From assembly GCF_013408795.1 (NCBI RefSeq), contig NZ_JACCCC010000001.1:868001-932000 (forward strand): a stretch of DNA of 64,000 nt. Direction: 5' to 3'. The translations under genes and the position numbers were made by a program. Below, piece after piece: positions 1-64,000 of this stretch (its first letter is position 1; every line of letters begins with the position of its first letter). Origin of the DNA: Spinactinospora alkalitolerans (GTDB lineage Bacteria > Actinomycetota > Actinomycetes > Streptosporangiales > Streptosporangiaceae). The notes beneath the pieces are model-generated. The model saw nothing but the letters and a program-made list of their open reading frames with translations, did not search any database and was not told the DNA's origin.

Positions 1-284
1 GCCAGCACGATCGGGTTGTAGTGCTTGCGCACGGTGTTGCCCAGGCCGGTCCCCGCGCTGAGGGAGTCGGCGTGCTCGCGCAGGTCCTGGCCTGCGCAGA
101 ACGCCTTGCCGCGCCCGGTGAGCAGCACGGCCCGCGCGCCGGTGTCGTTCTTCGCCCGCTCCACGGCCGCGAGCAGGGCCTCCTTGGCCTCGACCGTCAG
201 CGAGTTCATGGCGTCGGGCCGGTTGAGCGTAATGGTGGCGACGCCGTCGGAGAGCTCGTAGACAACACTGTCTGACTCGGGCAC
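1..284 (-). CDS. Enoyl-CoA hydratase/isomerase family protein (C-terminus outside window)
   Basis: Reading leftwards from a GTG at 284, the product begins VPESDSVVYELSDG and continues with VATITLNRPDAMNSLT and KAFCAGQDLREHAD, the N-terminal crotonase signature that forms the oxyanion hole. The gene runs off the left edge after about 94 residues, so substrate preference cannot be judged. An AGGGAG Shine-Dalgarno lies six bases before the GTG. Crotonases hydrate or isomerise acyl-CoA thioesters, typically in fatty-acid or phenylacetate breakdown. In Streptomyces a similar gene sits next to the DUF3117 gene, as here. The 280-base divergent spacer (285-564) carries AT-rich stretches that could hold promoters for both genes, for example GATAAT at 426-431 for the rightward gene. 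Confidence 0.9.
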   Translation of the reverse strand, partial: MPESDSVVYELSDGVATITLNRPDAMNSLTVEAKEALLAAVERAKNDTGARAVLLTGRGKAFCAGQDLREHADSLSAGTGLGNTVRKHYNPIVL

Positions 285-564
285 GAAAGACTCCCTGGTG
301 TGGTCGGACTGCACGGTCCCAGCACGTGGTTCTCGGCGCTGCGGCTATAACCTTAGCCCTTCGGGATCTTTGGATCCGATGTTCCGGGGGCCGTCCGATC
401 GTTCCCAAGCGGATCCAAAAACCGAGATAATGACAGACCAGTGATTCATTCCCTGAGTCACACGGATGTGCCTCAACCCCGGTCCGCGCTCGCCGCCGGC
501 GAGCCGAAGAGCCGATGGACCGGCCCATTCACGTGCGAGAATTTCCTAGGAAAGGGGAAACGGC

Positions 565-732
565 ATGGCGGCGATGAAGCCGAGGACCGGTGATGGTCCG
601 ATGGAGGTCACCAAGGAGGGTCGCGGCATCATCATGCGGGTACCGCTGGAGGGCGGCGGCCGCCTCGTCGTCGAGCTCACGCCCGATGAGGCGACGGAGC
701 TGGCCGAGGCCCTGAACGGAGTCGTCGGTTAG
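565..732 (+). CDS. DUF3117 domain-containing small protein
   Basis: A 55-residue protein beginning MAAMKPRTGDGPMEVTKEGR, with RGIIMRVPLEGGGRLVVELT and a C-terminal helix ending in LAEALNGVVG. This is the highly conserved actinobacterial DUF3117 family, and the length matches the family. An AGGAAAGGGG Shine-Dalgarno lies just before the ATG. The biochemical role is not known. Conservation in nearly all actinomycetes, typically beside the leucyl aminopeptidase and sigE region, suggests a housekeeping role. It is short and easily missed by length cut-offs. Confidence 0.92.
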   Translation: MAAMKPRTGDGPMEVTKEGRGIIMRVPLEGGGRLVVELTPDEATELAEALNGVVG

Positions 733-860
733 CCGGACCGCGCTCCGCCACCGCAGGACGTGCCGACGGGCGCTTCGACCATGACCGCCTCCCGGCCGCG
801 GGATCGGCGGAGGGCCGCCCGAGGCACCGGTTTCCGCATACGCAAAGATTGTGAGCGTCC

Positions 861-2381
861 GTGCCTTTCGCTACGGAGATCCATCCGGTCGCGGGTGATC
901 TCGCCGACTCCGCCGCCGACCTTCTCGCGCTCCCGGTCCGGGCCGGCGACGACGGGCCGGTCGTGGTCACCGACGGTGCGGGGCCCGACCCCGCCGACCT
1001 CGACGCGCGGCTGCCGGCCCCGCTGACCGAGCTGCTCGCCCACTACGACGTCAAGGGCGGGGCGGGGCAGATCGTGGAGTTCCCCGCCGACCTGGGCCGC
1101 GGCCTGGTCCGGCTCGTCCTGCTGGGCGTCGGCGCGGCCACCCCCCGCGACCTGCGCAGCGCCGGTGCGGCGCTGGCCCGTGCGGCCAGGGGCCGCAACC
1201 GGGTCGCGACGACCGCGGCGCTGCTCGGGGACGGCACCGGGGACGCGCGGGCGGGGCTGACCGCGTTCGTCGAGGGCGCGCTCCTCGCCTCCTACACGTT
1301 CTCCCTGGCCGCCGAGCCCAAGGGGCCGCGCCCGGTCCCGGTGGTCGAGCTCGCCGTCGCCGGGGCGGACGCCGGTTCCGAGGAGTTCGCCGAGCCGGTC
1401 CGGCGCGGCCGCGCGCTGGCCCGGGCCACGGCGCTGGCCCGCGACCTGATCAACACGCCCTCCGCCGAGAAGGACCCGGCATGGCTCGCGGCCCGGGCCG
1501 AGGAGGTCGCCGGCGAGGCCGGTCTGGCCGTCTCGGTGTGGGACGAGGCCGATCTCGAACGGGGCGGATTCGGCGCGATCCTGGCGGTGGGCCGCGGTTC
1601 GGTCCGTCCGCCCCGCATGGTCGGCATCCGCTACGAGCCCGAGAACCCCGACTCCCACGTCGTGCTCGTGGGCAAGGGCATCACGTTCGACACCGGCGGC
1701 CTGTCGTTGAAGCCCAACGACAACATGAAGCTCATGAAGACCGACATGAGCGGCGCCGCCGTGGTCCTGGGCGTGCTCTCGGCGCTGGCGGAGCTCGGCT
1801 CGCGGGTGCGGGTCACCGGTCTGCTCGCCATCGCGGAGAACTCCTTCTCCGGCAGCGCGCAGCGGCCCGGCGACGTGCTCACCACCTACGGCGGGCGCAC
1901 GGTCGAGGTCCTCAACACCGACGCCGAAGGGCGCCTGGTGATGGCGGACGCGATGGCCTACGCCGTCGCCGAACTGGCGCCGGACGCTCTGGTCGACGTC
2001 GCCACGCTCACCGGCGCGGCCAAGCTCGCCCTGGGCACCGGCATCGGCGCGCTGTTCGCCACCGACGACACGCTGGCCGGTGCGCTGCTGGACGCGGGAG
2101 AGCGCTCCGGTGAGGCGCTGTGGCGGATGCCGCTGGTCGAGGAGTACCGGGACACGCTGAACTCCCCGGTGGCCGATCTGGCCAACATCGGCACCAACTC
2201 CGCCTACGGCCACCCCGGGGCCACCGAGGCGGCGCTGTTCCTGCGGGAGTTCACGGGCGGGCTCCCGTGGGCGCACCTCGACATCGCCGGCCCCGGCCGC
2301 TCGATGAGCGAGGAGGCCGAGCTCACCAAGGGCGGCACCGGCTTCGGCACCCGGCTGCTGCTGCGCTGGCTCTCGGCCTGA
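861..2381 (+). CDS. pepA: Leucyl aminopeptidase (M17 family)
   Basis: The 506-residue product is a cytosolic M17 zinc/manganese aminopeptidase that removes N-terminal residues, especially leucine, from peptides. The N-terminal third is the variable domain. The catalytic domain contains VGKGITFDTGG (metal-binding Lys about 272) and the family signature NTDAEGRL at about 352-359, which supplies metal ligands and the bicarbonate-binding Arg. Length is typical. The start is a GTG at 861 giving MPFATEIHPVAG; the nearby GTG at 851 is in another frame. The gene is followed by a convergent O-methyltransferase and a 150-base repeat. Confidence 0.95.
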   Translation: MPFATEIHPVAGDLADSAADLLALPVRAGDDGPVVVTDGAGPDPADLDARLPAPLTELLAHYDVKGGAGQIVEFPADLGRGLVRLVLLGVGAATPRDLRSAGAALARAARGRNRVATTAALLGDGTGDARAGLTAFVEGALLASYTFSLAAEPKGPRPVPVVELAVAGADAGSEEFAEPVRRGRALARATALARDLINTPSAEKDPAWLAARAEEVAGEAGLAVSVWDEADLERGGFGAILAVGRGSVRPPRMVGIRYEPENPDSHVVLVGKGITFDTGGLSLKPNDNMKLMKTDMSGAAVVLGVLSALAELGSRVRVTGLLAIAENSFSGSAQRPGDVLTTYGGRTVEVLNTDAEGRLVMADAMAYAVAELAPDALVDVATLTGAAKLALGTGIGALFATDDTLAGALLDAGERSGEALWRMPLVEEYRDTLNSPVADLANIGTNSAYGHPGATEAALFLREFTGGLPWAHLDIAGPGRSMSEEAELTKGGTGFGTRLLLRWLSA

Positions 2382-2407
2382 GCGGACTCCCCGCGGTCCG
2401 TTGGACC

Positions 2408-2560
2408 GCTGCGGCGAAAGCGCGCGCCCGTCATGCGGGTCGGTGCCGTACGGGTCGACCCGGCGCGCGCTTCGCGGCCGAAGCGCGTCGGCGACCGTCC
2501 GGGCAAGGGGCGGGCCACCGTTTCGGCGGCGAGGCGCGGCCGCGCCCGGTTCGCGGGTCA
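2408..2560 (+). repeat. Dispersed intergenic repeat family R3, copy 1
   Basis: This non-coding stretch between convergent genes is similar to the reverse complement of 27284-27470. Shared blocks include GCTGCGGCGAAAGCGCG near the left end, TTCGCGGCCGAAGC in the middle and TTTCGGCGGCGAGGCGCGGC near 2521-2540. The match is imperfect but colinear over about 150 bases. The block is rich in internal inverted repeats and probably folds strongly. Extent is estimated by eye. Confidence 0.55.
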
Positions 2561-2619
2561 TCCGCGGGGGAGGTGGGCCGCACTCTCGCCGCAGCTCTCA
2601 TGGCGGCCCCGGCCGGGGT

Positions 2620-3258
2620 TCACCCGGTCCTGATCGCGGCCAGCAGGCCGTCGCCCACCGGCAGCAGCAGGGGGACGAGGCGCTCGTCCTCCCGGACCAG
2701 CCGGCCCACCTCGCGGATCGCCGCGGTGTCGGGGTCGGAGACCCGCAGCGGGCCGTCGGTCATGTGGCTGGCGTCCAGCGCGTTGTTGAACACCACGACG
2801 CCGCCCCTGCGCAGCAGCCGCAGCGACTCGTGCAGGTAGTCGGGGTACTCGGTCTTCACCGCGTCGATGAACACCATGTCGTAGGCGGCGTCGGTGAGCC
2901 GGGGCAGCACCTCCAGCGCGCGCCCGTGGATCAGCCGGGCCCGGTTCGCCGCGAAACCGGCCTGCTGGTAGGCGTCGCGCGCGAACTCCTGGTACTCCGG
3001 CTCGATGTCGACGCTGGTCAGGATGGCGCCGACGCGCATGCCCCGCAGCAGCCAGATCCCGGAGCTGCCGCATCCGGTTCCGACCTCCACGACCGCCCGC
3101 GCGTCGATCGCCGTGGCGAGGAAGCGCAGCGCCGCTCCGCTGGCCGCGCTGACGGGATGGGTGTCGGCCCGATGGCCCAGCTCCCGGGCGGAGGTGAGCG
3201 TGTCGTCCTCCGTGATGTACTGCTCGATGTAGGCCAGTGTGTCGTCTCGGCTGGCGAT
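2620..3258 (-). CDS. O-methyltransferase, class I SAM-dependent (Rv1220c-like)
   Basis: The product aligns with the O-methyltransferase encoded next to sigE in mycobacteria (Rv1220c) and Streptomyces. It has the SAM-binding motif AVVEVGTGCGSSGIW, then TSVDIEPEY and DMVFIDAVKTEYPDYL, as in catechol/caffeoyl-CoA-type methyltransferases. It ends LLPVGDGLLAAIRTG. The start is uncertain: there is no ATG, GTG or TTG in frame from the beginning of homology back to an ATG at 3402. A GGGGAGG Shine-Dalgarno (3264-3270) lies five bases before an in-frame ATC at 3258, used here. If the ATG at 3402 is used, 48 poorly conserved residues are added. The substrate is unknown. Confidence 0.8.
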   Translation of the reverse strand: MASRDDTLAYIEQYITEDDTLTSARELGHRADTHPVSAASGAALRFLATAIDARAVVEVGTGCGSSGIWLLRGMRVGAILTSVDIEPEYQEFARDAYQQAGFAANRARLIHGRALEVLPRLTDAAYDMVFIDAVKTEYPDYLHESLRLLRRGGVVVFNNALDASHMTDGPLRVSDPDTAAIREVGRLVREDERLVPLLLPVGDGLLAAIRTG

Positions 3259-3512
3259 GACGGCCTCCCCGCGCGTGTGACGGATTTGAAGGTATTCGCC
3301 GCAGAAGGTCCTCGGGCCGCTTCCGGTGCCGCCCGGACCCGCGTGCTGCGCGGCCCTTGGCTTCCGGCTGTGGCACCGCCGCGACCAGCGGTTTTCGGGC
3401 ATGATCTGCACGGTTTTCGCGGCCCGGTCGTCACACGGCGTCGTGCATCGACTACGAGTGGACCATGTCCCCTGGAAAAGACTAACCCGCCCGGAGCGTT
3501 TACGGCGGTGCC

Positions 3513-3540
3513 GGGAACTTAATCGGCCGTTCGTGGCGTT
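3513..3540 (+). promoter_or_regulatory. Candidate SigE-type ECF promoter for the sigE operon
   Basis: GGGAACTT at 3513-3520 and CGTT at 3537-3540 are separated by 16 bases. This matches the GGAAC/CGTT pattern recognised by mycobacterial SigE and related ECF factors. The site lies about 100 bases before the sigE start, which suggests autoregulation. It is inferred from motif and position only. Confidence 0.6.
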
Positions 3541-3640
3541 ACACGATGGGAAGGCTTCACGCGTGCGATCCGCCCGGCGGATCCGCGCGCGGACCGAACC
3601 GTACGCGGTGCGAAGAGCAGCGCAGATGAAGGGAGCGCCG

Positions 3641-4270
3641 GTGGCAGATTCCGACTCTGCCGTTGACTTCGAACAGTGGGAGCCGCCCAGCTGGGACGAG
3701 GTCGTGCGCAACCATTCGGCACGGGTGTACCGACTGGCCTACCGGCTCACCGGGAACCAGCACGACGCCGAGGACCTCACCCAGGAGGTCTTCATCCGGG
3801 TCTTCCGCTCGCTGGCCAACTACACCCCGGGCACGTTCGAGGGATGGCTGCACCGCATCACCACCAACCTCTTCCTCGACATGGCGCGCAGGCGCGCCCG
3901 CATCCGGTTCGAAGGGCTGGCCGACACCGCCGACGAGCGCCTGCAGGGCAGGGAGCCGTCTCCGGCCCAGGCCTACGACGACCGGCACTTCGACGCCGAC
4001 GTCCAGGCGGCGCTCGACGCGCTGCCGCCGGAGTTCCGCGCCCCCGTGGTGCTGTGCGACATCGAGGGCCTGTCCTACGAGGAGATCGCCGCCACGCTGG
4101 GGGTCAAGCTGGGGACGGTGCGCAGCCGGATCCACCGCGGCCGGGCCCAGTTGCGCGCGGCGCTCAACCACCGGCGCCGCCTGGCGGCGACCGAAGACAG
4201 GCAGGACGGCGGGGCCTCGTCGGCCGACAGCGCGGCGATCCGCACCGCGACCCGGGAGGTGGAGGGTTGA
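3641..4270 (+). CDS. sigE: ECF RNA polymerase sigma factor SigE
   Basis: A 209-residue ECF sigma factor. Region 2 spans about residues 20-90 ([20 protein letters not shown], then [20 protein letters not shown]). Region 4 spans about 125-180 ([40 protein letters not shown]). The GTG at 3641 is preferred because AAGGGAG lies five bases upstream; an ATG at 3626 would add five residues. The stop codon overlaps the ATG of the anti-sigma gene by one base. Neighbours (O-methyltransferase on the left; rseA and htrA on the right) match the mycobacterial sigE locus, which controls the response to envelope stress and surface damage. Confidence 0.92.
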
Positions 4271-5061
4271 TGAACCACTTGGGGGAACGACTGTCGGCCC
4301 TCGTCGACGGCGAACTCGGCCACGCGGACCGCGACCGTGCACTCAGCCACCTGGCCGTCTGCGAGTCCTGCCGGTTCGAGGCCGAGATGCTGCGCCGGCT
4401 GAAGCGGCGGCTGACCGGCCTGGGCGCCCCGGAGCCCTCCACCGACTTCATGGGGCGGCTGTCGGCCCTGTCGGCGTCTGATTCGTCTTCGTCGCCGATG
4501 GACGATCCGCCGTTCGGCCCGCCGCCCTCCGCGGGCGCCCCGCGCGGCCTGCTGTCCGGCCTGAAGCGGCGCGGCCCCTCCGAGGGGTTCGGCTCGATGC
4601 CCCCTCTGGGGTCCAGCCGTCCGCTCGGCGGAGGGCTGCCGCGCGTCACCTCCTCCGATGAGGGCGGCGCACCGCCGTCGCCGGACGCGCGGTCCTCGGC
4701 GCGGACCCTGTTCCGCGACCGCGCCGACGAGTCGGCCTCCGCCGCGGCACCGGTCCGGTCGCGGCCGCTCTGGGGCCGGGCGCGCTACGCGGTCGCCGGC
4801 GCGTCCGTCGCGGCGCTCACGCTGGGCACCGCCTTCGTGGCGGGCGGGGAGCAGGAGGAGACCCCGGTGGTCACCCCGGCCCTCGCCGACTACGCGGTCG
4901 AACACGCGCTCACCACATCGCACCAGGCCCCCGTGCTCGCTCCCTTCTCGGTCACCGCCGTCGGCACCACGCAGGCGCCGGGGGGTGACGGTGACGGGCG
5001 CGCGGACGTCGGCACCCCGACGGGCGACACGGCCCCGGCCGCCGCCTCCCGACCGCGGTGA
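4270..5061 (+). CDS. rseA: Anti-sigma-E factor, RseA-like, with zinc-binding ZAS domain
   Basis: A 263-residue protein with the zinc anti-sigma motif H27-x3-C31-x2-C34 (HLAVCESC) in its N-terminal 60 residues, the part that binds and silences ECF sigma factors. A long low-complexity Ser/Pro/Gly/Arg linker follows. A hydrophobic segment at about residues 172-192 (AVAGASVAALTLGTAFVAGG) is probably one membrane span, and a roughly 70-residue Thr/Ala-rich tail would lie outside. It starts in the TGATG junction with sigE and its stop overlaps the next GTG by four bases, so the genes should be translationally coupled. Release of SigE probably involves proteolysis or redox at the ZAS motif, as in related systems. 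Confidence 0.88.
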   Translation: MNHLGERLSALVDGELGHADRDRALSHLAVCESCRFEAEMLRRLKRRLTGLGAPEPSTDFMGRLSALSASDSSSSPMDDPPFGPPPSAGAPRGLLSGLKRRGPSEGFGSMPPLGSSRPLGGGLPRVTSSDEGGAPPSPDARSSARTLFRDRADESASAAAPVRSRPLWGRARYAVAGASVAALTLGTAFVAGGEQEETPVVTPALADYAVEHALTTSHQAPVLAPFSVTAVGTTQAPGGDGDGRADVGTPTGDTAPAAASRPR

Positions 5062-6143
5062 GCGGAGACCACCCGCGGAGGCGCCCACGCTCCTGGCACA
5101 TGCCGGCCACGACGATCCTGCTGTGCTCGGTGCTGTGCCTGCTGACGCTCACCACCTCCGGCGGCGCGCTCGCCGGCGCGCCGGGGCGGCCGCACCAGGA
5201 CGACAGCGGCATGGGCGTCCTGCGCCGCGCGGCAAAGGCCGGCCAGGAGGTCGCCTACGAGGGCGTGCAGTTCGTCTCCTCCCGCAACGGCCACGACACC
5301 GCCACCGGGCTGGTCGACATCGTGCACCGGCCGGGTGAGGGGACCTCCCTGAGTCCGGCGGAGCCGGCCGCCGACCGCGAAGGGCTGGTGGCGGGGCCGC
5401 CGTCCTCGTGGCCCGACCTCGACGACAGGCTCCTGGACCTGCTGGGCGCCAATTACCGGGTGGTGCGCACGGGGCAGGGCGAGGTCTGCGGCCGGGCCGC
5501 GACCGTCGTCGAGGCGCATCGGGCCGACGGATCGGTCGCCGGCCGCTTCTGGACCGACGACGAGACGGGGCTGCTGCTGCGCAGGGAGACGTTCGATTCC
5601 GCGGGGCGGGTCGCCCAGTCCGGCGCGTTCCTCTCGATCGACCTGGCCCCCGATGCGGTGCTGCTCACCGACTCGGACTCGCGGGGCCGGCTCTGGGGCG
5701 ACACGCTCGACGCGGCCGAGCGCGTGCGGCTGGAGTCCGGGGGGTGGCGGCTGCCCGAGCGGCTCGCCGCCGGCCTGGCCCTGGTGGAGACGCGCTCCAC
5801 CGGTTCCGGCGCCGACCGGATCGTGCACCTGTCCTACTCCGACGGCCTCTCCCTGGTCTCGGTCTTCGTCCAGCAGGGGCGCCTGGAGATGAAGAGCGGC
5901 GGGTCCGCGGGACTGCGCCCGGTCCACGAGGACGGCGGTACCGTCTACGTCGCCGAAACCGGCCAGCACCGGCGGATATGGGAGGCCGGCGGCTTCGTCT
6001 ACACGCTCATGGCCGACGCCCCGACCGAGACCGTCGAAACGGCGGCCGAAGGGCTGCCGTCCCCCGACGGCTCCGGATTCTGGGCCAGGGTGCTCCGAGG
6101 GTTCACCCGGTTCGGAACGTGGCTCGGACTGACGGCGCCGTGA
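5058..6143 (+). CDS. RseB/MucB-like periplasmic regulator of the sigma-E pathway
   Basis: A 361-residue exported protein. Residues 1-40 form a signal peptide: Arg-rich start, hydrophobic core TTILLCSVLCLLTLTTSG, then ALAGAPG. The mature part (VLRRAAKAGQEVAYEGVQFV, LVDIVHRPGEG, GRFWTDDETGLLLRRETFD) matches the MucB/RseB N-terminal lipoprotein-binding fold. A second domain follows (WRLPERLAAGLALVETRST, HLSYSDGLSLVSVFVQ). RseB proteins bind the extracytoplasmic part of RseA and tune its cleavage. The four-base overlap with rseA supports the pair acting together. Mycobacterial sigE loci lack this gene, so the control here looks closer to the proteobacterial RseA/RseB design. Confidence 0.8.
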   Translation: MSGDHPRRRPRSWHMPATTILLCSVLCLLTLTTSGGALAGAPGRPHQDDSGMGVLRRAAKAGQEVAYEGVQFVSSRNGHDTATGLVDIVHRPGEGTSLSPAEPAADREGLVAGPPSSWPDLDDRLLDLLGANYRVVRTGQGEVCGRAATVVEAHRADGSVAGRFWTDDETGLLLRRETFDSAGRVAQSGAFLSIDLAPDAVLLTDSDSRGRLWGDTLDAAERVRLESGGWRLPERLAAGLALVETRSTGSGADRIVHLSYSDGLSLVSVFVQQGRLEMKSGGSAGLRPVHEDGGTVYVAETGQHRRIWEAGGFVYTLMADAPTETVETAAEGLPSPDGSGFWARVLRGFTRFGTWLGLTAP

Positions 6144-6253
6144 CGCCCGCGAGCCGTGGTGGACGGGGCAGCACCTGGTGAGGACACCCCGTTAACCGAC
6201 GGTTTATGTTGTGTGCGCCGATAATGGGAAGTGCGCCGACAGACGGAGAGTTC

Positions 6254-7771
6254 ATGACCGACGAGACCGGACATCGCGACCCGAACGAGGGGGCGCAGAG
6301 CTGGTCGCAGCCGCCGGAGAGCCCAGGAGCGGACCGGGGGGCTCCGGCCGGGCCGGAGAAGCCGCGGTCCGGCGCCGCCGCGGGCCCTGAGGGAGCGTCC
6401 GCGCCCCCGCCGCCGTCGGGCCCGCCGCCCCGGCCCCCGGGAAACCCCGGGTGGGGCGGGGCGCCGTGGAGCGGCCATCAGGCACCGCCTCCCGGGCCGG
6501 GGAGCCCGGCCGGTCCCGCGGGTCCCGGCGCGCCCTCCGTCCCCGGTGCTCCCGGTGTCCCCGGCGGCTCGCACATCCCCGGCGGCCCCGGAGGTCCCGG
6601 CGGCCCCGGCGGCCCGCCCGGTGCGCAGTGGTCCGCGGGGCCGGGCGACCCCGGCGGGCGCCCCGGCGACTCCGCGCGCCGCCGCGGCATGCCCGTCTGG
6701 GCCGTCATCGTCATCGTCATGGTCGTCGCGCTGGTCTCGGCCGGCGCGGGCGGCGCGGTCGGCGGTCTCATCGCCGTCGACAACGCCGCACCCGAACAGC
6801 CTTCCCCCACGCTCAACAACGAGGTGCCCAGCGGAACGCCGAGCCGGCCGCCGGACACCATCGCCGGCGTCGCGCAGCGGGTCAGCCCGAGCGTCGTCTC
6901 CATCCAGGGCTCCGGGCCGCAGAGCAGCGGCAACGGTTCCGGATTCGTCATCGAGAACGACTACGTGCTCACCAACAACCACGTCGCCGCCGCGCTGGAG
7001 GGCCAGGGCATCGAGGTCGTCTACAGCGACGGCCACACCACCACCGCCGGCGTGGTCGGTGCGGCGCCCAGCTCGGACCTGGCCGTCCTCCAGGTCAGGG
7101 ACCCGATCGACGTCACCCCGCTGGCGTTCGGCGACTCCGACCAGGCCACCGTCGGCGACACGGTGATCGCGATCGGCGCCCCCCTCGGCCTGGAGGGCAC
7201 CGTGACCACCGGCATCATCAGCGCGGTGAACCGCCCGGTCACGGTGGGGGAGAGCGGCGAGGAGACCTACATCAACGCCGTGCAGACCGACGCGGCCGTC
7301 AACCCGGGCAACTCCGGGGGCCCGCTGGTCGACGACCAGGGCCGCGTCATCGGCGTCAACTCCGCCATCGCGACGATGGGCGGCCTGTCGGGTGAGCAGA
7401 CCGGCAGCATCGGCCTGGGCTTCGCGATCCCGTCCACGCAGGCCGAGCGCGTCGCCCAGCAGCTCATCGAGACCGGGGAGGCGCCGCACGCGGTGATCGG
7501 CGCCATCCTGGACATCCGCTACCAGGAGCAGGGCGCGCTCATCATCGACGACGAGTCGGTCGGCCGGCCCGTCGTCCCGAACGGCCCCGCAGACGAGGCC
7601 GGGCTGGAGCCGGGCGATGTCATCGTCGAGTTCGACGGCACCTCGGTCCGCGACTCCACCCAGCTCGTCACGCTGATCCGCAACAAGGCCCCCGGCGACA
7701 GGGTCGAGATCACCTACGAGCGCGGCGGCGAGGAGCAGCAGACCACGATGACGCTGGGCTCCTCCGAGTGA
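6254..7771 (+). CDS. htrA: HtrA/DegP-family serine protease with PDZ domain and collagen-like cytoplasmic tail
   Basis: A 505-residue membrane-anchored trypsin-like protease of envelope quality control. Residues 1-140 are a Pro/Gly-rich cytoplasmic tail containing Gly-x-Pro runs such as [15 protein letters not shown] membrane span follows ([20 protein letters not shown]). The catalytic triad is visible: His243 in TNNHVAAA, Asp275 in SSDLAVLQ, Ser354 in [11 protein letters not shown]-terminal PDZ domain contains [23 protein letters not shown] 6254 is chosen as start; an ATG at 6206 is possible but gives unconvincing residues. It is the last gene of the sigE operon, probably also with its own promoter (GATAAT upstream). 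Confidence 0.93.
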
Positions 7772-7833
7772 CCGGCCTCCGGGCCACGGCCTTGTCCGTC
7801 CTCTGAATTCCGGAAACCGCGACCGCGGTGGAA

Positions 7834-7864
7834 CGCCCCCTCGGAACCGGGATCCGAGGGGGCG
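7834..7864. terminator. Hairpin terminator between htrA and the deaminase gene
   Basis: A perfect 12-base-pair stem, CGCCCCCTCGGA (7834-7845) with TCCGAGGGGGCG (7853-7864), around a seven-base loop. It sits between two convergent genes and can serve both strands. There is no strong T-tract. Confidence 0.7.
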
Positions 7865-7975
7865 CCGACGGTGCTGCGGGGAGCGTCGGCACGGATCCGA
7901 CGCCCGAGGAACGCGAAAGGAGACCGCTCCGGGGGTCTTCGTCGATGGCGGCTCGGCCGCGGGGGCCGGGGCCGC

Positions 7976-8446
7976 TCATTCCGTGTCGTCCTCGCCGATG
8001 TCCTCGTACCACAGGGCCGGGTGCGCGGCGATGAAGCCGGTCATCAGCCGCTCGCACCCGGGGTCGTCCAGCACCACCACCTCGACGCCGTTCTCCGCCA
8101 GCCACTCGTGCCCGCCGGAGAACGTCCGGGCCTCGCCGATCACCACGCGCGAGATGCCGAACTGGCGGACCAGCCCGCTGCAGTACCAGCACGGCGAGAG
8201 CGTGGTGACCATCGTGGTCCCGGCGTAGGAGCGCTGCCGCCCGGCCGCCTTGAACGCCGCGGTCTCCCCGTGCACGGACGGATCGTCGTCCTGCACCCTG
8301 CGGTTGTGGCCGCGGCCGAGGACCCGGCCGTCGCGGTCGATCAGGGCGGCCCCGATGGGGATGCCGCCGCTCGCCAGGCCGGCCTCGGCCTCTTCGACGG
8401 CGATCTGCAGCCACCGCGCGTAGCGTGCGGCGTCGGACTCGGGCAC
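7976..8446 (-). CDS. Cytidine/cytosine deaminase-family protein
   Basis: A 156-residue protein of the zinc-dependent deaminase fold. It has the first zinc/catalytic motif HGE (His59, Glu61) and the second motif PCWYC (Cys86, Cys89), together with the PIGAALID stretch seen in cytosine and guanine deaminases of the yeast FCY1/nucleobase type. It probably hydrolyses a nucleobase amino group in salvage; the exact base cannot be told. Start is GTG at 8446 with AAAGGA seven bases upstream. It lies between htrA and mrp, a place where related genomes often carry tatB. Confidence 0.88.
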   Translation of the reverse strand: MPESDAARYARWLQIAVEEAEAGLASGGIPIGAALIDRDGRVLGRGHNRRVQDDDPSVHGETAAFKAAGRQRSYAGTTMVTTLSPCWYCSGLVRQFGISRVVIGEARTFSGGHEWLAENGVEVVVLDDPGCERLMTGFIAAHPALWYEDIGEDDTE

Positions 8447-8536
8447 CTGTCGTCCTTTCGTCGTCGGCTGAGCGAGACGAGCCGCCGGGACGGTGGTCCT
8501 GCGACACTCGCTCGAACCATACGCCACAATTCCCGA

Positions 8537-10075
8537 ATGGGTAGATACCGATCCGCCGCATCGGCGACCGTGTTCTGTACGGTGACAGTGCTCCTCGCCG
8601 CGTGCGCGGGGACGGGAACCAGTGGCGAGCCGCCCGTTCTGGAGCCGTCCGGATACGCGCCGACGGCCACGCCCGACGGCGACGCCGCGGCGCTGAACGA
8701 CGTCAACGGCGACGGCTACGCCGACTTCGCCGTCAGCGGTGAGTGGGTGCGGGGGGTCGAGGAGGAACCGGTCGGCCACAAGGCCGTCGGCTACGGCTCG
8801 GACTCGGGACTGGACCCCGCCGAGGGGACCTCGTTCAACGACCTGGTGCCCGATGAGCCGGGAGAATACGGCGACGGCCTTCTGGACGGCACCTTCGCCT
8901 TCAACGGGGACGTCCTGGAGCCCATGGCAGACCTCGACCAGGACGGCTACGCCGACCTCGTCGTCATCGGAGACACCGAGCAGTACCTCGTCCGGGGATC
9001 GGAGGACGGGCCCGCCGACGCCGTCGCTCTGGCACTCGACCGCCCGGCCGACGCGGTGGGCGACTTCAACGGCGACGGCTTCCCCGACATCATCGCCGCG
9101 GGGAGGGCGGCCCTGGGCGGCGCCGCCGACGACTCCGAGCGGACGGACCGCGAAGCGCTCCACTCCCGGGTGCTCTACGGGCCGTTCTCCGCTTCGGGGG
9201 AGCCGGCGGCCACCGGGCGCTTCGACGGCACCCAGGGGGGCTGGGTTCCGGTGGGCGGTGCCGTCGCGGGCGACTTCGACGGGGACGGCCGCGACGACCT
9301 GGTGGTGTTCGGCTTCTACTGGGAGGAGGACGCACGGTTCGAGGAACGGGGCGCGCCCCAGGTCGAAAGCGTCGTCTACTTCCGGGGCACGGACGAGGGC
9401 ATGGTCGCCGCGGGTGCGGTTCAGGAGCTCAGCGTCGGATACACCGGGGGCCCCGTCGAGTACGAGACGGGCGCAGCGGGCGACGTCGACGGCGACGGCG
9501 ACGACGATCTCATCGTTCCCAACGGCGGTGTCTTCTCCGTCTCCAGCGGGATCACCGTCCTCTACGGCGGGCCCGAAGGCCCCGGCTCCGGCGGGGAGAA
9601 GACCGAGATCGACCAGGAGAGCCCCGGCGTCCCCGGCGACACCGAGGCCGACGACATGGGGGAGGCCGCCGACGGGTTCGGCGAGAACCCCGCGGTCGGC
9701 GACGTCGACGGTGACGGGTTCGCCGACGTCGCCGTCGCCGCGCCCGGCGAGGACGAGGGGCGGGGGAGCGTCACCGTGCTCCGCGGAGGCCCCGACGGAC
9801 TCAGCGGTGCGGGGGCCCAGCGGATCGGACTCGACTCACCGGGCGTGCCGGAGGAGCCGAGCGGCGGCCCCGGTCCCGAGGGCGGCGACCGCTTCGGCGC
9901 CGACCTCTCACTGGTCGACCTGGACGGCGACGGCCGCACCGAACTCGTGGTCGGCGCGGGCGGCTACCGCAGAGGGACCGAGCGGCCCGGCGGCTACTGG
10001 GTCTTCACGGCCACCGAGGAGGGGCCGAGCACCCGCGACGCCGTCTTCTTCGCCCCCCAGTCGCTGGGCGGGTGA
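8537..10075 (+). CDS. FG-GAP/VCBS-repeat lipoprotein (calcium-binding beta-propeller)
   Basis: A 512-residue exported lipoprotein. The signal peptide ends in the lipobox LLAAC, with Cys23 as the lipidation site. The mature protein contains at least seven DxDxDG-type calcium loops followed by hydrophobic strands: DVNGDGYADFAV, DLDQDGYADLVV, DFNGDGFPDIIA, DFDGDGRDDLVV, DVDGDGDDDLIV, DVDGDGFADVAV and DLDGDGRTELVV. That is the pattern of a seven-bladed FG-GAP propeller as in integrin alpha chains. Its ligand is unknown; such proteins bind other proteins or carbohydrates at the cell surface. The start is ATG 8537; in-frame residues upstream lack a signal sequence. Confidence 0.88.
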   Translation: MGRYRSAASATVFCTVTVLLAACAGTGTSGEPPVLEPSGYAPTATPDGDAAALNDVNGDGYADFAVSGEWVRGVEEEPVGHKAVGYGSDSGLDPAEGTSFNDLVPDEPGEYGDGLLDGTFAFNGDVLEPMADLDQDGYADLVVIGDTEQYLVRGSEDGPADAVALALDRPADAVGDFNGDGFPDIIAAGRAALGGAADDSERTDREALHSRVLYGPFSASGEPAATGRFDGTQGGWVPVGGAVAGDFDGDGRDDLVVFGFYWEEDARFEERGAPQVESVVYFRGTDEGMVAAGAVQELSVGYTGGPVEYETGAAGDVDGDGDDDLIVPNGGVFSVSSGITVLYGGPEGPGSGGEKTEIDQESPGVPGDTEADDMGEAADGFGENPAVGDVDGDGFADVAVAAPGEDEGRGSVTVLRGGPDGLSGAGAQRIGLDSPGVPEEPSGGPGPEGGDRFGADLSLVDLDGDGRTELVVGAGGYRRGTERPGGYWVFTATEEGPSTRDAVFFAPQSLGG

Positions 10076-10094
10076 GCCGCGGACCGGACACGCC

Positions 10095-10125
10095 GAAGGC
10101 CGCCACCTCCCCGGTGGCGGCCTTC
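10095..10125. terminator. Bidirectional hairpin terminator between lipoprotein gene and mrp
   Basis: A perfect 13-base-pair stem, GAAGGCCGCCACC (10095-10107) and GGTGGCGGCCTTC (10113-10125), around a five-base loop, between convergent genes. Confidence 0.85.
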
Positions 10126-10147
10126 GAGCGCGGGCGCGGCGGCGCCG

Positions 10148-11287
10148 TCAGCGACGGGCCGGGCTGATGCCCAGTTGCATGCCGGACAGGCCGCGCGGCT
10201 TGCCGACGAGCTCCCCGGCGATCGTGCGCAGCGCCTTGGAGGCCTCGGTGTCGGGGTCGGTCAGCACGTACGGCTTGCCCTCGTCGCCGCCCTCGCGCAT
10301 GCCCATCTCCAGCGGGACCTGGCCGAGCATCGGCACCTTGGCGCCCAGCGCCTGGGTGAGGCCCTCGGAGACCGCCTTGCCGCCGCCCTCGCCGAACAGG
10401 TAGGTGCGCTCCTGGGTGCCGGGCGCGATGAAGTACGACATGTTCTCGATGACGCCGGCCACGCGCTGGTGGGTCTGGGCGGAGATGGCGCCGGCCCGCT
10501 CGGCGACCTCGGCCGCGGCCTGCTGCGGGGTCGTGACGACCAGGATCTCGGCGCCCGGCAGCAACTGCGCGACCGAGATGGCGATGTCACCGGTGCCGGG
10601 CGGCAGGTCCATCAGCAGGACGTCGAGGTCGCCCCAGAACACGTCGGAGAGGAACTGCTGCAGTGCGCGGTGCAGCATCGGGCCGCGCCACACCACCGGC
10701 TGGTTGCCCTGAGTGAACATGCCGACCGAGATGACCTTGATGTCGTGCGCGCTCGGCGGCAGGATCATGTCCTCGACCTTGGTCGGGTGGCCGGAGACGC
10801 CCAGCATCCGCGGCACCGAGTGGCCGTAGATGTCGGCGTCGACGACGCCCACCTTGTGCCCCTCGGCGGCCATGGCCGCGGCGAGGTTGACCGTGACCGA
10901 GGACTTGCCCACGCCGCCCTTGCCCGAGGCGACGGCGAACACCTTGGTCAGCGAGTTGGGCTTGGCGAAGGGGATCTCCTTCTCGGCCTGCCCGCCGCGC
11001 AGCTTGGTCTGCAGCGCCTTGCGCTGCTCGTCGCTCATCACGTCGAGTTCCACCGCGACGCGGGTGACACCGTCGACCTTGGACACGGCCTCGGTGACGT
11101 CCTTCTCGATGCGCCCCTTCATGGGACAGCCGGCCACCGTGAGGAAGATGCCGACGTGGACGACACCGCCGTCCCCGATCTCGACGCTCTTCACCATGTC
11201 GAGGTCGGTGATGGGGCGGTGGATCTCGGGGTCCTGGACCGTGGCCAGAGCCGCGGTCACCTGGTCAGTGGTGGGAGTGGAGGCCAT
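10148..11287 (-). CDS. mrp: Mrp/NBP35-type P-loop ATPase, iron-sulfur cluster carrier
   Basis: A 379-residue protein with an N-terminal MIP18/DUF59 domain (about residues 5-85: VQDPEIHRPITDLDMVK, VAGCPMKG) and a C-terminal MinD-like ATPase with the P-loop GKGGVGKSS at about 122-130, LLMDLPPGTGD and VENMSYF-like IENMSYF. Mrp proteins carry and insert Fe-S clusters. The usual bacterial order sigE-htrA-...-mrp is kept. A TACCAT box seven bases before the ATG and the lack of a Shine-Dalgarno suggest a leaderless transcript. Confidence 0.94.
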   Translation of the reverse strand: MASTPTTDQVTAALATVQDPEIHRPITDLDMVKSVEIGDGGVVHVGIFLTVAGCPMKGRIEKDVTEAVSKVDGVTRVAVELDVMSDEQRKALQTKLRGGQAEKEIPFAKPNSLTKVFAVASGKGGVGKSSVTVNLAAAMAAEGHKVGVVDADIYGHSVPRMLGVSGHPTKVEDMILPPSAHDIKVISVGMFTQGNQPVVWRGPMLHRALQQFLSDVFWGDLDVLLMDLPPGTGDIAISVAQLLPGAEILVVTTPQQAAAEVAERAGAISAQTHQRVAGVIENMSYFIAPGTQERTYLFGEGGGKAVSEGLTQALGAKVPMLGQVPLEMGMREGGDEGKPYVLTDPDTEASKALRTIAGELVGKPRGLSGMQLGISPARR

Positions 11288-11294
11288 GTATCCA

Positions 11295-11300
11295 ATGGTA
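11295..11300 (-). promoter_or_regulatory. -10 box of a leaderless mrp transcript
   Basis: TACCAT on the minus strand ends seven bases before the mrp ATG. That spacing puts the transcription start at or next to the ATG. No Shine-Dalgarno is present. Confidence 0.5.
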
Positions 11301-11393
11301 CGAAAGGCGGGGGCCGAAAAGCACGGGCGGCATGCGCATCGCCGGGTCCGCATCGCAGGCGGCGCAGCGCATTCCGGGTTCGCGCGCGCGGAG

Positions 11394-11420
11394 TGTCACA
11401 AACACGGGCCGCCGCGTGTC
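11394..11420 (+). promoter_or_regulatory. Candidate ECF41 promoter upstream of the ECF41 sigma gene
   Basis: TGTCACA at 11394-11400 is followed after 16 bases by TGTC at 11417-11420. The known ECF41-dependent promoter has TGTCACA at -35 and CGTC at -10, so the match is 7/7 and 3/4. Its place before an ECF41 gene suggests autoregulation. The divergent mrp start lies about 110 bases to the left. Confidence 0.6.
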
Positions 11421-11456
11421 CTTGTGGGGTAGGAACCGAGCGTGAGGAGCTCCGCC

Positions 11457-11570
11457 ATGGCGCGCATTTCACTCGACCCGCCCCGACCCCTGCCGTACCG
11501 TACCGTCGAGCGGTACGCCCGCCGCCGATGCGCGCGCAGCGCGGGAACCGGAGCGAGGGCGCGGCGATGA
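11457..11570 (+). CDS. Possible 37-residue leader peptide overlapping the ECF41 start
   Basis: An ATG at 11457 with a strong GAGGAG Shine-Dalgarno seven bases upstream opens a 37-codon frame (MARISLDPPRPLPYRTVERY, then Arg-rich). Its TGA at 11568-11570 overlaps the sigma-factor ATG at 11567 in an ATGA junction. It lies just downstream of the predicted ECF41 promoter. The arrangement looks like translational coupling of a leader to the sigma gene, but nothing is known about such a peptide and it may be a chance frame. Confidence 0.35.
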   Translation: MARISLDPPRPLPYRTVERYARRRCARSAGTGARARR

Positions 11571-12484
11571 GCGGGACCGAATCCGCGACCGGGCGCACCG
11601 CCGTGTTCGAGCGGTACCGCGGTCTGCTGTTCGGCGTCTCCTACGACATGCTGGGCAGCGTCGCCGATGCCGAGGACTGCGTCCAGGAGGCCTGGATCCG
11701 CTGGGCCGGGGACGACCGCTCCGACGTGCGCGATCCGCGCGGCTACCTGATCCGGACCGTGACCAATGTCACACTGAACCGGCTGCGGGCGGCGCGCGCC
11801 CGCCGCGAGTCCTACGTCGGCCCGTGGCTGCCCGAACCGCTGGTCACCGGACCGGACGTGGCCGAGGAGGTGGAGCGCGCCGAGTCGGTGTCGATGGCGA
11901 TGCTGGTGGTGCTGGAGACGCTCAACCCGGTCGAGCGGGCGGTCTTCGTGCTCCGCGAGGTGTTCGGCCTGCCGCACGCCGAGATCGCCGAGGCCCTGGA
12001 CCGCTCGGAGGCGAGCGTGCGCCAGCTCGCGCACCGCGCCCGCGAGCACGTGCACGCGCGGCGGCCGCGCTTCACCGCCGACTCCGGGGTGCGCCGCCGG
12101 CTGACCGAGCGCTTCCTGGCCGCCTGCGTGGAGGGCGACGTGGCCGGGCTCAAGGACCTGCTCGCCGATGACGTCGTCGTGCTGACCGACGGCGGCGGCA
12201 AGGTGCGCTCCGCGCTCAACCCGCTGTACGGTCCGGACAAGTCGGCCCGCTTCCTGGTCGGGGTCGCCCGTGGGTATCGGAAGGCGCGGCTGGACTTCGT
12301 CGACGTCAACGGCGCGCCGGGGATCGTCCTGTACCGGGATGGCGGCGATCCCACGACGGTCGGCCTGCTCGAAGCGGACGGCGACCGGATCACCCGGATC
12401 TACCTGGTCCGCAATCCCGACAAGCTCCGGCGGCTGGGGAGGGCGGCCCCGGGGTCCGGCCCGGTCGGCTCCGCGGGGTCCTGA
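11567..12484 (+). CDS. ECF41-family RNA polymerase sigma factor with SnoaL-like C-terminal domain
   Basis: A 305-residue sigma factor. Regions 2 and 4 occupy about residues 10-175 (LLFGVSYDMLGSVADAEDCV; LNPVERAVFVLREVFGLPHA; ASVRQLAHRAREHV). A fused SnoaL/NTF2-like domain fills the rest. The three ECF41 signatures are all present: WLPEP at 87-91 in the linker, DGGGK at about 208-212 and NPDKL at about 284-288. In this group the C-terminal domain replaces a separate anti-sigma factor and controls activity. ECF41 genes usually neighbour a DoxX, carboxymuconolactone-decarboxylase or oxidoreductase target gene; none is adjacent here, so the target lies elsewhere. The inducing signal is unknown. 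Confidence 0.92.
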   Translation: MSGTESATGRTAVFERYRGLLFGVSYDMLGSVADAEDCVQEAWIRWAGDDRSDVRDPRGYLIRTVTNVTLNRLRAARARRESYVGPWLPEPLVTGPDVAEEVERAESVSMAMLVVLETLNPVERAVFVLREVFGLPHAEIAEALDRSEASVRQLAHRAREHVHARRPRFTADSGVRRRLTERFLAACVEGDVAGLKDLLADDVVVLTDGGGKVRSALNPLYGPDKSARFLVGVARGYRKARLDFVDVNGAPGIVLYRDGGDPTTVGLLEADGDRITRIYLVRNPDKLRRLGRAAPGSGPVGSAGS

Positions 12485-12552
12485 AAGGATTTCGCAGGTC
12501 GGCGCGTTCTTAACGCCCTCGATACATGGTCGGCTAGTAATCTCGGCAAACG

Positions 12553-13845
12553 ATGGGAAATGCGTCGCCACCGCCTGGTTCGTCCTGGCCGTCCGAGCCC
12601 GAAGGGCAGGGATCGCCGGCCTGGTCGCAGTCGTCTCCGGCCTGGGCATGGCCGCCCCCGCCGTCGGCGGCCGAAGATCCGCGGGCCCCGGTGTGGGCCT
12701 GGCCGCCCCCGCCCGCGGCCCGGCCGCGCCGGTCGCGGGTGGCCGGTCCGCCGCCGGGAACCCCCTACCACCGGATGGCGCGCACCGCGCGGTTCCGCTG
12801 GTGGACGCCGCTGCTGGCGGTGGTCGCCGCCATCGCGCTGTACCTGCTGGTCCAGATCCCGCTCGGGCTGACCGCGAAGCTCATCGCGATCTTCAGCGGG
12901 GCGCCCCTGGAGACCGAGGCGTTCTTCGACTCGCCGATCCCCGACCTCGCCGTGGACCTGGTCATCCTCGCGATGATGATCCCGGTGGCCATGTTCATCG
13001 CCCGGTTCGTGCAGTGGCGCCGGATCGGCACGCTGGCGTCGGTCGAGGGGCGGATGCGCTGGTCGTGGCTGCTGGTCTGCGTCGGCGTCGCCGTCGTCGC
13101 GGTCGCGGTCTCCTTCGAGTACCTGTTCGCGGTCTTCGGCGTCACCGAGCCGGGGCAGCCGACCCTGGGCCCGTGGGTCGGGGCGCGCGAGTTCGCCCTG
13201 GGCATGCTGGTGATCGTGCTGCTGGTGCCGTTCCAGGCGTCGGCGGAGGAGTACGCCCTGCGCGGTTTCCTGATGCAGGCCGTGGGCTCCTACGGCGCCG
13301 CGCCGCACGAGCGCGCGGCGCGCCGCGGGGCGGAGCCGGGGCGCGAGCCCGGCGGGATCGGCCGGCCCGTCAGCGCGTTCCTGCGCACACCGGTCCTGGC
13401 CATTCTCATCAGCGGCGGGGTGTTCGCCGCACTGCACGACTACAGCGCCTGGGCGCTGGCCGACGTCGCCTGCTTCGGCCTGGCGATGGCCTGGCTCACC
13501 TGGTACACCGGCGGCCTGGAGGCCGCGGTCGCGCTGCACGTGCTGCACAACATCGCCGCGTTCGGGATCTCGGCCTACGAGGGGACCCTCGACCAGCAGG
13601 GCGGAGCGGGCAGTTGGCAGGGGCTGACCGCCACCGTCCTCGAGGTCGGGCTGTTCTGCCTCGTCGTGGCCTGGCTGGCCGGGCGGCGCAACCTGCGGCG
13701 CCGCACCGCCGCGGGCGACCCGGCCGGGCCGCCGGCCGAACCGGCCGCCCCGCGGGCGCCGGAGCTCCCGGACCGGGCCATGCGGTCCTCCTCCTTCCAG
13801 GGGAACCCGCCGCACCCGCCGGACGGGTACTCGGGCCGGGCCTGA
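12553..13845 (+). CDS. CPBP-family intramembrane metalloprotease
   Basis: A 430-residue membrane protein. Residues 1-75 are Pro/Trp-rich with two near-identical runs, SPAWAWPPPP and APVWAWPPPP. Several membrane spans follow. The CPBP (Abi/Rce1) catalytic motifs are intact: EEYALRG at about residue 232, then ALHDYSAW, and HVLHNIAA near 325. These place Glu-Glu, His and His/Asn at the intramembrane metal site. Related enzymes cleave prenylated proteins or mature bacteriocins; the substrate here is unknown. It has the same direction as the ECF41 gene but a 68-base gap. Confidence 0.87.
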   Translation: MGNASPPPGSSWPSEPEGQGSPAWSQSSPAWAWPPPPSAAEDPRAPVWAWPPPPAARPRRSRVAGPPPGTPYHRMARTARFRWWTPLLAVVAAIALYLLVQIPLGLTAKLIAIFSGAPLETEAFFDSPIPDLAVDLVILAMMIPVAMFIARFVQWRRIGTLASVEGRMRWSWLLVCVGVAVVAVAVSFEYLFAVFGVTEPGQPTLGPWVGAREFALGMLVIVLLVPFQASAEEYALRGFLMQAVGSYGAAPHERAARRGAEPGREPGGIGRPVSAFLRTPVLAILISGGVFAALHDYSAWALADVACFGLAMAWLTWYTGGLEAAVALHVLHNIAAFGISAYEGTLDQQGGAGSWQGLTATVLEVGLFCLVVAWLAGRRNLRRRTAAGDPAGPPAEPAAPRAPELPDRAMRSSSFQGNPPHPPDGYSGRA

Positions 13846-13969
13846 GCGCCCGGATCGGCGCGCACGCGGCCGCCTCGCCGCCGGGGCCGTCAGGGACCGT
13901 CGGGGGTCGCCGGGGAAAGAATGACGGATGTGTTTCCCGGAGGCCAGTGGGGTATCACGTGAAGCAACC

Positions 13970-14623
13970 ATGAAGTCCGACCCGTCGTGTCCACGTTGCG
14001 GTCGCGCCGTCCACCCACCGGGTCTGTGGTCGAGCGCGTGGCAGTGCGGTGTGCACGGCCCCGTCGCGCCGCTTCAGCCGCTGCACGCGCCGAGCACGGC
14101 CTCCCTGGAGTTCCTGATCGCCTCCGCGCAGGTCCCCATGTGGGTGCCCTGGCCGCTGCCCACCGGGTGGGTCATCACCGGCTTCGCCCACGCCGGGGAC
14201 GACCGCAGCGGAGCGCTGGCCATCGCGGTCGCGCTCTCCGGACCGGCCCCGCTGGGCGGTGTGGGCGAGATGGCGGTCGTCGCCGAAGACCCCGGCGTGG
14301 GCCTGGCGGCGCGCCTGGCCCGGTTGGAGGGCCCCGATCCCGGCGACGGCTTCGACGGCGGCCCCGCCGACGGCAAGGTCCGCTACGACGGCCACGAGAT
14401 CGCCCTGTGGAGCGTCGACGCCGGCAAGGAGCACGCCGTCTACGCGGGCGAGGCGCTGGCCAGTTGGCTCTGGTTCGTGCTGAGCCCCGCCGACGTCGGC
14501 GTGATGATGTGCGAGATCAACGGCGTGCGCGACCTCCGCGACCGCCACGACGGCGGCGCGGCCCAGGAGCCGCCCTTCGGCGCGCCCTCCCCGTTCCTGA
14601 CCGAGGCGCTGCGCCCGCTGTGA
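13970..14623 (+). CDS. DUF6758 family protein with N-terminal zinc ribbon
   Basis: A 217-residue cytosolic protein beginning MKSDPSCPRCGRAVHPPGLW, with CPRC and a downstream WQCGVHG giving a zinc-ribbon-like half. The core (VPMWVPWPLPTGWVITGFAH, GDDRSGALAIAVALSGPAPL) closely resembles the Streptomyces DUF6758 proteins, which also precede the PHP-domain gene. No catalytic motif is visible and the function is unknown. It may form a unit with the PHP gene 68 bases downstream, although that gene has its own leaderless promoter. Confidence 0.8.
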   Translation: MKSDPSCPRCGRAVHPPGLWSSAWQCGVHGPVAPLQPLHAPSTASLEFLIASAQVPMWVPWPLPTGWVITGFAHAGDDRSGALAIAVALSGPAPLGGVGEMAVVAEDPGVGLAARLARLEGPDPGDGFDGGPADGKVRYDGHEIALWSVDAGKEHAVYAGEALASWLWFVLSPADVGVMMCEINGVRDLRDRHDGGAAQEPPFGAPSPFLTEALRPL

Positions 14624-14679
14624 CCGCTCCGGCCCCGGACGGGACCGGTCCGGTCGGCGGGCCCGTGCGGGCGTGCTCC

Positions 14680-14685
14680 TAGAAT
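14680..14685 (+). promoter_or_regulatory. -10 box of a leaderless PHP-protein transcript
   Basis: TAGAAT ends six bases before the ATG at 14692. There is no Shine-Dalgarno in the gap, so the mRNA probably starts at the ATG. Confidence 0.55.
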
Positions 14686-14691
14686 CGACCG

Positions 14692-15555
14692 ATGCGCATC
14701 GACCTGCACTCCCACAGCTCCGTGTCCGACGGCACCGACGCCCCCAAGGCGGTCATCGACCACGCGGTCGCCGCCGGGCTGGACGTCCTCGCCCTCACCG
14801 ACCACGACACCGTCGCCGGGCACGCCGAGGCCGCGGCCCACCTCCCGCCCGGGTTCACGCTGGTGCCGGGCATGGAGCTGTCGTGCGCCCACATGGGAAG
14901 CAGCGTCCACCTGCTGGGCTACCTGTTCGACCCCGACGCCCCGGAGCTGGCCGCCGAACTGGAGCGCATCCGCACCGACCGCCTCCACCGGGCCGAGAGC
15001 ATGGTCGAGCGCCTGCGCGCCGCGGGCGTCGACGTCACCTGGGAGCGGGTGCGCGAGATCGCCGGGGACGTCGACGGCGACGACGTGGTCGGGCGCCCGC
15101 ACCTCGCCCGCGCGATCGTCGAGGCCGGTGCCGCCGAGAACGTGCAGGACGCGTTCGACCGCTGGATCGGCTCGGGCGGCCCCGCCTACGTCGCCCGCTA
15201 CGCGCTCGACCCGGTCCGCGCCGTCGGGCTCGTGCGGGCGGCGGGGGGCGTGTGCGCGCTCGCCCATCCCGCACGCGGCGAGGGCTCCCTGACCGGGGCG
15301 GTGCCCGATGAGCTGGTCGAGCGCATGGCCGCGGCCGGGCTCGGCGGCATCGAGGCCGACCATCCCGCCCACGACGACGATGAGTCGGCGCACTGGCGCG
15401 GACGGGCCGCCGACCTCGGGCTGGTCGTCACCGGCTCCAGCGACGACCACGGCGACCTCAGCGGTCACAGGCTCGGCTGCCGCACCACCGACCCCGACGC
15501 CTACGCCCGACTGATCGGGCCCGCGACGGGGGCCCGGCCCGTCGTCGGGGCCTGA
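14692..15555 (+). CDS. PHP-domain metal-dependent phosphoesterase (YciV/RNase AM-like)
   Basis: A 287-residue PHP-domain hydrolase. Metal-binding motifs are in the usual order: DLHSHSSVSDG (residues 3-13), LTDHDT, PGMELSC, GRPHLARA, ALAHPARG and SSDDHG near 247. This matches the short PHP phosphatases related to YciV/RNase AM, which remove nucleotides or phosphates from small RNAs or 3',5'-nucleotides. The substrate here is not shown by sequence. Ligands look complete, so it should be active. Confidence 0.9.
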   Translation: MRIDLHSHSSVSDGTDAPKAVIDHAVAAGLDVLALTDHDTVAGHAEAAAHLPPGFTLVPGMELSCAHMGSSVHLLGYLFDPDAPELAAELERIRTDRLHRAESMVERLRAAGVDVTWERVREIAGDVDGDDVVGRPHLARAIVEAGAAENVQDAFDRWIGSGGPAYVARYALDPVRAVGLVRAAGGVCALAHPARGEGSLTGAVPDELVERMAAAGLGGIEADHPAHDDDESAHWRGRAADLGLVVTGSSDDHGDLSGHRLGCRTTDPDAYARLIGPATGARPVVGA

Positions 15556-15757
15556 GCCAGCCTGAACCGGCCTGAACCGACACTGCGTTCCGCCCGATTC
15601 GAAAGGCGTCTCTGACCTGGTCGGATGCTGTTTATCGCCGTTTTACGGGCCGTGCGCCACGGTGATGTGCCGCGCCGCCGAGTACGCATTCGCGCCGCAG
15701 GACCGCAACAATGGGGCGCGCAAGTCTTGAATCGGACGGAATCGAAGGGTCGGCACC

Positions 15758-16585
15758 GTGTTCTGGAAGCGGAAGGACAAGAAGAAGGACGAGGCCGACG
15801 CGGACGGCACCGCCACGGCGACCGCCGAGTCGGAGCCGGACACCGCCGCCGAGTCCGAGCAGCCCGACGCCGAGCCGGACACCGAGGCCGCGGCGGGCTC
15901 CGACTCCGCCGCGACCGAGGACGGCCAGGGGACCGAGGCCGATGAGCGGGCCGGCGACTCCGCCGTCCAGCGGGTCGAGATCCATGGGGAGCTGGAGGCC
16001 GACGGCGAGAAGTACGAGGTCGTCACCAACACCTGGATCGTCCGGGCCGACGACGACGGCGTGATCGTGATCGACCCCGGCAACGACGCCAAGGCCGTTC
16101 TGGAGGCGGTCGGCGAGCGCGAGATCTACCTGGTGGCCTGCACCAACGGCTACAACACGCACATCGCCGGGGCCGTTGAGGTCGCCGAGCGCGACGAGGC
16201 GCCCATCGCCCTGCACCCCCGGGAGCTGCGCTCCTGGCGCAAGGTGCACGGCGTGGAGCACCGGCCCGACATGCAGGTCGAGGGCGGCGGCACGCTGGAG
16301 GTCGGCGACCTCGAAGTGGAGGTCCTGGCGACACCGGGCACGGCGCCCGGGTCGCTCTCCTACTACATCGCCGAACTCGGCGCGGTGTTCAGCGGCGACA
16401 CCCTGCTGTCCGGTCGGCTGGGCACCGTCGGCGAGGGCTACATCGACTACACCAGCCAGCTCGCCTCCGTCGGCGAGGTGCTGCTGTCCCTGCCGCCCGA
16501 CACCAGGGTGCTGCCCGACAGCGGCGAGGAGACCACGGTCGGCGCGGAGTCCAAGAACTTCGACTCCTGGGTCGCGGGGGACTAG
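15758..16585 (+). CDS. Metallo-beta-lactamase-fold protein with degenerate metal site (probable pseudoenzyme)
   Basis: A 275-residue protein starting at GTG 15758 (MFWKRKDKKKDEADADGT). Residues 10-70 are a Glu/Asp/Ala-rich low-complexity tail. The rest follows the glyoxalase II-like MBL fold: VTNTWIVRADDDGVIVIDPG, then strands ending in FSGDTLLSGRLGTVGEG. The metal motif that should read T-H-x-H-x-D-H is TNGYNTH, so three of four ligands are gone. TPGHTPGS has become TPGTAPGS, and the final SGHG is SGEE. The bridging Asp in SGD remains. It probably no longer hydrolyses thioesters and may be a binding or regulatory protein. The hairpin at 16617-16663 follows the stop. Confidence 0.82.
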   Translation: MFWKRKDKKKDEADADGTATATAESEPDTAAESEQPDAEPDTEAAAGSDSAATEDGQGTEADERAGDSAVQRVEIHGELEADGEKYEVVTNTWIVRADDDGVIVIDPGNDAKAVLEAVGEREIYLVACTNGYNTHIAGAVEVAERDEAPIALHPRELRSWRKVHGVEHRPDMQVEGGGTLEVGDLEVEVLATPGTAPGSLSYYIAELGAVFSGDTLLSGRLGTVGEGYIDYTSQLASVGEVLLSLPPDTRVLPDSGEETTVGAESKNFDSWVAGD

Positions 16586-16616
16586 CGCGGACTGAGGTTT
16601 TCGAACCGCGCCGATC

Positions 16617-16663
16617 TTGACCTTGTGGGGTCATCGCGACGTTTTCAGGCCCCGCAAGGTCAA
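16617..16663 (+). terminator. Long hairpin after the MBL-fold gene; member of a hairpin repeat family
   Basis: TTGACCTTGTGGGG (16617-16630) pairs with CCCCGCAAGGTCAA (16650-16663), 14 pairs with one T/G wobble, around a 19-base loop. It lies about 30 bases after the stop codon and can terminate transcription. The loop and inner stem resemble, in reverse, the hairpin at 41386-41451. Confidence 0.65.
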
Positions 16664-16899
16664 CGTGAGTTGTGACCTCGACCATCGGGGGTTTTGAAGC
16701 CTCAGCCGAAGGTGGGATTCGCGGTGGCTGGGTGATCCTCTCGCGCGGCCGAAGGCCCCCTACAGGGATCGCACCGGCGCCGCGCCCTCCCTCCTGGGGC
16801 CGGCCTTCACGGCCCCCTGGGGTCGAGGTGGAGGGTGCCCACCCGCGCGCCTACTCCGTCCCGGGGCCGAGGATGAAACCCAAGGTCGAGATCGGCGAG
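16660..16899 (+). repeat. Dispersed repeat family R1, copy A, with terminal inverted repeats
   Basis: This stretch aligns with the reverse complement of 35556-35754, at roughly 80% by eye. Shared blocks include TGAAGCCTCAGCCGAAGG, CCCTCCTGGGGCCGG, TCGAGGTGGAGGG and CCGGGGCCGAGG; copy A has about 40 extra bases inside. Its right end (16865-16899, GGCCGAGGATGAAACCCAAG then GTCGAGATCGGCGAG) is nearly the same as the end of copy B at 35720-35754, but on the opposite side of the element. The family therefore has about 35-base terminal inverted repeats, as in MITEs. It holds no convincing reading frame and lies between convergent genes. Confidence 0.7.
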
Positions 16900-16917
16900 A
16901 GAACCGGCGCTCCTCCG

Positions 16918-17799
16918 TCATCCCCGCTGCGGGGTCTCGGCCCGGTTCCAGAAGTCGGTGAGGGCGCTCGCCGTGGTCTCCGGCGCCTCGACGCTGGGGG
17001 AGTGTGCGGCGCCGGGGATGACGACGCGGTGCGCCTGGAGCCGCTTGGCCATCGTGGCCTGCAGCTCCGGGGGCCAGGCGTCGTCGTTCTCGCCGTAGAG
17101 CACCAGCTTCGGCACGTCCGTCGCCGCCAGTTCGGCGGTGCGGTCGGGAGCGGCGGTCACCTCTTCGGCCATGCGGGCCAGGCCGATGGGGGAGTTGCCG
17201 AGCATGCGGTCGCGCAGGAACGCGTGGATGTCATCGGCCAGGCCCATGCTGCGGGTCGGCTCGTCCATGTGCTCCCACCAGATCGCGGCCAGCAGCTCGG
17301 CGGTCGGCGTGGGCCCGAGCACCGCCATCAGCTGCTGGGCGTTGTCCGCCGACGCGCCCGGCACGCCGCTGGGGCCCGAGCTCATCAGCGTGTAGGAGAG
17401 CAGCGGCGCGTCCCCGGCGATCACCGTCTCGCGGGTCACCAGGCCGCCGAACGAGTGTCCGAGCAGGTGCACGGGTCCTTCGTCCAGCGCCTCGATCAGG
17501 GCGCCGACGGCCCGGCCCAGCGCCGCGCAACCGTAGGCCGCGGGGTCATCGGGGCCGGGGGACTGGTACTGGCCGGGCATGTCGATCGCGTACACCCGCC
17601 GCCCGGCCTGGGCGAGCGTCTGCAGCACCGAGAGGAAGTCCTCCTTGCTGCCGGTGAATCCGGGCACCAGAACGGCCGCCTGCCGCTCACAGCCGCCCGC
17701 GGCCGGGACGGCCTCCAGGGCGGCGATCGATCCGAGCGGCGTCGCGACGTCGACGCGCCGCACTCCGGGCGGCAGTTCCAGAAACCGAGGCGTACTCAC
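16918..17799 (-). CDS. Alpha/beta-hydrolase family protein
   Basis: A 293-residue soluble alpha/beta hydrolase. The nucleophile elbow is GHSFGG (LLGHSFGGLVTRETV). The acid is probably in LYGENDDAWPP and the base is His in IPGAAHSPSVEAPE. The oxyanion region is VLVPGFTGSKEDFL. Length and motifs fit a generic esterase/lyase-type enzyme of the MhpC group; the substrate is unknown. It lies downstream of the DEAD-box gene on the same strand, with a hairpin between them. Confidence 0.85.
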   Translation of the reverse strand: MSTPRFLELPPGVRRVDVATPLGSIAALEAVPAAGGCERQAAVLVPGFTGSKEDFLSVLQTLAQAGRRVYAIDMPGQYQSPGPDDPAAYGCAALGRAVGALIEALDEGPVHLLGHSFGGLVTRETVIAGDAPLLSYTLMSSGPSGVPGASADNAQQLMAVLGPTPTAELLAAIWWEHMDEPTRSMGLADDIHAFLRDRMLGNSPIGLARMAEEVTAAPDRTAELAATDVPKLVLYGENDDAWPPELQATMAKRLQAHRVVIPGAAHSPSVEAPETTASALTDFWNRAETPQRG

Positions 17800-17885
17800 G
17801 TCGGTTCACCATAGACGATCTGCGAGGGAAAAGGGGCCATGGCGGTGCCCGGGAACCGCCGCTCGGCCGAACCGGGCACTCCTGC

Positions 17886-17914
17886 GGGTGACGGGGAGAT
17901 CCTCCCGGTCACCC
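17886..17914 (-). terminator. Hairpin terminator downstream of the DEAD-box helicase
   Basis: GGGTGACGGGGAG (17886-17898) and CTCCCGGTCACCC (17902-17914) form 13 pairs with one mismatch around a three-base loop. It lies about 30 bases beyond the helicase stop. No T-tract follows. Confidence 0.55.
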
Positions 17915-17944
17915 GATCACTTTCCGCGGCCCCTCCGGTGACCG

Positions 17945-19450
17945 CTACTCCTGGTCGTTCTGCACGTCGACGCCCTTGCGGGTGCGGCGGCGACGGGGCC
18001 TGCTCCTGGCCGGCTTGTCGGTGCCGGCGGCTTCGGCGGAGCGCGCATCCGGCGCCTTCTCGCCCGACTCGGCCGCGCGCTCGGCGGTGGCTCCGCCGCG
18101 GGTCCGGCGACGGTTGCGGGACCGGCGCTTGCGGGGCGGCGCGTCGTCGCGGTCGTGGCGCGGACGGCCGGTGTCGCCGATGTCCTCGACCTCCTCGGCC
18201 TCCAGGCCCGCGCGGTCACGCAGCTCCTTGGCCAGCGTACCCTTGGTGCCCGCGGGGATCCGCAGCGCCTCGAAGAAGTGCCCGGAGGTGGAGTAGGTCT
18301 CCGGCGGTTCGGGGAACGGCAGGTCCAGCGCACCGTTGATCAGCTTCCACCGCGCGACCTCCCGCCAGTCGACGAACGTCACCGCGGTGCCCGCGCGGCC
18401 GGCGCGGCCCGTGCGGCCGATCCGGTGCGTGTAGGTCTTCTCGTCATCGGGGCACTCGTAGTTGACGACGTGGGTGACGTCGTCGACGTCCAGGCCCCGC
18501 GCAGCGACGTCGGTGGCGACCAGCACGTCGATCTTGCCGTTGCGGAAGGCGCGCAGCGCGCGTTCGCGCTGGCTCTGTCCGAGGTCGCCGTGGACGGCCG
18601 CGGCGGCGAAGCCGCGTCCCTTCAGCGCGGTCGACACCTGGTCGCAGGCGCGCTTGGTCTGGCAGAAGACCATGGTCAGGCCGCGGCCCTCGGCCTGCAG
18701 CAGACGCGCCAGCATCTCCAGCTTGTCCATCTGGTGGGTGCGGAAGACGTGCTGCTCGGTGGTCGCCGGCAGGGTGTGGCCGGAGTCGTCGTCGCTCGCC
18801 CGCACGTGGGTGGGGCGGCGCAGGTAGTTGCGCGACAGCGCGACGATCTCGCTCGGCATGGTCGCCGAGAACAGCATGATCTGGCGCTCGGTCGGCACCT
18901 TGCCGAGGATGCGCTCGATGTCGGGCAGGAAACCGAGGTCGAGCATCTTGTCGGCCTCGTCCAGGACGAGCGCGGTGACCTCGGAGAGGTCCAGGTGCCG
19001 CTGGCCCTCCAGGTCGAGCAGTCGACCGGGGGTGCCGACGACGATGTCCACGCCGTTCTTCAGGCCGGTGATCTGCGGCTCGTAGGCGCGGCCGCCGTAG
19101 ACGGTGAGGATGCGCGCTCCGGTCCGCTTGCTGGCCGTGGAGAGGTCCGCCGCCACCTGGATGGCGAGCTCGCGGGTGGGCACCACGACGAGCGCGCGGG
19201 GACGCTTGGCCGAGCCGGGCGCCTGCTGGACGCGCTGCAGCAGCGGCAGGCCGAACGCGAACGTCTTGCCGGTGCCGGTGCGGGCCTGGCCGATGATGTC
19301 GGTCCCGGTCAGGGCCAGCGGCAGCGCGAGGGTCTGGATCGGGAAGGGAGTGGTGATGCCTTCGGCCTCGAGGGCGTCGGCGATGTCGGCGCCGATGCCG
19401 AGGTCGCGGAAGGTCTCTCGGGATTCGTTGGTCGATTCTGTGCTTGTCAG
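17945..19450 (-). CDS. DEAD-box RNA helicase with probable CTG start codon
   Basis: A 501-residue ATP-dependent RNA helicase for ribosome assembly or RNA turnover. The order of motifs is: Q-motif region TTPFPIQ, motif I ARTGTGKT, Ia VPTRELA, VGTPGRLL, motif II DEAD (LVLDEADKMLDLGF), motif III SAT, then VATDVAARGLDV and the HRIGRTGRAGR motif. A basic tail ends in Arg/Lys-rich segments. In frame there is a TGA at 19454-19456 and no ATG, GTG or TTG until GTG 19186, which lies after motif I. A GGAGG Shine-Dalgarno (19459-19463) sits eight bases before CTG 19450, so CTG is the likely start. The ATG in that SD overlap belongs to another frame. Confidence 0.88.
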   Translation of the reverse strand: MTSTESTNESRETFRDLGIGADIADALEAEGITTPFPIQTLALPLALTGTDIIGQARTGTGKTFAFGLPLLQRVQQAPGSAKRPRALVVVPTRELAIQVAADLSTASKRTGARILTVYGGRAYEPQITGLKNGVDIVVGTPGRLLDLEGQRHLDLSEVTALVLDEADKMLDLGFLPDIERILGKVPTERQIMLFSATMPSEIVALSRNYLRRPTHVRASDDDSGHTLPATTEQHVFRTHQMDKLEMLARLLQAEGRGLTMVFCQTKRACDQVSTALKGRGFAAAAVHGDLGQSQRERALRAFRNGKIDVLVATDVAARGLDVDDVTHVVNYECPDDEKTYTHRIGRTGRAGRAGTAVTFVDWREVARWKLINGALDLPFPEPPETYSTSGHFFEALRIPAGTKGTLAKELRDRAGLEAEEVEDIGDTGRPRHDRDDAPPRKRRSRNRRRTRGGATAERAAESGEKAPDARSAEAAGTDKPARSRPRRRRTRKGVDVQNDQE

Positions 19451-20142
19451 GGCTCATGCCTCCATCTGGGCGGGCCGCACGTGTGGGTTCGTGGCCTGTT
19501 GTGTCGCGGACGGGCTCGCGGGGCGAGTCCGGCGCCGCCGAACGCTTGCCGTTCGAGCGGTGAATCCGGCGCGGCTCACCTGCCCCGAAAACCATCGGGG
19601 AGTGGCGCGGCCTTCTCCAAGGGCAGCTTCGGCGCTGCCGATCACGGATTCCCGATCGGCGCCGGTGCCGTCCACTCAGTTGTCATGGTGCGCGGCGGGG
19701 TGCGCCGCGCGATCGGTCCGACGGAGTCGGGCGCCCTCCATCGTGGATGCGATGGCTCTTCCCCGACCGCGCGGAAACGCGCGCGCGTTCGCCCCTACTC
19801 ATGGGATCCGCGGGCTCAGCGGTTCGGCTTCTCCGTCGGGGGAGTGCCGCAGGTCCCGCGATGTCCCCGGACGGAATCCGGGTTCGGCCGCGGCCATCGG
19901 GCCCACACCGGGCCGCCGGGCCTTGGCGTCTTCGCACGGCGGGGGCGCTTCGCGCGGTGACCGGCCGGCGCCGATCACAGGGCAGAGTCTATCCTGCGTG
20001 CTCCGAGGCTGGACAGCCCGCCTTTACCACAGGCCGTTCTCGCGCCCGCATCGGGTGCAACACCGTCCGCGGCGGAAAAAGTCCCGCGCAGCCCGATCGG
20101 GCCGATCGAGGGCCGCGGCCCGCACCCGTTAGGCTTTTGCGC
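19451..20142. other. 692-base intergenic region between divergent helicase and ferritin-like genes
   Basis: I see no convincing gene here. All frames that are open are short of family similarity and Arg-rich, as expected of non-coding GC-rich DNA. The left part must carry the helicase promoter and possibly a long 5' leader. A small hairpin, GCCGATCACGGATTCCCGATCGGC-like, lies near 19640-19665. The right end holds the -10 box of the ferritin-like gene. Confidence 0.5.
20130..20135 (+). promoter_or_regulatory. -10 box of a leaderless ferritin-like transcript
   Basis: TAGGCT ends seven bases before the ATG at 20143. The same TAGGCT box with the same spacing precedes the YlbL-type gene at 56446. 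No Shine-Dalgarno is present. Confidence 0.6.
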
Positions 20143-20850
20143 ATGATCAACGGCTCCGAGTCCGGTCCAGCCCCGGCCTCCTCCGGGAACCCCTCCGCGA
20201 GCGGCGCGGTGCTCGACCTGCTCGGCCTGCTGGCCTACGCCGAACTCGGCGCCTTCTTCCGCCTGGCCGACGACGCCGAACTCGCGCCGTCACTGGCCGA
20301 CAAGGGCGAGCTCGCCGGCCTGGCGGCGACCGAGTACGCGCACTACAAGCTGCTGCGCGACCGGCTGGAGGAGCTGGGGGCCGACCCGCAGGCCGCGATG
20401 GAGCCCTTCGTCGAGCCGCTCGAATCCTGGCACACCAGGACCACGCCGCAGAGCTGGCTGGAGAGTCTGGTCAAGGTCTACGTCGGGGACGGCATCGCGG
20501 GGGACTTCTACCGGCAGGTGGCCGAGTTGGCCGATGCGCGGACCAGGGAGCTCGTCTCGGGCGTGCTGTCGGAGACCGAGCGCGCCGAGTTCATCGCGGC
20601 CAAGGTGCGCGAGGCCGTCGCCGACGATCCGAAACTCGCCGGCCGGCTCGCGCTGTGGGCGCGCCGGCTCGTCGGCGAGGCCCTCAGCCAGGCCCAGCTC
20701 GTGGCCACCCAGCGGCCCGATCTCGCCGCGATGCTGGTGTCCGAGGGCGCCGATTCCGAGGTCGGCGACCTCGCGGCGGTGAGCCGGATGTTCGCCAGGC
20801 TCACCGACTCCCACACCGCGCGCATCCAGGCGATGGGGCTGACGACGTAA
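20143..20850 (+). CDS. Ferritin-like-fold protein (tRNA hydroxylase MiaE-related family)
   Basis: A 235-residue, mostly helical protein. Acidic and His residues sit in helices: LLGLLAYAELGAFFRLAD, AATEYAHYKLLRDRLEELG, VYVGDGIAGDFYRQVAE. This arrangement recalls the di-iron ferritin-like/MiaE-like proteins. The same gene flanks the DEAD-box helicase in Streptomyces. Some di-iron ligands are plausible (EYAHYK), but I cannot confirm a full site, so enzymatic activity is unproven. It probably has its own leaderless promoter. Confidence 0.75.
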   Translation: MINGSESGPAPASSGNPSASGAVLDLLGLLAYAELGAFFRLADDAELAPSLADKGELAGLAATEYAHYKLLRDRLEELGADPQAAMEPFVEPLESWHTRTTPQSWLESLVKVYVGDGIAGDFYRQVAELADARTRELVSGVLSETERAEFIAAKVREAVADDPKLAGRLALWARRLVGEALSQAQLVATQRPDLAAMLVSEGADSEVGDLAAVSRMFARLTDSHTARIQAMGLTT

Positions 20851-21057
20851 CCGGGCGGCCGGGTGCCCGGGGCAACCGAACCGGCCGCAGCGGCCGGAGG
20901 GACGGGGCGGAAACGGGAGGCCCTCTCCCCTCGGACATGCCGCCGAGTGCCGCGTGTGTCAGTTGGGACACAGTTGACCTTGTTGGCCGTGTTTTGCCCG
21001 AACCGATATATAGTCGTTGGCGTTTCCTTCCGTTGTCACCGCCTTGAGGTAATCTCC

Positions 21058-21369
21058 ATGCGCCGTGGGTTCTTCGCTGAGTGCCCGCTGGCTCGGCTCT
21101 CACATGACTTCGGTCAGTTCGGCCTGCTGGAAGCATCGGCATCCCCAGGACTGACCGCCGAGCTCGACCAGCACTCCGCCGCCGTCCGTGATTCCATCCA
21201 GCGCGACGGGGCCGCCGTCTCCCGGCGCAGCCTCGCGCACTACCTGCGCGGCTTCATGGACGGATGCCTGGAGCGCGGCTGGCACTCCAGCGGTGCCGGA
21301 TACGACTGGGAGACCTTGCGGCTCCTGGCGATCTGCCAGATGGCCAAGGAGTACGGATTCGTCCGTTAA
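21058..21369 (+). CDS. Small protein resembling the DUF6401 family
   Basis: A 103-residue protein (MRRGFFAECPLARLSHDFGQ) with a central stretch LTAELDQHSAAVRDSIQRDG and LAHYLRGFMDGCLERGW, features I associate with the actinobacterial DUF6401 family. The function is unknown. GAGG lies eight bases before the ATG at 21058. A good promoter is visible upstream: TTGGCC at 20983-20988 and TATATA at 21007-21012 with 18 bases between. Both ATG and promoter support a real gene; the family name is from memory. Confidence 0.65.
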   Translation: MRRGFFAECPLARLSHDFGQFGLLEASASPGLTAELDQHSAAVRDSIQRDGAAVSRRSLAHYLRGFMDGCLERGWHSSGAGYDWETLRLLAICQMAKEYGFVR

Positions 21370-21625
21370 GTTGGTCGAGCCTTCGACCGGATTGCCGGTC
21401 ACGGCGTGGGCGGCGATCCGCAAACCGGCTACGAGGACCCGCGTACTCCGCGTACTCTAAGCCGTACCCGGGGTGTCTTCACGCTGTTGGCGGTCTGCCT
21501 CGCGCGTGGGGCCGATCCCGACCGGGTAGCGCGGTTGCCATGCGCGGAATCCACCCGGACGAACAGGGGACCCGCCCCGTGATCGAAGATGCGGCCGCCA
21601 TCGCGCCGCGAGAAAGGAAGAGCGC

Positions 21626-21868
21626 ATGAGGAGCGGCCGGCATGGGGCGGCGCGCCCACCGATCGGCGTTCTGGTCCACCAGGATCGCGTCGACTTCTCC
21701 CTCTTCGCCCTGCAAGCCGTCATCGCCATCGCCGTCATGGTCTTCACCGGGCCGACCGAACCGGCGTTCTGGATCTCCCTTCCGGTGATCATCGCGAGCA
21801 TCGTGCTCTCCGTCCGGCGCATCGACCGCCTCTCGCGGCAGGAACTCGCCGGCGAGGAGCTCCTCTAG
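21626..21868 (+). CDS. Small two-span membrane protein of unknown function
   Basis: An 80-residue protein. Two hydrophobic segments are visible, LFALQAVIAIAVMVFTG at about 26-42 and FWISLPVIIASIVLSV at about 48-63, joined by a short turn and followed by a charged tail RRIDRLSRQELAGEELL. AAAGGAAG precedes the ATG by a suitable distance. I do not recognise a family. Codon use fits a real gene. Confidence 0.6.
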   Translation: MRSGRHGAARPPIGVLVHQDRVDFSLFALQAVIAIAVMVFTGPTEPAFWISLPVIIASIVLSVRRIDRLSRQELAGEELL

Positions 21869-21943
21869 GGCGGTGTGCACCACCGACCCGGGACGGACGG
21901 GGACGAGCCCGATCGGCGCCGCCAGACCCGCCCGTCCGATCTC

Positions 21944-22909
21944 CTAGTACTCCGGGCCGGGGCGCCTCTCGTCGCGCGGGCCCCGCACCTCCTCGGGCTC
22001 GCCCATGCGGGGTCGGCCCATCCGGCCGGTCCCGGACTCCTCCGCTCCCGGCTCGCCCATGCGCGGGCTGCCCATGCGCGTCTCGCCCGTGCCGGGCTCG
22101 ACCGTCCCGGCCGAATAGCGGCCGGTGCGTCCGGCCGCGGCCTCCTGGCGCTCCGGGGCCTCCTGCTCCCGCGCGGGCGCGCGCATCGCGTCGGAGCGCC
22201 CGCTCTGGTAGCTCTGCTCGTCGCGCATGCGGCCGGTCTCGCGCTCCGCGACGTCCAGCCATTTGGACCAGCGCTGCTGCATCGGGCGGACCATGCCGCC
22301 GCCGACCCCGACGACGAGGATGCCGCCGACGGTCGCCAGCACCGCGATGAGGACCGGCGTGGTCACCGTGGTGGCCACGCCGATCTGGTTCAGGGCCGCG
22401 ATGATTCCGAGCGCCAGGATGAAGACGCCGGCGAGGTTGGCCAGGAAGCGTCCGTAACCGAGCCCGCCCAGCGTGCCGTCGATGATGTCGCGCACGGCCT
22501 TGGCGATGATGCCGGCGACGACGATGATCACCAGCGCCACGATGGCGCGCGGGATCCAGGCGACGACCTCGTTGATCAACTGGGTGATCGGGTTGTCGGG
22601 CCCGAAGACGCTGAAGGCGAGTTGGAGCACGATCAGCACGCCGATGTAGTAGACCAGCTTGCCCGCGAGGCCGCTCGCGCTCTGGCGGCCCCGCCGGAAG
22701 TACTCACCGACGCCGCCGCGGTCCAGCGCCCGGTCGAGCCCGACCCGCCCCAGGCCCTTCCCCACGAGGCTGCCGATGAATTTGGCTATGATCCAGCCGA
22801 GAATCAGAATGACCAGAAAGGCCGCCAGCTTGGGCACGAAGGAGATCACCGAGCCCCAGGCGTTGGTCAGGCCCTGTCCGAAGTCGACAGCGGCGAGCGA
22901 CGTTGACAT
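21944..22909 (-). CDS. Membrane protein with mechanosensitive-channel-like TM helix repeats
   Basis: A 321-residue protein with four to five membrane spans in the first 200 residues (FVPKLAAFLVILILGWIIAK, LVYYIGVLIVLQLAFSVF, AIVALVIIVVAGIIAKAV, FLANLAGVFILALGIIAAL). These match the conserved TM-helix repeat family related to small mechanosensitive channels (CmpX-like), without the MscS beta domain. The C-terminal 100 residues are disordered and Arg/Glu/Gly-rich, with repeats such as GSPRMGEPG and GRPRMGEPE. A GGGTAG box on the minus strand at 23026-23031 could be a stress-sigma -10 element, which is only a suggestion. Confidence 0.8.
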   Translation of the reverse strand: MSTSLAAVDFGQGLTNAWGSVISFVPKLAAFLVILILGWIIAKFIGSLVGKGLGRVGLDRALDRGGVGEYFRRGRQSASGLAGKLVYYIGVLIVLQLAFSVFGPDNPITQLINEVVAWIPRAIVALVIIVVAGIIAKAVRDIIDGTLGGLGYGRFLANLAGVFILALGIIAALNQIGVATTVTTPVLIAVLATVGGILVVGVGGGMVRPMQQRWSKWLDVAERETGRMRDEQSYQSGRSDAMRAPAREQEAPERQEAAAGRTGRYSAGTVEPGTGETRMGSPRMGEPGAEESGTGRMGRPRMGEPEEVRGPRDERRPGPEY

Positions 22910-23142
22910 GTCGTTCCTCCCCCGATGAAGCCTCGCGGGCGGGCTCGAACCGAGTCGTCGAACCCGGTCGGCACGAGTCCCCTCGCGGACCCGTCCGACG
23001 CCACGAACTGCTTATAATCCGGCGACTACCCGTTATGAGTGTGACCGAATCATCGGAGAGTGGCGACTGGCTACTCGGAGTAAAAAAGGGGATGTACAGT
23101 GCCACCTGGCCCGACCGCGCGGCCCGCGACCGGACCGAGGGG

Positions 23143-23766
23143 TCAGCCGCGGGTGAGGTCCCAACCGCTGATGCCGCGCCAGGCGAGCCGCGCGATGAGC
23201 TGCTCGGCCGCCTCCTTGGGGATCGAGCCGTAGTTGCGCAGCCAGTAGCGGGCGCTGGTCTCGGCCATGCCCACCAGGCCGATGCTGAGCAGGTGCGCCT
23301 CTTCGTCGGAGATGCTGGTGTCCTGCCGGATCACCTCGCCGATGAGCCCGGCGCACTGGACCAGCGTCTCCTCGGTCTTCTCCCGGACCGCGGGGAGGTT
23401 GCGCAGGTCCGACTCGAAGACCAGGCGGAACGCCTCGCCCTCGCCGGCGACGAAGTCGAAGTAGGCCTGGAAGCTGGCGGCGACGCGCTGCCGGTTGTCG
23501 TCGGTCGACTCCAGCGCTTCGCGCTGCTTGTCCACGAGGGCCTCGGAGTGCTGCTCCAGCAGTGCGAGGTACAGCTCCAGCTTGCCGGGGAAGTGCTGGT
23601 AGAGCACGGGCTTGCTGACCCCTGCGCGGTCGGCGATCTCGTCCATCGCCGCGGCGTGGTAGCCCTGCGCGACGAAGACCTCCTGGGCCGCGGCCAGGAG
23701 CTGGCGCCGGCGCGCGAGCCGGGGCAGCCGGGTCCCCCGCGGGCGGGCGTCTGAAGGAGCTGTCAC
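23143..23766 (-). CDS. TetR-family transcriptional regulator
   Basis: A 207-residue regulator. The N-terminal helix-turn-helix is typical: RRQLLAAAQEVFVAQGYHAA, DEIADRAGVSKPVLYQHFPG. The ligand-binding half contains FDFVAGEGEAFRLVFESDLR. Very similar regulators lie in this place in Streptomyces, upstream of the moeZ region. GTG 23766 is preferred because GGAGGG lies seven bases upstream; the ATG at 23772 is only one base from that Shine-Dalgarno. The palindrome at 23873-23888 may be its operator. The ligand is unknown; relatives respond to fatty acids or acyl-CoA. Confidence 0.88.
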   Translation of the reverse strand: MTAPSDARPRGTRLPRLARRRQLLAAAQEVFVAQGYHAAAMDEIADRAGVSKPVLYQHFPGKLELYLALLEQHSEALVDKQREALESTDDNRQRVAASFQAYFDFVAGEGEAFRLVFESDLRNLPAVREKTEETLVQCAGLIGEVIRQDTSISDEEAHLLSIGLVGMAETSARYWLRNYGSIPKEAAEQLIARLAWRGISGWDLTRG

Positions 23767-23872
23767 ACCCATACCCTCCGAACTACTCGCGGCGCGGTGC
23801 GCCACGCTCGACACTGTGAGATGGCGCCGGACCTGGGAACGCGCGGCCGACGCCCGGCGCGTGCCCCACTAT

Positions 23873-23888
23873 CTTACTTGTCCGTAAG
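23873..23888. promoter_or_regulatory. Palindrome, candidate operator of the TetR regulator
   Basis: CTTAC-TTGTCC-GTAAG is a 16-base inverted repeat about 105 bases before the tetR start and just left of the neighbouring small-gene stop. Size and symmetry fit a TetR operator. Binding is not shown. Confidence 0.45.
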
Positions 23889-23945
23889 TTGGGCGGGCGC
23901 ACTCTCCCGAGCGATCGGGGCGCGGACGGGCGGACCGGACCGGCC

Positions 23946-24173
23946 TCAGCGGTAGTCGTCCTCATCGTTTCCGACCTCGCGCGACTGCTCCACGGCATCG
24001 GCCTCGGTGACCTCGTCGTCCGCGCTGAAGGTGGTGTTGTTCAGCCAGTCGTCGTTGTCGTCCCCCAGAGTCGCGCGCTGCTCGGCGGCGTCGGCCTCGG
24101 GGGACTCCACCGGGGACTCCGCGATCGCGTCGTCCCGCTGGCGGGTCTGCGGGCGTTTCGGATCGGACGGCAC
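23946..24173 (-). CDS. Small acidic protein of unknown function
   Basis: A 75-residue, strongly acidic protein (VPSDPKRPQTRQRDDAIAES ... DDNDDWLNNTTFSADDEVT, ending VGNDEDDYR). It starts at GTG 24173, with GGAG six bases upstream, divergent from the alpha/beta-hydrolase gene. No domain is recognised, and it is probably disordered. The clear Shine-Dalgarno and normal codon use support a real gene. Confidence 0.55.
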   Translation of the reverse strand: MPSDPKRPQTRQRDDAIAESPVESPEADAAEQRATLGDDNDDWLNNTTFSADDEVTEADAVEQSREVGNDEDDYR

Positions 24174-24319
24174 AAGAGACTCCAGGTTGGTGGACGGACG
24201 TCTCCTCCACGCTACTCCGCGTTGTCCAACGGAGGAGGCAAGCGCGGGTGGGGGTTTGGTCGGCATCCGGGCGGCCGTGCTCGTACAGTGCCAGTAGAGC
24301 CGAGCGTTACGGAGGAACC

Positions 24320-25381
24320 GTGAGCGAGTCCGACGCGGCGAGCGGAGCGGGCGGCACCGGCCAGGCGGCCGCCGACCGCCTGGCCGGTGGCGAGCGAGGA
24401 GTGATGGGCGAGCGGGAGGTCCTGCCCGAGCCGATCGCCCTGTGGCCGGGGGAGTTCGCCGAACTCGGCGGCCGGCGGGTGCACGTCCGCCGCGACGAGC
24501 CGGGCGACGGCGGCGCCCGGGACCGGCAGCGGACGGTCTACGTGCACGGCCTGGGCGGGGCGGCGACCAACTGGACCGATCTCATGGGCGAACTGTGCCC
24601 GGAGTTCGCGGGGGAGGCCCTGGACCTGCCCGGCTTCGGCGACTCCCCGCCGCCCGCCGACGGCGACTACGGCCTGGACGCCCACGCCGCCGCGGTCGTC
24701 GACCTCATCCGCGAGGGGCCAGGGGCCGCGGGGCCCTCCGGCCCGGTGCACCTGGTCGGCAACTCCATGGGCGCCGCCGTGGCGACGCGGGTCGCGGCCG
24801 AACACCCCGAACTGGTGCGCACGCTGACGCTGGTCTCGCCCGCGCTGCCCGACCTCCGCCCGCGGCTCGTGCCCTACCAGATGACCGGCGCACTGGTCCC
24901 GGTGATCGGGCCCGCCGTCTACGCGCGGGTGCAGGGCCGCCCGCCCGAGGTCCGGGTGCAGGGAACGCTGGACGTGACCTACTACGACCCCACCGCCGTG
25001 CCGGCCCAGCGCCTGATGGAGGCGTTGGAGGCGGAGCGCGAGCGCGACGGCCGGGACTACGCCGCGCGGGCGGTGCTCGGGTCGCTGCGCGGGATGGTCG
25101 GCGAGTACCTGCGGCGCGGGCCGCGCGCGCTGTGGCGGCAGGCCGCCCGGGTGGAGTGCCCCACGCTGCTCGTCTACGCCCGGCACGACAGGTTCGTGCA
25201 CCCCCGCATGGCCGCGCGGGCGGCCCGCACGTTCCGGCGCAACCGGCTGGTGCTGCTGTCCAGGGCGGGGCACGTCGCGATGATGGAGCGCCCGGCGACG
25301 GTGGCCGGGGAGATGCGCCCGTTCCTGCTCGGCGCGGACGAAGGGCGCTCCGGCACGGGAACGGTGCAGCGCATCACCTGA
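24320..25381 (+). CDS. Alpha/beta-hydrolase family protein
   Basis: A 353-residue alpha/beta hydrolase. The oxyanion region is VYVHGLGGAATNWTDL, the nucleophile elbow is GNSMGA (VHLVGNSMGAAVATRVA), the acid lies in LLVYARHDRFV and the catalytic His in LSRAGHVAMMERP. GTG 24320 follows a GGAGGA Shine-Dalgarno. The substrate is unknown. In Streptomyces a close relative precedes the moeZ gene, as here. A TACAGT box at 24284-24289 may be its -10. Confidence 0.87.
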   Translation: MSESDAASGAGGTGQAAADRLAGGERGVMGEREVLPEPIALWPGEFAELGGRRVHVRRDEPGDGGARDRQRTVYVHGLGGAATNWTDLMGELCPEFAGEALDLPGFGDSPPPADGDYGLDAHAAAVVDLIREGPGAAGPSGPVHLVGNSMGAAVATRVAAEHPELVRTLTLVSPALPDLRPRLVPYQMTGALVPVIGPAVYARVQGRPPEVRVQGTLDVTYYDPTAVPAQRLMEALEAERERDGRDYAARAVLGSLRGMVGEYLRRGPRALWRQAARVECPTLLVYARHDRFVHPRMAARAARTFRRNRLVLLSRAGHVAMMERPATVAGEMRPFLLGADEGRSGTGTVQRIT

Positions 25382-25566
25382 CGAACGGCCGCCGCGCGCG
25401 CTCCGCGACCCGGGATCCCGGACCGGGAATGCGAAACCCCACCCCGTAGGTTGGGATAAGTGCAAGCCCGTTGCGTTCTCACGAGCAGGCGCCCCGCCCG
25501 GCAGGCGCGGTGCGCGGGAGCACCGTCCGGGAGAACGCAGCGTCATCAACATGCTGAGGAGCTGCT

Positions 25567-26745
25567 GTGTCGCTGCCGCCGCTGGTCGAACCAGCCGACG
25601 AGCTGACCGTTGACGAGGTGCGCCGCTACTCTCGTCACCTGATCATCCCCGACGTGGGCATGGACGGCCAGAAGCGCCTGAAGAACGCGAAGGTTCTGGT
25701 CGTCGGCGCCGGTGGACTGGGTTCGCCCGCGCTGCTCTACCTCGCCGCCGCGGGCGTCGGCACGCTGGGCATCATCGACTTCGACGTCGTGGACGAGTCC
25801 AACCTGCAGCGCCAGGTGATCCACGGCCAGAGCGACGTCGACCGCCCCAAGGCGGAGTCCGCGCGCGACTCGGTCCGCGAGGTCAACCCCAACGTCGAAG
25901 TGGTGCTGCACCAGGAGCGCCTGGACTCCGAAAACGCCTTCCGCATCTTCGAGCCCTACGACCTCATCCTCGACGGCACGGACAACTTCGCCACCCGCTA
26001 CCTGGTGAACGACGCCGCCGTGCTGCTCGGCAAGCCCTACGTCTGGGGTTCCATCTACCGGTTCGACGGCCAGGCCTCGGTCTTCTGGGCCGAGCACGGC
26101 CCGTGCTACCGCTGCCTCTACCCCGAGCCGCCGCCGCCCGGAATGGTCCCGTCCTGCGCCGAAGGCGGCGTCCTGGGCGTGCTGTGCGCCTCGATCGGCT
26201 CCATCCAGGTCAACGAGGCCATCAAACTGCTCGCCGGGTTCGGCGACCCGCTCGTCGGCCGGCTGATGATCTATGACGCCCTGGAGATGAGCTACCGCTC
26301 GGTGAAGGTCCGCAAGGACCCCGAGTGCCCGCTGTGCGGCAAGAACCCCACGATCACCGAGCTGATCGACTACGAGGCGTTCTGCGGCACGGTCTCCGAC
26401 GAGGCGCAGCAGGCCGCCGCGGGCTCCACCATCACCGCGGGCGAGCTCAAGACGATGATGGACGACGCCGAGGACTTCTACCTCGTCGACGTCCGCGAGA
26501 AGAACGAGTACGAGATCGTCAACATCCCCGGCGCGGTGCTCATCCCCAAGGGCGAGTTCCTCAACGGCGAGGCGTTCGCCAAGCTGCCGCAGGACAAGAG
26601 GATCGTGCTGCACTGCAAGTCCGGCGCGCGTTCGGCCGAGGCGCTGGCCGCGCTCAAGGGCGCGGGCTTCGGCGACGCGGTGCACGTGGGCGGCGGCGTG
26701 CTGGCCTGGGTCAACCAGGTCGACCCCAGCCTGCCGACCTACTGA
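25567..26745 (+). CDS. moeZ: MoeZ: E1-like adenylyltransferase with rhodanese sulfurtransferase domain
   Basis: A 392-residue enzyme that adenylates and then thiolates ubiquitin-like sulfur carrier proteins (MoaD, CysO and similar) for molybdopterin, cysteine or other sulfur pathways. The ThiF/MoeB domain covers about 1-260: ATP motif VVGAGGLGSPALLYLAAAG, DFDVVDESNLQRQ, and zinc Cys pairs CYRC and CPLC. The rhodanese domain covers about 290-390 with the active Cys in HCKSGARS. Start is GTG 25567, with AGGAG upstream. A strong terminator follows. Confidence 0.95.
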   Translation: MSLPPLVEPADELTVDEVRRYSRHLIIPDVGMDGQKRLKNAKVLVVGAGGLGSPALLYLAAAGVGTLGIIDFDVVDESNLQRQVIHGQSDVDRPKAESARDSVREVNPNVEVVLHQERLDSENAFRIFEPYDLILDGTDNFATRYLVNDAAVLLGKPYVWGSIYRFDGQASVFWAEHGPCYRCLYPEPPPPGMVPSCAEGGVLGVLCASIGSIQVNEAIKLLAGFGDPLVGRLMIYDALEMSYRSVKVRKDPECPLCGKNPTITELIDYEAFCGTVSDEAQQAAAGSTITAGELKTMMDDAEDFYLVDVREKNEYEIVNIPGAVLIPKGEFLNGEAFAKLPQDKRIVLHCKSGARSAEALAALKGAGFGDAVHVGGGVLAWVNQVDPSLPTY

Positions 26746-26762
26746 CCGCGGACTTCACACAG

Positions 26763-26796
26763 GGGCCGCCGCGCATCACGTCGCGGCGGCCCTTTT
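26763..26796 (+). terminator. Rho-independent terminator after moeZ
   Basis: A perfect 11-base-pair stem, GGGCCGCCGCG (26763-26773) and CGCGGCGGCCC (26782-26792), with loop CATCACGT and a TTTT tail. It lies 18 bases after the moeZ stop. Confidence 0.9.
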
Positions 26797-26911
26797 CGGT
26801 CGGCTCCCGGCCTGCGCCGACGGACGGGTTTTACCGCGCCGTGCGATTGAGATCCACGTCACACCGGGTAAATCCGGGGAGACGGCAGGACACCGGGCCG
26901 GGAGGTGTGTG

Positions 26912-27259
26912 ATGAAGGGGCGCTGGGACGACTGGGGGGTCGTGGTGGCGGGCGTGGCCGCGGCCGTGAGCTGGATCTGGCACGGCATGCTCGGCATCGG
27001 CGCCGCGTCCATGGTGCTGCTCGGCGTGCTCATGGTGCTGACCGCGGTGATGTCGATCACCCGCCCCGGGCTCATCACGACCGAGGCCGTGACGCTGGTG
27101 CTCGGCGTCCTGATGTTCCTCACCCCGTGGCTGTTCGGCTTCGCCGACACGGCCCCGGCGGCGTGGACGGGCTGGGTCGTCGGTGCGGTGGTCGTGGTGA
27201 TGGGGCTGATCGGCCTGCCGCTGAGCAACGCGGTGCACCGCCGCGCGGTCCCGCACTAG
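26912..27259 (+). CDS. SPW-repeat membrane protein
   Basis: A 115-residue protein with four hydrophobic segments (VVVAGVAAAVSWIWHGMLGI; MVLLGVLMVLTAVMSI; AVTLVLGVLMFLTPWLFGFA; GWVVGAVVVVMGLIGLPL) and the SPW-type Trp motifs SWIWH and TPWLFGF. ATG 26912 lies six bases after GGAGG; the in-frame GTG at 26909 is too close. The function of the family is unknown. A GGGTAA box at 26867-26872 could be a stress-sigma -10 element. Confidence 0.82.
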   Translation: MKGRWDDWGVVVAGVAAAVSWIWHGMLGIGAASMVLLGVLMVLTAVMSITRPGLITTEAVTLVLGVLMFLTPWLFGFADTAPAAWTGWVVGAVVVVMGLIGLPLSNAVHRRAVPH

Positions 27260-27283
27260 CCGACGGCCGGCGGGCACCACGGA

Positions 27284-27470
27284 GGCTGTGGCGAGAGCGC
27301 GGCCCCCTTTGCCGGGCCCGGGAAATTCTCGCCATGGTGGGCCGCGCCTCGCCGCCGAAGCGGTGGTCCTGGCTCCTGCGCACGCGGTCACCGATGTGCC
27401 TCGGCCGCGAGGCGCGCCGGGGCCGTCCCTGCGGAGCAGACCGGCGTGATGGCGCGCTCTCGCGGCAGCC
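27284..27470 (-). repeat. Dispersed intergenic repeat family R3, copy 2 (foldback structure)
   Basis: The ends form an inverted repeat: 27284-27303 and the complement of 27451-27470 agree at 17 of 20 bases around a core GCGAGAGCGCG. An inner inverted repeat, GCGCCTCGC(C/G)GCCGA, lies near 27344-27357 and 27402-27416. The reverse complement is colinear with 2408-2560. The whole block can fold into a two-level hairpin. It holds no convincing gene. Confidence 0.55.
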
Positions 27471-27498
27471 TTCCGGGGCCGAGCGCAAGAGAGCCCGT

Positions 27499-27504
27499 TA
27501 CCGT
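27499..27504 (+). promoter_or_regulatory. -10 box of a leaderless alkyltransferase-like transcript
   Basis: TACCGT ends six bases before the ATG at 27511; no Shine-Dalgarno is present. Confidence 0.5.
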
Positions 27505-27510
27505 TGGCCC

Positions 27511-27822
27511 ATGCCCCAGCCAGACGCCCATCCCGGCGACTACGCCGAACGCGTGCTCGAAGTCGTGGAGCGGATCCCGCCCGGCCGGGTCATGTCCTAC
27601 GGCGACGTCGCCGAGTACCTCGGGGAGGGCGGCCCGAGGCAGGTCGGCGCCGTCATGTCGACGTGGGGCGGCGGCGTGCCCTGGTGGCGGGTGATCCGCG
27701 CCGACGGGACCCCGCCGCCCGGCCACGAGGTGCGCGCCCTGAGCCACTACGCCGCCGAGTCCACCCCGCTGCGCCCGGGCACCGACCGCGTCGACATGCG
27801 CCGCGCCAGGTGGGACGGGTGA
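27511..27822 (+). CDS. MGMT-family alkyltransferase-like DNA-binding protein
   Basis: A 103-residue protein equal to the DNA-binding half of O6-alkylguanine-DNA alkyltransferase: VLEVVERIPPGRVMSYGDVA, RQVGAVMSTW, VPWWRVIRADG. The acceptor Cys of the PCHR motif is replaced by Trp (PWWR), so it cannot take the alkyl group. Such ATL proteins bind alkylated guanine and pass it to nucleotide excision repair. The position just before adnAB and a helicase-rich repair region is consistent with this role. Confidence 0.9.
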   Translation: MPQPDAHPGDYAERVLEVVERIPPGRVMSYGDVAEYLGEGGPRQVGAVMSTWGGGVPWWRVIRADGTPPPGHEVRALSHYAAESTPLRPGTDRVDMRRARWDG

Positions 27823-27842
27823 GAGCGGCGGCGGCCGGCCGG

Positions 27843-28604
27843 CTATTCCGGTCGGCGGCCGAGGACGAAGCCGAAGCGGTCGGTGAAGCGCAGCGTCTGC
27901 TCCGGGTGCCTGCTGCGCATCTCCTCGGCGCCGGACGCGAGCTCCTCGTCGGTGAAGGTGAACAGCACCGACATCCACTTGTGCCGCTGGACCAGCCGAA
28001 TGTAGTGCTCCCTGTCCACCTCGACGGCGAAGTCGTGCTGGCCGATCCGGGTGTCCAGGCCGCTGGAGCGCATGGCCGCCGCGATGTCGGCGATCTCGGG
28101 GTGCCTCTCGGCGAAGCGGTCCAGGGCGGCCTGGAACAGCGGGTAATCGAGCTTGGGCGGGAGGCTGATGATCAGCAGCCTGCCGCCGGGGGCGAGCAGC
28201 CGGGCGAGACCGCCGACCGTGGCGGCCACGTCGGGGACGTGGTGGATCGTCTCCTTGACCAGGACGGCGTCGAGCTCCCCGTAGGGGAGGTCGGCCCGCC
28301 CCTCGGCGACCTCCTCGGCGCCGGCGCACACCGTGCGCACGCGCGGGTCGGCGGGCACCTGGTCCAGCATGTGCTGGGAGGGATCCACGCACAGCAGGGG
28401 CGTGTCGGGGGAGATCCGGGGCAGCAGCGCCCGCTCGAACAGTCCGGTCCCGCCGCCGACGTCGGCGACCCGGTCGCCCGGCCGTAGGTCCAGTGCCTCG
28501 GCGATCAGCCGGTTCATCCACTCCACGTACTCGGCGCTGTGGGCCCAGTTGCCGTCATAGTCGCGAGCAAGATTCTCGTAGTGTTCCGCGATCGTGTCGC
28601 GCAC
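27843..28604 (-). CDS. Class I SAM-dependent methyltransferase
   Basis: A 253-residue methyltransferase with motif I VADVGGGTGLFERALL, acidic loop LLCVDPSQHML, AVLVKETIHHVPD and post-motif LLAPGGRLLIISLPP. It belongs to the methyltransferase-11/25 type; the substrate cannot be told. GTG 28604 is chosen because AGGAGG lies six bases upstream. It converges on the alkyltransferase-like gene with only 20 bases between stops. The 287 bases to its right form a divergent promoter region with adnA. Confidence 0.85.
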   Translation of the reverse strand: MRDTIAEHYENLARDYDGNWAHSAEYVEWMNRLIAEALDLRPGDRVADVGGGTGLFERALLPRISPDTPLLCVDPSQHMLDQVPADPRVRTVCAGAEEVAEGRADLPYGELDAVLVKETIHHVPDVAATVGGLARLLAPGGRLLIISLPPKLDYPLFQAALDRFAERHPEIADIAAAMRSSGLDTRIGQHDFAVEVDREHYIRLVQRHKWMSVLFTFTDEELASGAEEMRSRHPEQTLRFTDRFGFVLGRRPE

Positions 28605-28891
28605 GGAGATCCTCCTTGGTCGCATCGGAAGAAGGGTCGCGGACCGGTCAAGAGTGCGCGCCGCACGCGCCGTTCCGGTCGTCGCGGCCCCGTCCGACCC
28701 TAGGGGGTTCACCTTTCACTTCCTGTTTCAGACGGGCCGGAAACTCTTGTTGGAATGTCCTTTACCTGCTGACTGTGCACGTCGGCGGAAGGCGGGGCCG
28801 CACCCGGCCCCGGACGTTTCGAGCCGTGCGCCGGGCCCTCGAGGCCCCCGGGCGGCCCCGAATGTGGTGGGCATCTGGTGAACTAGATGGG

Positions 28892-31800
28892 GTGAGCTCA
28901 TCCCCGTACCGTCTGGTGCGGCGGGTCCGGCGCGTGGCGCCCCCGCCGGTCCTGGACGACCACCAGCAGCGCGTCGTCGCCCACAAGGGCGGCCCGCTGC
29001 TCGTGCTGGCGGGGCCGGGCACCGGCAAGACCACCACGATCGTCGAGGCCGTCGTCGACCGGATCGAGAACCGGGGAACGGACCCCGCGAAGGTCCTGGT
29101 GCTCACGTTCAGCCGCAAGGCGGCCCAGGAACTGCGGGAGCGCATCACCGCGCGGCTGCGCCGCACCACGCGCGAACCCCTCGCGCTCACCTTCCACAGC
29201 TACGCCTACGCGCTGATCCGCAGGGAGTTCCAGCGCTCCGGCGACCTGCCGCCGCGGCTGCTGTCAGGGCCCGAACAGCTCATGGAGGTGCGCGAACTGC
29301 TCGCGGGCGAGCTGGGCGACGGCGCCGCGGCGTGGCCCGAGCGGCTGCGGCCGGCGCTGCACACCCGCGGCTTCGCCGACGAGCTGCGCGACTTCCTGAT
29401 GCGCGCCCAGGAGCGGGGGCTGGACTCCTCGGACCTGAGCGCCCTCGGACGCGCGCAGAACCGCGACGACTGGGTGGCGGCCGGCGGCTTCCTCGACCGC
29501 TACATCGGGCGCTTCGACATCGCCCCGGTCCCGACGTTCAACTACGCCGAACTCGTGCGGATCGCGGCGAACCTGCTCGGCGACCCCGAGGTCCAGGCGC
29601 GGGAGCGCGCGGCGAGGGAGGCCGTGTTCGTCGACGAGTACCAGGACACCGACCCGGCCCAGGAGGAGCTGCTGCGCGCGCTGGCCGGGGACGGCCGCGG
29701 CCTCGTCGCGGTGGGCGACCCCGACCAGTCCGTCTACGGCTTCCGGGGCGCCGACGTGCGCAACATCCTGGAGTTCCCGCAACGGTTCCCCCAGGTGAAC
29801 GGGGAACCGGCCCCGGTGGTGGCGCTCCAGGTGTGCCGGCGCAGCGGCCCCGCGCCGCTGGACGCCTCCCGCCGCCTCGCCCGGCGGCTGCCCGCCGCGC
29901 CGAGCCCCAACGGCGGGCAGGTCAACGCCCACCGCATGCTCACCCCCGTGCCCGAAGCGCCGACCGGCGGCGTCAAGGTCCTGCTCGCCGAGAGCCCGGC
30001 GCAGGAGGCCGCCGTCATCGCCGACACCCTGCGCCGCGCCAACCTCATCGACGGCGTGCCGTGGTCGCGCATGGCCGTGCTGGTCCGCTCAGCGACGCGG
30101 CAGGTCCCCGTGCTGCGGCGCGCGCTGATCGCCGCGAACGTGCCGGTCCGGGTCAGCGGGGACGAGCTGCCGCTGGCCGCGGAGTCGCTGATCCGCCCGA
30201 TGCTGCTGCTGGTCCGCTGCGCGCTGCACGGGGACGCGCTCGACGATGCGACCGCGCACGAACTGCTGACCAGCGCCTTCGGTGACGCCGACAGCATCAG
30301 GCTGCGCCGGCTCGGACGCGCCCTGCGCCGAATCGAACTCGAATCCGGGGGCAACCGGACCTCGGCGGCGCTGCTCGCCGACGCCCTGAACGACCCGCGT
30401 GACCTCGCCATGGTCGACCCGGAGGTGCGCGAGCCCGCCGAGCGCATCGCCGGATACCTGCGGCTGATCCGCGAGCGCGCCGCGGCCGGCGGCACGGCCG
30501 AGGACGTGCTGTGGGAGGTCTGGCGGACCTCGGGCCTGGCCGACCGGCTGCTCAAGGCCAGCCAGGCCGGCGGGCGGCGCGGTGCCGCGGCCGACCGCGA
30601 CCTGGACTCCGTGGTCGCACTGTTCGAGAGCGCGGCGCGCTACTGCGACCGCCTCCCGCCCGGCGTGCCCGAGGGATTCCTGGACGACCTGGAGGCCCAG
30701 GAGATCCCGGCCGACACGCTGGCCGAGCAGGCGCCGCAGGGCGAGTCGGTGCGCATCCTCACCGCGCACCGCTCCAAAGGGCTGGAGTGGGACCTCGTGG
30801 TGGTCGCCGGGGTGCAGGAGGGCGACTGGCCCGACCTGCGCCTGCGCGGATCCCTCCTGGGCGTGGAGCACCTGGTCGACACCGTCTCCGGCTTCACCGA
30901 GAACTCCGGCGCCGCGCTCGCCTCCAAGCTGCTGGACGAGGAGCGCCGCCTGTTCTACGTCGCCGTCACCCGGGCCCGGCGCGACCTCGTCGTCACGGCG
31001 GTGGGCGGCGAGGACACCGAGGAGCGCCCCTCGCGGTTCCTCTCCGAGCTCGGCGCGGCCGAACCCGAACGCGTCACCACCGGGCGGCGCTGGCTGGCGC
31101 TGCCCGCGCTTGTGGCCGACCTGCGCTCGGCCGTCACCGACCCCAGGGCGCCCGATCCGCTGCGCCGCGCCGCAGCGGCCCACCTGGCCCGCCTCGCCGA
31201 CGCCGGCGTGCGGGGCGCCGACCCCCGCGAGTGGTACGCGCTGACCGGGCTGTCCGACGACAGCCCGCTGGTCGGGCCGGACGAGCAGATCCGGGTGTCG
31301 CCGTCGCAGGTGGAGAGGTTCGGCGACTGCGAGCTGCGCTGGCTGCTGGAGACCGCGGCCGGGGCCGACCCCGCGCAGCTCTCCGCCAACCTCGGCACCA
31401 TCGTACACGCCATCGCCGTCCTCGTCGCCGAGGGCGCCGACCTCCCCGAGATCCGGCGCCGCATGGACGGCGTGTGGTCGGAGCTGGACTTCGGCGGCCC
31501 GTGGTACGCCGACAAGCAGCGCGAGAAGGCCGAGGCGATGATCGGCAAGCTCATCTCCTGGCAGGACGGCAACGAACGGACGCTGGTCGCCACGGAGGAG
31601 GGCTTCAAGGTCGACCTCGGCGGCGTCGAGATCGTGGGCCGGATCGACCGCCTGGAGAAGGACGCGGCCGGCCGGGGCGTGATCGTCGACATCAAGACCG
31701 GCAACAGCGCGCCCAGGGACGACGACATCGCCCGCCACCCCCAGCTCGGCGTCTACCAGTTGGCCGTGCTCAAGTCGGCCTTCGAGCACTTCGGACTGAC

Positions 31801-32032
31801 CGAGCCCGGCGGCGCGGCCCTCGTCCAGATCGGCGAGAAGCGGGCCAAGGCCAAGGAGCAGGGACAGGGGGCACTCGGCGACGACCCCGATCCGGCCTGG
31901 TCGGAGCGGCTGGTCCACGACGTCGCCACCGGCATGGCCGGATCGACCTTCAAGGCCAGGATCAACGAGGGGTGCCGGGTCTGCTCGGTGCGCTCCAGTT
32001 GCCCGCTGAACGACGAGGGGGGCCGGGTGTGA
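28892..32032 (+). CDS. adnA: AdnA-type helicase-nuclease subunit (UvrD-like motor, Fe-S nuclease)
   Basis: A 1046-residue subunit of the actinobacterial AdnAB motor-nuclease that resects double-strand breaks. The motor holds Walker A GPGTGKTTT (about 41-49), TFSRKAAQELRER, Walker B VFVDEYQDTD, QSVYGFRGAD, LTAHRSKGLEWD and VAVTRARRDL. The C-terminal PD-(D/E)xK nuclease contains GRIDRLEKDAAGRGVIVDIK. A Cys in FGDCELRW plus CRVCSVRSSCP at the end make a four-Cys iron-sulfur signature as in AddB/Cas4. GTG 28892 gives a length close to the mycobacterial AdnA (about 1050). AdnB starts 74 bases downstream, so the two form an operon. Confidence 0.9.
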   Translation: MSSSPYRLVRRVRRVAPPPVLDDHQQRVVAHKGGPLLVLAGPGTGKTTTIVEAVVDRIENRGTDPAKVLVLTFSRKAAQELRERITARLRRTTREPLALTFHSYAYALIRREFQRSGDLPPRLLSGPEQLMEVRELLAGELGDGAAAWPERLRPALHTRGFADELRDFLMRAQERGLDSSDLSALGRAQNRDDWVAAGGFLDRYIGRFDIAPVPTFNYAELVRIAANLLGDPEVQARERAAREAVFVDEYQDTDPAQEELLRALAGDGRGLVAVGDPDQSVYGFRGADVRNILEFPQRFPQVNGEPAPVVALQVCRRSGPAPLDASRRLARRLPAAPSPNGGQVNAHRMLTPVPEAPTGGVKVLLAESPAQEAAVIADTLRRANLIDGVPWSRMAVLVRSATRQVPVLRRALIAANVPVRVSGDELPLAAESLIRPMLLLVRCALHGDALDDATAHELLTSAFGDADSIRLRRLGRALRRIELESGGNRTSAALLADALNDPRDLAMVDPEVREPAERIAGYLRLIRERAAAGGTAEDVLWEVWRTSGLADRLLKASQAGGRRGAAADRDLDSVVALFESAARYCDRLPPGVPEGFLDDLEAQEIPADTLAEQAPQGESVRILTAHRSKGLEWDLVVVAGVQEGDWPDLRLRGSLLGVEHLVDTVSGFTENSGAALASKLLDEERRLFYVAVTRARRDLVVTAVGGEDTEERPSRFLSELGAAEPERVTTGRRWLALPALVADLRSAVTDPRAPDPLRRAAAAHLARLADAGVRGADPREWYALTGLSDDSPLVGPDEQIRVSPSQVERFGDCELRWLLETAAGADPAQLSANLGTIVHAIAVLVAEGADLPEIRRRMDGVWSELDFGGPWYADKQREKAEAMIGKLISWQDGNERTLVATEEGFKVDLGGVEIVGRIDRLEKDAAGRGVIVDIKTGNSAPRDDDIARHPQLGVYQLAVLKSAFEHFGLTEPGGAALVQIGEKRAKAKEQGQGALGDDPDPAWSERLVHDVATGMAGSTFKARINEGCRVCSVRSSCPLNDEGGRV

Positions 32033-32105
32033 CCGGGGCGGCGGCACCGAGCGGCAGGCCCGCGCGCGGGCGCGAGAACGGCCCACGACCGTGAATCAGG
32101 GGAGC

Positions 32106-35100
32106 ATGACCGAGACACTGCCCAGCCGGACCTTCGGCCCCGCGCAGCTCGCGCGGCTGCTCGGGCAGCCCGAGCCGACGGCGGAGCAGGCCGCCGTCAT
32201 CTCCGCGCCCCTCGCGCCGGGCGTGGTCGTCGCGGGCGCGGGATCGGGCAAGAGCGAGACGATGGCCGGCCGCGTCGTGTGGCTGGTCGCCAACGGCCAC
32301 GTCCGCCCGGAGAACCTGCTCGGCCTGACGTTCACCCGCAAGGCGGCATCGGAGCTGGCCGAACGCGTCCGCAAGCGCCTCGACCAGCTTCGCGGCTCCG
32401 GCGCGGTGCCCGACGAGGTCCTCGACGGCGAACCCACCGTCTCCACCTACCACTCCTACGCCTCCCGCCTGGTGGGCGACCACGCGCTGCGCGAGGCCGT
32501 GGAACCCTCGGCCAGGCTGATCACCCAGGCGGTGGCCTGGCAGCTGGCCAACCAGATCGTGAGCGGCTACGACGGGCCCATGAGCGCGGTGAACTCCGTC
32601 CCGGAGACGGTCGTGCGCGACGTCCTCGCGCTCTCAGGGGAACTCGCCGAGCACCTGCGTACGCCCGACGACGTCCGCCGGATCGGCGCGTGGCTGCGGG
32701 AGCGCGCCGACGCGCTGCCCGAGAGCAAGGCGCCGACCAGGGAGCTGCTCGCGGCCCAGGAGCACCGCGAGCAGCTCCTGCCGCTGCTGGAGGGGTTCGC
32801 CGAGGCCAAGGCGGCGCGCGAGGTCATGGACTTCGGCGACCAGGTGGCGCTGGCCGCGCGCATCGCCCGGCGGCACCCCGAGGTCGGGCTGATCGAGAAG
32901 AGCCGCTACCACGTGGTGCTGCTGGACGAGTACCAGGACACCAGTCACGCCCAGTTGGTGCTGCTGCGCGCGCTGTTCGGCGACGCCCACCCGGTGACCG
33001 CCGTCGGCGACCCCTGCCAGTCCATCTACGGCTGGCGCGGGGCCAGCTCCGGCAACCTCACGGGATTCCCGACCGACTTCCCCGAGCGCCCGGGGCGGCC
33101 GGCCTCCGTCCGCCAGCTCGCCACCAGCTTCCGCAACGGCGAACGCGTCCTCGCCGTCGCCAAGCGCATCGCCGAACCGCTGCGCGCGCAGGCCGACTCC
33201 GTCCCGGTCCTGCACCCCGGGCCCGCCCGGCGCGGCCGCGGCTTCGTCACCGGTGCGCTGCTGGCCACCGAGACCGAGGAGGCGGAGTGGATCGCCGGGC
33301 AGATCGAGATCGCGCTGCGGGAGTCCCGCGGCACCCACCGCGCCCCGGACGGGCTGCCGTGGCCGGAGCAGGAGAACCGGGGACCGCTCAGCCCCGGTGA
33401 CGTCGCGATCCTGTGCCGCAAGCGCTCCCAGTTCCCGCTGCTGCGCGAGCGGCTGGAGCTGCGCGGCATCCCGGTCGAGGTCGTCGGCCTCGGCGGGCTG
33501 GTCAACGTGCCCGAGGTGCGCGACATCGTCGCCACGCTGCGGGTCCTGAACGACCCGGCGGCGGGCAACGAGCTGGCCCGCCTGCTCACCGGGCCCCGCT
33601 GGCGGCTCGGAGCGAGCGACCTGGTGGCGCTGAACAGGCGCGCCACCGAGCTGGCCGAGGAGAGCAGACGCGACCTGAACCGGTCGGCGCCCGCCGAACC
33701 GGACCGGCCGGCCGACCCGCTGACCCGGACGGTCTTCGACCTCACGGCCGAGAGCGGCAGCCTGCTCGACGCGCTGGACGACCTCGGGCCCGCCGAGCGC
33801 TACTCCCCGACCGGCCACGAGCGGCTGACCGCGCTCGCCGAGGAGCTGCGCGCCCTGCGCCGCCTCGTCGCCCAGCCGCTGCCCGACCTGATCACCGACA
33901 TCGAGCGCACGCTCGGCCTGGACATCGAGGTGGGCGCCCGGACCGGCCGCGACCCGGTGGCGGCCCGCGCCGACCTCGACGCGTTCATCGACGTCGCGGC
34001 CAGGTTCGTGGGCACGAGCGAGGCGCCCACCCTCAGCGCGTTCCTCGCCTTCCTGCGCTCCGCCGAGGACACCGAGCGGGGCCTGGCGCCGGGCGAGCGC
34101 GTCGGCTCCACCGACACCGTCAAGCTCATGACCGTCCACGCGGCCAAGGGCCTGCAGTGGCCGATGGTCGTGGTCCCCGGCCTGAGCCAGACCCTGTTCC
34201 CCACCAGGCCGGGGGCCGGGAAGAGCTGGACCGGGCGGCCGGCCGAGCTGCCGTTCCCGCTCCGCGGCGACAGCGTCGGCCTGCCCCGGCTCACCGACGT
34301 CGACGACGCCTCCATCAAGCGGTTCCGGGAGGAGGAGAAGGGCCGCGACACGATGGAGGAGCGCCGTCTCGCCTACGTCGCCGTCACCCGGGCCGCCTTC
34401 GCTCTGCTGTGCACCGGGCACCGGTGGGGAGCGGGGACGAAGACCGCGCGGGAGCCGTCGCCCTTCCTGGAGGAGGTCCGCGAGGCGTGCGCGGCCGGAG
34501 CGGGCCGGATCGCGCAGTGGGCCCCCGCGCCGGGCGAGACCGAGACCAACCCCCAGTTGGTGGACGTCGAACCGGTCGCCTGGCCGCACCTTCCCGAGGA
34601 CTACGTCGGCGCGGCCGCCGACCGGCACCGCGAGGTCGTGGCCGGCGCCCGGCTCGTCGAGGAGGCCCGGGCCGGCGCCGGAGCCCCGTGGCTGGAGCAA
34701 TTGGAGCGCGCCGCCGTACCGGAGTCCTGGAACCGCAGACTGAAGGGGTGGCAGCGCGACACCGACCTGCTGCTCGCCCACCGCGACACCGAGCGGACCG
34801 ACGACGGGGCCGTCACCGTCGAGCTGCCTGCGCACCTGACGGTGTCGTCGCTGGTGTCGCTGGCCCGCGATCCGGCGGCGCTCGCCCGTCAGATCCGCCG
34901 CCCGCTGCCGCGCCCACCGGCGCCGCACACCCGCAGGGGGACCGCGTTTCACCTGTGGCTGGAGCAGCGCTTCGGCCAGGAGAGCCTGCTCGACCCCGAC
35001 GAGCTGCCCGGCGCGGCCGACGAGGCGGTCGGCCGCGACGACGACCTCTCCGAGCTGCAGCGACTGTTCGAGGCCGGAGAGTGGGGCGGGCGGATCCCGC

Positions 35101-35429
35101 TGGACGTCGAGGTGCCGTTCGAGACGGTCATCGGCGACCGGCTCGTCCGCGGCCGGATGGACGCGGTCTTCCACGACGAGGAGCACGGACACTACGACGT
35201 CGTCGACTGGAAGACCGGCCGCCCGCCCGGCACCGACCGGGAGCGCAGGGCCGTGGCCGTCCAGCTCGCGGCCTACCGGATCGCCTGGGCGCAGTTGGCC
35301 GGGGTGCCGCTGGAGCACGTGCGCGCCGCGTTCCACTACGTGCGCACCGACCTGACCATCCGCCCCGCCGACCTGCTCGACGCCGACGGCCTGGCGGCCT
35401 TGATCGACCGGATTCCCGAGGCGGAATGA
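32106..35429 (+). CDS. adnB: AdnB-type helicase-nuclease subunit
   Basis: An 1107-residue partner of AdnA. Motor motifs: Walker A GAGSGKSETM, TFTRKAASELAERV, Walker B VLLDEYQDTSHAQ, QSIYGWRGASSGN, TVHAAKGLQWPMVVVPGLSQ and YVAVTRAAFALLCTGH. The nuclease domain at the end contains VRGRMDAVFHDE and HYDVVDWKTGRPPG. There is no Cys cluster, unlike the upstream subunit. In mycobacteria the AdnB motor drives translocation. ATG 32106 is used; GTG 32091 would add five residues. The length agrees with known AdnB (about 1100). Confidence 0.92.
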   Translation: MTETLPSRTFGPAQLARLLGQPEPTAEQAAVISAPLAPGVVVAGAGSGKSETMAGRVVWLVANGHVRPENLLGLTFTRKAASELAERVRKRLDQLRGSGAVPDEVLDGEPTVSTYHSYASRLVGDHALREAVEPSARLITQAVAWQLANQIVSGYDGPMSAVNSVPETVVRDVLALSGELAEHLRTPDDVRRIGAWLRERADALPESKAPTRELLAAQEHREQLLPLLEGFAEAKAAREVMDFGDQVALAARIARRHPEVGLIEKSRYHVVLLDEYQDTSHAQLVLLRALFGDAHPVTAVGDPCQSIYGWRGASSGNLTGFPTDFPERPGRPASVRQLATSFRNGERVLAVAKRIAEPLRAQADSVPVLHPGPARRGRGFVTGALLATETEEAEWIAGQIEIALRESRGTHRAPDGLPWPEQENRGPLSPGDVAILCRKRSQFPLLRERLELRGIPVEVVGLGGLVNVPEVRDIVATLRVLNDPAAGNELARLLTGPRWRLGASDLVALNRRATELAEESRRDLNRSAPAEPDRPADPLTRTVFDLTAESGSLLDALDDLGPAERYSPTGHERLTALAEELRALRRLVAQPLPDLITDIERTLGLDIEVGARTGRDPVAARADLDAFIDVAARFVGTSEAPTLSAFLAFLRSAEDTERGLAPGERVGSTDTVKLMTVHAAKGLQWPMVVVPGLSQTLFPTRPGAGKSWTGRPAELPFPLRGDSVGLPRLTDVDDASIKRFREEEKGRDTMEERRLAYVAVTRAAFALLCTGHRWGAGTKTAREPSPFLEEVREACAAGAGRIAQWAPAPGETETNPQLVDVEPVAWPHLPEDYVGAAADRHREVVAGARLVEEARAGAGAPWLEQLERAAVPESWNRRLKGWQRDTDLLLAHRDTERTDDGAVTVELPAHLTVSSLVSLARDPAALARQIRRPLPRPPAPHTRRGTAFHLWLEQRFGQESLLDPDELPGAADEAVGRDDDLSELQRLFEAGEWGGRIPLDVEVPFETVIGDRLVRGRMDAVFHDEEHGHYDVVDWKTGRPPGTDRERRAVAVQLAAYRIAWAQLAGVPLEHVRAAFHYVRTDLTIRPADLLDADGLAALIDRIPEAE

Positions 35430-35555
35430 ACCCGTGGGCATCCGCCGTTCCCCGCACACGGCGCGGGCGGCGGCCCTGTCTTCGGAGGTATGACCATGGA
35501 CCAGGGCGAGGCCGTCGGCAACACAGAATGCGATCAGGTCATCGGCCGGATCCTT

Positions 35556-35754
35556 CTTTGGGTTCCACCCTCGGCCCCGGGGCGGAGCAGGCGCGCGGGC
35601 GGGCCCCCTCCACCTCGACTCCAGGGGGTCTTCAAGCCCGGCCCCAGGAGGGACGGCGTGCGGGTGGATCGCCCGGTCACCGCGGATCCCTCCTTCGGCT
35701 GAGACTTCACAACCCCAGTGGCCGAGGTTGAAACTCACGGTCGAGATCGGCGAG
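35556..35754 (-). repeat. Dispersed repeat family R1, copy B
   Basis: The reverse complement of this stretch aligns with 16660-16899. The conserved end motif GGCCGAGGTTGAAACTCACG then GTCGAGATCGGCGAG occupies 35720-35754. The other end (35556-35576) keeps only the inner part of the terminal repeat. It lies between adnB and the convergent acyltransferase gene. The remaining bases of the 438-base gap (35430-35555 and 35755-35867) show no gene. Confidence 0.7.
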
Positions 35755-35867
35755 GAAAACACCGCGAAACGGACGCATGTCCCGGGTCGCCCGTTCACCT
35801 GCGGTCCAGGCCCCGCCCGACTTGTGCGAACCTCGGTAGGGAGGGCCAAGGGGCGCTCTCCGGCCCG

Positions 35868-37178
35868 CTACAGGATTCGGACCAGCGCCACCAGGAAGCC
35901 GGCGGCGGCCAGGACGGCGGCTGTGCGAGCGGTGGCCGAACGCAGGGCGGTGCGCTCCCACGGGCCCTCGTAGCGGCGCAGCGCCGCCACGAGCAGCAGC
36001 AGGACCGCGCCGAACACCGGCAGCCACAGCAGGCGGGCCGCGATCCAGGCCGGTCCGTCGGCGGCGGCGGTCAGGCCGGGCAGCACACCCCACACCGACC
36101 CCGCCGCGCTCACCGCGACCAGTGCGCTCTGGTGCCAGCAGAACACCGTGAGCGCGCCGAGGTTGAGCGCGGCGACCCCCGCCCACAGCAGCGGACTGCG
36201 GCGCAGCAGGCGCTCCAGCGGGTCGCGCAGCAGCACGGCCGCGCCGATCTGGGCCGCCGCCAGCGTCGGGACGAACAGCGACGGCGGGTGGGCGTTGCTG
36301 CGTTCCGCCCCGGGCACGCCGACGGCGCTCACCGGGTAACCGAGTCGGGTCACCAGCACAGCGAGTCCCACCGCCCCGGCGATGAGCAGGACCACCGCGA
36401 TCGGCCGGCTCAGCCGACCGTGCGCCCAGGACACGCCCAACTGGTAGCCGAACAGCCAGGCCGGGAGCACGTTGACCATGCCGAGCCATCCGGGCACCGC
36501 CTCCTGCCAGGGGCCGTGGCACAGCAGGTCGACGGCTGCGACGGCCGCCAGCGGGACCAGTACGGCGACGGCGCCGAAGCGCAGGTCGGCCGCCACGACG
36601 TAGCGGGTCAGCGCGGTGACCGCCAGGTACACGGCGATGAACCACATCGGCTGGCCGGTCAGCAGCACGCCCGTGCGCATCGTCGCCTCCGGCACGCCGA
36701 GCAGCGGGAGCACCGCCGCGATCAGCCCCCAGACCGCGGCCACCGCGATCAGCGGCCGCAGCAGCCGTCCCAGCCGGGCGCGCAGCCACGCCCCGTCGCT
36801 CTGCCCCCGCTCCCGCGACCGCGCCAGGGACCGCGCCGCGACGTAGCCGCCCACCAGGAAGAACAGGCCGAGCAGTTGCAGTACCCAGCTCAACGGGGCC
36901 AGCCCGGGCATGTCCCGCAGCGGGCTGGAGACGCGCAGACCGCCGTCCTCCCACACCACCAGCGCGGTCACCAGCCAGTGGCCGAGGACGACACCGCAGA
37001 TCGCGAGGGCGCGCAGGCCGTCGATCGCGCGCTCGCGCGTCGCCGGCGTGGCGCGGTCGATCCCGGCGGCGGCCTCGCCGATGCGGTGCCCGGCGCCGCG
37101 CCACCGCGACGGTCGCGGGCCGCGCCGCGCGTCTGCGCGGTGGCCGCGCCGCACCGGATCCCCGTTCGTGGCCGTCAT
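35868..37178 (-). CDS. Integral membrane acyltransferase (acyltransferase-3 family)
   Basis: A 436-residue membrane protein with about ten spans. The start of the domain has RERAIDGLRALAICGVVLGH, the usual R/E...D-x-L-R-A-x-A-x-x-x-V-x-x-x-H signature of acyltransferase-3 proteins; another marker is LTGQPMWFIAVYLA. These enzymes transfer acetyl or other acyl groups to cell-envelope glycans or exported molecules. The first 45 residues are Arg-rich and probably cytosolic. Its ATG overlaps the stop of the upstream hydrolase gene by four bases, so both are cotranscribed. Confidence 0.85.
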   Translation of the reverse strand: MTATNGDPVRRGHRADARRGPRPSRWRGAGHRIGEAAAGIDRATPATRERAIDGLRALAICGVVLGHWLVTALVVWEDGGLRVSSPLRDMPGLAPLSWVLQLLGLFFLVGGYVAARSLARSRERGQSDGAWLRARLGRLLRPLIAVAAVWGLIAAVLPLLGVPEATMRTGVLLTGQPMWFIAVYLAVTALTRYVVAADLRFGAVAVLVPLAAVAAVDLLCHGPWQEAVPGWLGMVNVLPAWLFGYQLGVSWAHGRLSRPIAVVLLIAGAVGLAVLVTRLGYPVSAVGVPGAERSNAHPPSLFVPTLAAAQIGAAVLLRDPLERLLRRSPLLWAGVAALNLGALTVFCWHQSALVAVSAAGSVWGVLPGLTAAADGPAWIAARLLWLPVFGAVLLLLVAALRRYEGPWERTALRSATARTAAVLAAAGFLVALVRIL

Positions 37179-38011
37179 GGCGTCGTCTCCCGCAGTTCTC
37201 CGCCGTCCCCGAGCGCGATCCGCGCGATGGCCTCCAGCGACGCGCTCCCGGGCCGGTAATAGGATTCATGCCCGTGAATCGGACCGGGGAAGAACACCCG
37301 GGCGCCGAAATCCGGGTCCATCGGGTCGGAGCCGTAGCCCAGCGGTCCCAGGGCGACCGACGGCACGAAGCGGATCCAGTCGTCATCGGCGCGAGTGGCC
37401 CACACCCGCGCCCGCACCTCCTCCGCGCCGCCCACGCCCATCCCGGGGCTGCCCAGCGCCACCACGTCGTCGGCGACGCCCCCGTGCCGGGCGGCCTCGC
37501 CGCACACGACGCTGCCGTAGCTGTGGCAGACCAGGGTGACGTGGGCGTCCTCCGGCAGCCACGCGTCGAACCGCACCAGCTCGGCCGCGCCCTCCCGCGC
37601 CGACGTGGAGGTGAGCGCGTGCGGGCCCAGGTCCTGCGGCGGCAGGTAGCCCAGCCAGACCACCACGGCCGCGCGGGAGTCCGGCCGCTGCCGCCGCAGC
37701 TCCTCCAGCAGCGCCCGGCCGTTGGCCAGCGGGACCGTGCCGGGGTTGCCGTCGCTGCGCCGGAAGTTGCCCCGGTTCTGCCCGGTGCCGGGCACGAGCA
37801 CGGCGATGTCGTCGGCGCCGTCGAGGTCGCCCAGCGCCTCCACCACCCGGCCGGAACCGGCGGGGTCGTCGGCCAGCAGGTGGTGCCCGTCGACGACCTC
37901 GGAGGAGTAGCGCAGCGGCGCCGGTACGGGATCGGGCTGCTGCAGCCACACCGCTCCGCCGATGAGTACCGACAGGGCCGCGATGGCCGGGGCGTTCATC
38001 CGTCGCGTCAT
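37175..38011 (-). CDS. Secreted or membrane-anchored alpha/beta hydrolase (DUF1023-like)
   Basis: A 278-residue protein with an N-terminal hydrophobic segment (APAIAALSVLIGGAVWL) that may be a signal peptide or anchor. The hydrolase domain has VLVPGTGQNRGNFRRSD, a nucleophile motif CHSYGSVVCG, and VALGSPGMGV with a late His in GPIHGHESYY. This resembles the actinobacterial DUF1023 hydrolases. It overlaps the acyltransferase gene by four bases, so a shared role in adding and removing acyl groups is possible but unproven. Confidence 0.78.
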   Translation of the reverse strand: MTRRMNAPAIAALSVLIGGAVWLQQPDPVPAPLRYSSEVVDGHHLLADDPAGSGRVVEALGDLDGADDIAVLVPGTGQNRGNFRRSDGNPGTVPLANGRALLEELRRQRPDSRAAVVVWLGYLPPQDLGPHALTSTSAREGAAELVRFDAWLPEDAHVTLVCHSYGSVVCGEAARHGGVADDVVALGSPGMGVGGAEEVRARVWATRADDDWIRFVPSVALGPLGYGSDPMDPDFGARVFFPGPIHGHESYYRPGSASLEAIARIALGDGGELRETTP

Positions 38012-38137
38012 GCCGATGACGCTAGGAACCGGCCTCCAGCCCGGTCGTCCCCCCGCAGAGCCGACCGTCGGCTACCTCCGGAGGGGGAGGGGGCCGGTGC
38101 TGCCTCGCCAGGTCTCCGGCAGGCAGAGGTGCGACCC

Positions 38138-38818
38138 CTAGACCAGCCCGTTCTCGTAGCTGAAGACGACGGCCTGGGTGCGGTCGCGCAGGCCCAGCTT
38201 CATCAGGATCCGGCCGACGTGGGTCTTCACGGTCTGCTCGGCGAGGAACAGCTCCTGCGCGATCTCGCCGTTGGACAGGCCGCGCGCGACCTGGCGCAGC
38301 ACGTCGACCTCGCGGGGGGTGAGGTCGTCGAAGGCCTCGGGCCGGGCGTGGATCTTCTCCCTGCGCCGCTTGGCGATGTCGCCGATCAGCCGCTTCGTCA
38401 CCGACGGCGCGAGCAGCGCGTCGCCGTCGGCCACCACGCGCACCGCCGAGCGCAGGTCCTCGACCGGGGCGTCCTTCAGCAGGAACCCGCTGGCACCGGC
38501 GCCGAGCGCCTCGTAGACGTACTCGTCGAGGTCGAAGGTCGTCAGGACGAGTACCCGGGTGCCCGCGGCCGGGCCGTCGGGGTCGTCCGCCCCGCCGCCC
38601 ATCGTGGTGATCTGCCGGGTGGCGGCCAGGCCGTCCAGGACCGGCATGCGCACGTCCATCACCACGACGGCCGGCCGGTGGCTGCGCGCCAGCTCCACGG
38701 CCTCGTGCCCGTTGGCGGCCTGCCCCACGACGTCGATGTCGGGTGCGGCGTCGAGCAGCGTGGCGATGCCGTCGCGCACCATGGCCTGGTCGTCGGCGAC
38801 TATGACGGTGATGGGCAC
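38138..38818 (-). CDS. NarL/LuxR-type response regulator
   Basis: A 226-residue regulator. The receiver domain has acidic DDQAMVRDG, phospho-acceptor Asp in VVMDVRMPVLDG (about residue 55) and the Lys in GFLLKDAPVEDL. The C-terminal LuxR HTH contains LTPREVDVLRQVARGLSNGE and TVKTHVGRILMKLGLRDRTQ. It lies 61 bases downstream of the histidine kinase gene and is probably cotranscribed. Target genes are unknown; the acyltransferase pair downstream is a candidate. Confidence 0.93.
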   Translation of the reverse strand: MPITVIVADDQAMVRDGIATLLDAAPDIDVVGQAANGHEAVELARSHRPAVVVMDVRMPVLDGLAATRQITTMGGGADDPDGPAAGTRVLVLTTFDLDEYVYEALGAGASGFLLKDAPVEDLRSAVRVVADGDALLAPSVTKRLIGDIAKRRREKIHARPEAFDDLTPREVDVLRQVARGLSNGEIAQELFLAEQTVKTHVGRILMKLGLRDRTQAVVFSYENGLV

Positions 38819-38879
38819 GGCCCAAGCCTAGCCAGGCCCCACGGCCCCCACCGCCGGATGGCCGGATGCGGCGGTCCTT

Positions 38880-41222
38880 TCAGTCCTCCCCCGGGACGGG
38901 CAGTTCGGCGACGACCTCGAAGCCGCCGCCGGGGAGCGGCCCGGCGCGCAGCGACCCGCCGAGCATCGCCACCCGCTCCCGCATCCCGACCAGGCCGTGC
39001 CCGCCGGGTTCCAGACCGGGCCCGGGGGTGGAGGCGCCGGCGGGGCCGTTGGCGATCCGCAGCGTGACCAGCCCGGGACCGCCTTCGACGCCGATGCGCA
39101 CGTGCGCTCCCGCGGCGTGCCGCCCGGCGTTGCTCAGGGACTCCTGGACGATGCGGTACGCCGACAGGTCCACCGAGCCCGGCAGGTCCCCGGGCAGGCC
39201 GGCGACCTCCAGTTCGACGGTCATCCCCGCCTCGCGGGCCCCGGCCACGAGATCGTCCAGTTGCGCCAGGCCGGGCTGGGGCACCCGCTCGGCGTCCTCG
39301 TCGTCCTCGCGCAGCAGCCCCACGACCCTGCGCATCTCCGCCAGCGCGTCGCGCGCGGTGTCGCGGAGCGCGTGGAAGGTCGCGGCCGCATCCGGTGACA
39401 GGTCCAGGTCCTTGTAGGGCGCGGCCTCCGCCTGGATCGCGATCATCGACATGTGGTGGGAGACGACGTCGTGCAGCTCGCGGGCGATGCGGGAGCGCTC
39501 CTCCAGCACGGCCTGGCGGGCGCGGTCCTGCCTGCGCAGCGCGCTCTCGTGGGCGAGCTCGCGCTGGGCGGTGCGCCTGCCGCGCACGGTGTGGCCGAAG
39601 GCGAGGACGGCGACGGCGACGGCGGAGATCCACAGCGCCTGCAGCGGCGGGGTCCCGGCGAACACGGAGGCCGGGAGGATGCCCAGCAGCACGGTGACGG
39701 CGCCGACGCCGGCCGTCAGCCGACCGGAGGAGCCGATCGCCACCAGGTACAGCACCAGCGGCAGCACGACCAGCACGGCGATCGGCCACGGCCACAGGAT
39801 GCCCGGTGGGATGCCCCCGACGGCCGTCGGGGACAGCATCGAACCGTCGTCGACCGCGGAGGCCACCAGGACGGCGAAGAGGCCTGCGGTCATGAACCGC
39901 CAGGTCAGCAATGGGGAGTAGGGAAGCAGCGCCAGCGGCAGGCCCGTCACGATGCCCAGGACCACGGAGGGCGCCACGGCCATCCCGAGGAAGTCGACCG
40001 TCTGGACGGCGGCCAGCGCCGCGACACCGGCCCCGACCCCGAACAACAGGAACCAGGCGATGGCCTTCTGATAGGCGGAGTGGCGCGGAGCGTCTCGGTT
40101 GAGGGTGGTGGCGGGTGACGGGCGCCCTTCCAGCGGCAGCAGCAGCCACAGCAGCAGGTAGACGGCGGCGCTGAGCGGGAGGAACAGGCAGAACAGCAGG
40201 CGGAACGTGATGAGCCTGGCCAAGGACCCCCGGGCGAACGCGCCGCACACCCCCGCGATCACGCGCTCCCCGATCGGCCGGACCGGCCCGCGGGGAAGGC
40301 GCAGCCGCCCGGCCGCCGGCCGGGCCGGGGTCCGCCACACCGCGTCGAGGACGTCGTCCCACAGGGGGATCGGCGGGCGGCCCGTCGGCGGGACCTCCTG
40401 CCGCGAGGACTCCGCCCCCGCGGCCTCGCGGCGCAGCCGGACGTTGTCCCCGGCGATCAGCACGGCGAGCACGAGGACGACGGACCACACCACGGGTGCG
40501 GCGTCGGCGCCCAGCACGGCCGTGTGGACGGTGGTCAGGGCGGTGGCGCACGCCCCGACCACGAGCACGACCCTGCGGTCGTACTGGCTCGCCACGATGA
40601 ACAGCACGAGGAGGTAGGCGGCGGCCCCCGCGGCCGGGAACGGGCCGTTGGAGGCGACGGGCTGCTCCGGCAGCGTCCACAGCAGGAACAGCATCAGCAC
40701 CAGCGCCGGCGTCATGAGGCGCCAGGACAGCAGCGGGGAGCGGGGGAGCGCGAGGAGGGGGAGCCCCACGGCGAGGCCCGCGATCAGCGCGGAGGTCTCG
40801 GTCAGGCCCAGATCCATCAGCCGTGGGGCGCTCAGGAGGGAGACCGCGGCCGCGGCCGCGATGACGAGCAGTTGCCGGTTCGCCCGGCCGCGCACGCTCT
40901 CCGGGGGCCGTCCGGCCGCCCCGACCAGCCAGACCACCGGATACAGCGCCATCGGCAGCACGAGCAGGATCGCCAGCAGGCGCACCGTCCACGGCCGCCA
41001 TCCGCGCCGCCGGGCGATCCCCGCGCAGACGCCGCCGAGCAGCGGGCGCGCGCCGTCGCCGCTCCCCGGCACCGGCAGCCGCCTGGGCAGCGCGCTCGGC
41101 GGGCCCCACACCGCGGCGCGCAGGGTGTCGGCGATCGGGCGTGCGGTGTCGGCCTCCGGCTCCGGCGGTTCGCGCCCGTCCCGCGCCGTTCCCGCTCGCG
41201 GCTCCCGTTCCTCGGCGTTCAT
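38880..41222 (-). CDS. Sensor histidine kinase with duplicated PspC-containing membrane module
   Basis: A 780-residue kinase, about twice the usual size for this NarL/DesK-type class. The kinase part is at the end: HisKA_3 box ERSRIARELHDVVSHHMSMI with the phospho-His, then NAGRHAAGAHVRIGVEGG and GHGLVGMRERVAMLGG for ATP binding. The first 520 residues hold two related membrane modules. Module 1 has PspC-like LLGGVCAGIARRRGWRPWTV and later LALPRSPLLSWRLMTPAL; module 2 has VIAGVCGAFARGSLARLITF and LALLPYSPLLTWRFMTAGLF. ATG 41222 is used. The signal is probably envelope or lipid stress, by analogy with PspC. Confidence 0.88.
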   Translation of the reverse strand: MNAEEREPRAGTARDGREPPEPEADTARPIADTLRAAVWGPPSALPRRLPVPGSGDGARPLLGGVCAGIARRRGWRPWTVRLLAILLVLPMALYPVVWLVGAAGRPPESVRGRANRQLLVIAAAAAVSLLSAPRLMDLGLTETSALIAGLAVGLPLLALPRSPLLSWRLMTPALVLMLFLLWTLPEQPVASNGPFPAAGAAAYLLVLFIVASQYDRRVVLVVGACATALTTVHTAVLGADAAPVVWSVVLVLAVLIAGDNVRLRREAAGAESSRQEVPPTGRPPIPLWDDVLDAVWRTPARPAAGRLRLPRGPVRPIGERVIAGVCGAFARGSLARLITFRLLFCLFLPLSAAVYLLLWLLLPLEGRPSPATTLNRDAPRHSAYQKAIAWFLLFGVGAGVAALAAVQTVDFLGMAVAPSVVLGIVTGLPLALLPYSPLLTWRFMTAGLFAVLVASAVDDGSMLSPTAVGGIPPGILWPWPIAVLVVLPLVLYLVAIGSSGRLTAGVGAVTVLLGILPASVFAGTPPLQALWISAVAVAVLAFGHTVRGRRTAQRELAHESALRRQDRARQAVLEERSRIARELHDVVSHHMSMIAIQAEAAPYKDLDLSPDAAATFHALRDTARDALAEMRRVVGLLREDDEDAERVPQPGLAQLDDLVAGAREAGMTVELEVAGLPGDLPGSVDLSAYRIVQESLSNAGRHAAGAHVRIGVEGGPGLVTLRIANGPAGASTPGPGLEPGGHGLVGMRERVAMLGGSLRAGPLPGGGFEVVAELPVPGED

Positions 41223-41385
41223 CTCCCACTCGAAGGATCGATGTGCGTGCTCCGCTCCACAGTAGAGCGCGGGCCCCGCCCGCGCCCCCGTGTCCACAGG
41301 GCTACCCGGCGCCTGGCTCTCAGGTAGGGGGAGCGTGCGGCAGGACATCGATCCGCTGGACACGCCCTACCGAGGTCTGCGTTCC

Positions 41386-41451
41386 GCGGCGGTCTCGACG
41401 TTGTGGGGCCTGAAACCGCTCGAATGACCCCGATAAGGTCGAGATCGCCGC
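41386..41451. repeat. Long inverted repeat related to the hairpin at 16617-16663
   Basis: GCGGCGGTCTCGAC (41386-41399) pairs with GTCGAGATCGCCGC (41438-41451) at 13 of 14 positions. An inner GGGG/CCCC pair frames a loop CCTGAAACCGCTCGAATGA. The loop region is nearly the same as the reverse complement of 16631-16649 (CCTGAAAACGTCGCGATGA). It lies in the 314-base region between the divergent kinase and M20 genes, where no gene is visible. Confidence 0.6.
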
Positions 41452-41536
41452 CGAAGGCCCAGGCCGCGCAGCCGATGCAGACCTCAGTAAGCTCGGTAGC
41501 GGTCAGCGTCGATCAGGGAAGGAACCGGTTCGCCAG

Positions 41537-42919
41537 ATGGATCCGCGCACCTACGTCGAGAAGCACCGCGGTGAGTTCGTCGCCGCGCTCAAGGACTGGC
41601 TGGCGATCCCGTCCATATCGGCCGATCCCGCTCGCAGCGGCGACGTCCGCCGCTCGGCGGACTGGCTGGCCGCCCACCTCGCCGACACGGGCTTCCCGAC
41701 CGTGGAGGTCTGGGAGACCGACGGCATGCCCGCGGTCTTCGCCGAGTGGCCGGCGACCGACCCCGGGGCCCCCACCGTCGTCGTCTACGGCCACCACGAC
41801 GTGCAGCCCGTCGATCCCGTCGAGGCCTGGCACACCGATCCCTTCGTCCCGGTCGAGCAGGGCGACCGGCTGATCGGCCGCGGCGCCTCCGACGACAAGG
41901 GCCAGGTGCTGTTCCACACCCTCGGCCTGCGCGCCAACCTCGCCGCCTCCGGCGCGAGCGCCCCGCCGGTGACCGTCAAACTGCTCGTGGAGGGCGAGGA
42001 GGAGTCCGGGTCGCCGCACTTCGCCGAGCTGCTGAAGCGCCACCGGGACCGGCTCGGCTGCGACGTCGTCGTCATCTCCGACACCACCATGTGGTCGGCC
42101 GAGACGCCGTCGATGTGCGTGGGCATGCGCGGCCTGACGGACTGCCAGATCGACGTGTACGGACCAGAGGTCGACCTGCACAGCGGCTCCTTCGGCGGCG
42201 CGGTCCCCAATCCCGCCCGGGTGCTCGCCGGCCTGCTGGCCGGGATGCACGACGCCGACGGCCGCATCGCCATCCCCGGCTTCCACGACGACGTCGCCGA
42301 GGTCACGGCGGCCGAGCGCGGGCTCCTCGCCCGGCTCCCCTTCGACGAGGCCGAGTGGCTGCGCACCGCGAGCAGCACCGCCGCCGCGGGCGAGGCCGGG
42401 TACAGCACGCTGGAACGCGTCTGGGTGCGCCCGACGGCCGAGATCAACGGCATGTGGAGCGGCCACACCGGTGCCGGAACCAAGACGATCGTCCCGCGCT
42501 CCGCGCACGCCAAGGTCAGCTTCCGGCTGGTCCCGGACCAGGACCCGCTGCGCGTCCAGCGGTGCGTGGACGCCTACGTGGCCGGCAACCTGCCCGAGGG
42601 CGTGCGCGCCACCGTGGCCTTCGCCGGGCCCGGCGTGCGCCCGTGCGCCTCCGACCTCGAATCGGCCGCCGTGCGCGCCGCCCGCGCGGCCATGGGCCGG
42701 GCGTTCGACACCGAGGTGCTGTTCACCCGCGAGGGCGGCAGCGGCCCCGAGGCCGACATCGCCGACGTTCTCGGCGCGCCGCTGGTGTTCGTCGCGGTGG
42801 GCCTCGACGACGACCGGATCCACGCGCCCAACGAAAAGGTCGAGGTCCCCCTGCTGCTCAAGGGCGCCGAGAGCGCCGCCCACCTGTGGGACGAGCTCGC
42901 CGCCGCGCTGCGCCCGTAG
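41537..42919 (+). CDS. M20-family dipeptidase/metallopeptidase
   Basis: A 460-residue di-zinc peptidase of the M20A/carnosinase type. Metal and catalytic motifs: GHHDVQPVDP (first His and Asp), GRGASDDKGQ, general base pair EGEEESGSPHF, and final ligand His in RIHAPNEKVE. The dimerisation (lid) domain sits between about 200 and 310 (DLHSGSFGGAVPNPARVLAG). It is a cytosolic exodipeptidase; the exact substrate is not clear. The start ATG 41537 has GGGAAGG-like purine-rich sequence upstream. Confidence 0.92.
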   Translation: MDPRTYVEKHRGEFVAALKDWLAIPSISADPARSGDVRRSADWLAAHLADTGFPTVEVWETDGMPAVFAEWPATDPGAPTVVVYGHHDVQPVDPVEAWHTDPFVPVEQGDRLIGRGASDDKGQVLFHTLGLRANLAASGASAPPVTVKLLVEGEEESGSPHFAELLKRHRDRLGCDVVVISDTTMWSAETPSMCVGMRGLTDCQIDVYGPEVDLHSGSFGGAVPNPARVLAGLLAGMHDADGRIAIPGFHDDVAEVTAAERGLLARLPFDEAEWLRTASSTAAAGEAGYSTLERVWVRPTAEINGMWSGHTGAGTKTIVPRSAHAKVSFRLVPDQDPLRVQRCVDAYVAGNLPEGVRATVAFAGPGVRPCASDLESAAVRAARAAMGRAFDTEVLFTREGGSGPEADIADVLGAPLVFVAVGLDDDRIHAPNEKVEVPLLLKGAESAAHLWDELAAALRP

Positions 42920-42952
42920 GGTCTCCCGCACCGAACCCCTGGAAGAAGCACC

Positions 42953-43921
42953 ATGACCGAACCACATCTGACCCCGGCTCTTTCGCGCGGCGTCGTCGAC
43001 ATGGCCGGGCACCGGCGCACCGACGAGGCGTGGCTGGAGGCGGCCTGGGCCGATCCGCGCACCCGCGTGCTCGTGCTGGAGCGGGGCGAACCCGGTGAAT
43101 ACGGGTGGCGCGGCCTGATGGTCAAGCAGTCCCGAGCCCTGGTGAGCACCGACACCGAGCGCCCGGAACTGGTGTTCGCGGCGCCGGCCGAGGCTCCCGA
43201 GGGCGAGCGCTACCTGCTCGGCGTCGACGAGACCGGGCGCGCCTACTTCGCGGTGCGCGCGGCCTCCGGCGTGGAGCTCACCGAGTCGGCCGGCACCAAG
43301 CTGACCTCCCTGCGCGACATCGGCGCGCTGCTCGACGCGCGCGACTCCGGGCTGCTCACCCACGCCGTCGCGCTCGCCAACTGGCACGCCACGCACATGT
43401 TCTGCTCCCGCTGCGGTTCGCCCACGCGCTCCGGCGCGGCGGGGCACGTGCGCACGTGCGAGAAGGAGGGCAACGACACCTTCCCGCGGATGGACCCGGC
43501 CGTGATCATGCTGGTGCACCGGGTCGCCGACGGGACCGAGCAGTGCCTGCTGGCGCACAACCCGAGGTGGCCGGAGAAGCGCTACTCGGTGCTGGCCGGA
43601 TTCGTCGAGCCCGGTGAATCACTGGAGCAGGCCGTCATCCGGGAGGTCGCCGAAGAGGTCGGCGTGGCCGTCGCGGATCCGCGCTACCTCGGCTCCCAGC
43701 CGTGGCCGTTCCCGCGCAGCCTGATGCTGGGCTACTCCGCCCTCGCCGTGGGCACGGCCGAGCGCACCGACCACCAGGAGATCGAGCACGTGCGCTGGTT
43801 CACCCGCGAGGAGCTCCTCGCCGCGGCCCGAAGCGGCGAGGTCCTGCTGCCCGGCCCCGTATCGATCGCGCGCAAGCTCATCGAGAACTGGTACGGCGCC
43901 GGACTCCCCGGCGGCTGGTGA
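42953..43921 (+). CDS. nudC: NAD(+)/NADH diphosphatase NudC
   Basis: A 322-residue NUDIX enzyme that cleaves NAD(H) into NMN(H) and AMP and removes NAD caps from RNA. A zinc ribbon begins with MFCSRCGSPTRSGAAG and ends at a later Cys. The Nudix box is GFVEPGESLEQAVIREVAEE. The NADH-specific motif SQPWPFPRSLMLGY follows about 20 residues later, which identifies NudC rather than another NUDIX enzyme. It starts 33 bases after the M20 gene and is probably in the same operon. Confidence 0.95.
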   Translation: MTEPHLTPALSRGVVDMAGHRRTDEAWLEAAWADPRTRVLVLERGEPGEYGWRGLMVKQSRALVSTDTERPELVFAAPAEAPEGERYLLGVDETGRAYFAVRAASGVELTESAGTKLTSLRDIGALLDARDSGLLTHAVALANWHATHMFCSRCGSPTRSGAAGHVRTCEKEGNDTFPRMDPAVIMLVHRVADGTEQCLLAHNPRWPEKRYSVLAGFVEPGESLEQAVIREVAEEVGVAVADPRYLGSQPWPFPRSLMLGYSALAVGTAERTDHQEIEHVRWFTREELLAAARSGEVLLPGPVSIARKLIENWYGAGLPGGW

Positions 43922-43958
43922 GGCCGCCCCCATACGGCCCCGCCGCCCCGCTCCCCGG

Positions 43959-44456
43959 CTACCTGCGCCTCCTGGCCGGACCGGCCTGGGCGGCCGCGCC
44001 CTCGCGGGCCAGTTCCTCCGGCAGAGCCGTCAGGGGGTTGCCCGCGCTGGTGACCACCTCGCGGGCGAGCTCGTTGACCTTGCGGCCGCGCGAGCGCGCG
44101 GCGTGGCGCAGCCGTTCGAACGCTTTGCGCGGGGTCAGCCGGTGCCGCTCGGAGAGCACTCCTATGGCCTGCTCCACGACCACGCGGGTGTGCAGCGCGT
44201 GCTCCAACTGCGCCACCGTCACCCGGAGCCGCTCCAGCTCCGACGCCTGCTCCGGCGCGCGCGGGGGCACGGCGGCCACCGCGGCCTGCTGCCGATCCTC
44301 GGCGGCGAGGAGGTCGGCCAGCACCATGGCGTTGACCAGGTCCGGCAACTCCTCGTCGCCGTGCACCCTCCAGCCGGCGGATGTCCGCCGGATCAGCCCG
44401 ATCGCCGTTTCGTCCCCGTTGCGAACCGCTCTGTCAGGCGTCACGTCTTCCCCCAT
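43959..44456 (-). CDS. ANTAR-domain RNA-binding regulator
   Basis: A 165-residue protein. A coiled-coil-like Glu/Gln-rich region (EQASELERLRVTVAQLEHAL) leads into the ANTAR domain TRVVVEQAIGVLSERHRLTP and KAFERLRHAARSRGRKVNEL. ANTAR domains bind paired hexaloop RNA hairpins to prevent transcription termination. The N-terminal 70 residues do not show a clear GAF or receiver domain, so the sensing part is unknown. It converges on nudC. Confidence 0.85.
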   Translation of the reverse strand: MGEDVTPDRAVRNGDETAIGLIRRTSAGWRVHGDEELPDLVNAMVLADLLAAEDRQQAAVAAVPPRAPEQASELERLRVTVAQLEHALHTRVVVEQAIGVLSERHRLTPRKAFERLRHAARSRGRKVNELAREVVTSAGNPLTALPEELAREGAAAQAGPARRRR

Positions 44457-44516
44457 CTTCTCTGCAGCCGAGAAGCCGGAACGCCACCCCGCGCCGCGAG
44501 GTGGCGGGCCGCTCGG

Positions 44517-44777
44517 CTACGACTGCGTCGCCAGTTTCTCCTTGACCTGTGACAGCGAAGGGTTGGTCAGCGCCGAGCCGTCGGCGAACAGCAGCGTCGG
44601 AACGGTCTGGTTGCCGCCGTTGACCTTCATGACGTATTCGACGGCCTCGGGGTCCTGCTCGATGTTGACCTCGGCGACCTCGATGCCTTCACGCCCGAGC
44701 TGGCTCTTCAGCCGCTTGCAGAAACCGCACCACGGCGTGGTGTACATGGTGATCTGCGCGGTCGAGGGGGTGGTCAT
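44517..44777 (-). CDS. mrx1: Mycoredoxin 1 (glutaredoxin-like)
   Basis: An 86-residue glutaredoxin-fold protein with the active site WCGFC (MYTTPWCGFCKRLKSQL), EVNIEQDP and the cis-Pro motif NQTVPTLLFADGS. It matches mycoredoxin 1, which reduces mycothiol-mixed disulfides. As in mycobacteria it lies divergent from and next to uvrD2. A SigR/SigH-type promoter lies 45 bases upstream, fitting thiol-stress induction. Confidence 0.93.
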   Translation of the reverse strand: MTTPSTAQITMYTTPWCGFCKRLKSQLGREGIEVAEVNIEQDPEAVEYVMKVNGGNQTVPTLLFADGSALTNPSLSQVKEKLATQS

Positions 44778-44821
44778 GGGGTGTTCTCCTTACCCGTATG
44801 GGACATGCACCGCCTACTACC

Positions 44822-44849
44822 AACGCCGAGAACCGTGCCGAAGCTTCCC
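44822..44849 (-). promoter_or_regulatory. Candidate SigR/SigH-type promoter for mycoredoxin
   Basis: On the minus strand GGGAAG (44849-44844) is followed after 19 bases by GTT (44824-44822). The SigR/SigH consensus is GGAAT, 18-19 bases, GTT. The start codon lies 45 bases downstream. The rest of the 339-base divergent gap shows a GATACT box (44992-44997) that may serve uvrD2. Confidence 0.55.
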
Positions 44850-45116
44850 AACGCGATCAGGGTCGGCGGGTCAGACGCAGGTCACAGCGCGATGGTTCCC
44901 CTGGCGCGTGCGTGACGCCGCGGCCTCGCACCCGTCCGCGCCCTCGTCCACCCGCCGCGGTTGGTGTTTCGGGTACGCCCGCACTCACACTGATACTTGA
45001 GAGACTGGACCGGGCAAAAGCTTCTGCGGTGGCCGAATGAGGTCTGAGGGAAACGTGGAGAAGGAGCGGCCCGTACCCGTGCCCGAGGCGATCGGGCGGA
45101 TTGGAGGCGACGCCCA

Positions 45117-47234
45117 ATGGACCCTGACCTCGTACTGGAGGGGCTCGACCCCGAACAGCTTGAGGCGGCGCGCTCGGTGCGCGGGCCGGTGTGCATCCTC
45201 GCCGGTGCCGGCACCGGCAAGACGCGCGCCATCACGCACCGGATCGCCTACGCGGTGGCCAGCGGGGTCGTGCCGGAGCAGCAGGTCCTGGCGGTGACGT
45301 TCACCACTCGGGCGGCCGGTGAGATGCGCGGCCGGCTGCGCTCGCTCGGGGCGCCGCGCGTGCAGGCCCGCACGTTCCACGCCGCCGCGCTGCGACAGCT
45401 CTCCTACTTCTGGCCACAAGCGGTCGGCGGCCCCAAACCCACGCTCATCTCCAGCAAGATCCAGATCGTCGCCGAGGCGGCGCACTCGTGCGCGCTCCAG
45501 CTCGACCGCACCGGGCTGCGCGACCTCGCCGGCGAGATCGAGTGGGCCAAGGTCAGCCAGATCCGCCCGGCCGACTACGAGACCGGCGTCGTCAAGGCCG
45601 GCCGCACCGCGCCGATGCCCGCCCGCGACGTCGCCCGCGTGTTCGACGCCTACGAGGAGCTGCGCCGCGAGCGCAACCTGCTCGACTTCGAGGCGATGCT
45701 GGAGCTCACCGCGGCCATGCTCACCGAGTCGCCCCAGATCGCCGAGCAGGTGCGCGCCCAGTACCGCTACTTCGTCGTCGACGAGTTCCAGGACGTCAAC
45801 CCGCTGCAGAAGCTGCTGCTCGACGCGTGGCTGGGCGAGCGCGACGACCTGTGCGTGGTCGGCGACCCCAACCAGACCATCTACTCCTTCGCCGGGGCCA
45901 CCCCCGCCTACCTCACCGGCTTCTCCGCCGCCTACCCGCACGCCACGGTGGTGCGGCTGGTGCGCGACTACCGGTCCAGCCCGCAGGTGGTGCGCGTGGC
46001 CAACACCTCGCTGACCCAGGCGCGCGGCCCGGCGGCGCAGCACCGGCTGGAGCTGGTCGCGCAGCGCCCCGACGGCCCCGATCCGACCTACACCGAGTAC
46101 GACGACGAACCGGCCGAGGCCACCTCCGTCGCGCGCAAGATCGCCGCGCTGATCGACGCGGGCACCCCCGCCCGCGAGATCGCGGTGCTGTTTCGCACCA
46201 ACTCCCAGTCGGCGGCCTACGAACAGGCGCTCTCCGACGCCGACGTGCCCTACACGCTGCGCGGCGCCACGCAGTTCTTCGACCGCCCCGAGATCAGGAG
46301 GGCCGTGCACACCCTGCGCGGCGCCGGGCGCGGCGACGACGGCGAATCGCTGGTCACCGCCGTCCGCCACCTCCTCTCCCAACCCCAGATCGGCCTCACC
46401 GAGACCCCGCCCGAGGGCCGCCAGGCCAGGGAGAGGTGGGAGTCGCTGGCCGCGCTGGCCCAGTTGGCCGAGGACGTCGCGGCGGAGCGCCCCGGCGCGA
46501 CCATGGCCGACTTCGTCGCCGAACTGGACGCGCGGGTGGCGACCGAGCACGCCCCCGAGCTGGAAGGCGTCACGCTGGCGTCGCTGCACTCGGCCAAGGG
46601 CCTGGAGTGGGACGCGGTGTTCCTGGTCGGGCTGACCGAGGGCATGCTGCCGATCATCTACGCCGAGGGCCCTGACCAGGTCGAGGAGGAGCGCAGGCTC
46701 TTCTACGTCGGCGTCACCCGGGCCCGCGAGTACCTCGCGCTGTCCTGGGCGCTGGCCCGCTCGCCGGGCGGCCGCAGGAGCCGCAAGCCTTCGCACTTCC
46801 TCGACGGACTGCGGCCGGCCTCGCCCTCCCTCGCCGGGCAGCGCTCCGAGCGGCGCAGGCAGGCCAAGCCCGCGCAGTGCAGGATCTGCGGCACGACGCT
46901 CACCGACGCCCCGGAGCGCAAGCTCGGCCGCTGCCTGGACTGTCCGGCCGACTACGACGAGGAGCTGCTGGAGCGGCTCAAGGCGTGGCGGCGCGAGATC
47001 TCAGCGGAGCAGAAGGTGCCGGCCTACGTCGTCTTCACCGACGCGACTCTGCAGGCCATCGCCGAGCACGTGCCCACGGGGGTCTCCCAGTTGTCCCGGA
47101 TATCCGGTGTCGGCGCGGTGAAGCTGGAGCGCTACGGTGAGGCCGTGCTGGCGTTGTGCGCCGGCCGGGAGCCGGCGCCGGTCGGCGGCGGTGGCGGGGC
47201 GGACGACGACAGCAGCGAGGAGGACCATCGGTGA
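45117..47234 (+). CDS. uvrD2: ATP-dependent DNA helicase UvrD2 with Zn motif and HRDC domain
   Basis: A 705-residue superfamily 1A helicase. Motor motifs: Walker A AGAGTGKTRA, TFTTRAAGEMRGRL, Walker B FVVDEFQDVN, QTIYSFAGAT, SLHSAKGLEWDAVFLVGLTE and VGVTRAREYL. The C-terminal part has the tetracysteine signature CRICGTTLTDAPERKLGRCL followed by DC, then an HRDC-like domain ending ISGVGAVKLERYGEAVLALC. This architecture is specific to actinobacterial UvrD2, essential in mycobacteria. It overlaps tesB by four bases and precedes whiB7, as in Mycobacterium. Confidence 0.95.
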   Translation: MDPDLVLEGLDPEQLEAARSVRGPVCILAGAGTGKTRAITHRIAYAVASGVVPEQQVLAVTFTTRAAGEMRGRLRSLGAPRVQARTFHAAALRQLSYFWPQAVGGPKPTLISSKIQIVAEAAHSCALQLDRTGLRDLAGEIEWAKVSQIRPADYETGVVKAGRTAPMPARDVARVFDAYEELRRERNLLDFEAMLELTAAMLTESPQIAEQVRAQYRYFVVDEFQDVNPLQKLLLDAWLGERDDLCVVGDPNQTIYSFAGATPAYLTGFSAAYPHATVVRLVRDYRSSPQVVRVANTSLTQARGPAAQHRLELVAQRPDGPDPTYTEYDDEPAEATSVARKIAALIDAGTPAREIAVLFRTNSQSAAYEQALSDADVPYTLRGATQFFDRPEIRRAVHTLRGAGRGDDGESLVTAVRHLLSQPQIGLTETPPEGRQARERWESLAALAQLAEDVAAERPGATMADFVAELDARVATEHAPELEGVTLASLHSAKGLEWDAVFLVGLTEGMLPIIYAEGPDQVEEERRLFYVGVTRAREYLALSWALARSPGGRRSRKPSHFLDGLRPASPSLAGQRSERRRQAKPAQCRICGTTLTDAPERKLGRCLDCPADYDEELLERLKAWRREISAEQKVPAYVVFTDATLQAIAEHVPTGVSQLSRISGVGAVKLERYGEAVLALCAGREPAPVGGGGGADDDSSEEDHR

Positions 47235-48151
47235 CCGAGCAGGCGGCGCGGGGGGCCGACCGGCAGGAGCGACCGGAGCCCGACACGGGGCAGACCCTCC
47301 AGGGGCTGCTCGACATCCTCGACCTCGAACCGATCGAGGTGAACATCTTCCGCGGCCGCAGCCCCGACGGCGGCCCCCAGCGCATCTTCGGCGGCCAGGT
47401 GGCCGGCCAGGCGCTGGTCGCGGCCGGGCGGACCGTCCCCTCCGACCGCCACGTCCACTCGCTGCACGCCTACTTCATCAGGCCGGGCGACCCCTCGGTG
47501 CCGATCGTCTACGAGGTGGACCGGGTGCGCGACGGGCGCTCCTTCACCACGCGCCGGGTCACCGCGATCCAGCACGGCAAGGCGATCTTCACCCTGTCGG
47601 CGTCGTTCCACCACGTCGAGCCGGGCCTGCGGCACCGGACGCCGATGCCGGACGTGCCCGCCCCCGACGAGCTGCCGACGACGCGCGAGCGCCTGTACGA
47701 GGTCTTCGGCAAGGTGCCGCGCTTCGCGACCTGGCACCCGATCGAGGTGCGCCCGGTCGGCCCGCTGTCCTTCGAGGTCGAGCGCGACCCGAGCCTGCGC
47801 AGCATGGAGAACCTGGTGTGGCTGAAGGTCGACGGGACCCTGCCCGATGACCCGCTGCTGCACGTCTGCCTTATGACCTACGCCTCGGACATGACCCTGC
47901 TCGACACCGTGCTGATCGCGCACGGCCGGTCGTTCTCGGGCATCGCGATGGCCAGCCTCGACCACGCCATGTGGTTCCACCGACCGTTCCGGGCCGACGA
48001 CTGGCTGCTCTACGCCCAGGAGACCCCGTCGGCCGACGGCGCCCGCGGGCTGGCCCGCGGGCTGGTCTACACCCGCGGCGGTGAGCTGGTCTGCTCCGTC
48101 GTCCAGGAGGGCCTGATCCGCGTCACCGACGGCGGGAACGGGGACGAATAG
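47231..48151 (+). CDS. tesB: Acyl-CoA thioesterase II
   Basis: A 306-residue double hot-dog thioesterase that hydrolyses acyl-CoA to free acid and CoA. Conserved pieces: RIFGGQVAGQALVAAGRTV, HSLHAYFIRPGDPSVPIVYE, GRSFTTRRVTAIQHG in the first half, and YASDMTLLDTVL plus SLDHAMWFHRPFRADDWLLY in the second. The GTG at 47231 lies in the uvrD2 stop (GTGA overlap). It is the last gene before the whiB7 leader. Confidence 0.93.
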   Translation: MTEQAARGADRQERPEPDTGQTLQGLLDILDLEPIEVNIFRGRSPDGGPQRIFGGQVAGQALVAAGRTVPSDRHVHSLHAYFIRPGDPSVPIVYEVDRVRDGRSFTTRRVTAIQHGKAIFTLSASFHHVEPGLRHRTPMPDVPAPDELPTTRERLYEVFGKVPRFATWHPIEVRPVGPLSFEVERDPSLRSMENLVWLKVDGTLPDDPLLHVCLMTYASDMTLLDTVLIAHGRSFSGIAMASLDHAMWFHRPFRADDWLLYAQETPSADGARGLARGLVYTRGGELVCSVVQEGLIRVTDGGNGDE

Positions 48152-48267
48152 GCCCGCCCGCGCCGCCGGGGGAGGGTGCGGGAGCCGGGGCCGCAACCGC
48201 GCGAGGACCGTGGAAATTCCCGCCGGGTTCCGGCCGCTCCCGGCCAAAATCGCAGGTCAAAAATAGG

Positions 48268-48297
48268 TTGCTGATTTTTCGTCGGCCCCTCTAGTCT
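48268..48297 (+). promoter_or_regulatory. Promoter of the whiB7 leader, with AT-rich activator box
   Basis: TTGCTG (48268-48273) and TAGTCT (48292-48297) are 18 bases apart. Directly before the -35 lies the AT-rich CAAAAATAGG, in otherwise GC-rich DNA. Mycobacterial WhiB7 with the housekeeping sigma factor acts at promoters that have an AT-rich stretch just upstream of -35, so this fits autoregulation. Confidence 0.65.
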
Positions 48298-48349
48298 TAA
48301 CGTCATCGAGTTCGCGTCCACCGCGGGAGAAGATCCCGACGGTCTCAAT

Positions 48350-48607
48350 GTGAGGAGGTGCTCCGGTCAAATGAGGACTCTGATCTCTGCTTTCGGTCCG
48401 TTCCTCGGCGCTTGGGGCGCCGGGCGCGGCAGTGGTGTGTGCATGGATACGGATGTGTTGTTCCACGCGGGCAATGCCCGGGCCGCCGCGGGCAATGCCC
48501 AGGCCGCTCGACTCATGCCGAGCCGCCACCGCATCGGAACGAAGTTCGCAGAATCCCAGCGCCCCGAGGGCGCGGTGGGGGAGTGTCCACGGAGTGCTCC
48601 GGCCTAG
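48350..48607 (+). CDS. Upstream open reading frame in the whiB7 leader
   Basis: An 85-codon frame from GTG 48350, or 78 codons from ATG 48371 (MRTLISAFGPFLGAWGAGRG). A GAGGAGG sequence lies at 48352-48358, so the ATG at 48371 has a 12-base spacer and is the likelier start. The encoded peptide has no known family, and its tail shows a repeated AGNA(R/Q)AA. The TAG stop falls inside a hairpin just before the terminator, so translating ribosomes would disturb that structure. A second overlapping frame from GTG 48358 also exists, so which one is translated is not certain. Confidence 0.45.
   Translation: MRRCSGQMRTLISAFGPFLGAWGAGRGSGVCMDTDVLFHAGNARAAAGNAQAARLMPSRHRIGTKFAESQRPEGAVGECPRSAPA
48467..48508 (+). 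repeat. Two 21-base tandem repeats inside the whiB7 leader
   Basis: Units 48467-48487 and 48488-48508 both begin GCGGGCAATGCCC and continue (G/A)GGCCGC. Each unit contains the small hairpin GGGCAATGCCC. The repeat is in frame with the uORF. Confidence 0.8.
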
Positions 48608-48620
48608 CTGAAAAGGCCGG
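48599..48620 (+). promoter_or_regulatory. Hairpin over the uORF stop codon
   Basis: CCGGCCT (48599-48605) and AGGCCGG (48614-48620) form seven pairs around AGCTGAAA. The uORF stop TAG at 48605-48607 lies at the loop edge. Confidence 0.55.
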
Positions 48621-48632
48621 GTGATCCTCCCG

Positions 48633-48669
48633 TGGCCGCGGAACCCCACATTGGGGCCGCGGCCATTTT
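48633..48669 (+). terminator. Intrinsic terminator (attenuator) upstream of whiB7
   Basis: TGGCCGCGG (48633-48641) pairs with CCGCGGCCA (48657-48665) and CCCC with GGGG inside, around an ACATT loop, followed by TTTT (48666-48669). It ends about 140 bases before the whiB7 ATG and would stop transcription unless read through. Confidence 0.85.
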
Positions 48670-48808
48670 GCTGTCTCCCGAGAACCCGTCTCCCGGAGCG
48701 GAGACCTGTCTCGTGGGACTCATCGCAGGTCAAGGCCCCTCAACCGGACGAGATTCCGGTCGTCGTTGTCGCCTACCGCGTTGATCACCAAGAACAGGGA
48801 GGACACCG

Positions 48809-49087
48809 ATGCTTGCGTCGGTCCTGGAAACTCCGTGGCTCGGGGAGGTCGAGGTCCCCTGCCGATGGGAGCCGGACCTCTTCTTCGCCGAGGCCCCGGC
48901 CGATGTCGAGGCCGCCAAGGCGGTCTGCGCCGACTGCCCGGTCAGGGAGCAGTGCCTGGCCGATGCGCTCGAGCGGCGGGAGCCGTGGGGCGTGTGGGGC
49001 GGGCAGCTGCTCGTCGCCGGCAAGGTCGTCGCCCGCAAGCGCCCGCGCGGCCGTCCCCGCAAGGACGCCCAGCCGGTCGCCGCCTAG
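48809..49087 (+). CDS. whiB7: WhiB7 transcription factor, antibiotic-resistance regulator
   Basis: A 92-residue WhiB-family iron-sulfur protein. Four Cys ligands: one in VPCRWEPDLFF, three in VCADCPVREQC. The turn motif is EPWGVWGGQ and the C-terminus carries the AT-hook KRPRGRPRKD, which is diagnostic for WhiB7. With the housekeeping sigma factor it activates intrinsic drug-resistance genes. The neighbour uvrD2 and the long leader match the mycobacterial whiB7 locus. Confidence 0.95.
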   Translation: MLASVLETPWLGEVEVPCRWEPDLFFAEAPADVEAAKAVCADCPVREQCLADALERREPWGVWGGQLLVAGKVVARKRPRGRPRKDAQPVAA

Positions 49088-49167
49088 CCCCGGCATCGGG
49101 CCCATCCGGCCGGATCGGCCGGACCAACCTCCGAACAACCGCTTTCGATACCGCGAAGGAAACCACC

Positions 49168-49326
49168 ATGCTGCTCCACGAACTCGTCCGTCTGGAGAAG
49201 ACCGTCGATGACAAGCGTCGGCGTCGGCGCCACCGGCTCAACGCGCGTCAGCTCCGGGCCCAGCTCCGCGAGGAGCGCCGTGCCGAACAGGCGCTCATGG
49301 AAATCCGGGTCTCGCGATTGTGTTGA
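49168..49326 (+). CDS. Small basic protein downstream of whiB7
   Basis: A 52-residue, Arg-rich, probably helical protein (MLLHELVRLEKTVDDKRRRR, then RQLRAQLREERRAEQALMEI). ATG 49168 has GAAGGA eight bases upstream, and third codon positions are GC-rich, as in real genes of this genome. It follows whiB7 by 80 bases. No family is recognised. The stop overlaps the first of two 49-base tandem repeats. Confidence 0.55.
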   Translation: MLLHELVRLEKTVDDKRRRRRHRLNARQLRAQLREERRAEQALMEIRVSRLC

Positions 49327-49420
49327 CCGATAACGATACAGGTGTACTAGCCGAGACATGACATGGTTGCATTGACCGGTAATGACACAGGTGTACTAGC
49401 CGAGACATGACACGGTTGCA
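49323..49420 (+). repeat. Two 49-base tandem repeats
   Basis: Units 49323-49371 and 49372-49420 differ at only 4 of 49 positions and adjoin without a gap; a third unit starts (TCGACCGA) but stops. Each begins TTGACCG and contains CAGGTGTACTAGCCGAGACA. The start covers the stop codon of the small gene to the left. Confidence 0.9.
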
Positions 49421-49435
49421 TCGACCGAGGTGACC

Positions 49436-49483
49436 GCCGAGGGGCCGGGGACCGCGCGAACGCGGGGTCCCCGGCCCCTCGGC
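49436..49483. terminator. 18-base-pair bidirectional terminator
   Basis: GCCGAGGGGCCGGGGACC (49436-49453) pairs perfectly with GGTCCCCGGCCCCTCGGC (49466-49483) around a 12-base loop. It separates the whiB7 region from the convergent UbiB-family gene. Confidence 0.92.
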
Positions 49484-49526
49484 CTTATCGGTGCGCGACC
49501 GCCGGACGTCCTCCTCCGCGTCCGCG

Positions 49527-50834
49527 TCACCACTCGTCGAGGAAGCCCGGGACCCAGCGCTCCACCTCGGCGCGGACCGGCACCTCGGCCCCGAGCTGGC
49601 ACAGCACTCCGGTCGAGGCCAGGATCACGCGATGGATCAGCATGTAGGAGGGCGGCAGGTTGAGTTCCCGCAGTACGGCACTGGACTTGTGGTAGAGGCG
49701 TTCGGCCTCCTCCCGCAGCCACAGTCGGCTGAACGCGAACCGTTCGTGCCGGGCCGGTTCGGCGCTGGGCATCAGGAACTCCAGCAGCCGCTGGGGGGCG
49801 ATGCCGGAGTGGGGCCGCAGGAAGCCCTCGTCGACGAGCCCTTCGGCGACGGATTCGGCGTCGCCGCGCAGCCCGATCCTGATGAGTCGGCCGAAGGCCA
49901 GGGGGAACCCGTCGGGCAGCCGGTTCACCGCGCCGAAGTCCAGGGCCGCGAGTCGGCCGTCGGGCAGCAACCGGAAGTTGCCGGGATGGGGGTCGGCGTG
50001 CAGCAGCCCGGCGAGCTCGGGACCGGAGAACAGGAACCGGGTGTAGAGCAGCCCGGCCCGGTCGCGTTCGGCCCGGGTCCCCTCGGTGATGATCTCCGAC
50101 AGCGGGCGGCCGCCCAGCCATTCGCTGACCAGCACCTGCTCGTGGCCGGCCAGCACCTCGGGGACGACGAAGCAGGGGTCGTCGGCGTAGGCATCGGCGA
50201 AGCCCTGCTGGGCCGTGGCCTCCAATCCGTAGTCCAGCTCCTCGATGATCCGGTCCTTCAGCTCCGCCAGCAGCGGCTTGACCTCCAGGCCCGGCATGAT
50301 GACCGGGAACAGCCTGCTGATGCGGGCGAGCTGGTGGAAGTCGCTCATCAGGGCCTTGCCCGCGCCCGGGTACTGCACCTTGACGGCCACCTCGCGGCCG
50401 TCGTGCCACACGGCCCGGTGCACCTGGCCGATGGAGGCCGCCGCGGCGGGCTCGTCGTCGAAGGAGGAGAACAGCTCCGGCCAACCGGGACCCATGTTGT
50501 CGCGCAGCACCCGGTGCACGGTCGCGGCGGGGACGGGCGGTGCGGCCTCCTGCAGCCGGGTGAGGGTGGCCCGGTACGGCTCGGCGATCTCCTCGGGCAG
50601 CGCGGCCTCGAACACGGACAGCGCCTGTCCGAGTTTCATCGCGCCGCCCTTGAGCTCGCCGAGGACCTCGAAGACGTGCTCGGCGGTCCGGCGTTGGACA
50701 TCGCTGCTGACCTCGTCGGCCGGGCTTCCGCCCATGCGCCTGCCGAGGCCCATCGTGCTGCGGCCGGCGTAGCCCAATGGCAGGGACGCCAGCTTTGCGG
50801 TGCGCGTGAACGCGCGTCGGGGCAGATCGCTCAC
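49527..50834 (-). CDS. ABC1/AarF/UbiB-family atypical kinase
   Basis: A 435-residue atypical kinase. The UbiB-specific KxGQ motif is MKLGQALSV, the Ala-rich loop is [14 protein letters not shown], then VAVKVQYPG with the nucleotide Lys, catalytic HADPHPGNF and metal-binding [11 protein letters not shown]. UbiB/COQ8 kinases support quinone-lipid synthesis or extraction; in menaquinone-using actinobacteria the exact role is unknown. The same gene follows whiB7 in Streptomyces. Confidence 0.92.
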
Positions 50835-51074
50835 GGGGACATTGTCACCGTTCGGTGCTTCGCGTGGTGCGTCCGGGGGCGTCGGATATGTGAGAGCGGG
50901 CCCGCGGTGCGCCCTGGCCGGATGTGGACGCCGGTGCCGTCCGCTCTTTTGTGCTGCTCACGCCCTGATACGGCACCGATTCGGCTGTATTGCCGACTTC
51001 CGTGGACGGACATAGGGTGTTTCCGATGGTAAAAGGGTGCCTTCCACCCCCTGTGGCACTTGTCAACTCTGGGC

Positions 51075-51080
51075 TACCTT
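51075..51080 (+). promoter_or_regulatory. -10 box of a leaderless YgjP-like transcript
   Basis: TACCTT ends six bases before the GTG at 51087. No Shine-Dalgarno lies between. Confidence 0.5.
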
Positions 51081-51086
51081 AAAATT

Positions 51087-51629
51087 GTGCCTCCCGATCC
51101 AAAAGTCGAGGTGCGCCGGAGTTCCCGTCGTCGGCGGACCGTGTCCGCCTACAGGGACGGGGACAAGACGGTCGTCCTCGTTCCGGCGAGTCTCTCCCGC
51201 GCGGAGGAAAAGCGCTGGGTGGACCGCATGCTGGAGCGGCTCGAAGCGCGCGAGGAGCGCCGCCGCCCCAGCGATGACGCGCTGCAGGAACGCGCCGTGG
51301 AGCTGGCGGAACGCTACCTGCCGGACGTGGTGCGGCCCGCCAGCGTGCGCTGGGTCGACAACCAGCACACCCGCTGGGGCTCCTGCACCCCCGCCGACCG
51401 CTCCATCCGGCTGTCGCGCCGGTTGTCCGGGATGCCGGCCTGGGTGGTCGACTACGTGCTGATCCACGAGCTCGTGCACCTGATCATCCCCGGCCACGGC
51501 CACGAGTTCTGGGAACTGGTCAACCGCTACCCCAAGGCCGAACGTGCCCGCGGCTACCTGGAGGGCGTCACCGCGGCGCCGCGGCTCGCCGCGGGAGTGT
51601 CCCCGGATCCGGACGACGACAGCGACTAG
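51087..51629 (+). CDS. YgjP-type (M48-like) metal-dependent hydrolase
   Basis: A 180-residue putative zinc protease of the DUF45/YgjP family. The signature HELVHLIIPGHGHEFWELV gives HExxH and a third His ligand. The preceding VRWVDNQHTRWGSCTPADRS is the conserved R-W-G-S-C segment of this family. GTG 51087 is chosen because of the TACCTT box; a TTG at 51060 would add nine residues. The biological substrate is not known. Confidence 0.88.
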   Translation: MPPDPKVEVRRSSRRRRTVSAYRDGDKTVVLVPASLSRAEEKRWVDRMLERLEAREERRRPSDDALQERAVELAERYLPDVVRPASVRWVDNQHTRWGSCTPADRSIRLSRRLSGMPAWVVDYVLIHELVHLIIPGHGHEFWELVNRYPKAERARGYLEGVTAAPRLAAGVSPDPDDDSD

Positions 51630-51670
51630 CATCGCACCGACCAGGCCCCTCCCACCCCCAGGAGCTCAGT

Positions 51671-52300
51671 GTGAAGCGCATCGCCGCCGTGCTCGCCACC
51701 CCCGGCACCGGCTCCGCGCCGCCGCCCGGCGTCGACCCGGCGGAGTTCGCGCTCGCCCTCACCGAGGACACCTACGAGGTCGTCGCAGGGCTCGAACTGT
51801 GCGAACCGGCCGTCGTGGTGTGGGGCGCCGACGATGACGCGGAACTGGCCCGGCGCGCCGCCGGCGTCGCCGAACTGACCTGGCCGGGGACCCCCGTGCT
51901 GCCGGTGAGCGGCGCCGGTCCGGTGCGGCTCGCGCTGGACGCCCTGGCCGCACGCGGAGCCGATCAGGCCGCACTGGTCGCCGCCGACGCCCCCGATCTG
52001 CCGCCGCTGCTGGTCGGAAAGCTCTTCCGCGCCCTGGGATCGGCCGAGGTCGCGGTCTGCCCGTCGGGCAACGGCGGCCTGGTGGCGCTGGCCGCCCGGC
52101 TCCCTACCCCGGACTGGCCGGGAGACGTCGGCCTGGACGATCCCGAGGCCCTCGCTCTGCTGGCGGAGGCCGCCCCCGCGCGCCGGGCCCTGTCCACGGC
52201 CCCCGGCTGGCACCGCCTGCGCACCCCCGCCGACATCGCTCGCCTGGACCCCGGCCTGGAGGGCTGGGACTCCACCCGCGTCCTGCTCGCGGGGCGCTAG
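51671..52300 (+). CDS. DUF2064-like nucleotide-diphospho-sugar transferase-fold protein
   Basis: A 209-residue protein beginning MKRIAAVLATPGTGSAPPPG (GTG start), with LVAADAPDLPPLLVGKLFRA, the acidic metal motif of GT-A nucleotidyl/glycosyl transferases of the DUF2064 type. The basic loop expected near the N-terminus is weak, so catalytic ability is uncertain. It ends in a TAG stop that is itself the first part of a repeat (CTAG, 52297-52300). Confidence 0.7.
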   Translation: MKRIAAVLATPGTGSAPPPGVDPAEFALALTEDTYEVVAGLELCEPAVVVWGADDDAELARRAAGVAELTWPGTPVLPVSGAGPVRLALDALAARGADQAALVAADAPDLPPLLVGKLFRALGSAEVAVCPSGNGGLVALAARLPTPDWPGDVGLDDPEALALLAEAAPARRALSTAPGWHRLRTPADIARLDPGLEGWDSTRVLLAGR

Positions 52301-52475
52301 ATCGCCGGTGGGAAGGGCGTGGATTATCTCCAGGTTCTGCCGAGCCCGTGGTGACCTGGTGGGGCTGTCGTCGGCGCGCAGCGTCCGGCGGCGCAGGAGG
52401 TCTCGGGTCACCGCTTTCGCGGGCGCCGACCCGTTGGGAGCGGGGGTCCGGCACGGGACCGTGCGGCGCGACCTT
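52297..52475 (+). repeat. Dispersed repeat family R2, copy 1
   Basis: About 179 bases closely match 58628-58805 in the same orientation. Shared blocks include CTAGATCG at the left edge, CCTGGTGGGGC, GTCGTCGGCGCGCAG, GGAGGTCTCGG, TCACCGCTTTCGCGGGC and GTGCGGCGCGACCT at the right edge. It begins in the stop codon of the upstream gene. It lies between convergent genes and has no convincing reading frame. Confidence 0.8.
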
Positions 52476-52520
52476 ACTTCGCCCGAGTCGCCGACGGTGC
52501 GTCCGGTTCGGCGGCGGGGG

Positions 52521-53066
52521 TCACGCCGCGCGCACCGCGGCGGCGGCAGCGGCGACCAGCCGACGGCAGGCGTCGTCGGAGGGGTCGGGAACGTCGTCCA
52601 CGGGGAACCAGTCCAGGTCGTCGGACTCGTCCTCGACGCGGGCCAGGACGGCGTCGCCCGGGGCGACCGCGGCGTACTGGACGTCCAGGTGCCAGGAGCC
52701 GCCACCGCACGGCACCGTGTGCCGATCCAGCCGCACCGGTTCGGGCAGCAGGCGCAGGCCCCGGATGCCCGACTCCTCGGTGGCCTCCCGCAGCGCCGCG
52801 GCCGCCAGGCTCGCGTCATCGGCCTCGCAGTGCCCGCCCACCTGCAGCCACAGCTTGAGCTTGCTGTGCAGGGTCAGCACCGCGCGCCGCCCCGAGGGGT
52901 CGATGATCGCGGTACTGGCCGTGAGGTGACCGGGCAGGCAGGAGCGCCACATCGCGTCGGGGTGGCGGTCGAGGTGGGCGAGGTAGTCCCGGCGCAGCGC
53001 GTCCTGGGCCGCATCGGGCGCGATCCAGGACGACAGCGCCGACCGGGCCCGGGCGTGCAGGCTCAC
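52521..53066 (-). CDS. NUDIX hydrolase
   Basis: A 181-residue NUDIX enzyme with the box GGHCEADDASLAAAALREAT followed by EESGI. The tail LDWFPVDDVPDPSDDACRRL is usual for this class. The substrate cannot be told; a nucleoside diphosphate derivative is likely. Its GTG start overlaps the upstream zincin gene by four bases, so the two genes are coupled. Confidence 0.87.
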   Translation of the reverse strand: MSLHARARSALSSWIAPDAAQDALRRDYLAHLDRHPDAMWRSCLPGHLTASTAIIDPSGRRAVLTLHSKLKLWLQVGGHCEADDASLAAAALREATEESGIRGLRLLPEPVRLDRHTVPCGGGSWHLDVQYAAVAPGDAVLARVEDESDDLDWFPVDDVPDPSDDACRRLVAAAAAAVRAA

Positions 53067-54511
53067 CGGCCGTCCTCGCCGCCCCTGCCGCCGTCCTCCT
53101 CACCGCTGCCGCCGCTGCCGCCCTCCTCGGAGTCGCCTTCGGGGCGCTCGGCGGTGAACTGCGAGATGTCGAGCTGCGCGGCCTCGGCGTCGGCCCGGCC
53201 GCTGACGAACCCCTCGGGGTCGTCCAGGTCGTCGCTGGAGGGCATAAGGTCGGGGTGCTCCCACACGGCGTCGCGGCCGTCGACCCCGCGGGCCTCCTCC
53301 AGCGCCTTCCACAGCGTCGCGGCCTCGCGCAGCCGCCGCGGCCGCAGTTCCAGGCCCACCAGGGTGGCGAAGGTGTGCTCGGCCGGACCGCCGCTGGCCC
53401 GGCGGCGGCGGATGGCCTCGGCCAGTGAGGCGGCCTGCGGCAGCCGTTCGGCCACCGCGGCGTCCACGACCACCGACACCCAGCCCTCGATCAGCGCGAG
53501 GGTCGTCTCCAGGCGGGCCAGCGACGCCTTCTGCTGCGGGGTGTCCTGCGGCTGGAACAGCCCCTCGCCCTCGGAGCCCGACAGCGCCTCCTGCAGCGCC
53601 TCCGGGTTGGCGATGTCGATCTGGCCGAGCTTCTCCTCCAGGCCGCTCATGTCGAAGGACATGCCGCGGGCGTACTCCTCGACCAGGCTGAACAGGTGCG
53701 AGCGCAGCCACGGCACGTGCCCGAACAGCCGGTGGTGCGCGGTCTCGCGCGCCGCGAGGTACAGCCGCACCTCGTCCAGCGGGACGCCGAGCCCCTCGCC
53801 GAACTTGGCGACGCCCGGCGCCAGCAGCGCCGCGCGCCCCTCGCCGGCCAGGGGCAGGCCGACGTCGGTGGAGCCGAGCACCTCGCGGGCCAGCTCACCG
53901 ATGGCCTGCCCGGCCTGCTGGCCGACCAGCATTCCGCCCATCTGCCGGACCATGCCCAGCAGCGGACCGGCCATCGACTGCATCTCGCCCGGCAGGTTCT
54001 GGCCCATCGACTCGACGATGCGCGCGGTCAGCGGGTCGCACAGCTTCGACCAGGTCGGCATGGTCTTCTCGACCCATTCCGACCTGCTCCACGCCTCCAT
54101 CGTGTGCACGCCCGACGGCAGCGAGGTGGCCTCGTTCAGCCACAGGTCGGCCAGCCGCAGGGCCTCCTGCACGTGGGCGTACTCGGTGACGCCGACGCTC
54201 GGATCGCCGTGCTCCGACACCGAGTGCCGGGCGACGTTCTTGGCCATGTCCCAGTTGATGCCGCTGCTCTGGTCGCCCTGGCCGGACGGGGTCTGCGCGG
54301 ACATCATGTCGGCGAACTGCCGGAGCATCTGCGCCATCTGCTGCGGGTCGCCGAAGGGGAAGCCGCCGGGCGGCATGTTCGGCATCCCCCCACCTGGGCC
54401 GCCGCTGCCGCTGCCGCCGCTGCCGGCGCCCGAGCCGGAATCACCCGACCGGCGCCCGGACTCGTCATCGGGATCGTTCGGCATGCTGAAACCAAAAGGA
54501 AGGTCGCTCAC
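53063..54511 (-). CDS. Zinc-dependent metalloprotease-like protein (DUF2342/zincin_2)
   Basis: A 482-residue protein. Residues 1-90 are Gly/Ser/Met/Pro-rich and disordered. The core matches the actinobacterial DUF2342 family often annotated as putative hydrolase or F420-biosynthesis-associated protein: LLGMVRQMGGMLVGQQAGQA, EVRLYLAARETAHHRLFGHV, SHLFSLVEEYARGM. Family members keep this REtAHHRLF segment rather than a standard HExxH, so protease activity is doubtful. A Gly/Glu-rich tail closes the protein. Start is GTG 54511 with GAGG seven bases before it. Confidence 0.82.
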   Translation of the reverse strand: MSDLPFGFSMPNDPDDESGRRSGDSGSGAGSGGSGSGGPGGGMPNMPPGGFPFGDPQQMAQMLRQFADMMSAQTPSGQGDQSSGINWDMAKNVARHSVSEHGDPSVGVTEYAHVQEALRLADLWLNEATSLPSGVHTMEAWSRSEWVEKTMPTWSKLCDPLTARIVESMGQNLPGEMQSMAGPLLGMVRQMGGMLVGQQAGQAIGELAREVLGSTDVGLPLAGEGRAALLAPGVAKFGEGLGVPLDEVRLYLAARETAHHRLFGHVPWLRSHLFSLVEEYARGMSFDMSGLEEKLGQIDIANPEALQEALSGSEGEGLFQPQDTPQQKASLARLETTLALIEGWVSVVVDAAVAERLPQAASLAEAIRRRRASGGPAEHTFATLVGLELRPRRLREAATLWKALEEARGVDGRDAVWEHPDLMPSSDDLDDPEGFVSGRADAEAAQLDISQFTAERPEGDSEEGGSGGSGEEDGGRGGEDGR

Positions 54512-54572
54512 GATTAGACCTCAGGCAGGATAGGAATGTCTCCACTGTCACGTTAGCTGGGAGCCGCCCGGA

Positions 54573-55697
54573 GTGAATACTCAATCTGGCCAGGTTCGCC
54601 CACAGCACAGCCACACCGCCGATGGGTTGGTCGTCGCGGTCACGGGCGCCGCCACCGGCGTCGGGCGGATGCTGGTGGAACGTTTGCCGAAGGCCGCCGG
54701 TTCCGGCCGGGTCGCCAGGGTGATCGCCATCGATGAGCAGCGCGGCGATGCGGACGGGGTGACGTGGCGGATCGCCGACGTGCGCGACCCCCGGCTGGCC
54801 GCGCGGCTCGCAGGGGTCGACGTGCTCGTGCACACCGACGACGACCGGTCGCTGGAGACGCACCCGCGCGAGCGGCGCGCCCGAAACATCCGGGCCGCCC
54901 AGACCGTGCTGACGGCCGCCGCGGCCGAACGCGTGCCGCGCGTCATCCTCATCACCAGCACCATGGTCTACGGCGCCGATCCGGCCAATCCCGTCCCACT
55001 CGCGGAGTCCGCCCCGCTCAAGACCGAGTCCGGGGCCGGCCTGCTCAGCGACTTCGCCGAGATCGAGGAGCTGGCCGCGCTCGCCCGGCGGGCCCACCCC
55101 GGGCTCTCGGTGACCGTCGTGCGCCCGGCGCCCCTGGTCGGCCCCGAACTCGACACGCTGCTCACCCGGCACTTCGCCGCACCCCGGCTGCTCACCGTCA
55201 AGGGCTGCGAACAGGCGTGGCAGTTCTGCCACGTGGAGGACCTGGTGAGCGCGCTGGACTTCATGGTCCGCAACGAGGTCGACGGTAAGGACGGGGTCCT
55301 GGCGGTGGGCTGCGACGGCTCGCTCACCCAGGCCGACGCGGAGGAGATCGCGGGCATCCGCAGCTTCGAGCTCCCGGCGAACCTGGCCTTCGGCGCGACG
55401 CAGCGGCTGCACCGGGTCGGCATCACCCCGGCCCCGGCCGGCGAGCTGCGGTTCCTGGTCTACCCGTGCGTGGTGGACTGCGTGACGCTGCGCGAGGCCG
55501 GCTGGCACCCCGAGTACGACAACGCCGAGGCCCTGCAGGCGCTGCTGGAGGCCCGCACCGGCAAGCACGCACTGGTCGGCCGGACCCTCGGGCGCAAGGA
55601 GGCCACGATCACCGCGGCCAGCGCCGCGGGCGCCGCCGTCGCCGCGATCGGCACCGCCGCGGCAGTGCGCCACCTCCGCAAGCGCCGCAAGGGCTGA
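54573..55697 (+). CDS. SDR-family NAD(P)-binding protein lacking the usual YxxxK site
   Basis: A 374-residue protein of the extended short-chain dehydrogenase type. The nucleotide-binding loop is VVAVTGAATGVGRMLVERLP, followed by DVLVHTDDDRSLE and VILITSTMVYG. Where the catalytic Tyr-x3-Lys should be there is LLSDFAEIEELAALARR, so the normal oxidoreductase centre is missing. The C-terminal 35 residues form an Ala-rich hydrophobic helix (ITAASAAGAAVAAIGTAAAV) and a basic end HLRKRRKG, suggesting membrane contact. Similar proteins occur here in Streptomyces. Confidence 0.82.
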   Translation: MNTQSGQVRPQHSHTADGLVVAVTGAATGVGRMLVERLPKAAGSGRVARVIAIDEQRGDADGVTWRIADVRDPRLAARLAGVDVLVHTDDDRSLETHPRERRARNIRAAQTVLTAAAAERVPRVILITSTMVYGADPANPVPLAESAPLKTESGAGLLSDFAEIEELAALARRAHPGLSVTVVRPAPLVGPELDTLLTRHFAAPRLLTVKGCEQAWQFCHVEDLVSALDFMVRNEVDGKDGVLAVGCDGSLTQADAEEIAGIRSFELPANLAFGATQRLHRVGITPAPAGELRFLVYPCVVDCVTLREAGWHPEYDNAEALQALLEARTGKHALVGRTLGRKEATITAASAAGAAVAAIGTAAAVRHLRKRRKG

Positions 55698-55844
55698 CGG
55701 GTGCCGGGGCGGGGACGCTCCGCGCCGGAACGCGGGCGCCGCGCGGCCGTTTCGGAGGCGAACGGACCCCCTTGGCCGGTTTCGGGGGAGATCGGGGGAG
55801 AAGCGGGCGACTCGGGGGTCCGTCCGTCCGGGATGCCCAGTTGA

Positions 55845-55850
55845 TACCGT
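55845..55850 (+). promoter_or_regulatory. -10 box of a leaderless moaE transcript
   Basis: TACCGT ends seven bases before GTG 55858, the same spacing as in other leaderless genes here. The ATG at 55852 is only one base away. Confidence 0.5.
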
Positions 55851-55857
55851 CATGGGC

Positions 55858-56295
55858 GTGGAATCGATCACGCTGGCGGGGCTGCGCGATACCCCGATCT
55901 CGGTTGACGAGGTGATTTCGGCCGTCGGAGACGCCCGGGCCGGAGGAACCGCATTCTTCGTGGGCACGGTCCGCGACCATGACCACGGGCGCGGCGTCAC
56001 CGCGCTGTCGTACTCGGCGCACCCCTCGGCCGAGGCCGAGATGCGGCGGGTCATGGAGAAGGTCGTGGCCGACACCACCGGGGACGGCCGCCCCGTGTGG
56101 CGGGTCGCCGCGCTGCACCGCGTCGGCGACCTGGAGATCGGCGACACCGCCGTCGTCGTCGCGGCCGCCGCCGCGCACCGCGAGGAGGCCTTCGACGCCT
56201 GCCGCAGGCTCATCGACGACATCAAGGCCGAGGTGCCCATCTGGAAGCACCAGACCTTCGACGACGGCGGCACCGAATGGGTGGGGGCCTGCTGA
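55858..56295 (+). CDS. moaE: Molybdopterin synthase catalytic subunit MoaE
   Basis: A 145-residue MoaE protein. Conserved parts: GGTAFFVGTVRDHDHGRGVT, LSYSAHPSAEAEMRRVMEKV, RVAALHRVGDLEIGDTAVVV, and the Lys-rich active-site end VPIWKHQTF with Lys-His. It transfers sulfur from MoaD thiocarboxylate to precursor Z to form molybdopterin. MoeZ in this window probably provides the sulfur to MoaD. The start is taken as GTG 55858 because of the -10 spacing; ATG 55852 adds two residues. Confidence 0.93.
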   Translation: MESITLAGLRDTPISVDEVISAVGDARAGGTAFFVGTVRDHDHGRGVTALSYSAHPSAEAEMRRVMEKVVADTTGDGRPVWRVAALHRVGDLEIGDTAVVVAAAAAHREEAFDACRRLIDDIKAEVPIWKHQTFDDGGTEWVGAC

Positions 56296-56432
56296 GGAGG
56301 CCCACCGGACCGCGCACGCGCGCCGATCCGCCTTCTCCCGCCGACGGCGGCGCGGCGCCTCCGGAACCTCCCGCGCGACCGGTGCGCGGGCGCCCGCGCA
56401 CCCGGCGGCGCCGGGAGCCCGAACCGACCCCT

Positions 56433-56438
56433 TAGGCT
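56433..56438 (+). promoter_or_regulatory. -10 box of a leaderless YlbL-type transcript
   Basis: TAGGCT ends seven bases before ATG 56446, identical in sequence and spacing to the box before the ferritin-like gene. No Shine-Dalgarno is present. Confidence 0.6.
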
Positions 56439-56445
56439 TGCCTGC

Positions 56446-57492
56446 ATGTTCCGTCGTGCGATGACCCTCATCGTCGCGGCCGCCCTGCTGGTCGGTTTCG
56501 CGGTCGCTGGATTGTTCCTCCGCGTGCCCTACCTGGTGGCCTCGCCGGGTCTGGCCCTCAACACCCTCGACGAGCACGACGGCGAGCGCATCATCGGGAT
56601 CGAGGGGCGCGAGAGCTACGAGCACGAGGGCGGGCTGTCCATGGTCACCGTCCAGTACGCCGGCGGCCCCGATCACCGGATGGACCTGTTCACCGCGCTG
56701 AGCGCGTGGCTGTCCCCGAACCAGGCGGTGCTGCCCGAAGAGGTCGTCTTCCCGCCGGACCGCAGCGTCGAGGAGATCACCGAGAACCAGACGCTGCAGA
56801 TGGACAGCTCTCAGGAGACCGCCCTCGCCGCCGCGCTCAACGAGCTGGAGATCGACTACGAGACGGCGGCCGTCGTCGCCGGGGTCAGCGAGGGGATGCC
56901 GGCCGAGGGCCTGCTGGAGACCGGTGACCTGATCACCCGGATCGACGGGGAGGCGGTCGCGGACAAGGCCGAGGCCGTGGAGGAGGTCCAGGACCGGGAG
57001 CCCGGCGACCCGGTGGAGCTGACCGTCAGCCGCGACGGCGAGACCGAGGAGGTCGTGGTCGAGTCGGCGGAGTCGGAGGAGGGCGACCCGGTCATCGGGG
57101 TCCTGGTCGGCAACGACCTGGAGTTCCCGTTCGAGGTCGACATCAGCGTCGGCGAGATCGGCGGCCCCAGCGCCGGCATGATGTTCGCGCTGGGGATCAT
57201 GGACCGCCTCAGCCCCGAAGGGCTCACCGGTGGGCACACCATCGCCGGCACCGGGACGATCGACGTCAGGGGCGACGTCGGCGGGGTCAGCGGCGTCCAG
57301 CAGAAGATGGTCAGCGCCCAGCGGCAGGGCGCGGAGTACTTCTTCGTCGCGGCCGAGAGCTGCTCCCAGACCTTCGACTCCGCCGCCACCGGCGAGATCG
57401 AGGTTGTCAAGATCGAGGAGCTCGGCGACGCCGTCGACGCGTTGGAGTCCATCCGCACCGGCACCGGCCTCGACGAGCTCCCGCGCTGCTAG
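56446..57492 (+). CDS. YlbL-type membrane protein with PDZ and Lon protease (S16) domains
   Basis: A 348-residue protein with an N-terminal membrane anchor (MTLIVAAALLVGFAVAGLFL). A PDZ domain lies at about 140-200 (GMPAEGLLETGDLITRIDGE). The C-terminal S16 domain has the catalytic Ser in GEIGGPSAGMMFALG and Lys in GGVSGVQQKMVSA, so the Ser-Lys dyad is intact. YlbL proteins act outside the membrane in protein quality control. The TAG stop at 57490-57492 was hit by an IS630 insertion that restored it. Confidence 0.92.
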   Translation: MFRRAMTLIVAAALLVGFAVAGLFLRVPYLVASPGLALNTLDEHDGERIIGIEGRESYEHEGGLSMVTVQYAGGPDHRMDLFTALSAWLSPNQAVLPEEVVFPPDRSVEEITENQTLQMDSSQETALAAALNELEIDYETAAVVAGVSEGMPAEGLLETGDLITRIDGEAVADKAEAVEEVQDREPGDPVELTVSRDGETEEVVVESAESEEGDPVIGVLVGNDLEFPFEVDISVGEIGGPSAGMMFALGIMDRLSPEGLTGGHTIAGTGTIDVRGDVGGVSGVQQKMVSAQRQGAEYFFVAAESCSQTFDSAATGEIEVVKIEELGDAVDALESIRTGTGLDELPRC

Positions 57493-58583
57493 TGCTCTGA
57501 GTCGTTAATTCGATTAAGATATGCGGTGATGGTCTCGAAGATCTCCTCGGCGCTCTTGGACCATACGAACGGCTTGGGGTCCGCGTTCCACTCGTCGATC
57601 CAGGCCTGCAGGGCCAACTCCAGTTCCTTGACCGAGGTATAGGTGCCCCGCCGGATCATCCGGCGGGTGATCTCGGCGAAGAACCGCTCCACCAGATTCA
57701 TCCAACTGGAGTAGGTCGGGATGAAATGCAGGTGGAAACGCGGATGGGCCGGCAGCCAGTCCTTGATGATGGGCGCTTTGTGCGTGCCGTAGTTGTCCAG
57801 GACCAGGTGCACATCGAGGCCCGGGGGCGTCTCCCGGTCGATCTGGTTGAGGAACCTGCGGAACTCGACGGCGCGGTGGCGGCGGTGCTGGGCGGAGATC
57901 ACCGTGCCCGAGGCCGCATCCAGCGCGGCGAACAAGGTCGTCGTACCTGCGCGGATGTAGTCGTGGGTCTGGCGCTGGGGCACCGCCGGCATCATCGGCA
58001 GCACCGGGGCCGAGCGGTTCAGCGCCTGGATCTGGGACTTCTCGTCCACACACAGAACAAGCGCGTGATCGGGCGGGTTCAGGTAGAGCCCGGTGACGTC
58101 ACGGACCTTCTCGATGAAGAACGGGTCGGTGGACAGCTTCCATTCGTCGACGAGGTGGGGCTTCAATCCGAACGCGCGCCAGATCCGCGACACCGCGGTC
58201 TGGTTGAGTCCGGACTCGGCGGCCATCATCCGTGTCGACCAGTGCGTTCCGCCATCGGGCGGAGGCGTCTCCAGGGTCGCCCGGATCACTTCTTCGCCCT
58301 TTGCGTCGCTGATCTTGCGGGGCTGGCCCGGCCGCTCCTTGTCGGAAAGCCCTTGAATGCCGCCGTCGATGTAGCGGTTGCGCCACTTGCCTACGGTTTG
58401 GGGCCACACGCCGAGTTCTTCGGCGACCTGACCGTCGGAGCCGCCTTCGGCGCACCGCAGAATGATCCGCGCCCGTTGGGCCATGACCTGCGCCGATGTT
58501 CGCCGCCGCGCGATCTGCTCCAGCGTGCGCCGGTCCTCGTCACTGACCACCAAGGGCCTCTTGCGCCGTCCGCGTTCCGCCAT
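57489..58583 (-). CDS. IS630-family transposase
   Basis: A 364-residue DDE transposase. Two helix-turn-helix parts (AEELGVWPQTVGKWRNRYID, MAAESGLNQTAVSRIWRAFG) precede the catalytic domain with Asp in VLCVDEKSQIQA, Asp in LDVHLVLDNYGTHK and Glu in NLVERFFAEI, spaced as in IS630/Tc1. ATG 58583 lies six bases after TATACT (58590-58595, minus), so a leaderless start is likely; an upstream ATG at 58607 falls in the terminal repeat. The TAG stop uses the target TA plus the flanking base. Confidence 0.95.
   Translation of the reverse strand: MAERGRRKRPLVVSDEDRRTLEQIARRRTSAQVMAQRARIILRCAEGGSDGQVAEELGVWPQTVGKWRNRYIDGGIQGLSDKERPGQPRKISDAKGEEVIRATLETPPPDGGTHWSTRMMAAESGLNQTAVSRIWRAFGLKPHLVDEWKLSTDPFFIEKVRDVTGLYLNPPDHALVLCVDEKSQIQALNRSAPVLPMMPAVPQRQTHDYIRAGTTTLFAALDAASGTVISAQHRRHRAVEFRRFLNQIDRETPPGLDVHLVLDNYGTHKAPIIKDWLPAHPRFHLHFIPTYSSWMNLVERFFAEITRRMIRRGTYTSVKELELALQAWIDEWNADPKPFVWSKSAEEIFETITAYLNRINDSEH
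57492..57519 (+). repeat. Left terminal inverted repeat of the IS630 element
   Basis: Begins GTGCTCTGAGTCGTTAATTC. It also encodes the last residues of the transposase (RINDSEH). Confidence 0.93.
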
Positions 58584-58600
58584 TCTGAAAGTATAGTCGT

Positions 58601-58628
58601 TCTTCAACGAATTAACGACTCAGAACAC
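58601..58628 (-). repeat. Right terminal inverted repeat of the IS630 element
   Basis: On the minus strand it begins GTGTTCTGAGTCGTTAATTC; three mismatches to the left repeat. Confidence 0.93.
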
Positions 58629-58805
58629 TAGATCGTCGTTGGGAGAGGGCCGGGATCGTCTCCAGGCCCTGCTGTGGTCCCGCCGGCCTGGTGGGGCCGT
58701 CGTCGGCGCGCAGGCGTCCGGCGACGCGGGAGGTCTCGGATCACCGCTTTCGCGGGCACCGGCCCATGGGGGCGGGTGCCCGGTGCGCACGTGCGGCGCG
58801 ACCTT
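58628..58805 (+). repeat. Dispersed repeat family R2, copy 2
   Basis: Closely similar to 52297-52475 in the same orientation. Its left edge (CTAGATCG) now adjoins the IS630 element, which inserted in its TA. Before that event the copy began in the stop codon of the YlbL-type gene, as copy 1 does for the DUF2064-like gene. The remaining 220 bases to 59025 show no gene or clear structure. Confidence 0.8.
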
Positions 58806-59025
58806 TCGCGCCGCCGGCGCGCTGACGGCAGCCTTCCCACGTCATGCGGTGGTGTACGAAAGAACCGCGGCCACAGCGTCCGATTCCCGTCAACGATCGA
58901 GGGCGTGTCCGGTGGACCGATGCCCTGCGAGTGCGCCGCTCGCCGCGGACGTCTCACCGGACACGCGCCCCGGCAGCCGCCTCCCGAGGCGGGCCGGGAG
59001 CCTTGCGCTCACGCCGAAGAGGACG

Positions 59026-59547
59026 TCAGTCCTCCTCCAGGGTCAGCGCGAGCGCCGACGTCAGCGCCGGGACCAGATCCTGCCCGTTCAGCACCTGGTC
59101 CTCACTGTCGTGGTCGCGCATCCGCAGGGCCGAGTGCCGGGTGCCGTCGCGCAGCACGGCCGCGACCATGCGGACCTCCTCGCTGCCCGGCTGCTCCTTG
59201 GCCCACGCCCCCAGATCGCCGCTCCTCGGCGGGTCCAGCGTCTCGTCGGACCCCTTCAGCACCAGCCGCTCCATCACCAGCGCGCACCCGGTCACCGACT
59301 CGGGCCAGGCCATGCGGCCCAGGGCGTCCTCGATCGGCAGCTCGGCCGGCAGCGGCTCCTGCTCGATCGGGGTCAGCTCCTCGGCGTCCACCGGTTCGCT
59401 CACCCCCAGCAATCCGGCCAGTTGCGGTTCGCGGGCCAGCAGGTCGGCGGTCGGCACCAGCGCATACACCCGGACGGGCTGGTCCCAGCCCTGCTCCGAC
59501 GCGTGGCGCTCGAGGTCCAGGACGACTTCGCGAATGTTGAAAGACAC
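59026..59547 (-). CDS. PPA1309 family protein
   Basis: A 173-residue cytosolic protein with EVVLDLERHASEQGWDQPVR, VYALVPTADLLAREPQLAGL and SVTGCALVMERLVL. These features match the actinobacterial PPA1309 family, which usually neighbours the UPF0182 gene, as here. The function is unknown. GTG 59547 is taken as the start; its GGAGGA is too close for normal use, so the true start may differ slightly. Confidence 0.82.
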   Translation of the reverse strand: MSFNIREVVLDLERHASEQGWDQPVRVYALVPTADLLAREPQLAGLLGVSEPVDAEELTPIEQEPLPAELPIEDALGRMAWPESVTGCALVMERLVLKGSDETLDPPRSGDLGAWAKEQPGSEEVRMVAAVLRDGTRHSALRMRDHDSEDQVLNGQDLVPALTSALALTLEED

Positions 59548-59793
59548 TCCTCCATGGTGGCCGATCACCCGCGCGGTTTCGCCGATCGCGACCAGTAAGG
59601 TCGAAGCGGCGGCCCCGAAACCCGATCCGAAAACCGTCGCGATGCAGGTTCGATGCCGGCTCGATGCCGTCTTGACACCACATCGGCCCGGGGATCCGGG
59701 AACCAAGCGCAGCCCCGATAAGTTTCCAAGACGAGGACAAGGAGCACGAATCTTGTCCACATGCTCGACCAACAGCCATAACGAGGGGGAGGC

Positions 59794-62700
59794 GTGAGCT
59801 TCCGATCGCCCGGCGCACCGACTGCGCGTATGCCTCGTCGATCCCGGCTGCTCGCGCCCGTCGCGGCAGCAGTGGTCGTCATCATCGCAGGCATCATGCT
59901 GGCCGCCAGCTTCTGGACCGACTACAAGTGGTTCGAATCGGTGGGCTTCACCTCGGTCTTCACGACCGAACTGCGCACCAGAGGACTGCTGTTCGTCGGG
60001 GGCGGCCTGGTGATGGCGCTCGTCGTCGGCGCGAGCGTCTACTTCGCCTACCGCGCCCGCCCCGCCTACCGCCCCATGAGCCTTGAGCAGCAGGGCCTGG
60101 ACCGGTACAGGATGTCGATCGACCCGCACCGCAAGCTCTTCTTCTGGGGTGTCGTCGGCGGCCTCGCCCTGCTCACCGGCGCTTCCGCAAGCGCCGAATG
60201 GCAGACCTACCTGCAGTTCGCCAACGCCGCCGAGTTCGGTCGCAACGACCCGCAGTTCGGCATCGACATCTCCTTCTTCACCTTCGTCTACCCCTTCCTG
60301 CGAGCCATCCTCGGCTACCTGTTCGCCGCCGTGGTCATCGCGTTCATCGCGGCCGTCATCGTGCACTACCTCTACGGGGGCGTCCGCCTGCAGTCCCAGG
60401 GGCAGCGTGCGACCCCCGCCGCGCGGGTGCACCTCTCGGTGCTGCTCGGCCTGTTCGTGCTGCTGAAGGCGGCGGCCTACTGGCTCGACCAGTACGGGCT
60501 CGTCTTCTCCAACCGCGGCTACACCCCGGGCGCGTCCTACACCGACGTCAACGCGGTCCTCTACGCGAAGATCATCCTCTTCATCATCGCGCTCGTCTGC
60601 GCCGCGCTGTTCTTCGCCAACATCTACTTCAAGAACGCCATGGTGCCGATGGTCAGCCTCGGCCTCCTGGTGCTCTCCGCGATCCTGATCGGCGGCGTCT
60701 ACCCGGCGATCGTCCAGCAGTTCACGGTCAACCCGAACGAGCAGCGGCTGGAGGAGCCCTACATCCAGCGCAACATCGAGGCCACGCGCGACGCCTACGG
60801 CATCGCCGAAGCCGAGGTCACCACCTATGACGCGCAGACGGAGCTGACCCCGGCCCAGTTGTCGGAGGAGGCCTCGACCATCCCCAGCGTCCGCCTCGTC
60901 GACCCCTCGGTGGTCTCGCAGACGTTCCAGCAGATGCAGCAGGTCCGCGGCTTCTACCAGTTCCCCGAGGTGCTGGACGTCGACCGCTACGAGACGCCCG
61001 AGGGCGGCACCGTCGACACCGTCATCGCCGCCCGCGAGCTCGACGGCCCGCCCGAGGGCCAGGACAACTGGCTGACCCGCCACCTCGTCTACACGCACGG
61101 CTTCGGCATCGTCGCCGCGGCCGGCAACCAGGTCGACGCCGAGGGCCGCCCGGTCTTCACCGAGTACAACATCCCGCCCACCGGCGAGCTCTCGGATGCC
61201 GCCGGCGACTACGAGCCGCGGATCTACTTCGGCCACGAGGGCGCCGAGTACGTCATCGTCAACGCCGAGCCGGAGTACGACTACCCGCTCGACGCCGAGA
61301 CCGAGGACGTCCCCACCACCGAGGACGCGGTCACCCCGACCGCCTCGCCCTCGCCCGAGGCCGACAGCGCGCAGGCGCCCGCCGACGGCGACCAGCAGCA
61401 GGAGGATGAGACGCCGGCGGAGGGGCAGTCGCCGGCCGCCGAGGAGCCCGCGGCGGAGGACCCCGGAGGCGGCAACGACTCCGGCCAGGCCACCAACCGC
61501 TACGAGGGCGACGGCGGCGTCCAGCTCAGCAGCTTCTTCGACCGCATCCTCTACGCGGTGAAGTACCAGGAGCCGGACATCCTGCTCAACAACGCGATCA
61601 ACAGCGAGTCGCAGATCATCTACGAGCGCGACCCCGCCGACCGCGTGGAGAAGGTCGCCCCGTTCCTCACCGTGGACGGCAAGCCCTACCCCGCGGTGAT
61701 CGACGGCAGGATCCAGTGGATCGTCGACGCCTACACCACGTCCAACGGCTATCCCTACTCCTCGCCGATCGACCTGGCCAACGCCACCGAGGACACCTTC
61801 ACCGAGGGCACCGACGCGGTGAACACGCTCCCCGGCAACCAGGTCAACTACATCCGCAACTCGGTCAAGGCCACCGTCGACGCCTACGACGGCACGGTCA
61901 GGCTGTACGGCTGGGACGAGTCGGACCCGGTGCTGCAGACCTGGTCCAACGCGTTCCCCGACATCATCACCTCCAGGGAGGAGATCGACGAGGACCTCAG
62001 CGCGCACCTGCGCTACCCGGACGACCTGTTCAAGGTGCAGCGGGAGATCCTGAAGCGCTACCACGTCGTCAACGCCAACGCCTTCTACGGCGGCCAGGAC
62101 TTCTGGGACGTCCCGACCGACCCGACCCAGGAGGGCGAGAGCCCGGAGCCGCCGTACCGGCAGACGCTGCGCTACCCGGGGGACGAGTCCGCCAGCTTCT
62201 CGCTGACCTCGACGTTCGTCCCGCGCGGCCGTGAGAACCTGGCCGCGTTCATGGCGGTCGACGGTGATCCGTCCTCGGAGAACTACGGCCAACTGCGGCT
62301 CCTGGAGCTGCCGCGCAGCACGGTGATCCTCGGCCCTGGACAGGTGCAGAACGCCTTCCAGTCCGACGCCGGCGTGCGCGAGGTCCTGCTGCCACTGGAG
62401 CAGAGCTCCGCGGAGGTCACCTACGGCAACCTGCTCACGCTGCCGTTCGCCGGCGGCCTGCTCTACGTCGAACCGCTCTACGTGCAGGCCGGCGGCGGCG
62501 ACCAGGCGTCCTACCCGCTGCTCCAGCAGGTCATGGTGGGCTTCGGCGAGGAGGTCGCCATCGGCAGCAACCTCCAGGACGCCCTGAACAACCTGTTCGA
62601 GGGCGAGGCCGCGCCACTGCCCGAGGGCGAGGAGGCCCCTGAGGAGGGGCAGGAGGAAGCCGGGGCCGGCCAGCCCAGCGGTGACCTCGCCTCGGCCCTC

Positions 62701-62829
62701 CAGGACGCCTCGGAGGCCTACGACGAAGGCCAGCAGGCGCTGCAGGACGGCGACTTCGCCGCCTACGGCGAGGCCAACGAGAGGCTCCAGGAGGCGCTGG
62801 AGCGCGCCGAGGCGGCGTCCGGGGAGTAG
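59794..62829 (+). CDS. UPF0182 family large membrane protein
   Basis: A 1011-residue protein. About seven membrane spans lie in the first 300 residues (LLAPVAAAVVVIIAGIMLAA; LFVGGGLVMALVVGASVYFA; ALLTGASASAEW; YLFAAVVIAFIAAVIVHYLY). A large extracellular domain follows with YTHGFGIVAAAGNQVD and LTSTFVPRGRENLAAFMAVD. An acidic Pro/Glu/Ala-rich insertion lies at about 505-565 and again at the C-terminus. The function of the family is unknown; it is conserved in actinobacteria and cyanobacteria. Start is GTG 59794 after GGGGGAGG. Confidence 0.93.
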   Translation: MSFRSPGAPTARMPRRSRLLAPVAAAVVVIIAGIMLAASFWTDYKWFESVGFTSVFTTELRTRGLLFVGGGLVMALVVGASVYFAYRARPAYRPMSLEQQGLDRYRMSIDPHRKLFFWGVVGGLALLTGASASAEWQTYLQFANAAEFGRNDPQFGIDISFFTFVYPFLRAILGYLFAAVVIAFIAAVIVHYLYGGVRLQSQGQRATPAARVHLSVLLGLFVLLKAAAYWLDQYGLVFSNRGYTPGASYTDVNAVLYAKIILFIIALVCAALFFANIYFKNAMVPMVSLGLLVLSAILIGGVYPAIVQQFTVNPNEQRLEEPYIQRNIEATRDAYGIAEAEVTTYDAQTELTPAQLSEEASTIPSVRLVDPSVVSQTFQQMQQVRGFYQFPEVLDVDRYETPEGGTVDTVIAARELDGPPEGQDNWLTRHLVYTHGFGIVAAAGNQVDAEGRPVFTEYNIPPTGELSDAAGDYEPRIYFGHEGAEYVIVNAEPEYDYPLDAETEDVPTTEDAVTPTASPSPEADSAQAPADGDQQQEDETPAEGQSPAAEEPAAEDPGGGNDSGQATNRYEGDGGVQLSSFFDRILYAVKYQEPDILLNNAINSESQIIYERDPADRVEKVAPFLTVDGKPYPAVIDGRIQWIVDAYTTSNGYPYSSPIDLANATEDTFTEGTDAVNTLPGNQVNYIRNSVKATVDAYDGTVRLYGWDESDPVLQTWSNAFPDIITSREEIDEDLSAHLRYPDDLFKVQREILKRYHVVNANAFYGGQDFWDVPTDPTQEGESPEPPYRQTLRYPGDESASFSLTSTFVPRGRENLAAFMAVDGDPSSENYGQLRLLELPRSTVILGPGQVQNAFQSDAGVREVLLPLEQSSAEVTYGNLLTLPFAGGLLYVEPLYVQAGGGDQASYPLLQQVMVGFGEEVAIGSNLQDALNNLFEGEAAPLPEGEEAPEEGQEEAGAGQPSGDLASALQDASEAYDEGQQALQDGDFAAYGEANERLQEALERAEAASGE

Positions 62830-62974
62830 CGCCTCCCCGGGAACCGCCGGCGACGCCCGATCGGGGGCGGGGCACTCGCCCCGCCCCCGACGCGTCTGGC
62901 GGCGGCACCGCGGGCGGCCTGAACGGCCTGATTTGGTGTTGCCGGGATATGGCGATACTGTGAAGACACACCGA

Positions 62975-63048
62975 CGCGGGGTGGAGCAGTTCGGTAGCTC
63001 GCTGGGCTCATAACCCAGAGGTCGCAGGTTCAAATCCTGTCCCCGCTA
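62975..63048 (+). tRNA. Initiator tRNA-fMet (CAT), copy 1
   Basis: A 74-base tRNA starting CGCGGGGTGGAGCAG. The anticodon loop CTCATAA lies between GGG and CCC pairs, the three G-C pairs typical of initiator tRNA. The first base C faces T at position 72, an unpaired end also typical of initiators. The T-arm has GGTTCAAATCC. CCA is not encoded. A GATACT box lies upstream near 62955. Confidence 0.97.
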
Positions 63049-63054
63049 CGAGCC

Positions 63055-63100
63055 GAAGAGCCCGTCGGGAAGAAGATTCCTTCTTCCCGACGGGCTCTTC
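63055..63100 (+). terminator. Terminator after the first initiator tRNA
   Basis: A perfect 21-base-pair stem: 63055-63075 (GAAGAGCCCGTCGGGAAGAA and one more base) pairs with 63080-63100 around a four-base ATTC loop. Confidence 0.93.
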
Positions 63101-63265
63101 GCTTTCCCCGACCGGTGCCCTGCCGGGTCTCCGGGCGACCGGAGTCTGCTGTACGGTCCTGCGGCCGGTCGGGCAGCGGGCTCGGCCGTCGGAGACCCGG
63201 TCGCCGGCGCGGGGAAACCGATTTGCGTACGGAGGCCGAGATCCCTAGAGTAGTGATCACACCGA

Positions 63266-63342
63266 CGCGGGGTGGAGCAGTTCGGTAGCTCGCTGGGCTC
63301 ATAACCCAGAGGTCGCAGGTTCAAATCCTGTCCCCGCTACCA
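63266..63342 (+). tRNA. Initiator tRNA-fMet (CAT), copy 2
   Basis: Bases 63266-63339 are identical to the first copy, and the 8 bases before them (CACACCGA) also match. Here a CCA follows at 63340-63342. A TAGAGT box near 63246 may be its -10. Confidence 0.97.
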
Positions 63343-63352
63343 AGAAGTTGCA

Positions 63353-63394
63353 GCCAAGGGCCGGATCACGGAGTCTCGTGATCCGGCCCTTGGC
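63353..63394 (+). terminator. Terminator after the second initiator tRNA
   Basis: An 18-base-pair perfect stem: 63353-63370 (GCCAAGGGCCGGATCACG) with 63377-63394, loop GAGTCT, followed by GTTT. Confidence 0.92.
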
Positions 63395-63483
63395 CGTTTG
63401 GCCGTCCTTTGACCGTGGAACGGAACCCGATCGGGCGGCCCTGACCGTTCGAAGACGGTCCGATGCGGCGGCCAGTGTCCTTG

Positions 63484-63765
63484 GACCGATGCGCGTGCGC
63501 TCGTCCTCTAGAAGTGCGACATGCGCGCGCAGAGCCTCTTCCCCGTCTGTTTCGCGGCTGATCACCTCGCGATCGCGCTGAGGCTCAATCCCAGGTCGCG
63601 GAGCAGGAGAATCCGCTGCAGCCGCACAATCGCATCATGGTCGAAGTACCGGTATCCGCTATCGCCAATCCGGGAAGGCGCCGGCAGACCGACATCACCG
63701 TAGTGTCGCAGCGTCCTGCCGGTGACTCCAGCGGATCGGGCAGCGTGGTGAATCGACCACTCCAT
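63484..63765 (-). pseudogene. MerR-family regulator broken by a frameshift and truncated
   Basis: From ATG 63765, with GAAGGGA seven bases upstream, the frame encodes a MerR helix-turn-helix: MEWSIHHAARSAGVTGRTLR, HYGDVGLPAPSRIGDSGYRY, IVRLQRILLLRDLGLSLSAI. It stops with TGA just after AR. The natural continuation (VISRETDGEEALRAHVALLE, then DERTRI) lies in another frame beginning at that point, so one base was probably lost from an AGG(G)TG run. Similarity ends near 63484, before the effector domain. A programmed shift is possible but unlikely. Confidence 0.75.
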
Positions 63766-63944
63766 GCGCGTGTCCCTTCTCCAGGCCGGGCCCTGAACGC
63801 TTTGGTCGTGCAGGGCTCGACGCGCGGGCCCGACGGGTACCGACCCCGGTCCCGCTCAGCGTCGTCGGCGCTCAATCGGGAAAAGCCGTGGCGGTGGTGT
63901 CCAGACTGGTGTCGATGTCGCCCTTCGCCCGCTCCATCCTGGAG

Positions 63945-63978
63945 CCGAGGTTGAAACTCAAGCAAGATCACCGAGAGA
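63945..63978 (+). repeat. Solo end of the R1 repeat family
   Basis: GCCGAGGTTGAAACTCAAGC then AAGATCACCGAG matches the R1 terminal repeat (35721-35754), with changes in the second half. The neighbouring bases do not match the R1 interior. The 230 bases at the right edge of the window (63766-64000) show no other gene. Confidence 0.5.
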
Positions 63979-64000
63979 ACCACCGGGCCCGGGCGGCGGC

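Follow-up and report, generated by a model that had tools for sequence, protein, structure and literature searches.

Attenuation of whiB7 (wblC) through a terminator and an antiterminator, mediated by an upstream open reading frame (uORF) and induced by stalled translation, is established (Lee 2022, as cited in PMC9618640, PMC10727445 and PMC11550727), with early evidence for the attenuator presented by Dinan 2014 (PMC4128351). The leader described here lies at positions 48259–48808 of the window, the whole 64,000-nt stretch of DNA analysed, which is part of a 6.68-Mb single-contig genome. In common with the known attenuator (Lee, Lee and Roe 2022; Burian and Thompson 2018; Dinan 2014) it has a WhiB7-type promoter, a uORF predicted to be translated, a terminator near the uORF end, an antiterminator formed between uORF and terminator, and whiB7 downstream. 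Only lineage details differ, with an inner antiterminator helix of CCACGG/CCGTGG in place of CTGGAG/CTCCAG, a longer stretch between terminator and whiB7 that carries an extra RNA element, and a uORF tandem repeat confined to this genome. The mechanism at this locus is already published and is not of a new kind, and the comparative evidence confirms that the published design extends through the Nocardiopsaceae.

Two further groups of leaders are related in principle. In the amino-acid attenuators (ilvB1 of M. tuberculosis, PMC13236596; trp), the position of the ribosome likewise selects the terminator or the antiterminator through 1:2, 2:3, and 3:4 pairings, whereas in the present leader the switch is not immediately preceded by a run of regulatory codons, the uORF sequence is free to drift, and the output is a stress regulator. 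The erm-type leader peptides are similar in that translation inhibitors change the folding of the leader RNA, but these act through conserved arrest peptides and mostly through translational control, and no conserved peptide body is seen here.

The whiB7 locus, its promoter, and the uORF start

The whiB7 gene (48809–49087, on the forward strand, as are all features below unless stated otherwise) encodes a 92-residue WhiB family protein matching PF02467 (E 7e-17), its identity following from an unambiguous top WhiB7 match in each genome compared and from a basic C-terminal RGRPRK motif; the attenuator lies directly 5′ of this WhiB7 orthologue. Among named genomes, the Nocardiopsaceae (Marinactinospora, Marinitenerispora, Nocardiopsis, Streptomonospora, and Thermobifida) provide the closest WhiB7 proteins, and 51 whiB7 leaders of this family, 48 of them distinct, were fetched for comparison. 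All 51 have the layout described below, from the promoter through the uORF and its stop site, with the hairpin there, to the terminator and whiB7. Upstream lie genes for a UvrD/PcrA-like helicase and for an acyl-CoA thioesterase II. The convergent neighbour (49527–50834, reverse strand) matches the ABC1 Pfam family and, below the curated cut-off, the MABP-1 model, and appears to be a homologue of the macrolide-binding ATPase MABP-1 (Rv3197). In mycobacteria, too, the helicase uvrD2, whiB7, and Rv3197 are neighbours. The identification of Rv3197 as MABP-1 is published (PMC8696161).

A WhiB7-type, putatively autoregulated promoter is found at 48259–48297, with an AAAAAT box (48259–48264) just 5′ of a −35-like TTGCTG (48268–48273), followed by an 18-nt spacer and a −10-like TAGTCT (48292–48297). 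The same form is present in 51 of 51 family leaders, and the strict motif has a single match in the 6.68-Mb genome, compared with none for a reversed-pattern control. Transcription is predicted to start near 48304, giving a leader of ~505 nt. Both the AT-rich box before the −35 and the leader of roughly 500 bases had been anticipated in the original prediction, and both hold. Ahead of the uORF, a hairpin in the 5′-terminal part of the leader (GCGGGAGAAGATCCC, 48319–48343) is conserved in several relatives. A 12-nt repeat, ATCGCAGGTCAA, has one copy at 48249, within the conserved AGGTCAAAAAT of the promoter, and another at 48722, within the second RNA element described below. The pair was considered as a duplicated operator and rejected, as the copies do not change together across species, and from the sequences their occurrence is probably a coincidence.

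The uORF, the presumed translation sensor, spans 78 codons (48371–48607), from an ATG at 48371 to a TAG at 48605. Its Shine-Dalgarno sequence, AGGAGGTG (48353–48360), occupies the same position before the ATG in 51 of 51 leaders, a conserved GGAGGTG preceding the uORF ATG in the family. Whilst a uORF of 78 to 85 codons had been proposed, the conservation of this Shine-Dalgarno/ATG pair in all 51 relatives places the start at ATG 48371, and the GTG at 48350, which would give 85 codons, was rejected; the in-frame 78-codon form stands. Nor is the uORF long, as had been suggested, with lengths of 74–132 codons in the family and 50–202 codons in other Actinobacteria. Among the outgroups, 52 leaders have a uORF (50–202 codons) bearing a Shine-Dalgarno sequence and stopping 20–34 nt before a GGCC-type terminator.

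Switch RNA and the position of the ribosome

The switch was compared in an alignment of 48 leaders, anchored around the uORF stop. Hairpin 1:2 (GCGCCC/GGGCGC, 48559–48573) forms in the uORF tail with 95.9% of cells paired, and includes two pairs in which both partners have changed, with counts that beat shuffled and slid controls. The 5′ half of the antiterminator (48575–48592), also in the tail, pairs through GTGGGG (48575–48580) with 48644–48649 and through CCACGG (48587–48592) with 48630–48635. The antiterminator is thereby made from the last ~16 uORF codons and the 5′ arm of the terminator, and encloses the hairpin around the uORF stop (CCGGCC-TAG...-GGCCGG, 48599–48620), which had been predicted and is present in other families too. 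Here 93.1% of cells are paired, with a covariation score exceeding all 500 shuffles and all slid controls. The outer helix offers the best test. At the antiterminator base, one of its pairs (28/110) varies, being CG in 24, UA in 18, and UG in 3 of 47 aligned leaders, with a motif-based count of the same pair giving TA in 23, CG in 24, TG in 4, and mismatches in none of 51 leaders. On a tree built from flanking DNA, in which some nodes are weakly supported, this pair has changed ~9 times, and in Thermobifida the inner helix contains a compensatory UA. In the outgroup families the inner helix is CTGGAG/CTCCAG, and the stop codon again lies within a hairpin.

An intrinsic terminator, GGCCGCGGAACCCC-ACATT-GGGGCCGCGGCC-ATTTT (48634–48669), is predicted between the uORF stop and whiB7, with 98.8% of cells paired. 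Its hairpin (48634–48664) is followed by ATTTTG, in keeping with the expected terminator with TTTT, and its 12-bp stem is invariant in relatives except for a few cells, the nearly invariant arms being neutral on covariation. The GGCCGCGG terminator core is common to other actinobacterial families. The T tract is short (4 T), and the terminator is missed by a generic scan that requires 5 T of 8. Pair counts and folding indicate that this terminator and the antiterminator, built from uORF and terminator sequence, are mutually exclusive. With Rfam 15 at the gathering score, no family was found over the leader, the sole matches in the window being two tRNAs. A covariance model built for the switch matched 46 of 60 genomes of relatives, with a single match in all but one, and the match lay directly upstream of whiB7 wherever its coordinates were compared with the whiB7 list; no further copies of the attenuator were found in the genome containing the window.

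Alternative folds of the leader were computed with a ribosome placed at successive codons, using only the RNA that it leaves uncovered and ending before the 3′ arm of the terminator is made, and these reproduce the switch between terminator and antiterminator. With the ribosomal P-site at or before codon 64, the antiterminator probability is 0.79–1.00 at nearly all positions scanned, codon 13 being the one exception, and with the ribosome at codons 69–78 the antiterminator falls to 0.00 and the terminator reaches 0.99. In the family leaders, sequestration of the terminator 5′ arm drops from a mean of 0.78 to 0.29 as the ribosome moves from upstream to the stop, with a fall in each of the 48; it falls likewise in 57 of 57 outgroup leaders. 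In all of these leaders (48 and 57) sequestration with the ribosome upstream is above the level obtained with shuffled tails, although a shuffled uORF tail still gives a mean of 0.64, with GC-richness explaining much of the raw level. At equilibrium the terminator with its hairpins is favoured over the alternative (−49.7 versus −31.3 kcal/mol), from which we infer that the switch must be kinetic.

Computation gives the parts of the attenuator, shows that they are conserved and contain covarying pairs, and shows that folding depends on where the ribosome stands, all of which is consistent with the following sequence of events. Transcription would begin near 48304, and ribosomes would translate the 78-codon uORF. 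A ribosome at the uORF end would cover the last ~10 codons, leaving the tail (48575–48592) unable to pair with 48630–48649, with the result that the terminator would form and transcription would stop at ~48669. Stalling or slowing within about codons 1–64, caused by an antibiotic or a shortage of charged tRNA, would leave the tail free as it emerges from RNA polymerase, and the free tail could capture the terminator 5′ arm before the 3′ arm is made, permitting readthrough into whiB7. WhiB7 may then activate its own promoter. The proposal that translation of the uORF chooses between termination and readthrough is strongly supported by comparison and folding, and we regard 48259–48808 with high confidence as a uORF transcription attenuator of the whiB7/wblC type.

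What the uORF senses

At the sequence level, the uORF combines a ribosome-binding site with a maintained frame. In 17 close pairs, some sequences being common to several pairs, every one of the 23 alignment gaps has a length divisible by three, whilst substitutions per codon in the uORF body, outside the last 17 codons, are 0.148, 0.158, and 0.157 at codon positions 1, 2, and 3. A frame that is kept, together with equal change at the three codon positions, suggests that the progress of the ribosome is sensed and not the sequence of the peptide. What these sequences indicate as conserved is the openness of the frame, the frame itself, and the tail RNA, rather than the peptide. A functional or drug-specific arrest peptide whose sequence matters could be read into the uORF tail, as the peptide PR..GA.GECPR..PA is conserved there in the Nocardiopsaceae. 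The residue after GA, however, varies among V, S, P, and L while the RNA pairing stays, showing that at this site the pairing outranks the peptide, and other families have different uORF tails with the same RNA design. Given also the equal substitution across the body, in which no conserved nascent-peptide arrest sequence of the erm type was found, such a peptide is very unlikely. A peptide that drifts in this way points to a general sensor of ribosome progress more than to an arrest peptide specific for a drug or an amino acid, and no single amino acid was found to have a conserved series of its codons ahead of the switch, the uORF bodies diverging freely.

Two rival readings concern the in-frame 21-bp tandem repeats, each with a hairpin, which the original prediction described and which are indeed present at 48466–48507, outside the switch. 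The copies encode AGNARAA and AGNAQAA, are identical at 20 of 21 positions (chance expectation 0.07 matches per window), and each contain a GGGC-AAT-GCCC mini-hairpin; a weak match of one Rfam model, CRISPR-DR28 (E 0.67), was discarded as chance. The repeats were proposed as alternative pairing partners that would make the leader a variant attenuator. They are real, in frame, and self-folding, and the repeat junction CCGCGG occurs in the terminator too, but their expected pairs with the switch region number 0.00 in every leader fragment folded, and the antiterminator probability is the same with the ribosome just before, on, or after them. None of the 109 other loci searched contains the repeat, no comparable repeat was found in other uORFs, and the real pairing partner is the conserved uORF tail. 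A role as pairing partners is therefore extremely improbable, and with a uORF of ordinary length and genome-specific repeats that do not pair with the switch, a variant of the known design is not supported. Alternatively, the repeats could make the uORF a specific alanine sensor, in which alanine codons stall ribosomes during alanine shortage and whiB7 is induced. They raise alanine to 19% of the window uORF, compared with 7–21% in relatives and 12.2% in family uORF bodies, and induction of whiB7 by alanine shortage has been published for mycobacteria (Poulton 2024, as given in citing papers). Against this, alanine is not notably enriched in family uORFs, where glycine is the commonest residue, the repeat occurs in one genome only, and GC-rich codon repeats easily arise by slippage. 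We consider an alanine-specific sensor unlikely, and no effect of the repeats on alanine sensing is indicated. On the sequence comparisons, the uORF appears to sense ribosome progress in general, and not by way of an arrest peptide or a single amino acid.

In amino acid makeup, the family uORF bodies (leaders L001–L007 and L031–L074) are glycine-rich (16.4%) and, in the coding frame, poor in Pro, Cys, Tyr, and Lys, which perhaps reflects selection on composition rather than on sequence.

A second RNA element and the sequences 3′ of whiB7

Between the terminator and whiB7, in the part of the leader made on readthrough, lies a second conserved RNA element of 66 nt (48721–48786), seen in the Nocardiopsaceae only and not recognised in other families. 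Its form, CGC..GGC[hairpin]GCC..GCG, follows a layout of CGC..GG(C/U)CC, a perfect hairpin, and (G/A)CC-N-ACCGCG, with 23 different arm pairs for the hairpin among 48 leaders. A simple pattern matched 42 leaders, in 36 of which the hairpin outperforms at least 95 of 100 shuffles. GGU is paired with ACC in 30 leaders and GGC with GCC in 10, and the covariation score of the pair counts exceeds all 500 shuffles. Strong matches to a model of the element (E 2e-6 or better) occur only before whiB7, in 7 genomes with one strong copy each, the other matches being weak. A hairpin that covaries and sits on a conserved internal loop hints at a regulatory element, and thus at two RNA elements in series controlling whiB7, a reading that we hold tentatively and put at somewhat less than an even chance. 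The element could act after antitermination, for example with its GGCCCC capturing the freed terminator 3′ arm GGGGCC, through effects on whiB7 translation or mRNA decay, or through binding of a ligand. This extra element is a concrete and testable lead.

Directly 3′ of whiB7, a small basic ORF of 52 residues (49168–49326) has a match at every one of the 51 Nocardiopsaceae whiB7 loci and at none of the outgroup loci fetched; a Pfam search with it gave no match, and it is possibly co-transcribed with whiB7. The strongest repeat in the window, a 49-bp tandem repeat of 2.2 copies (49318–49428), also lies after whiB7, each unit containing a promoter-like TTGACC and GTGTACTAG; this repeat was looked for in relatives and not found. 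Finally, a long inverted repeat with 23-nt arms (49436–49483) lies between whiB7 and the convergent MABP-1-like gene, and is likely a terminator common to both.
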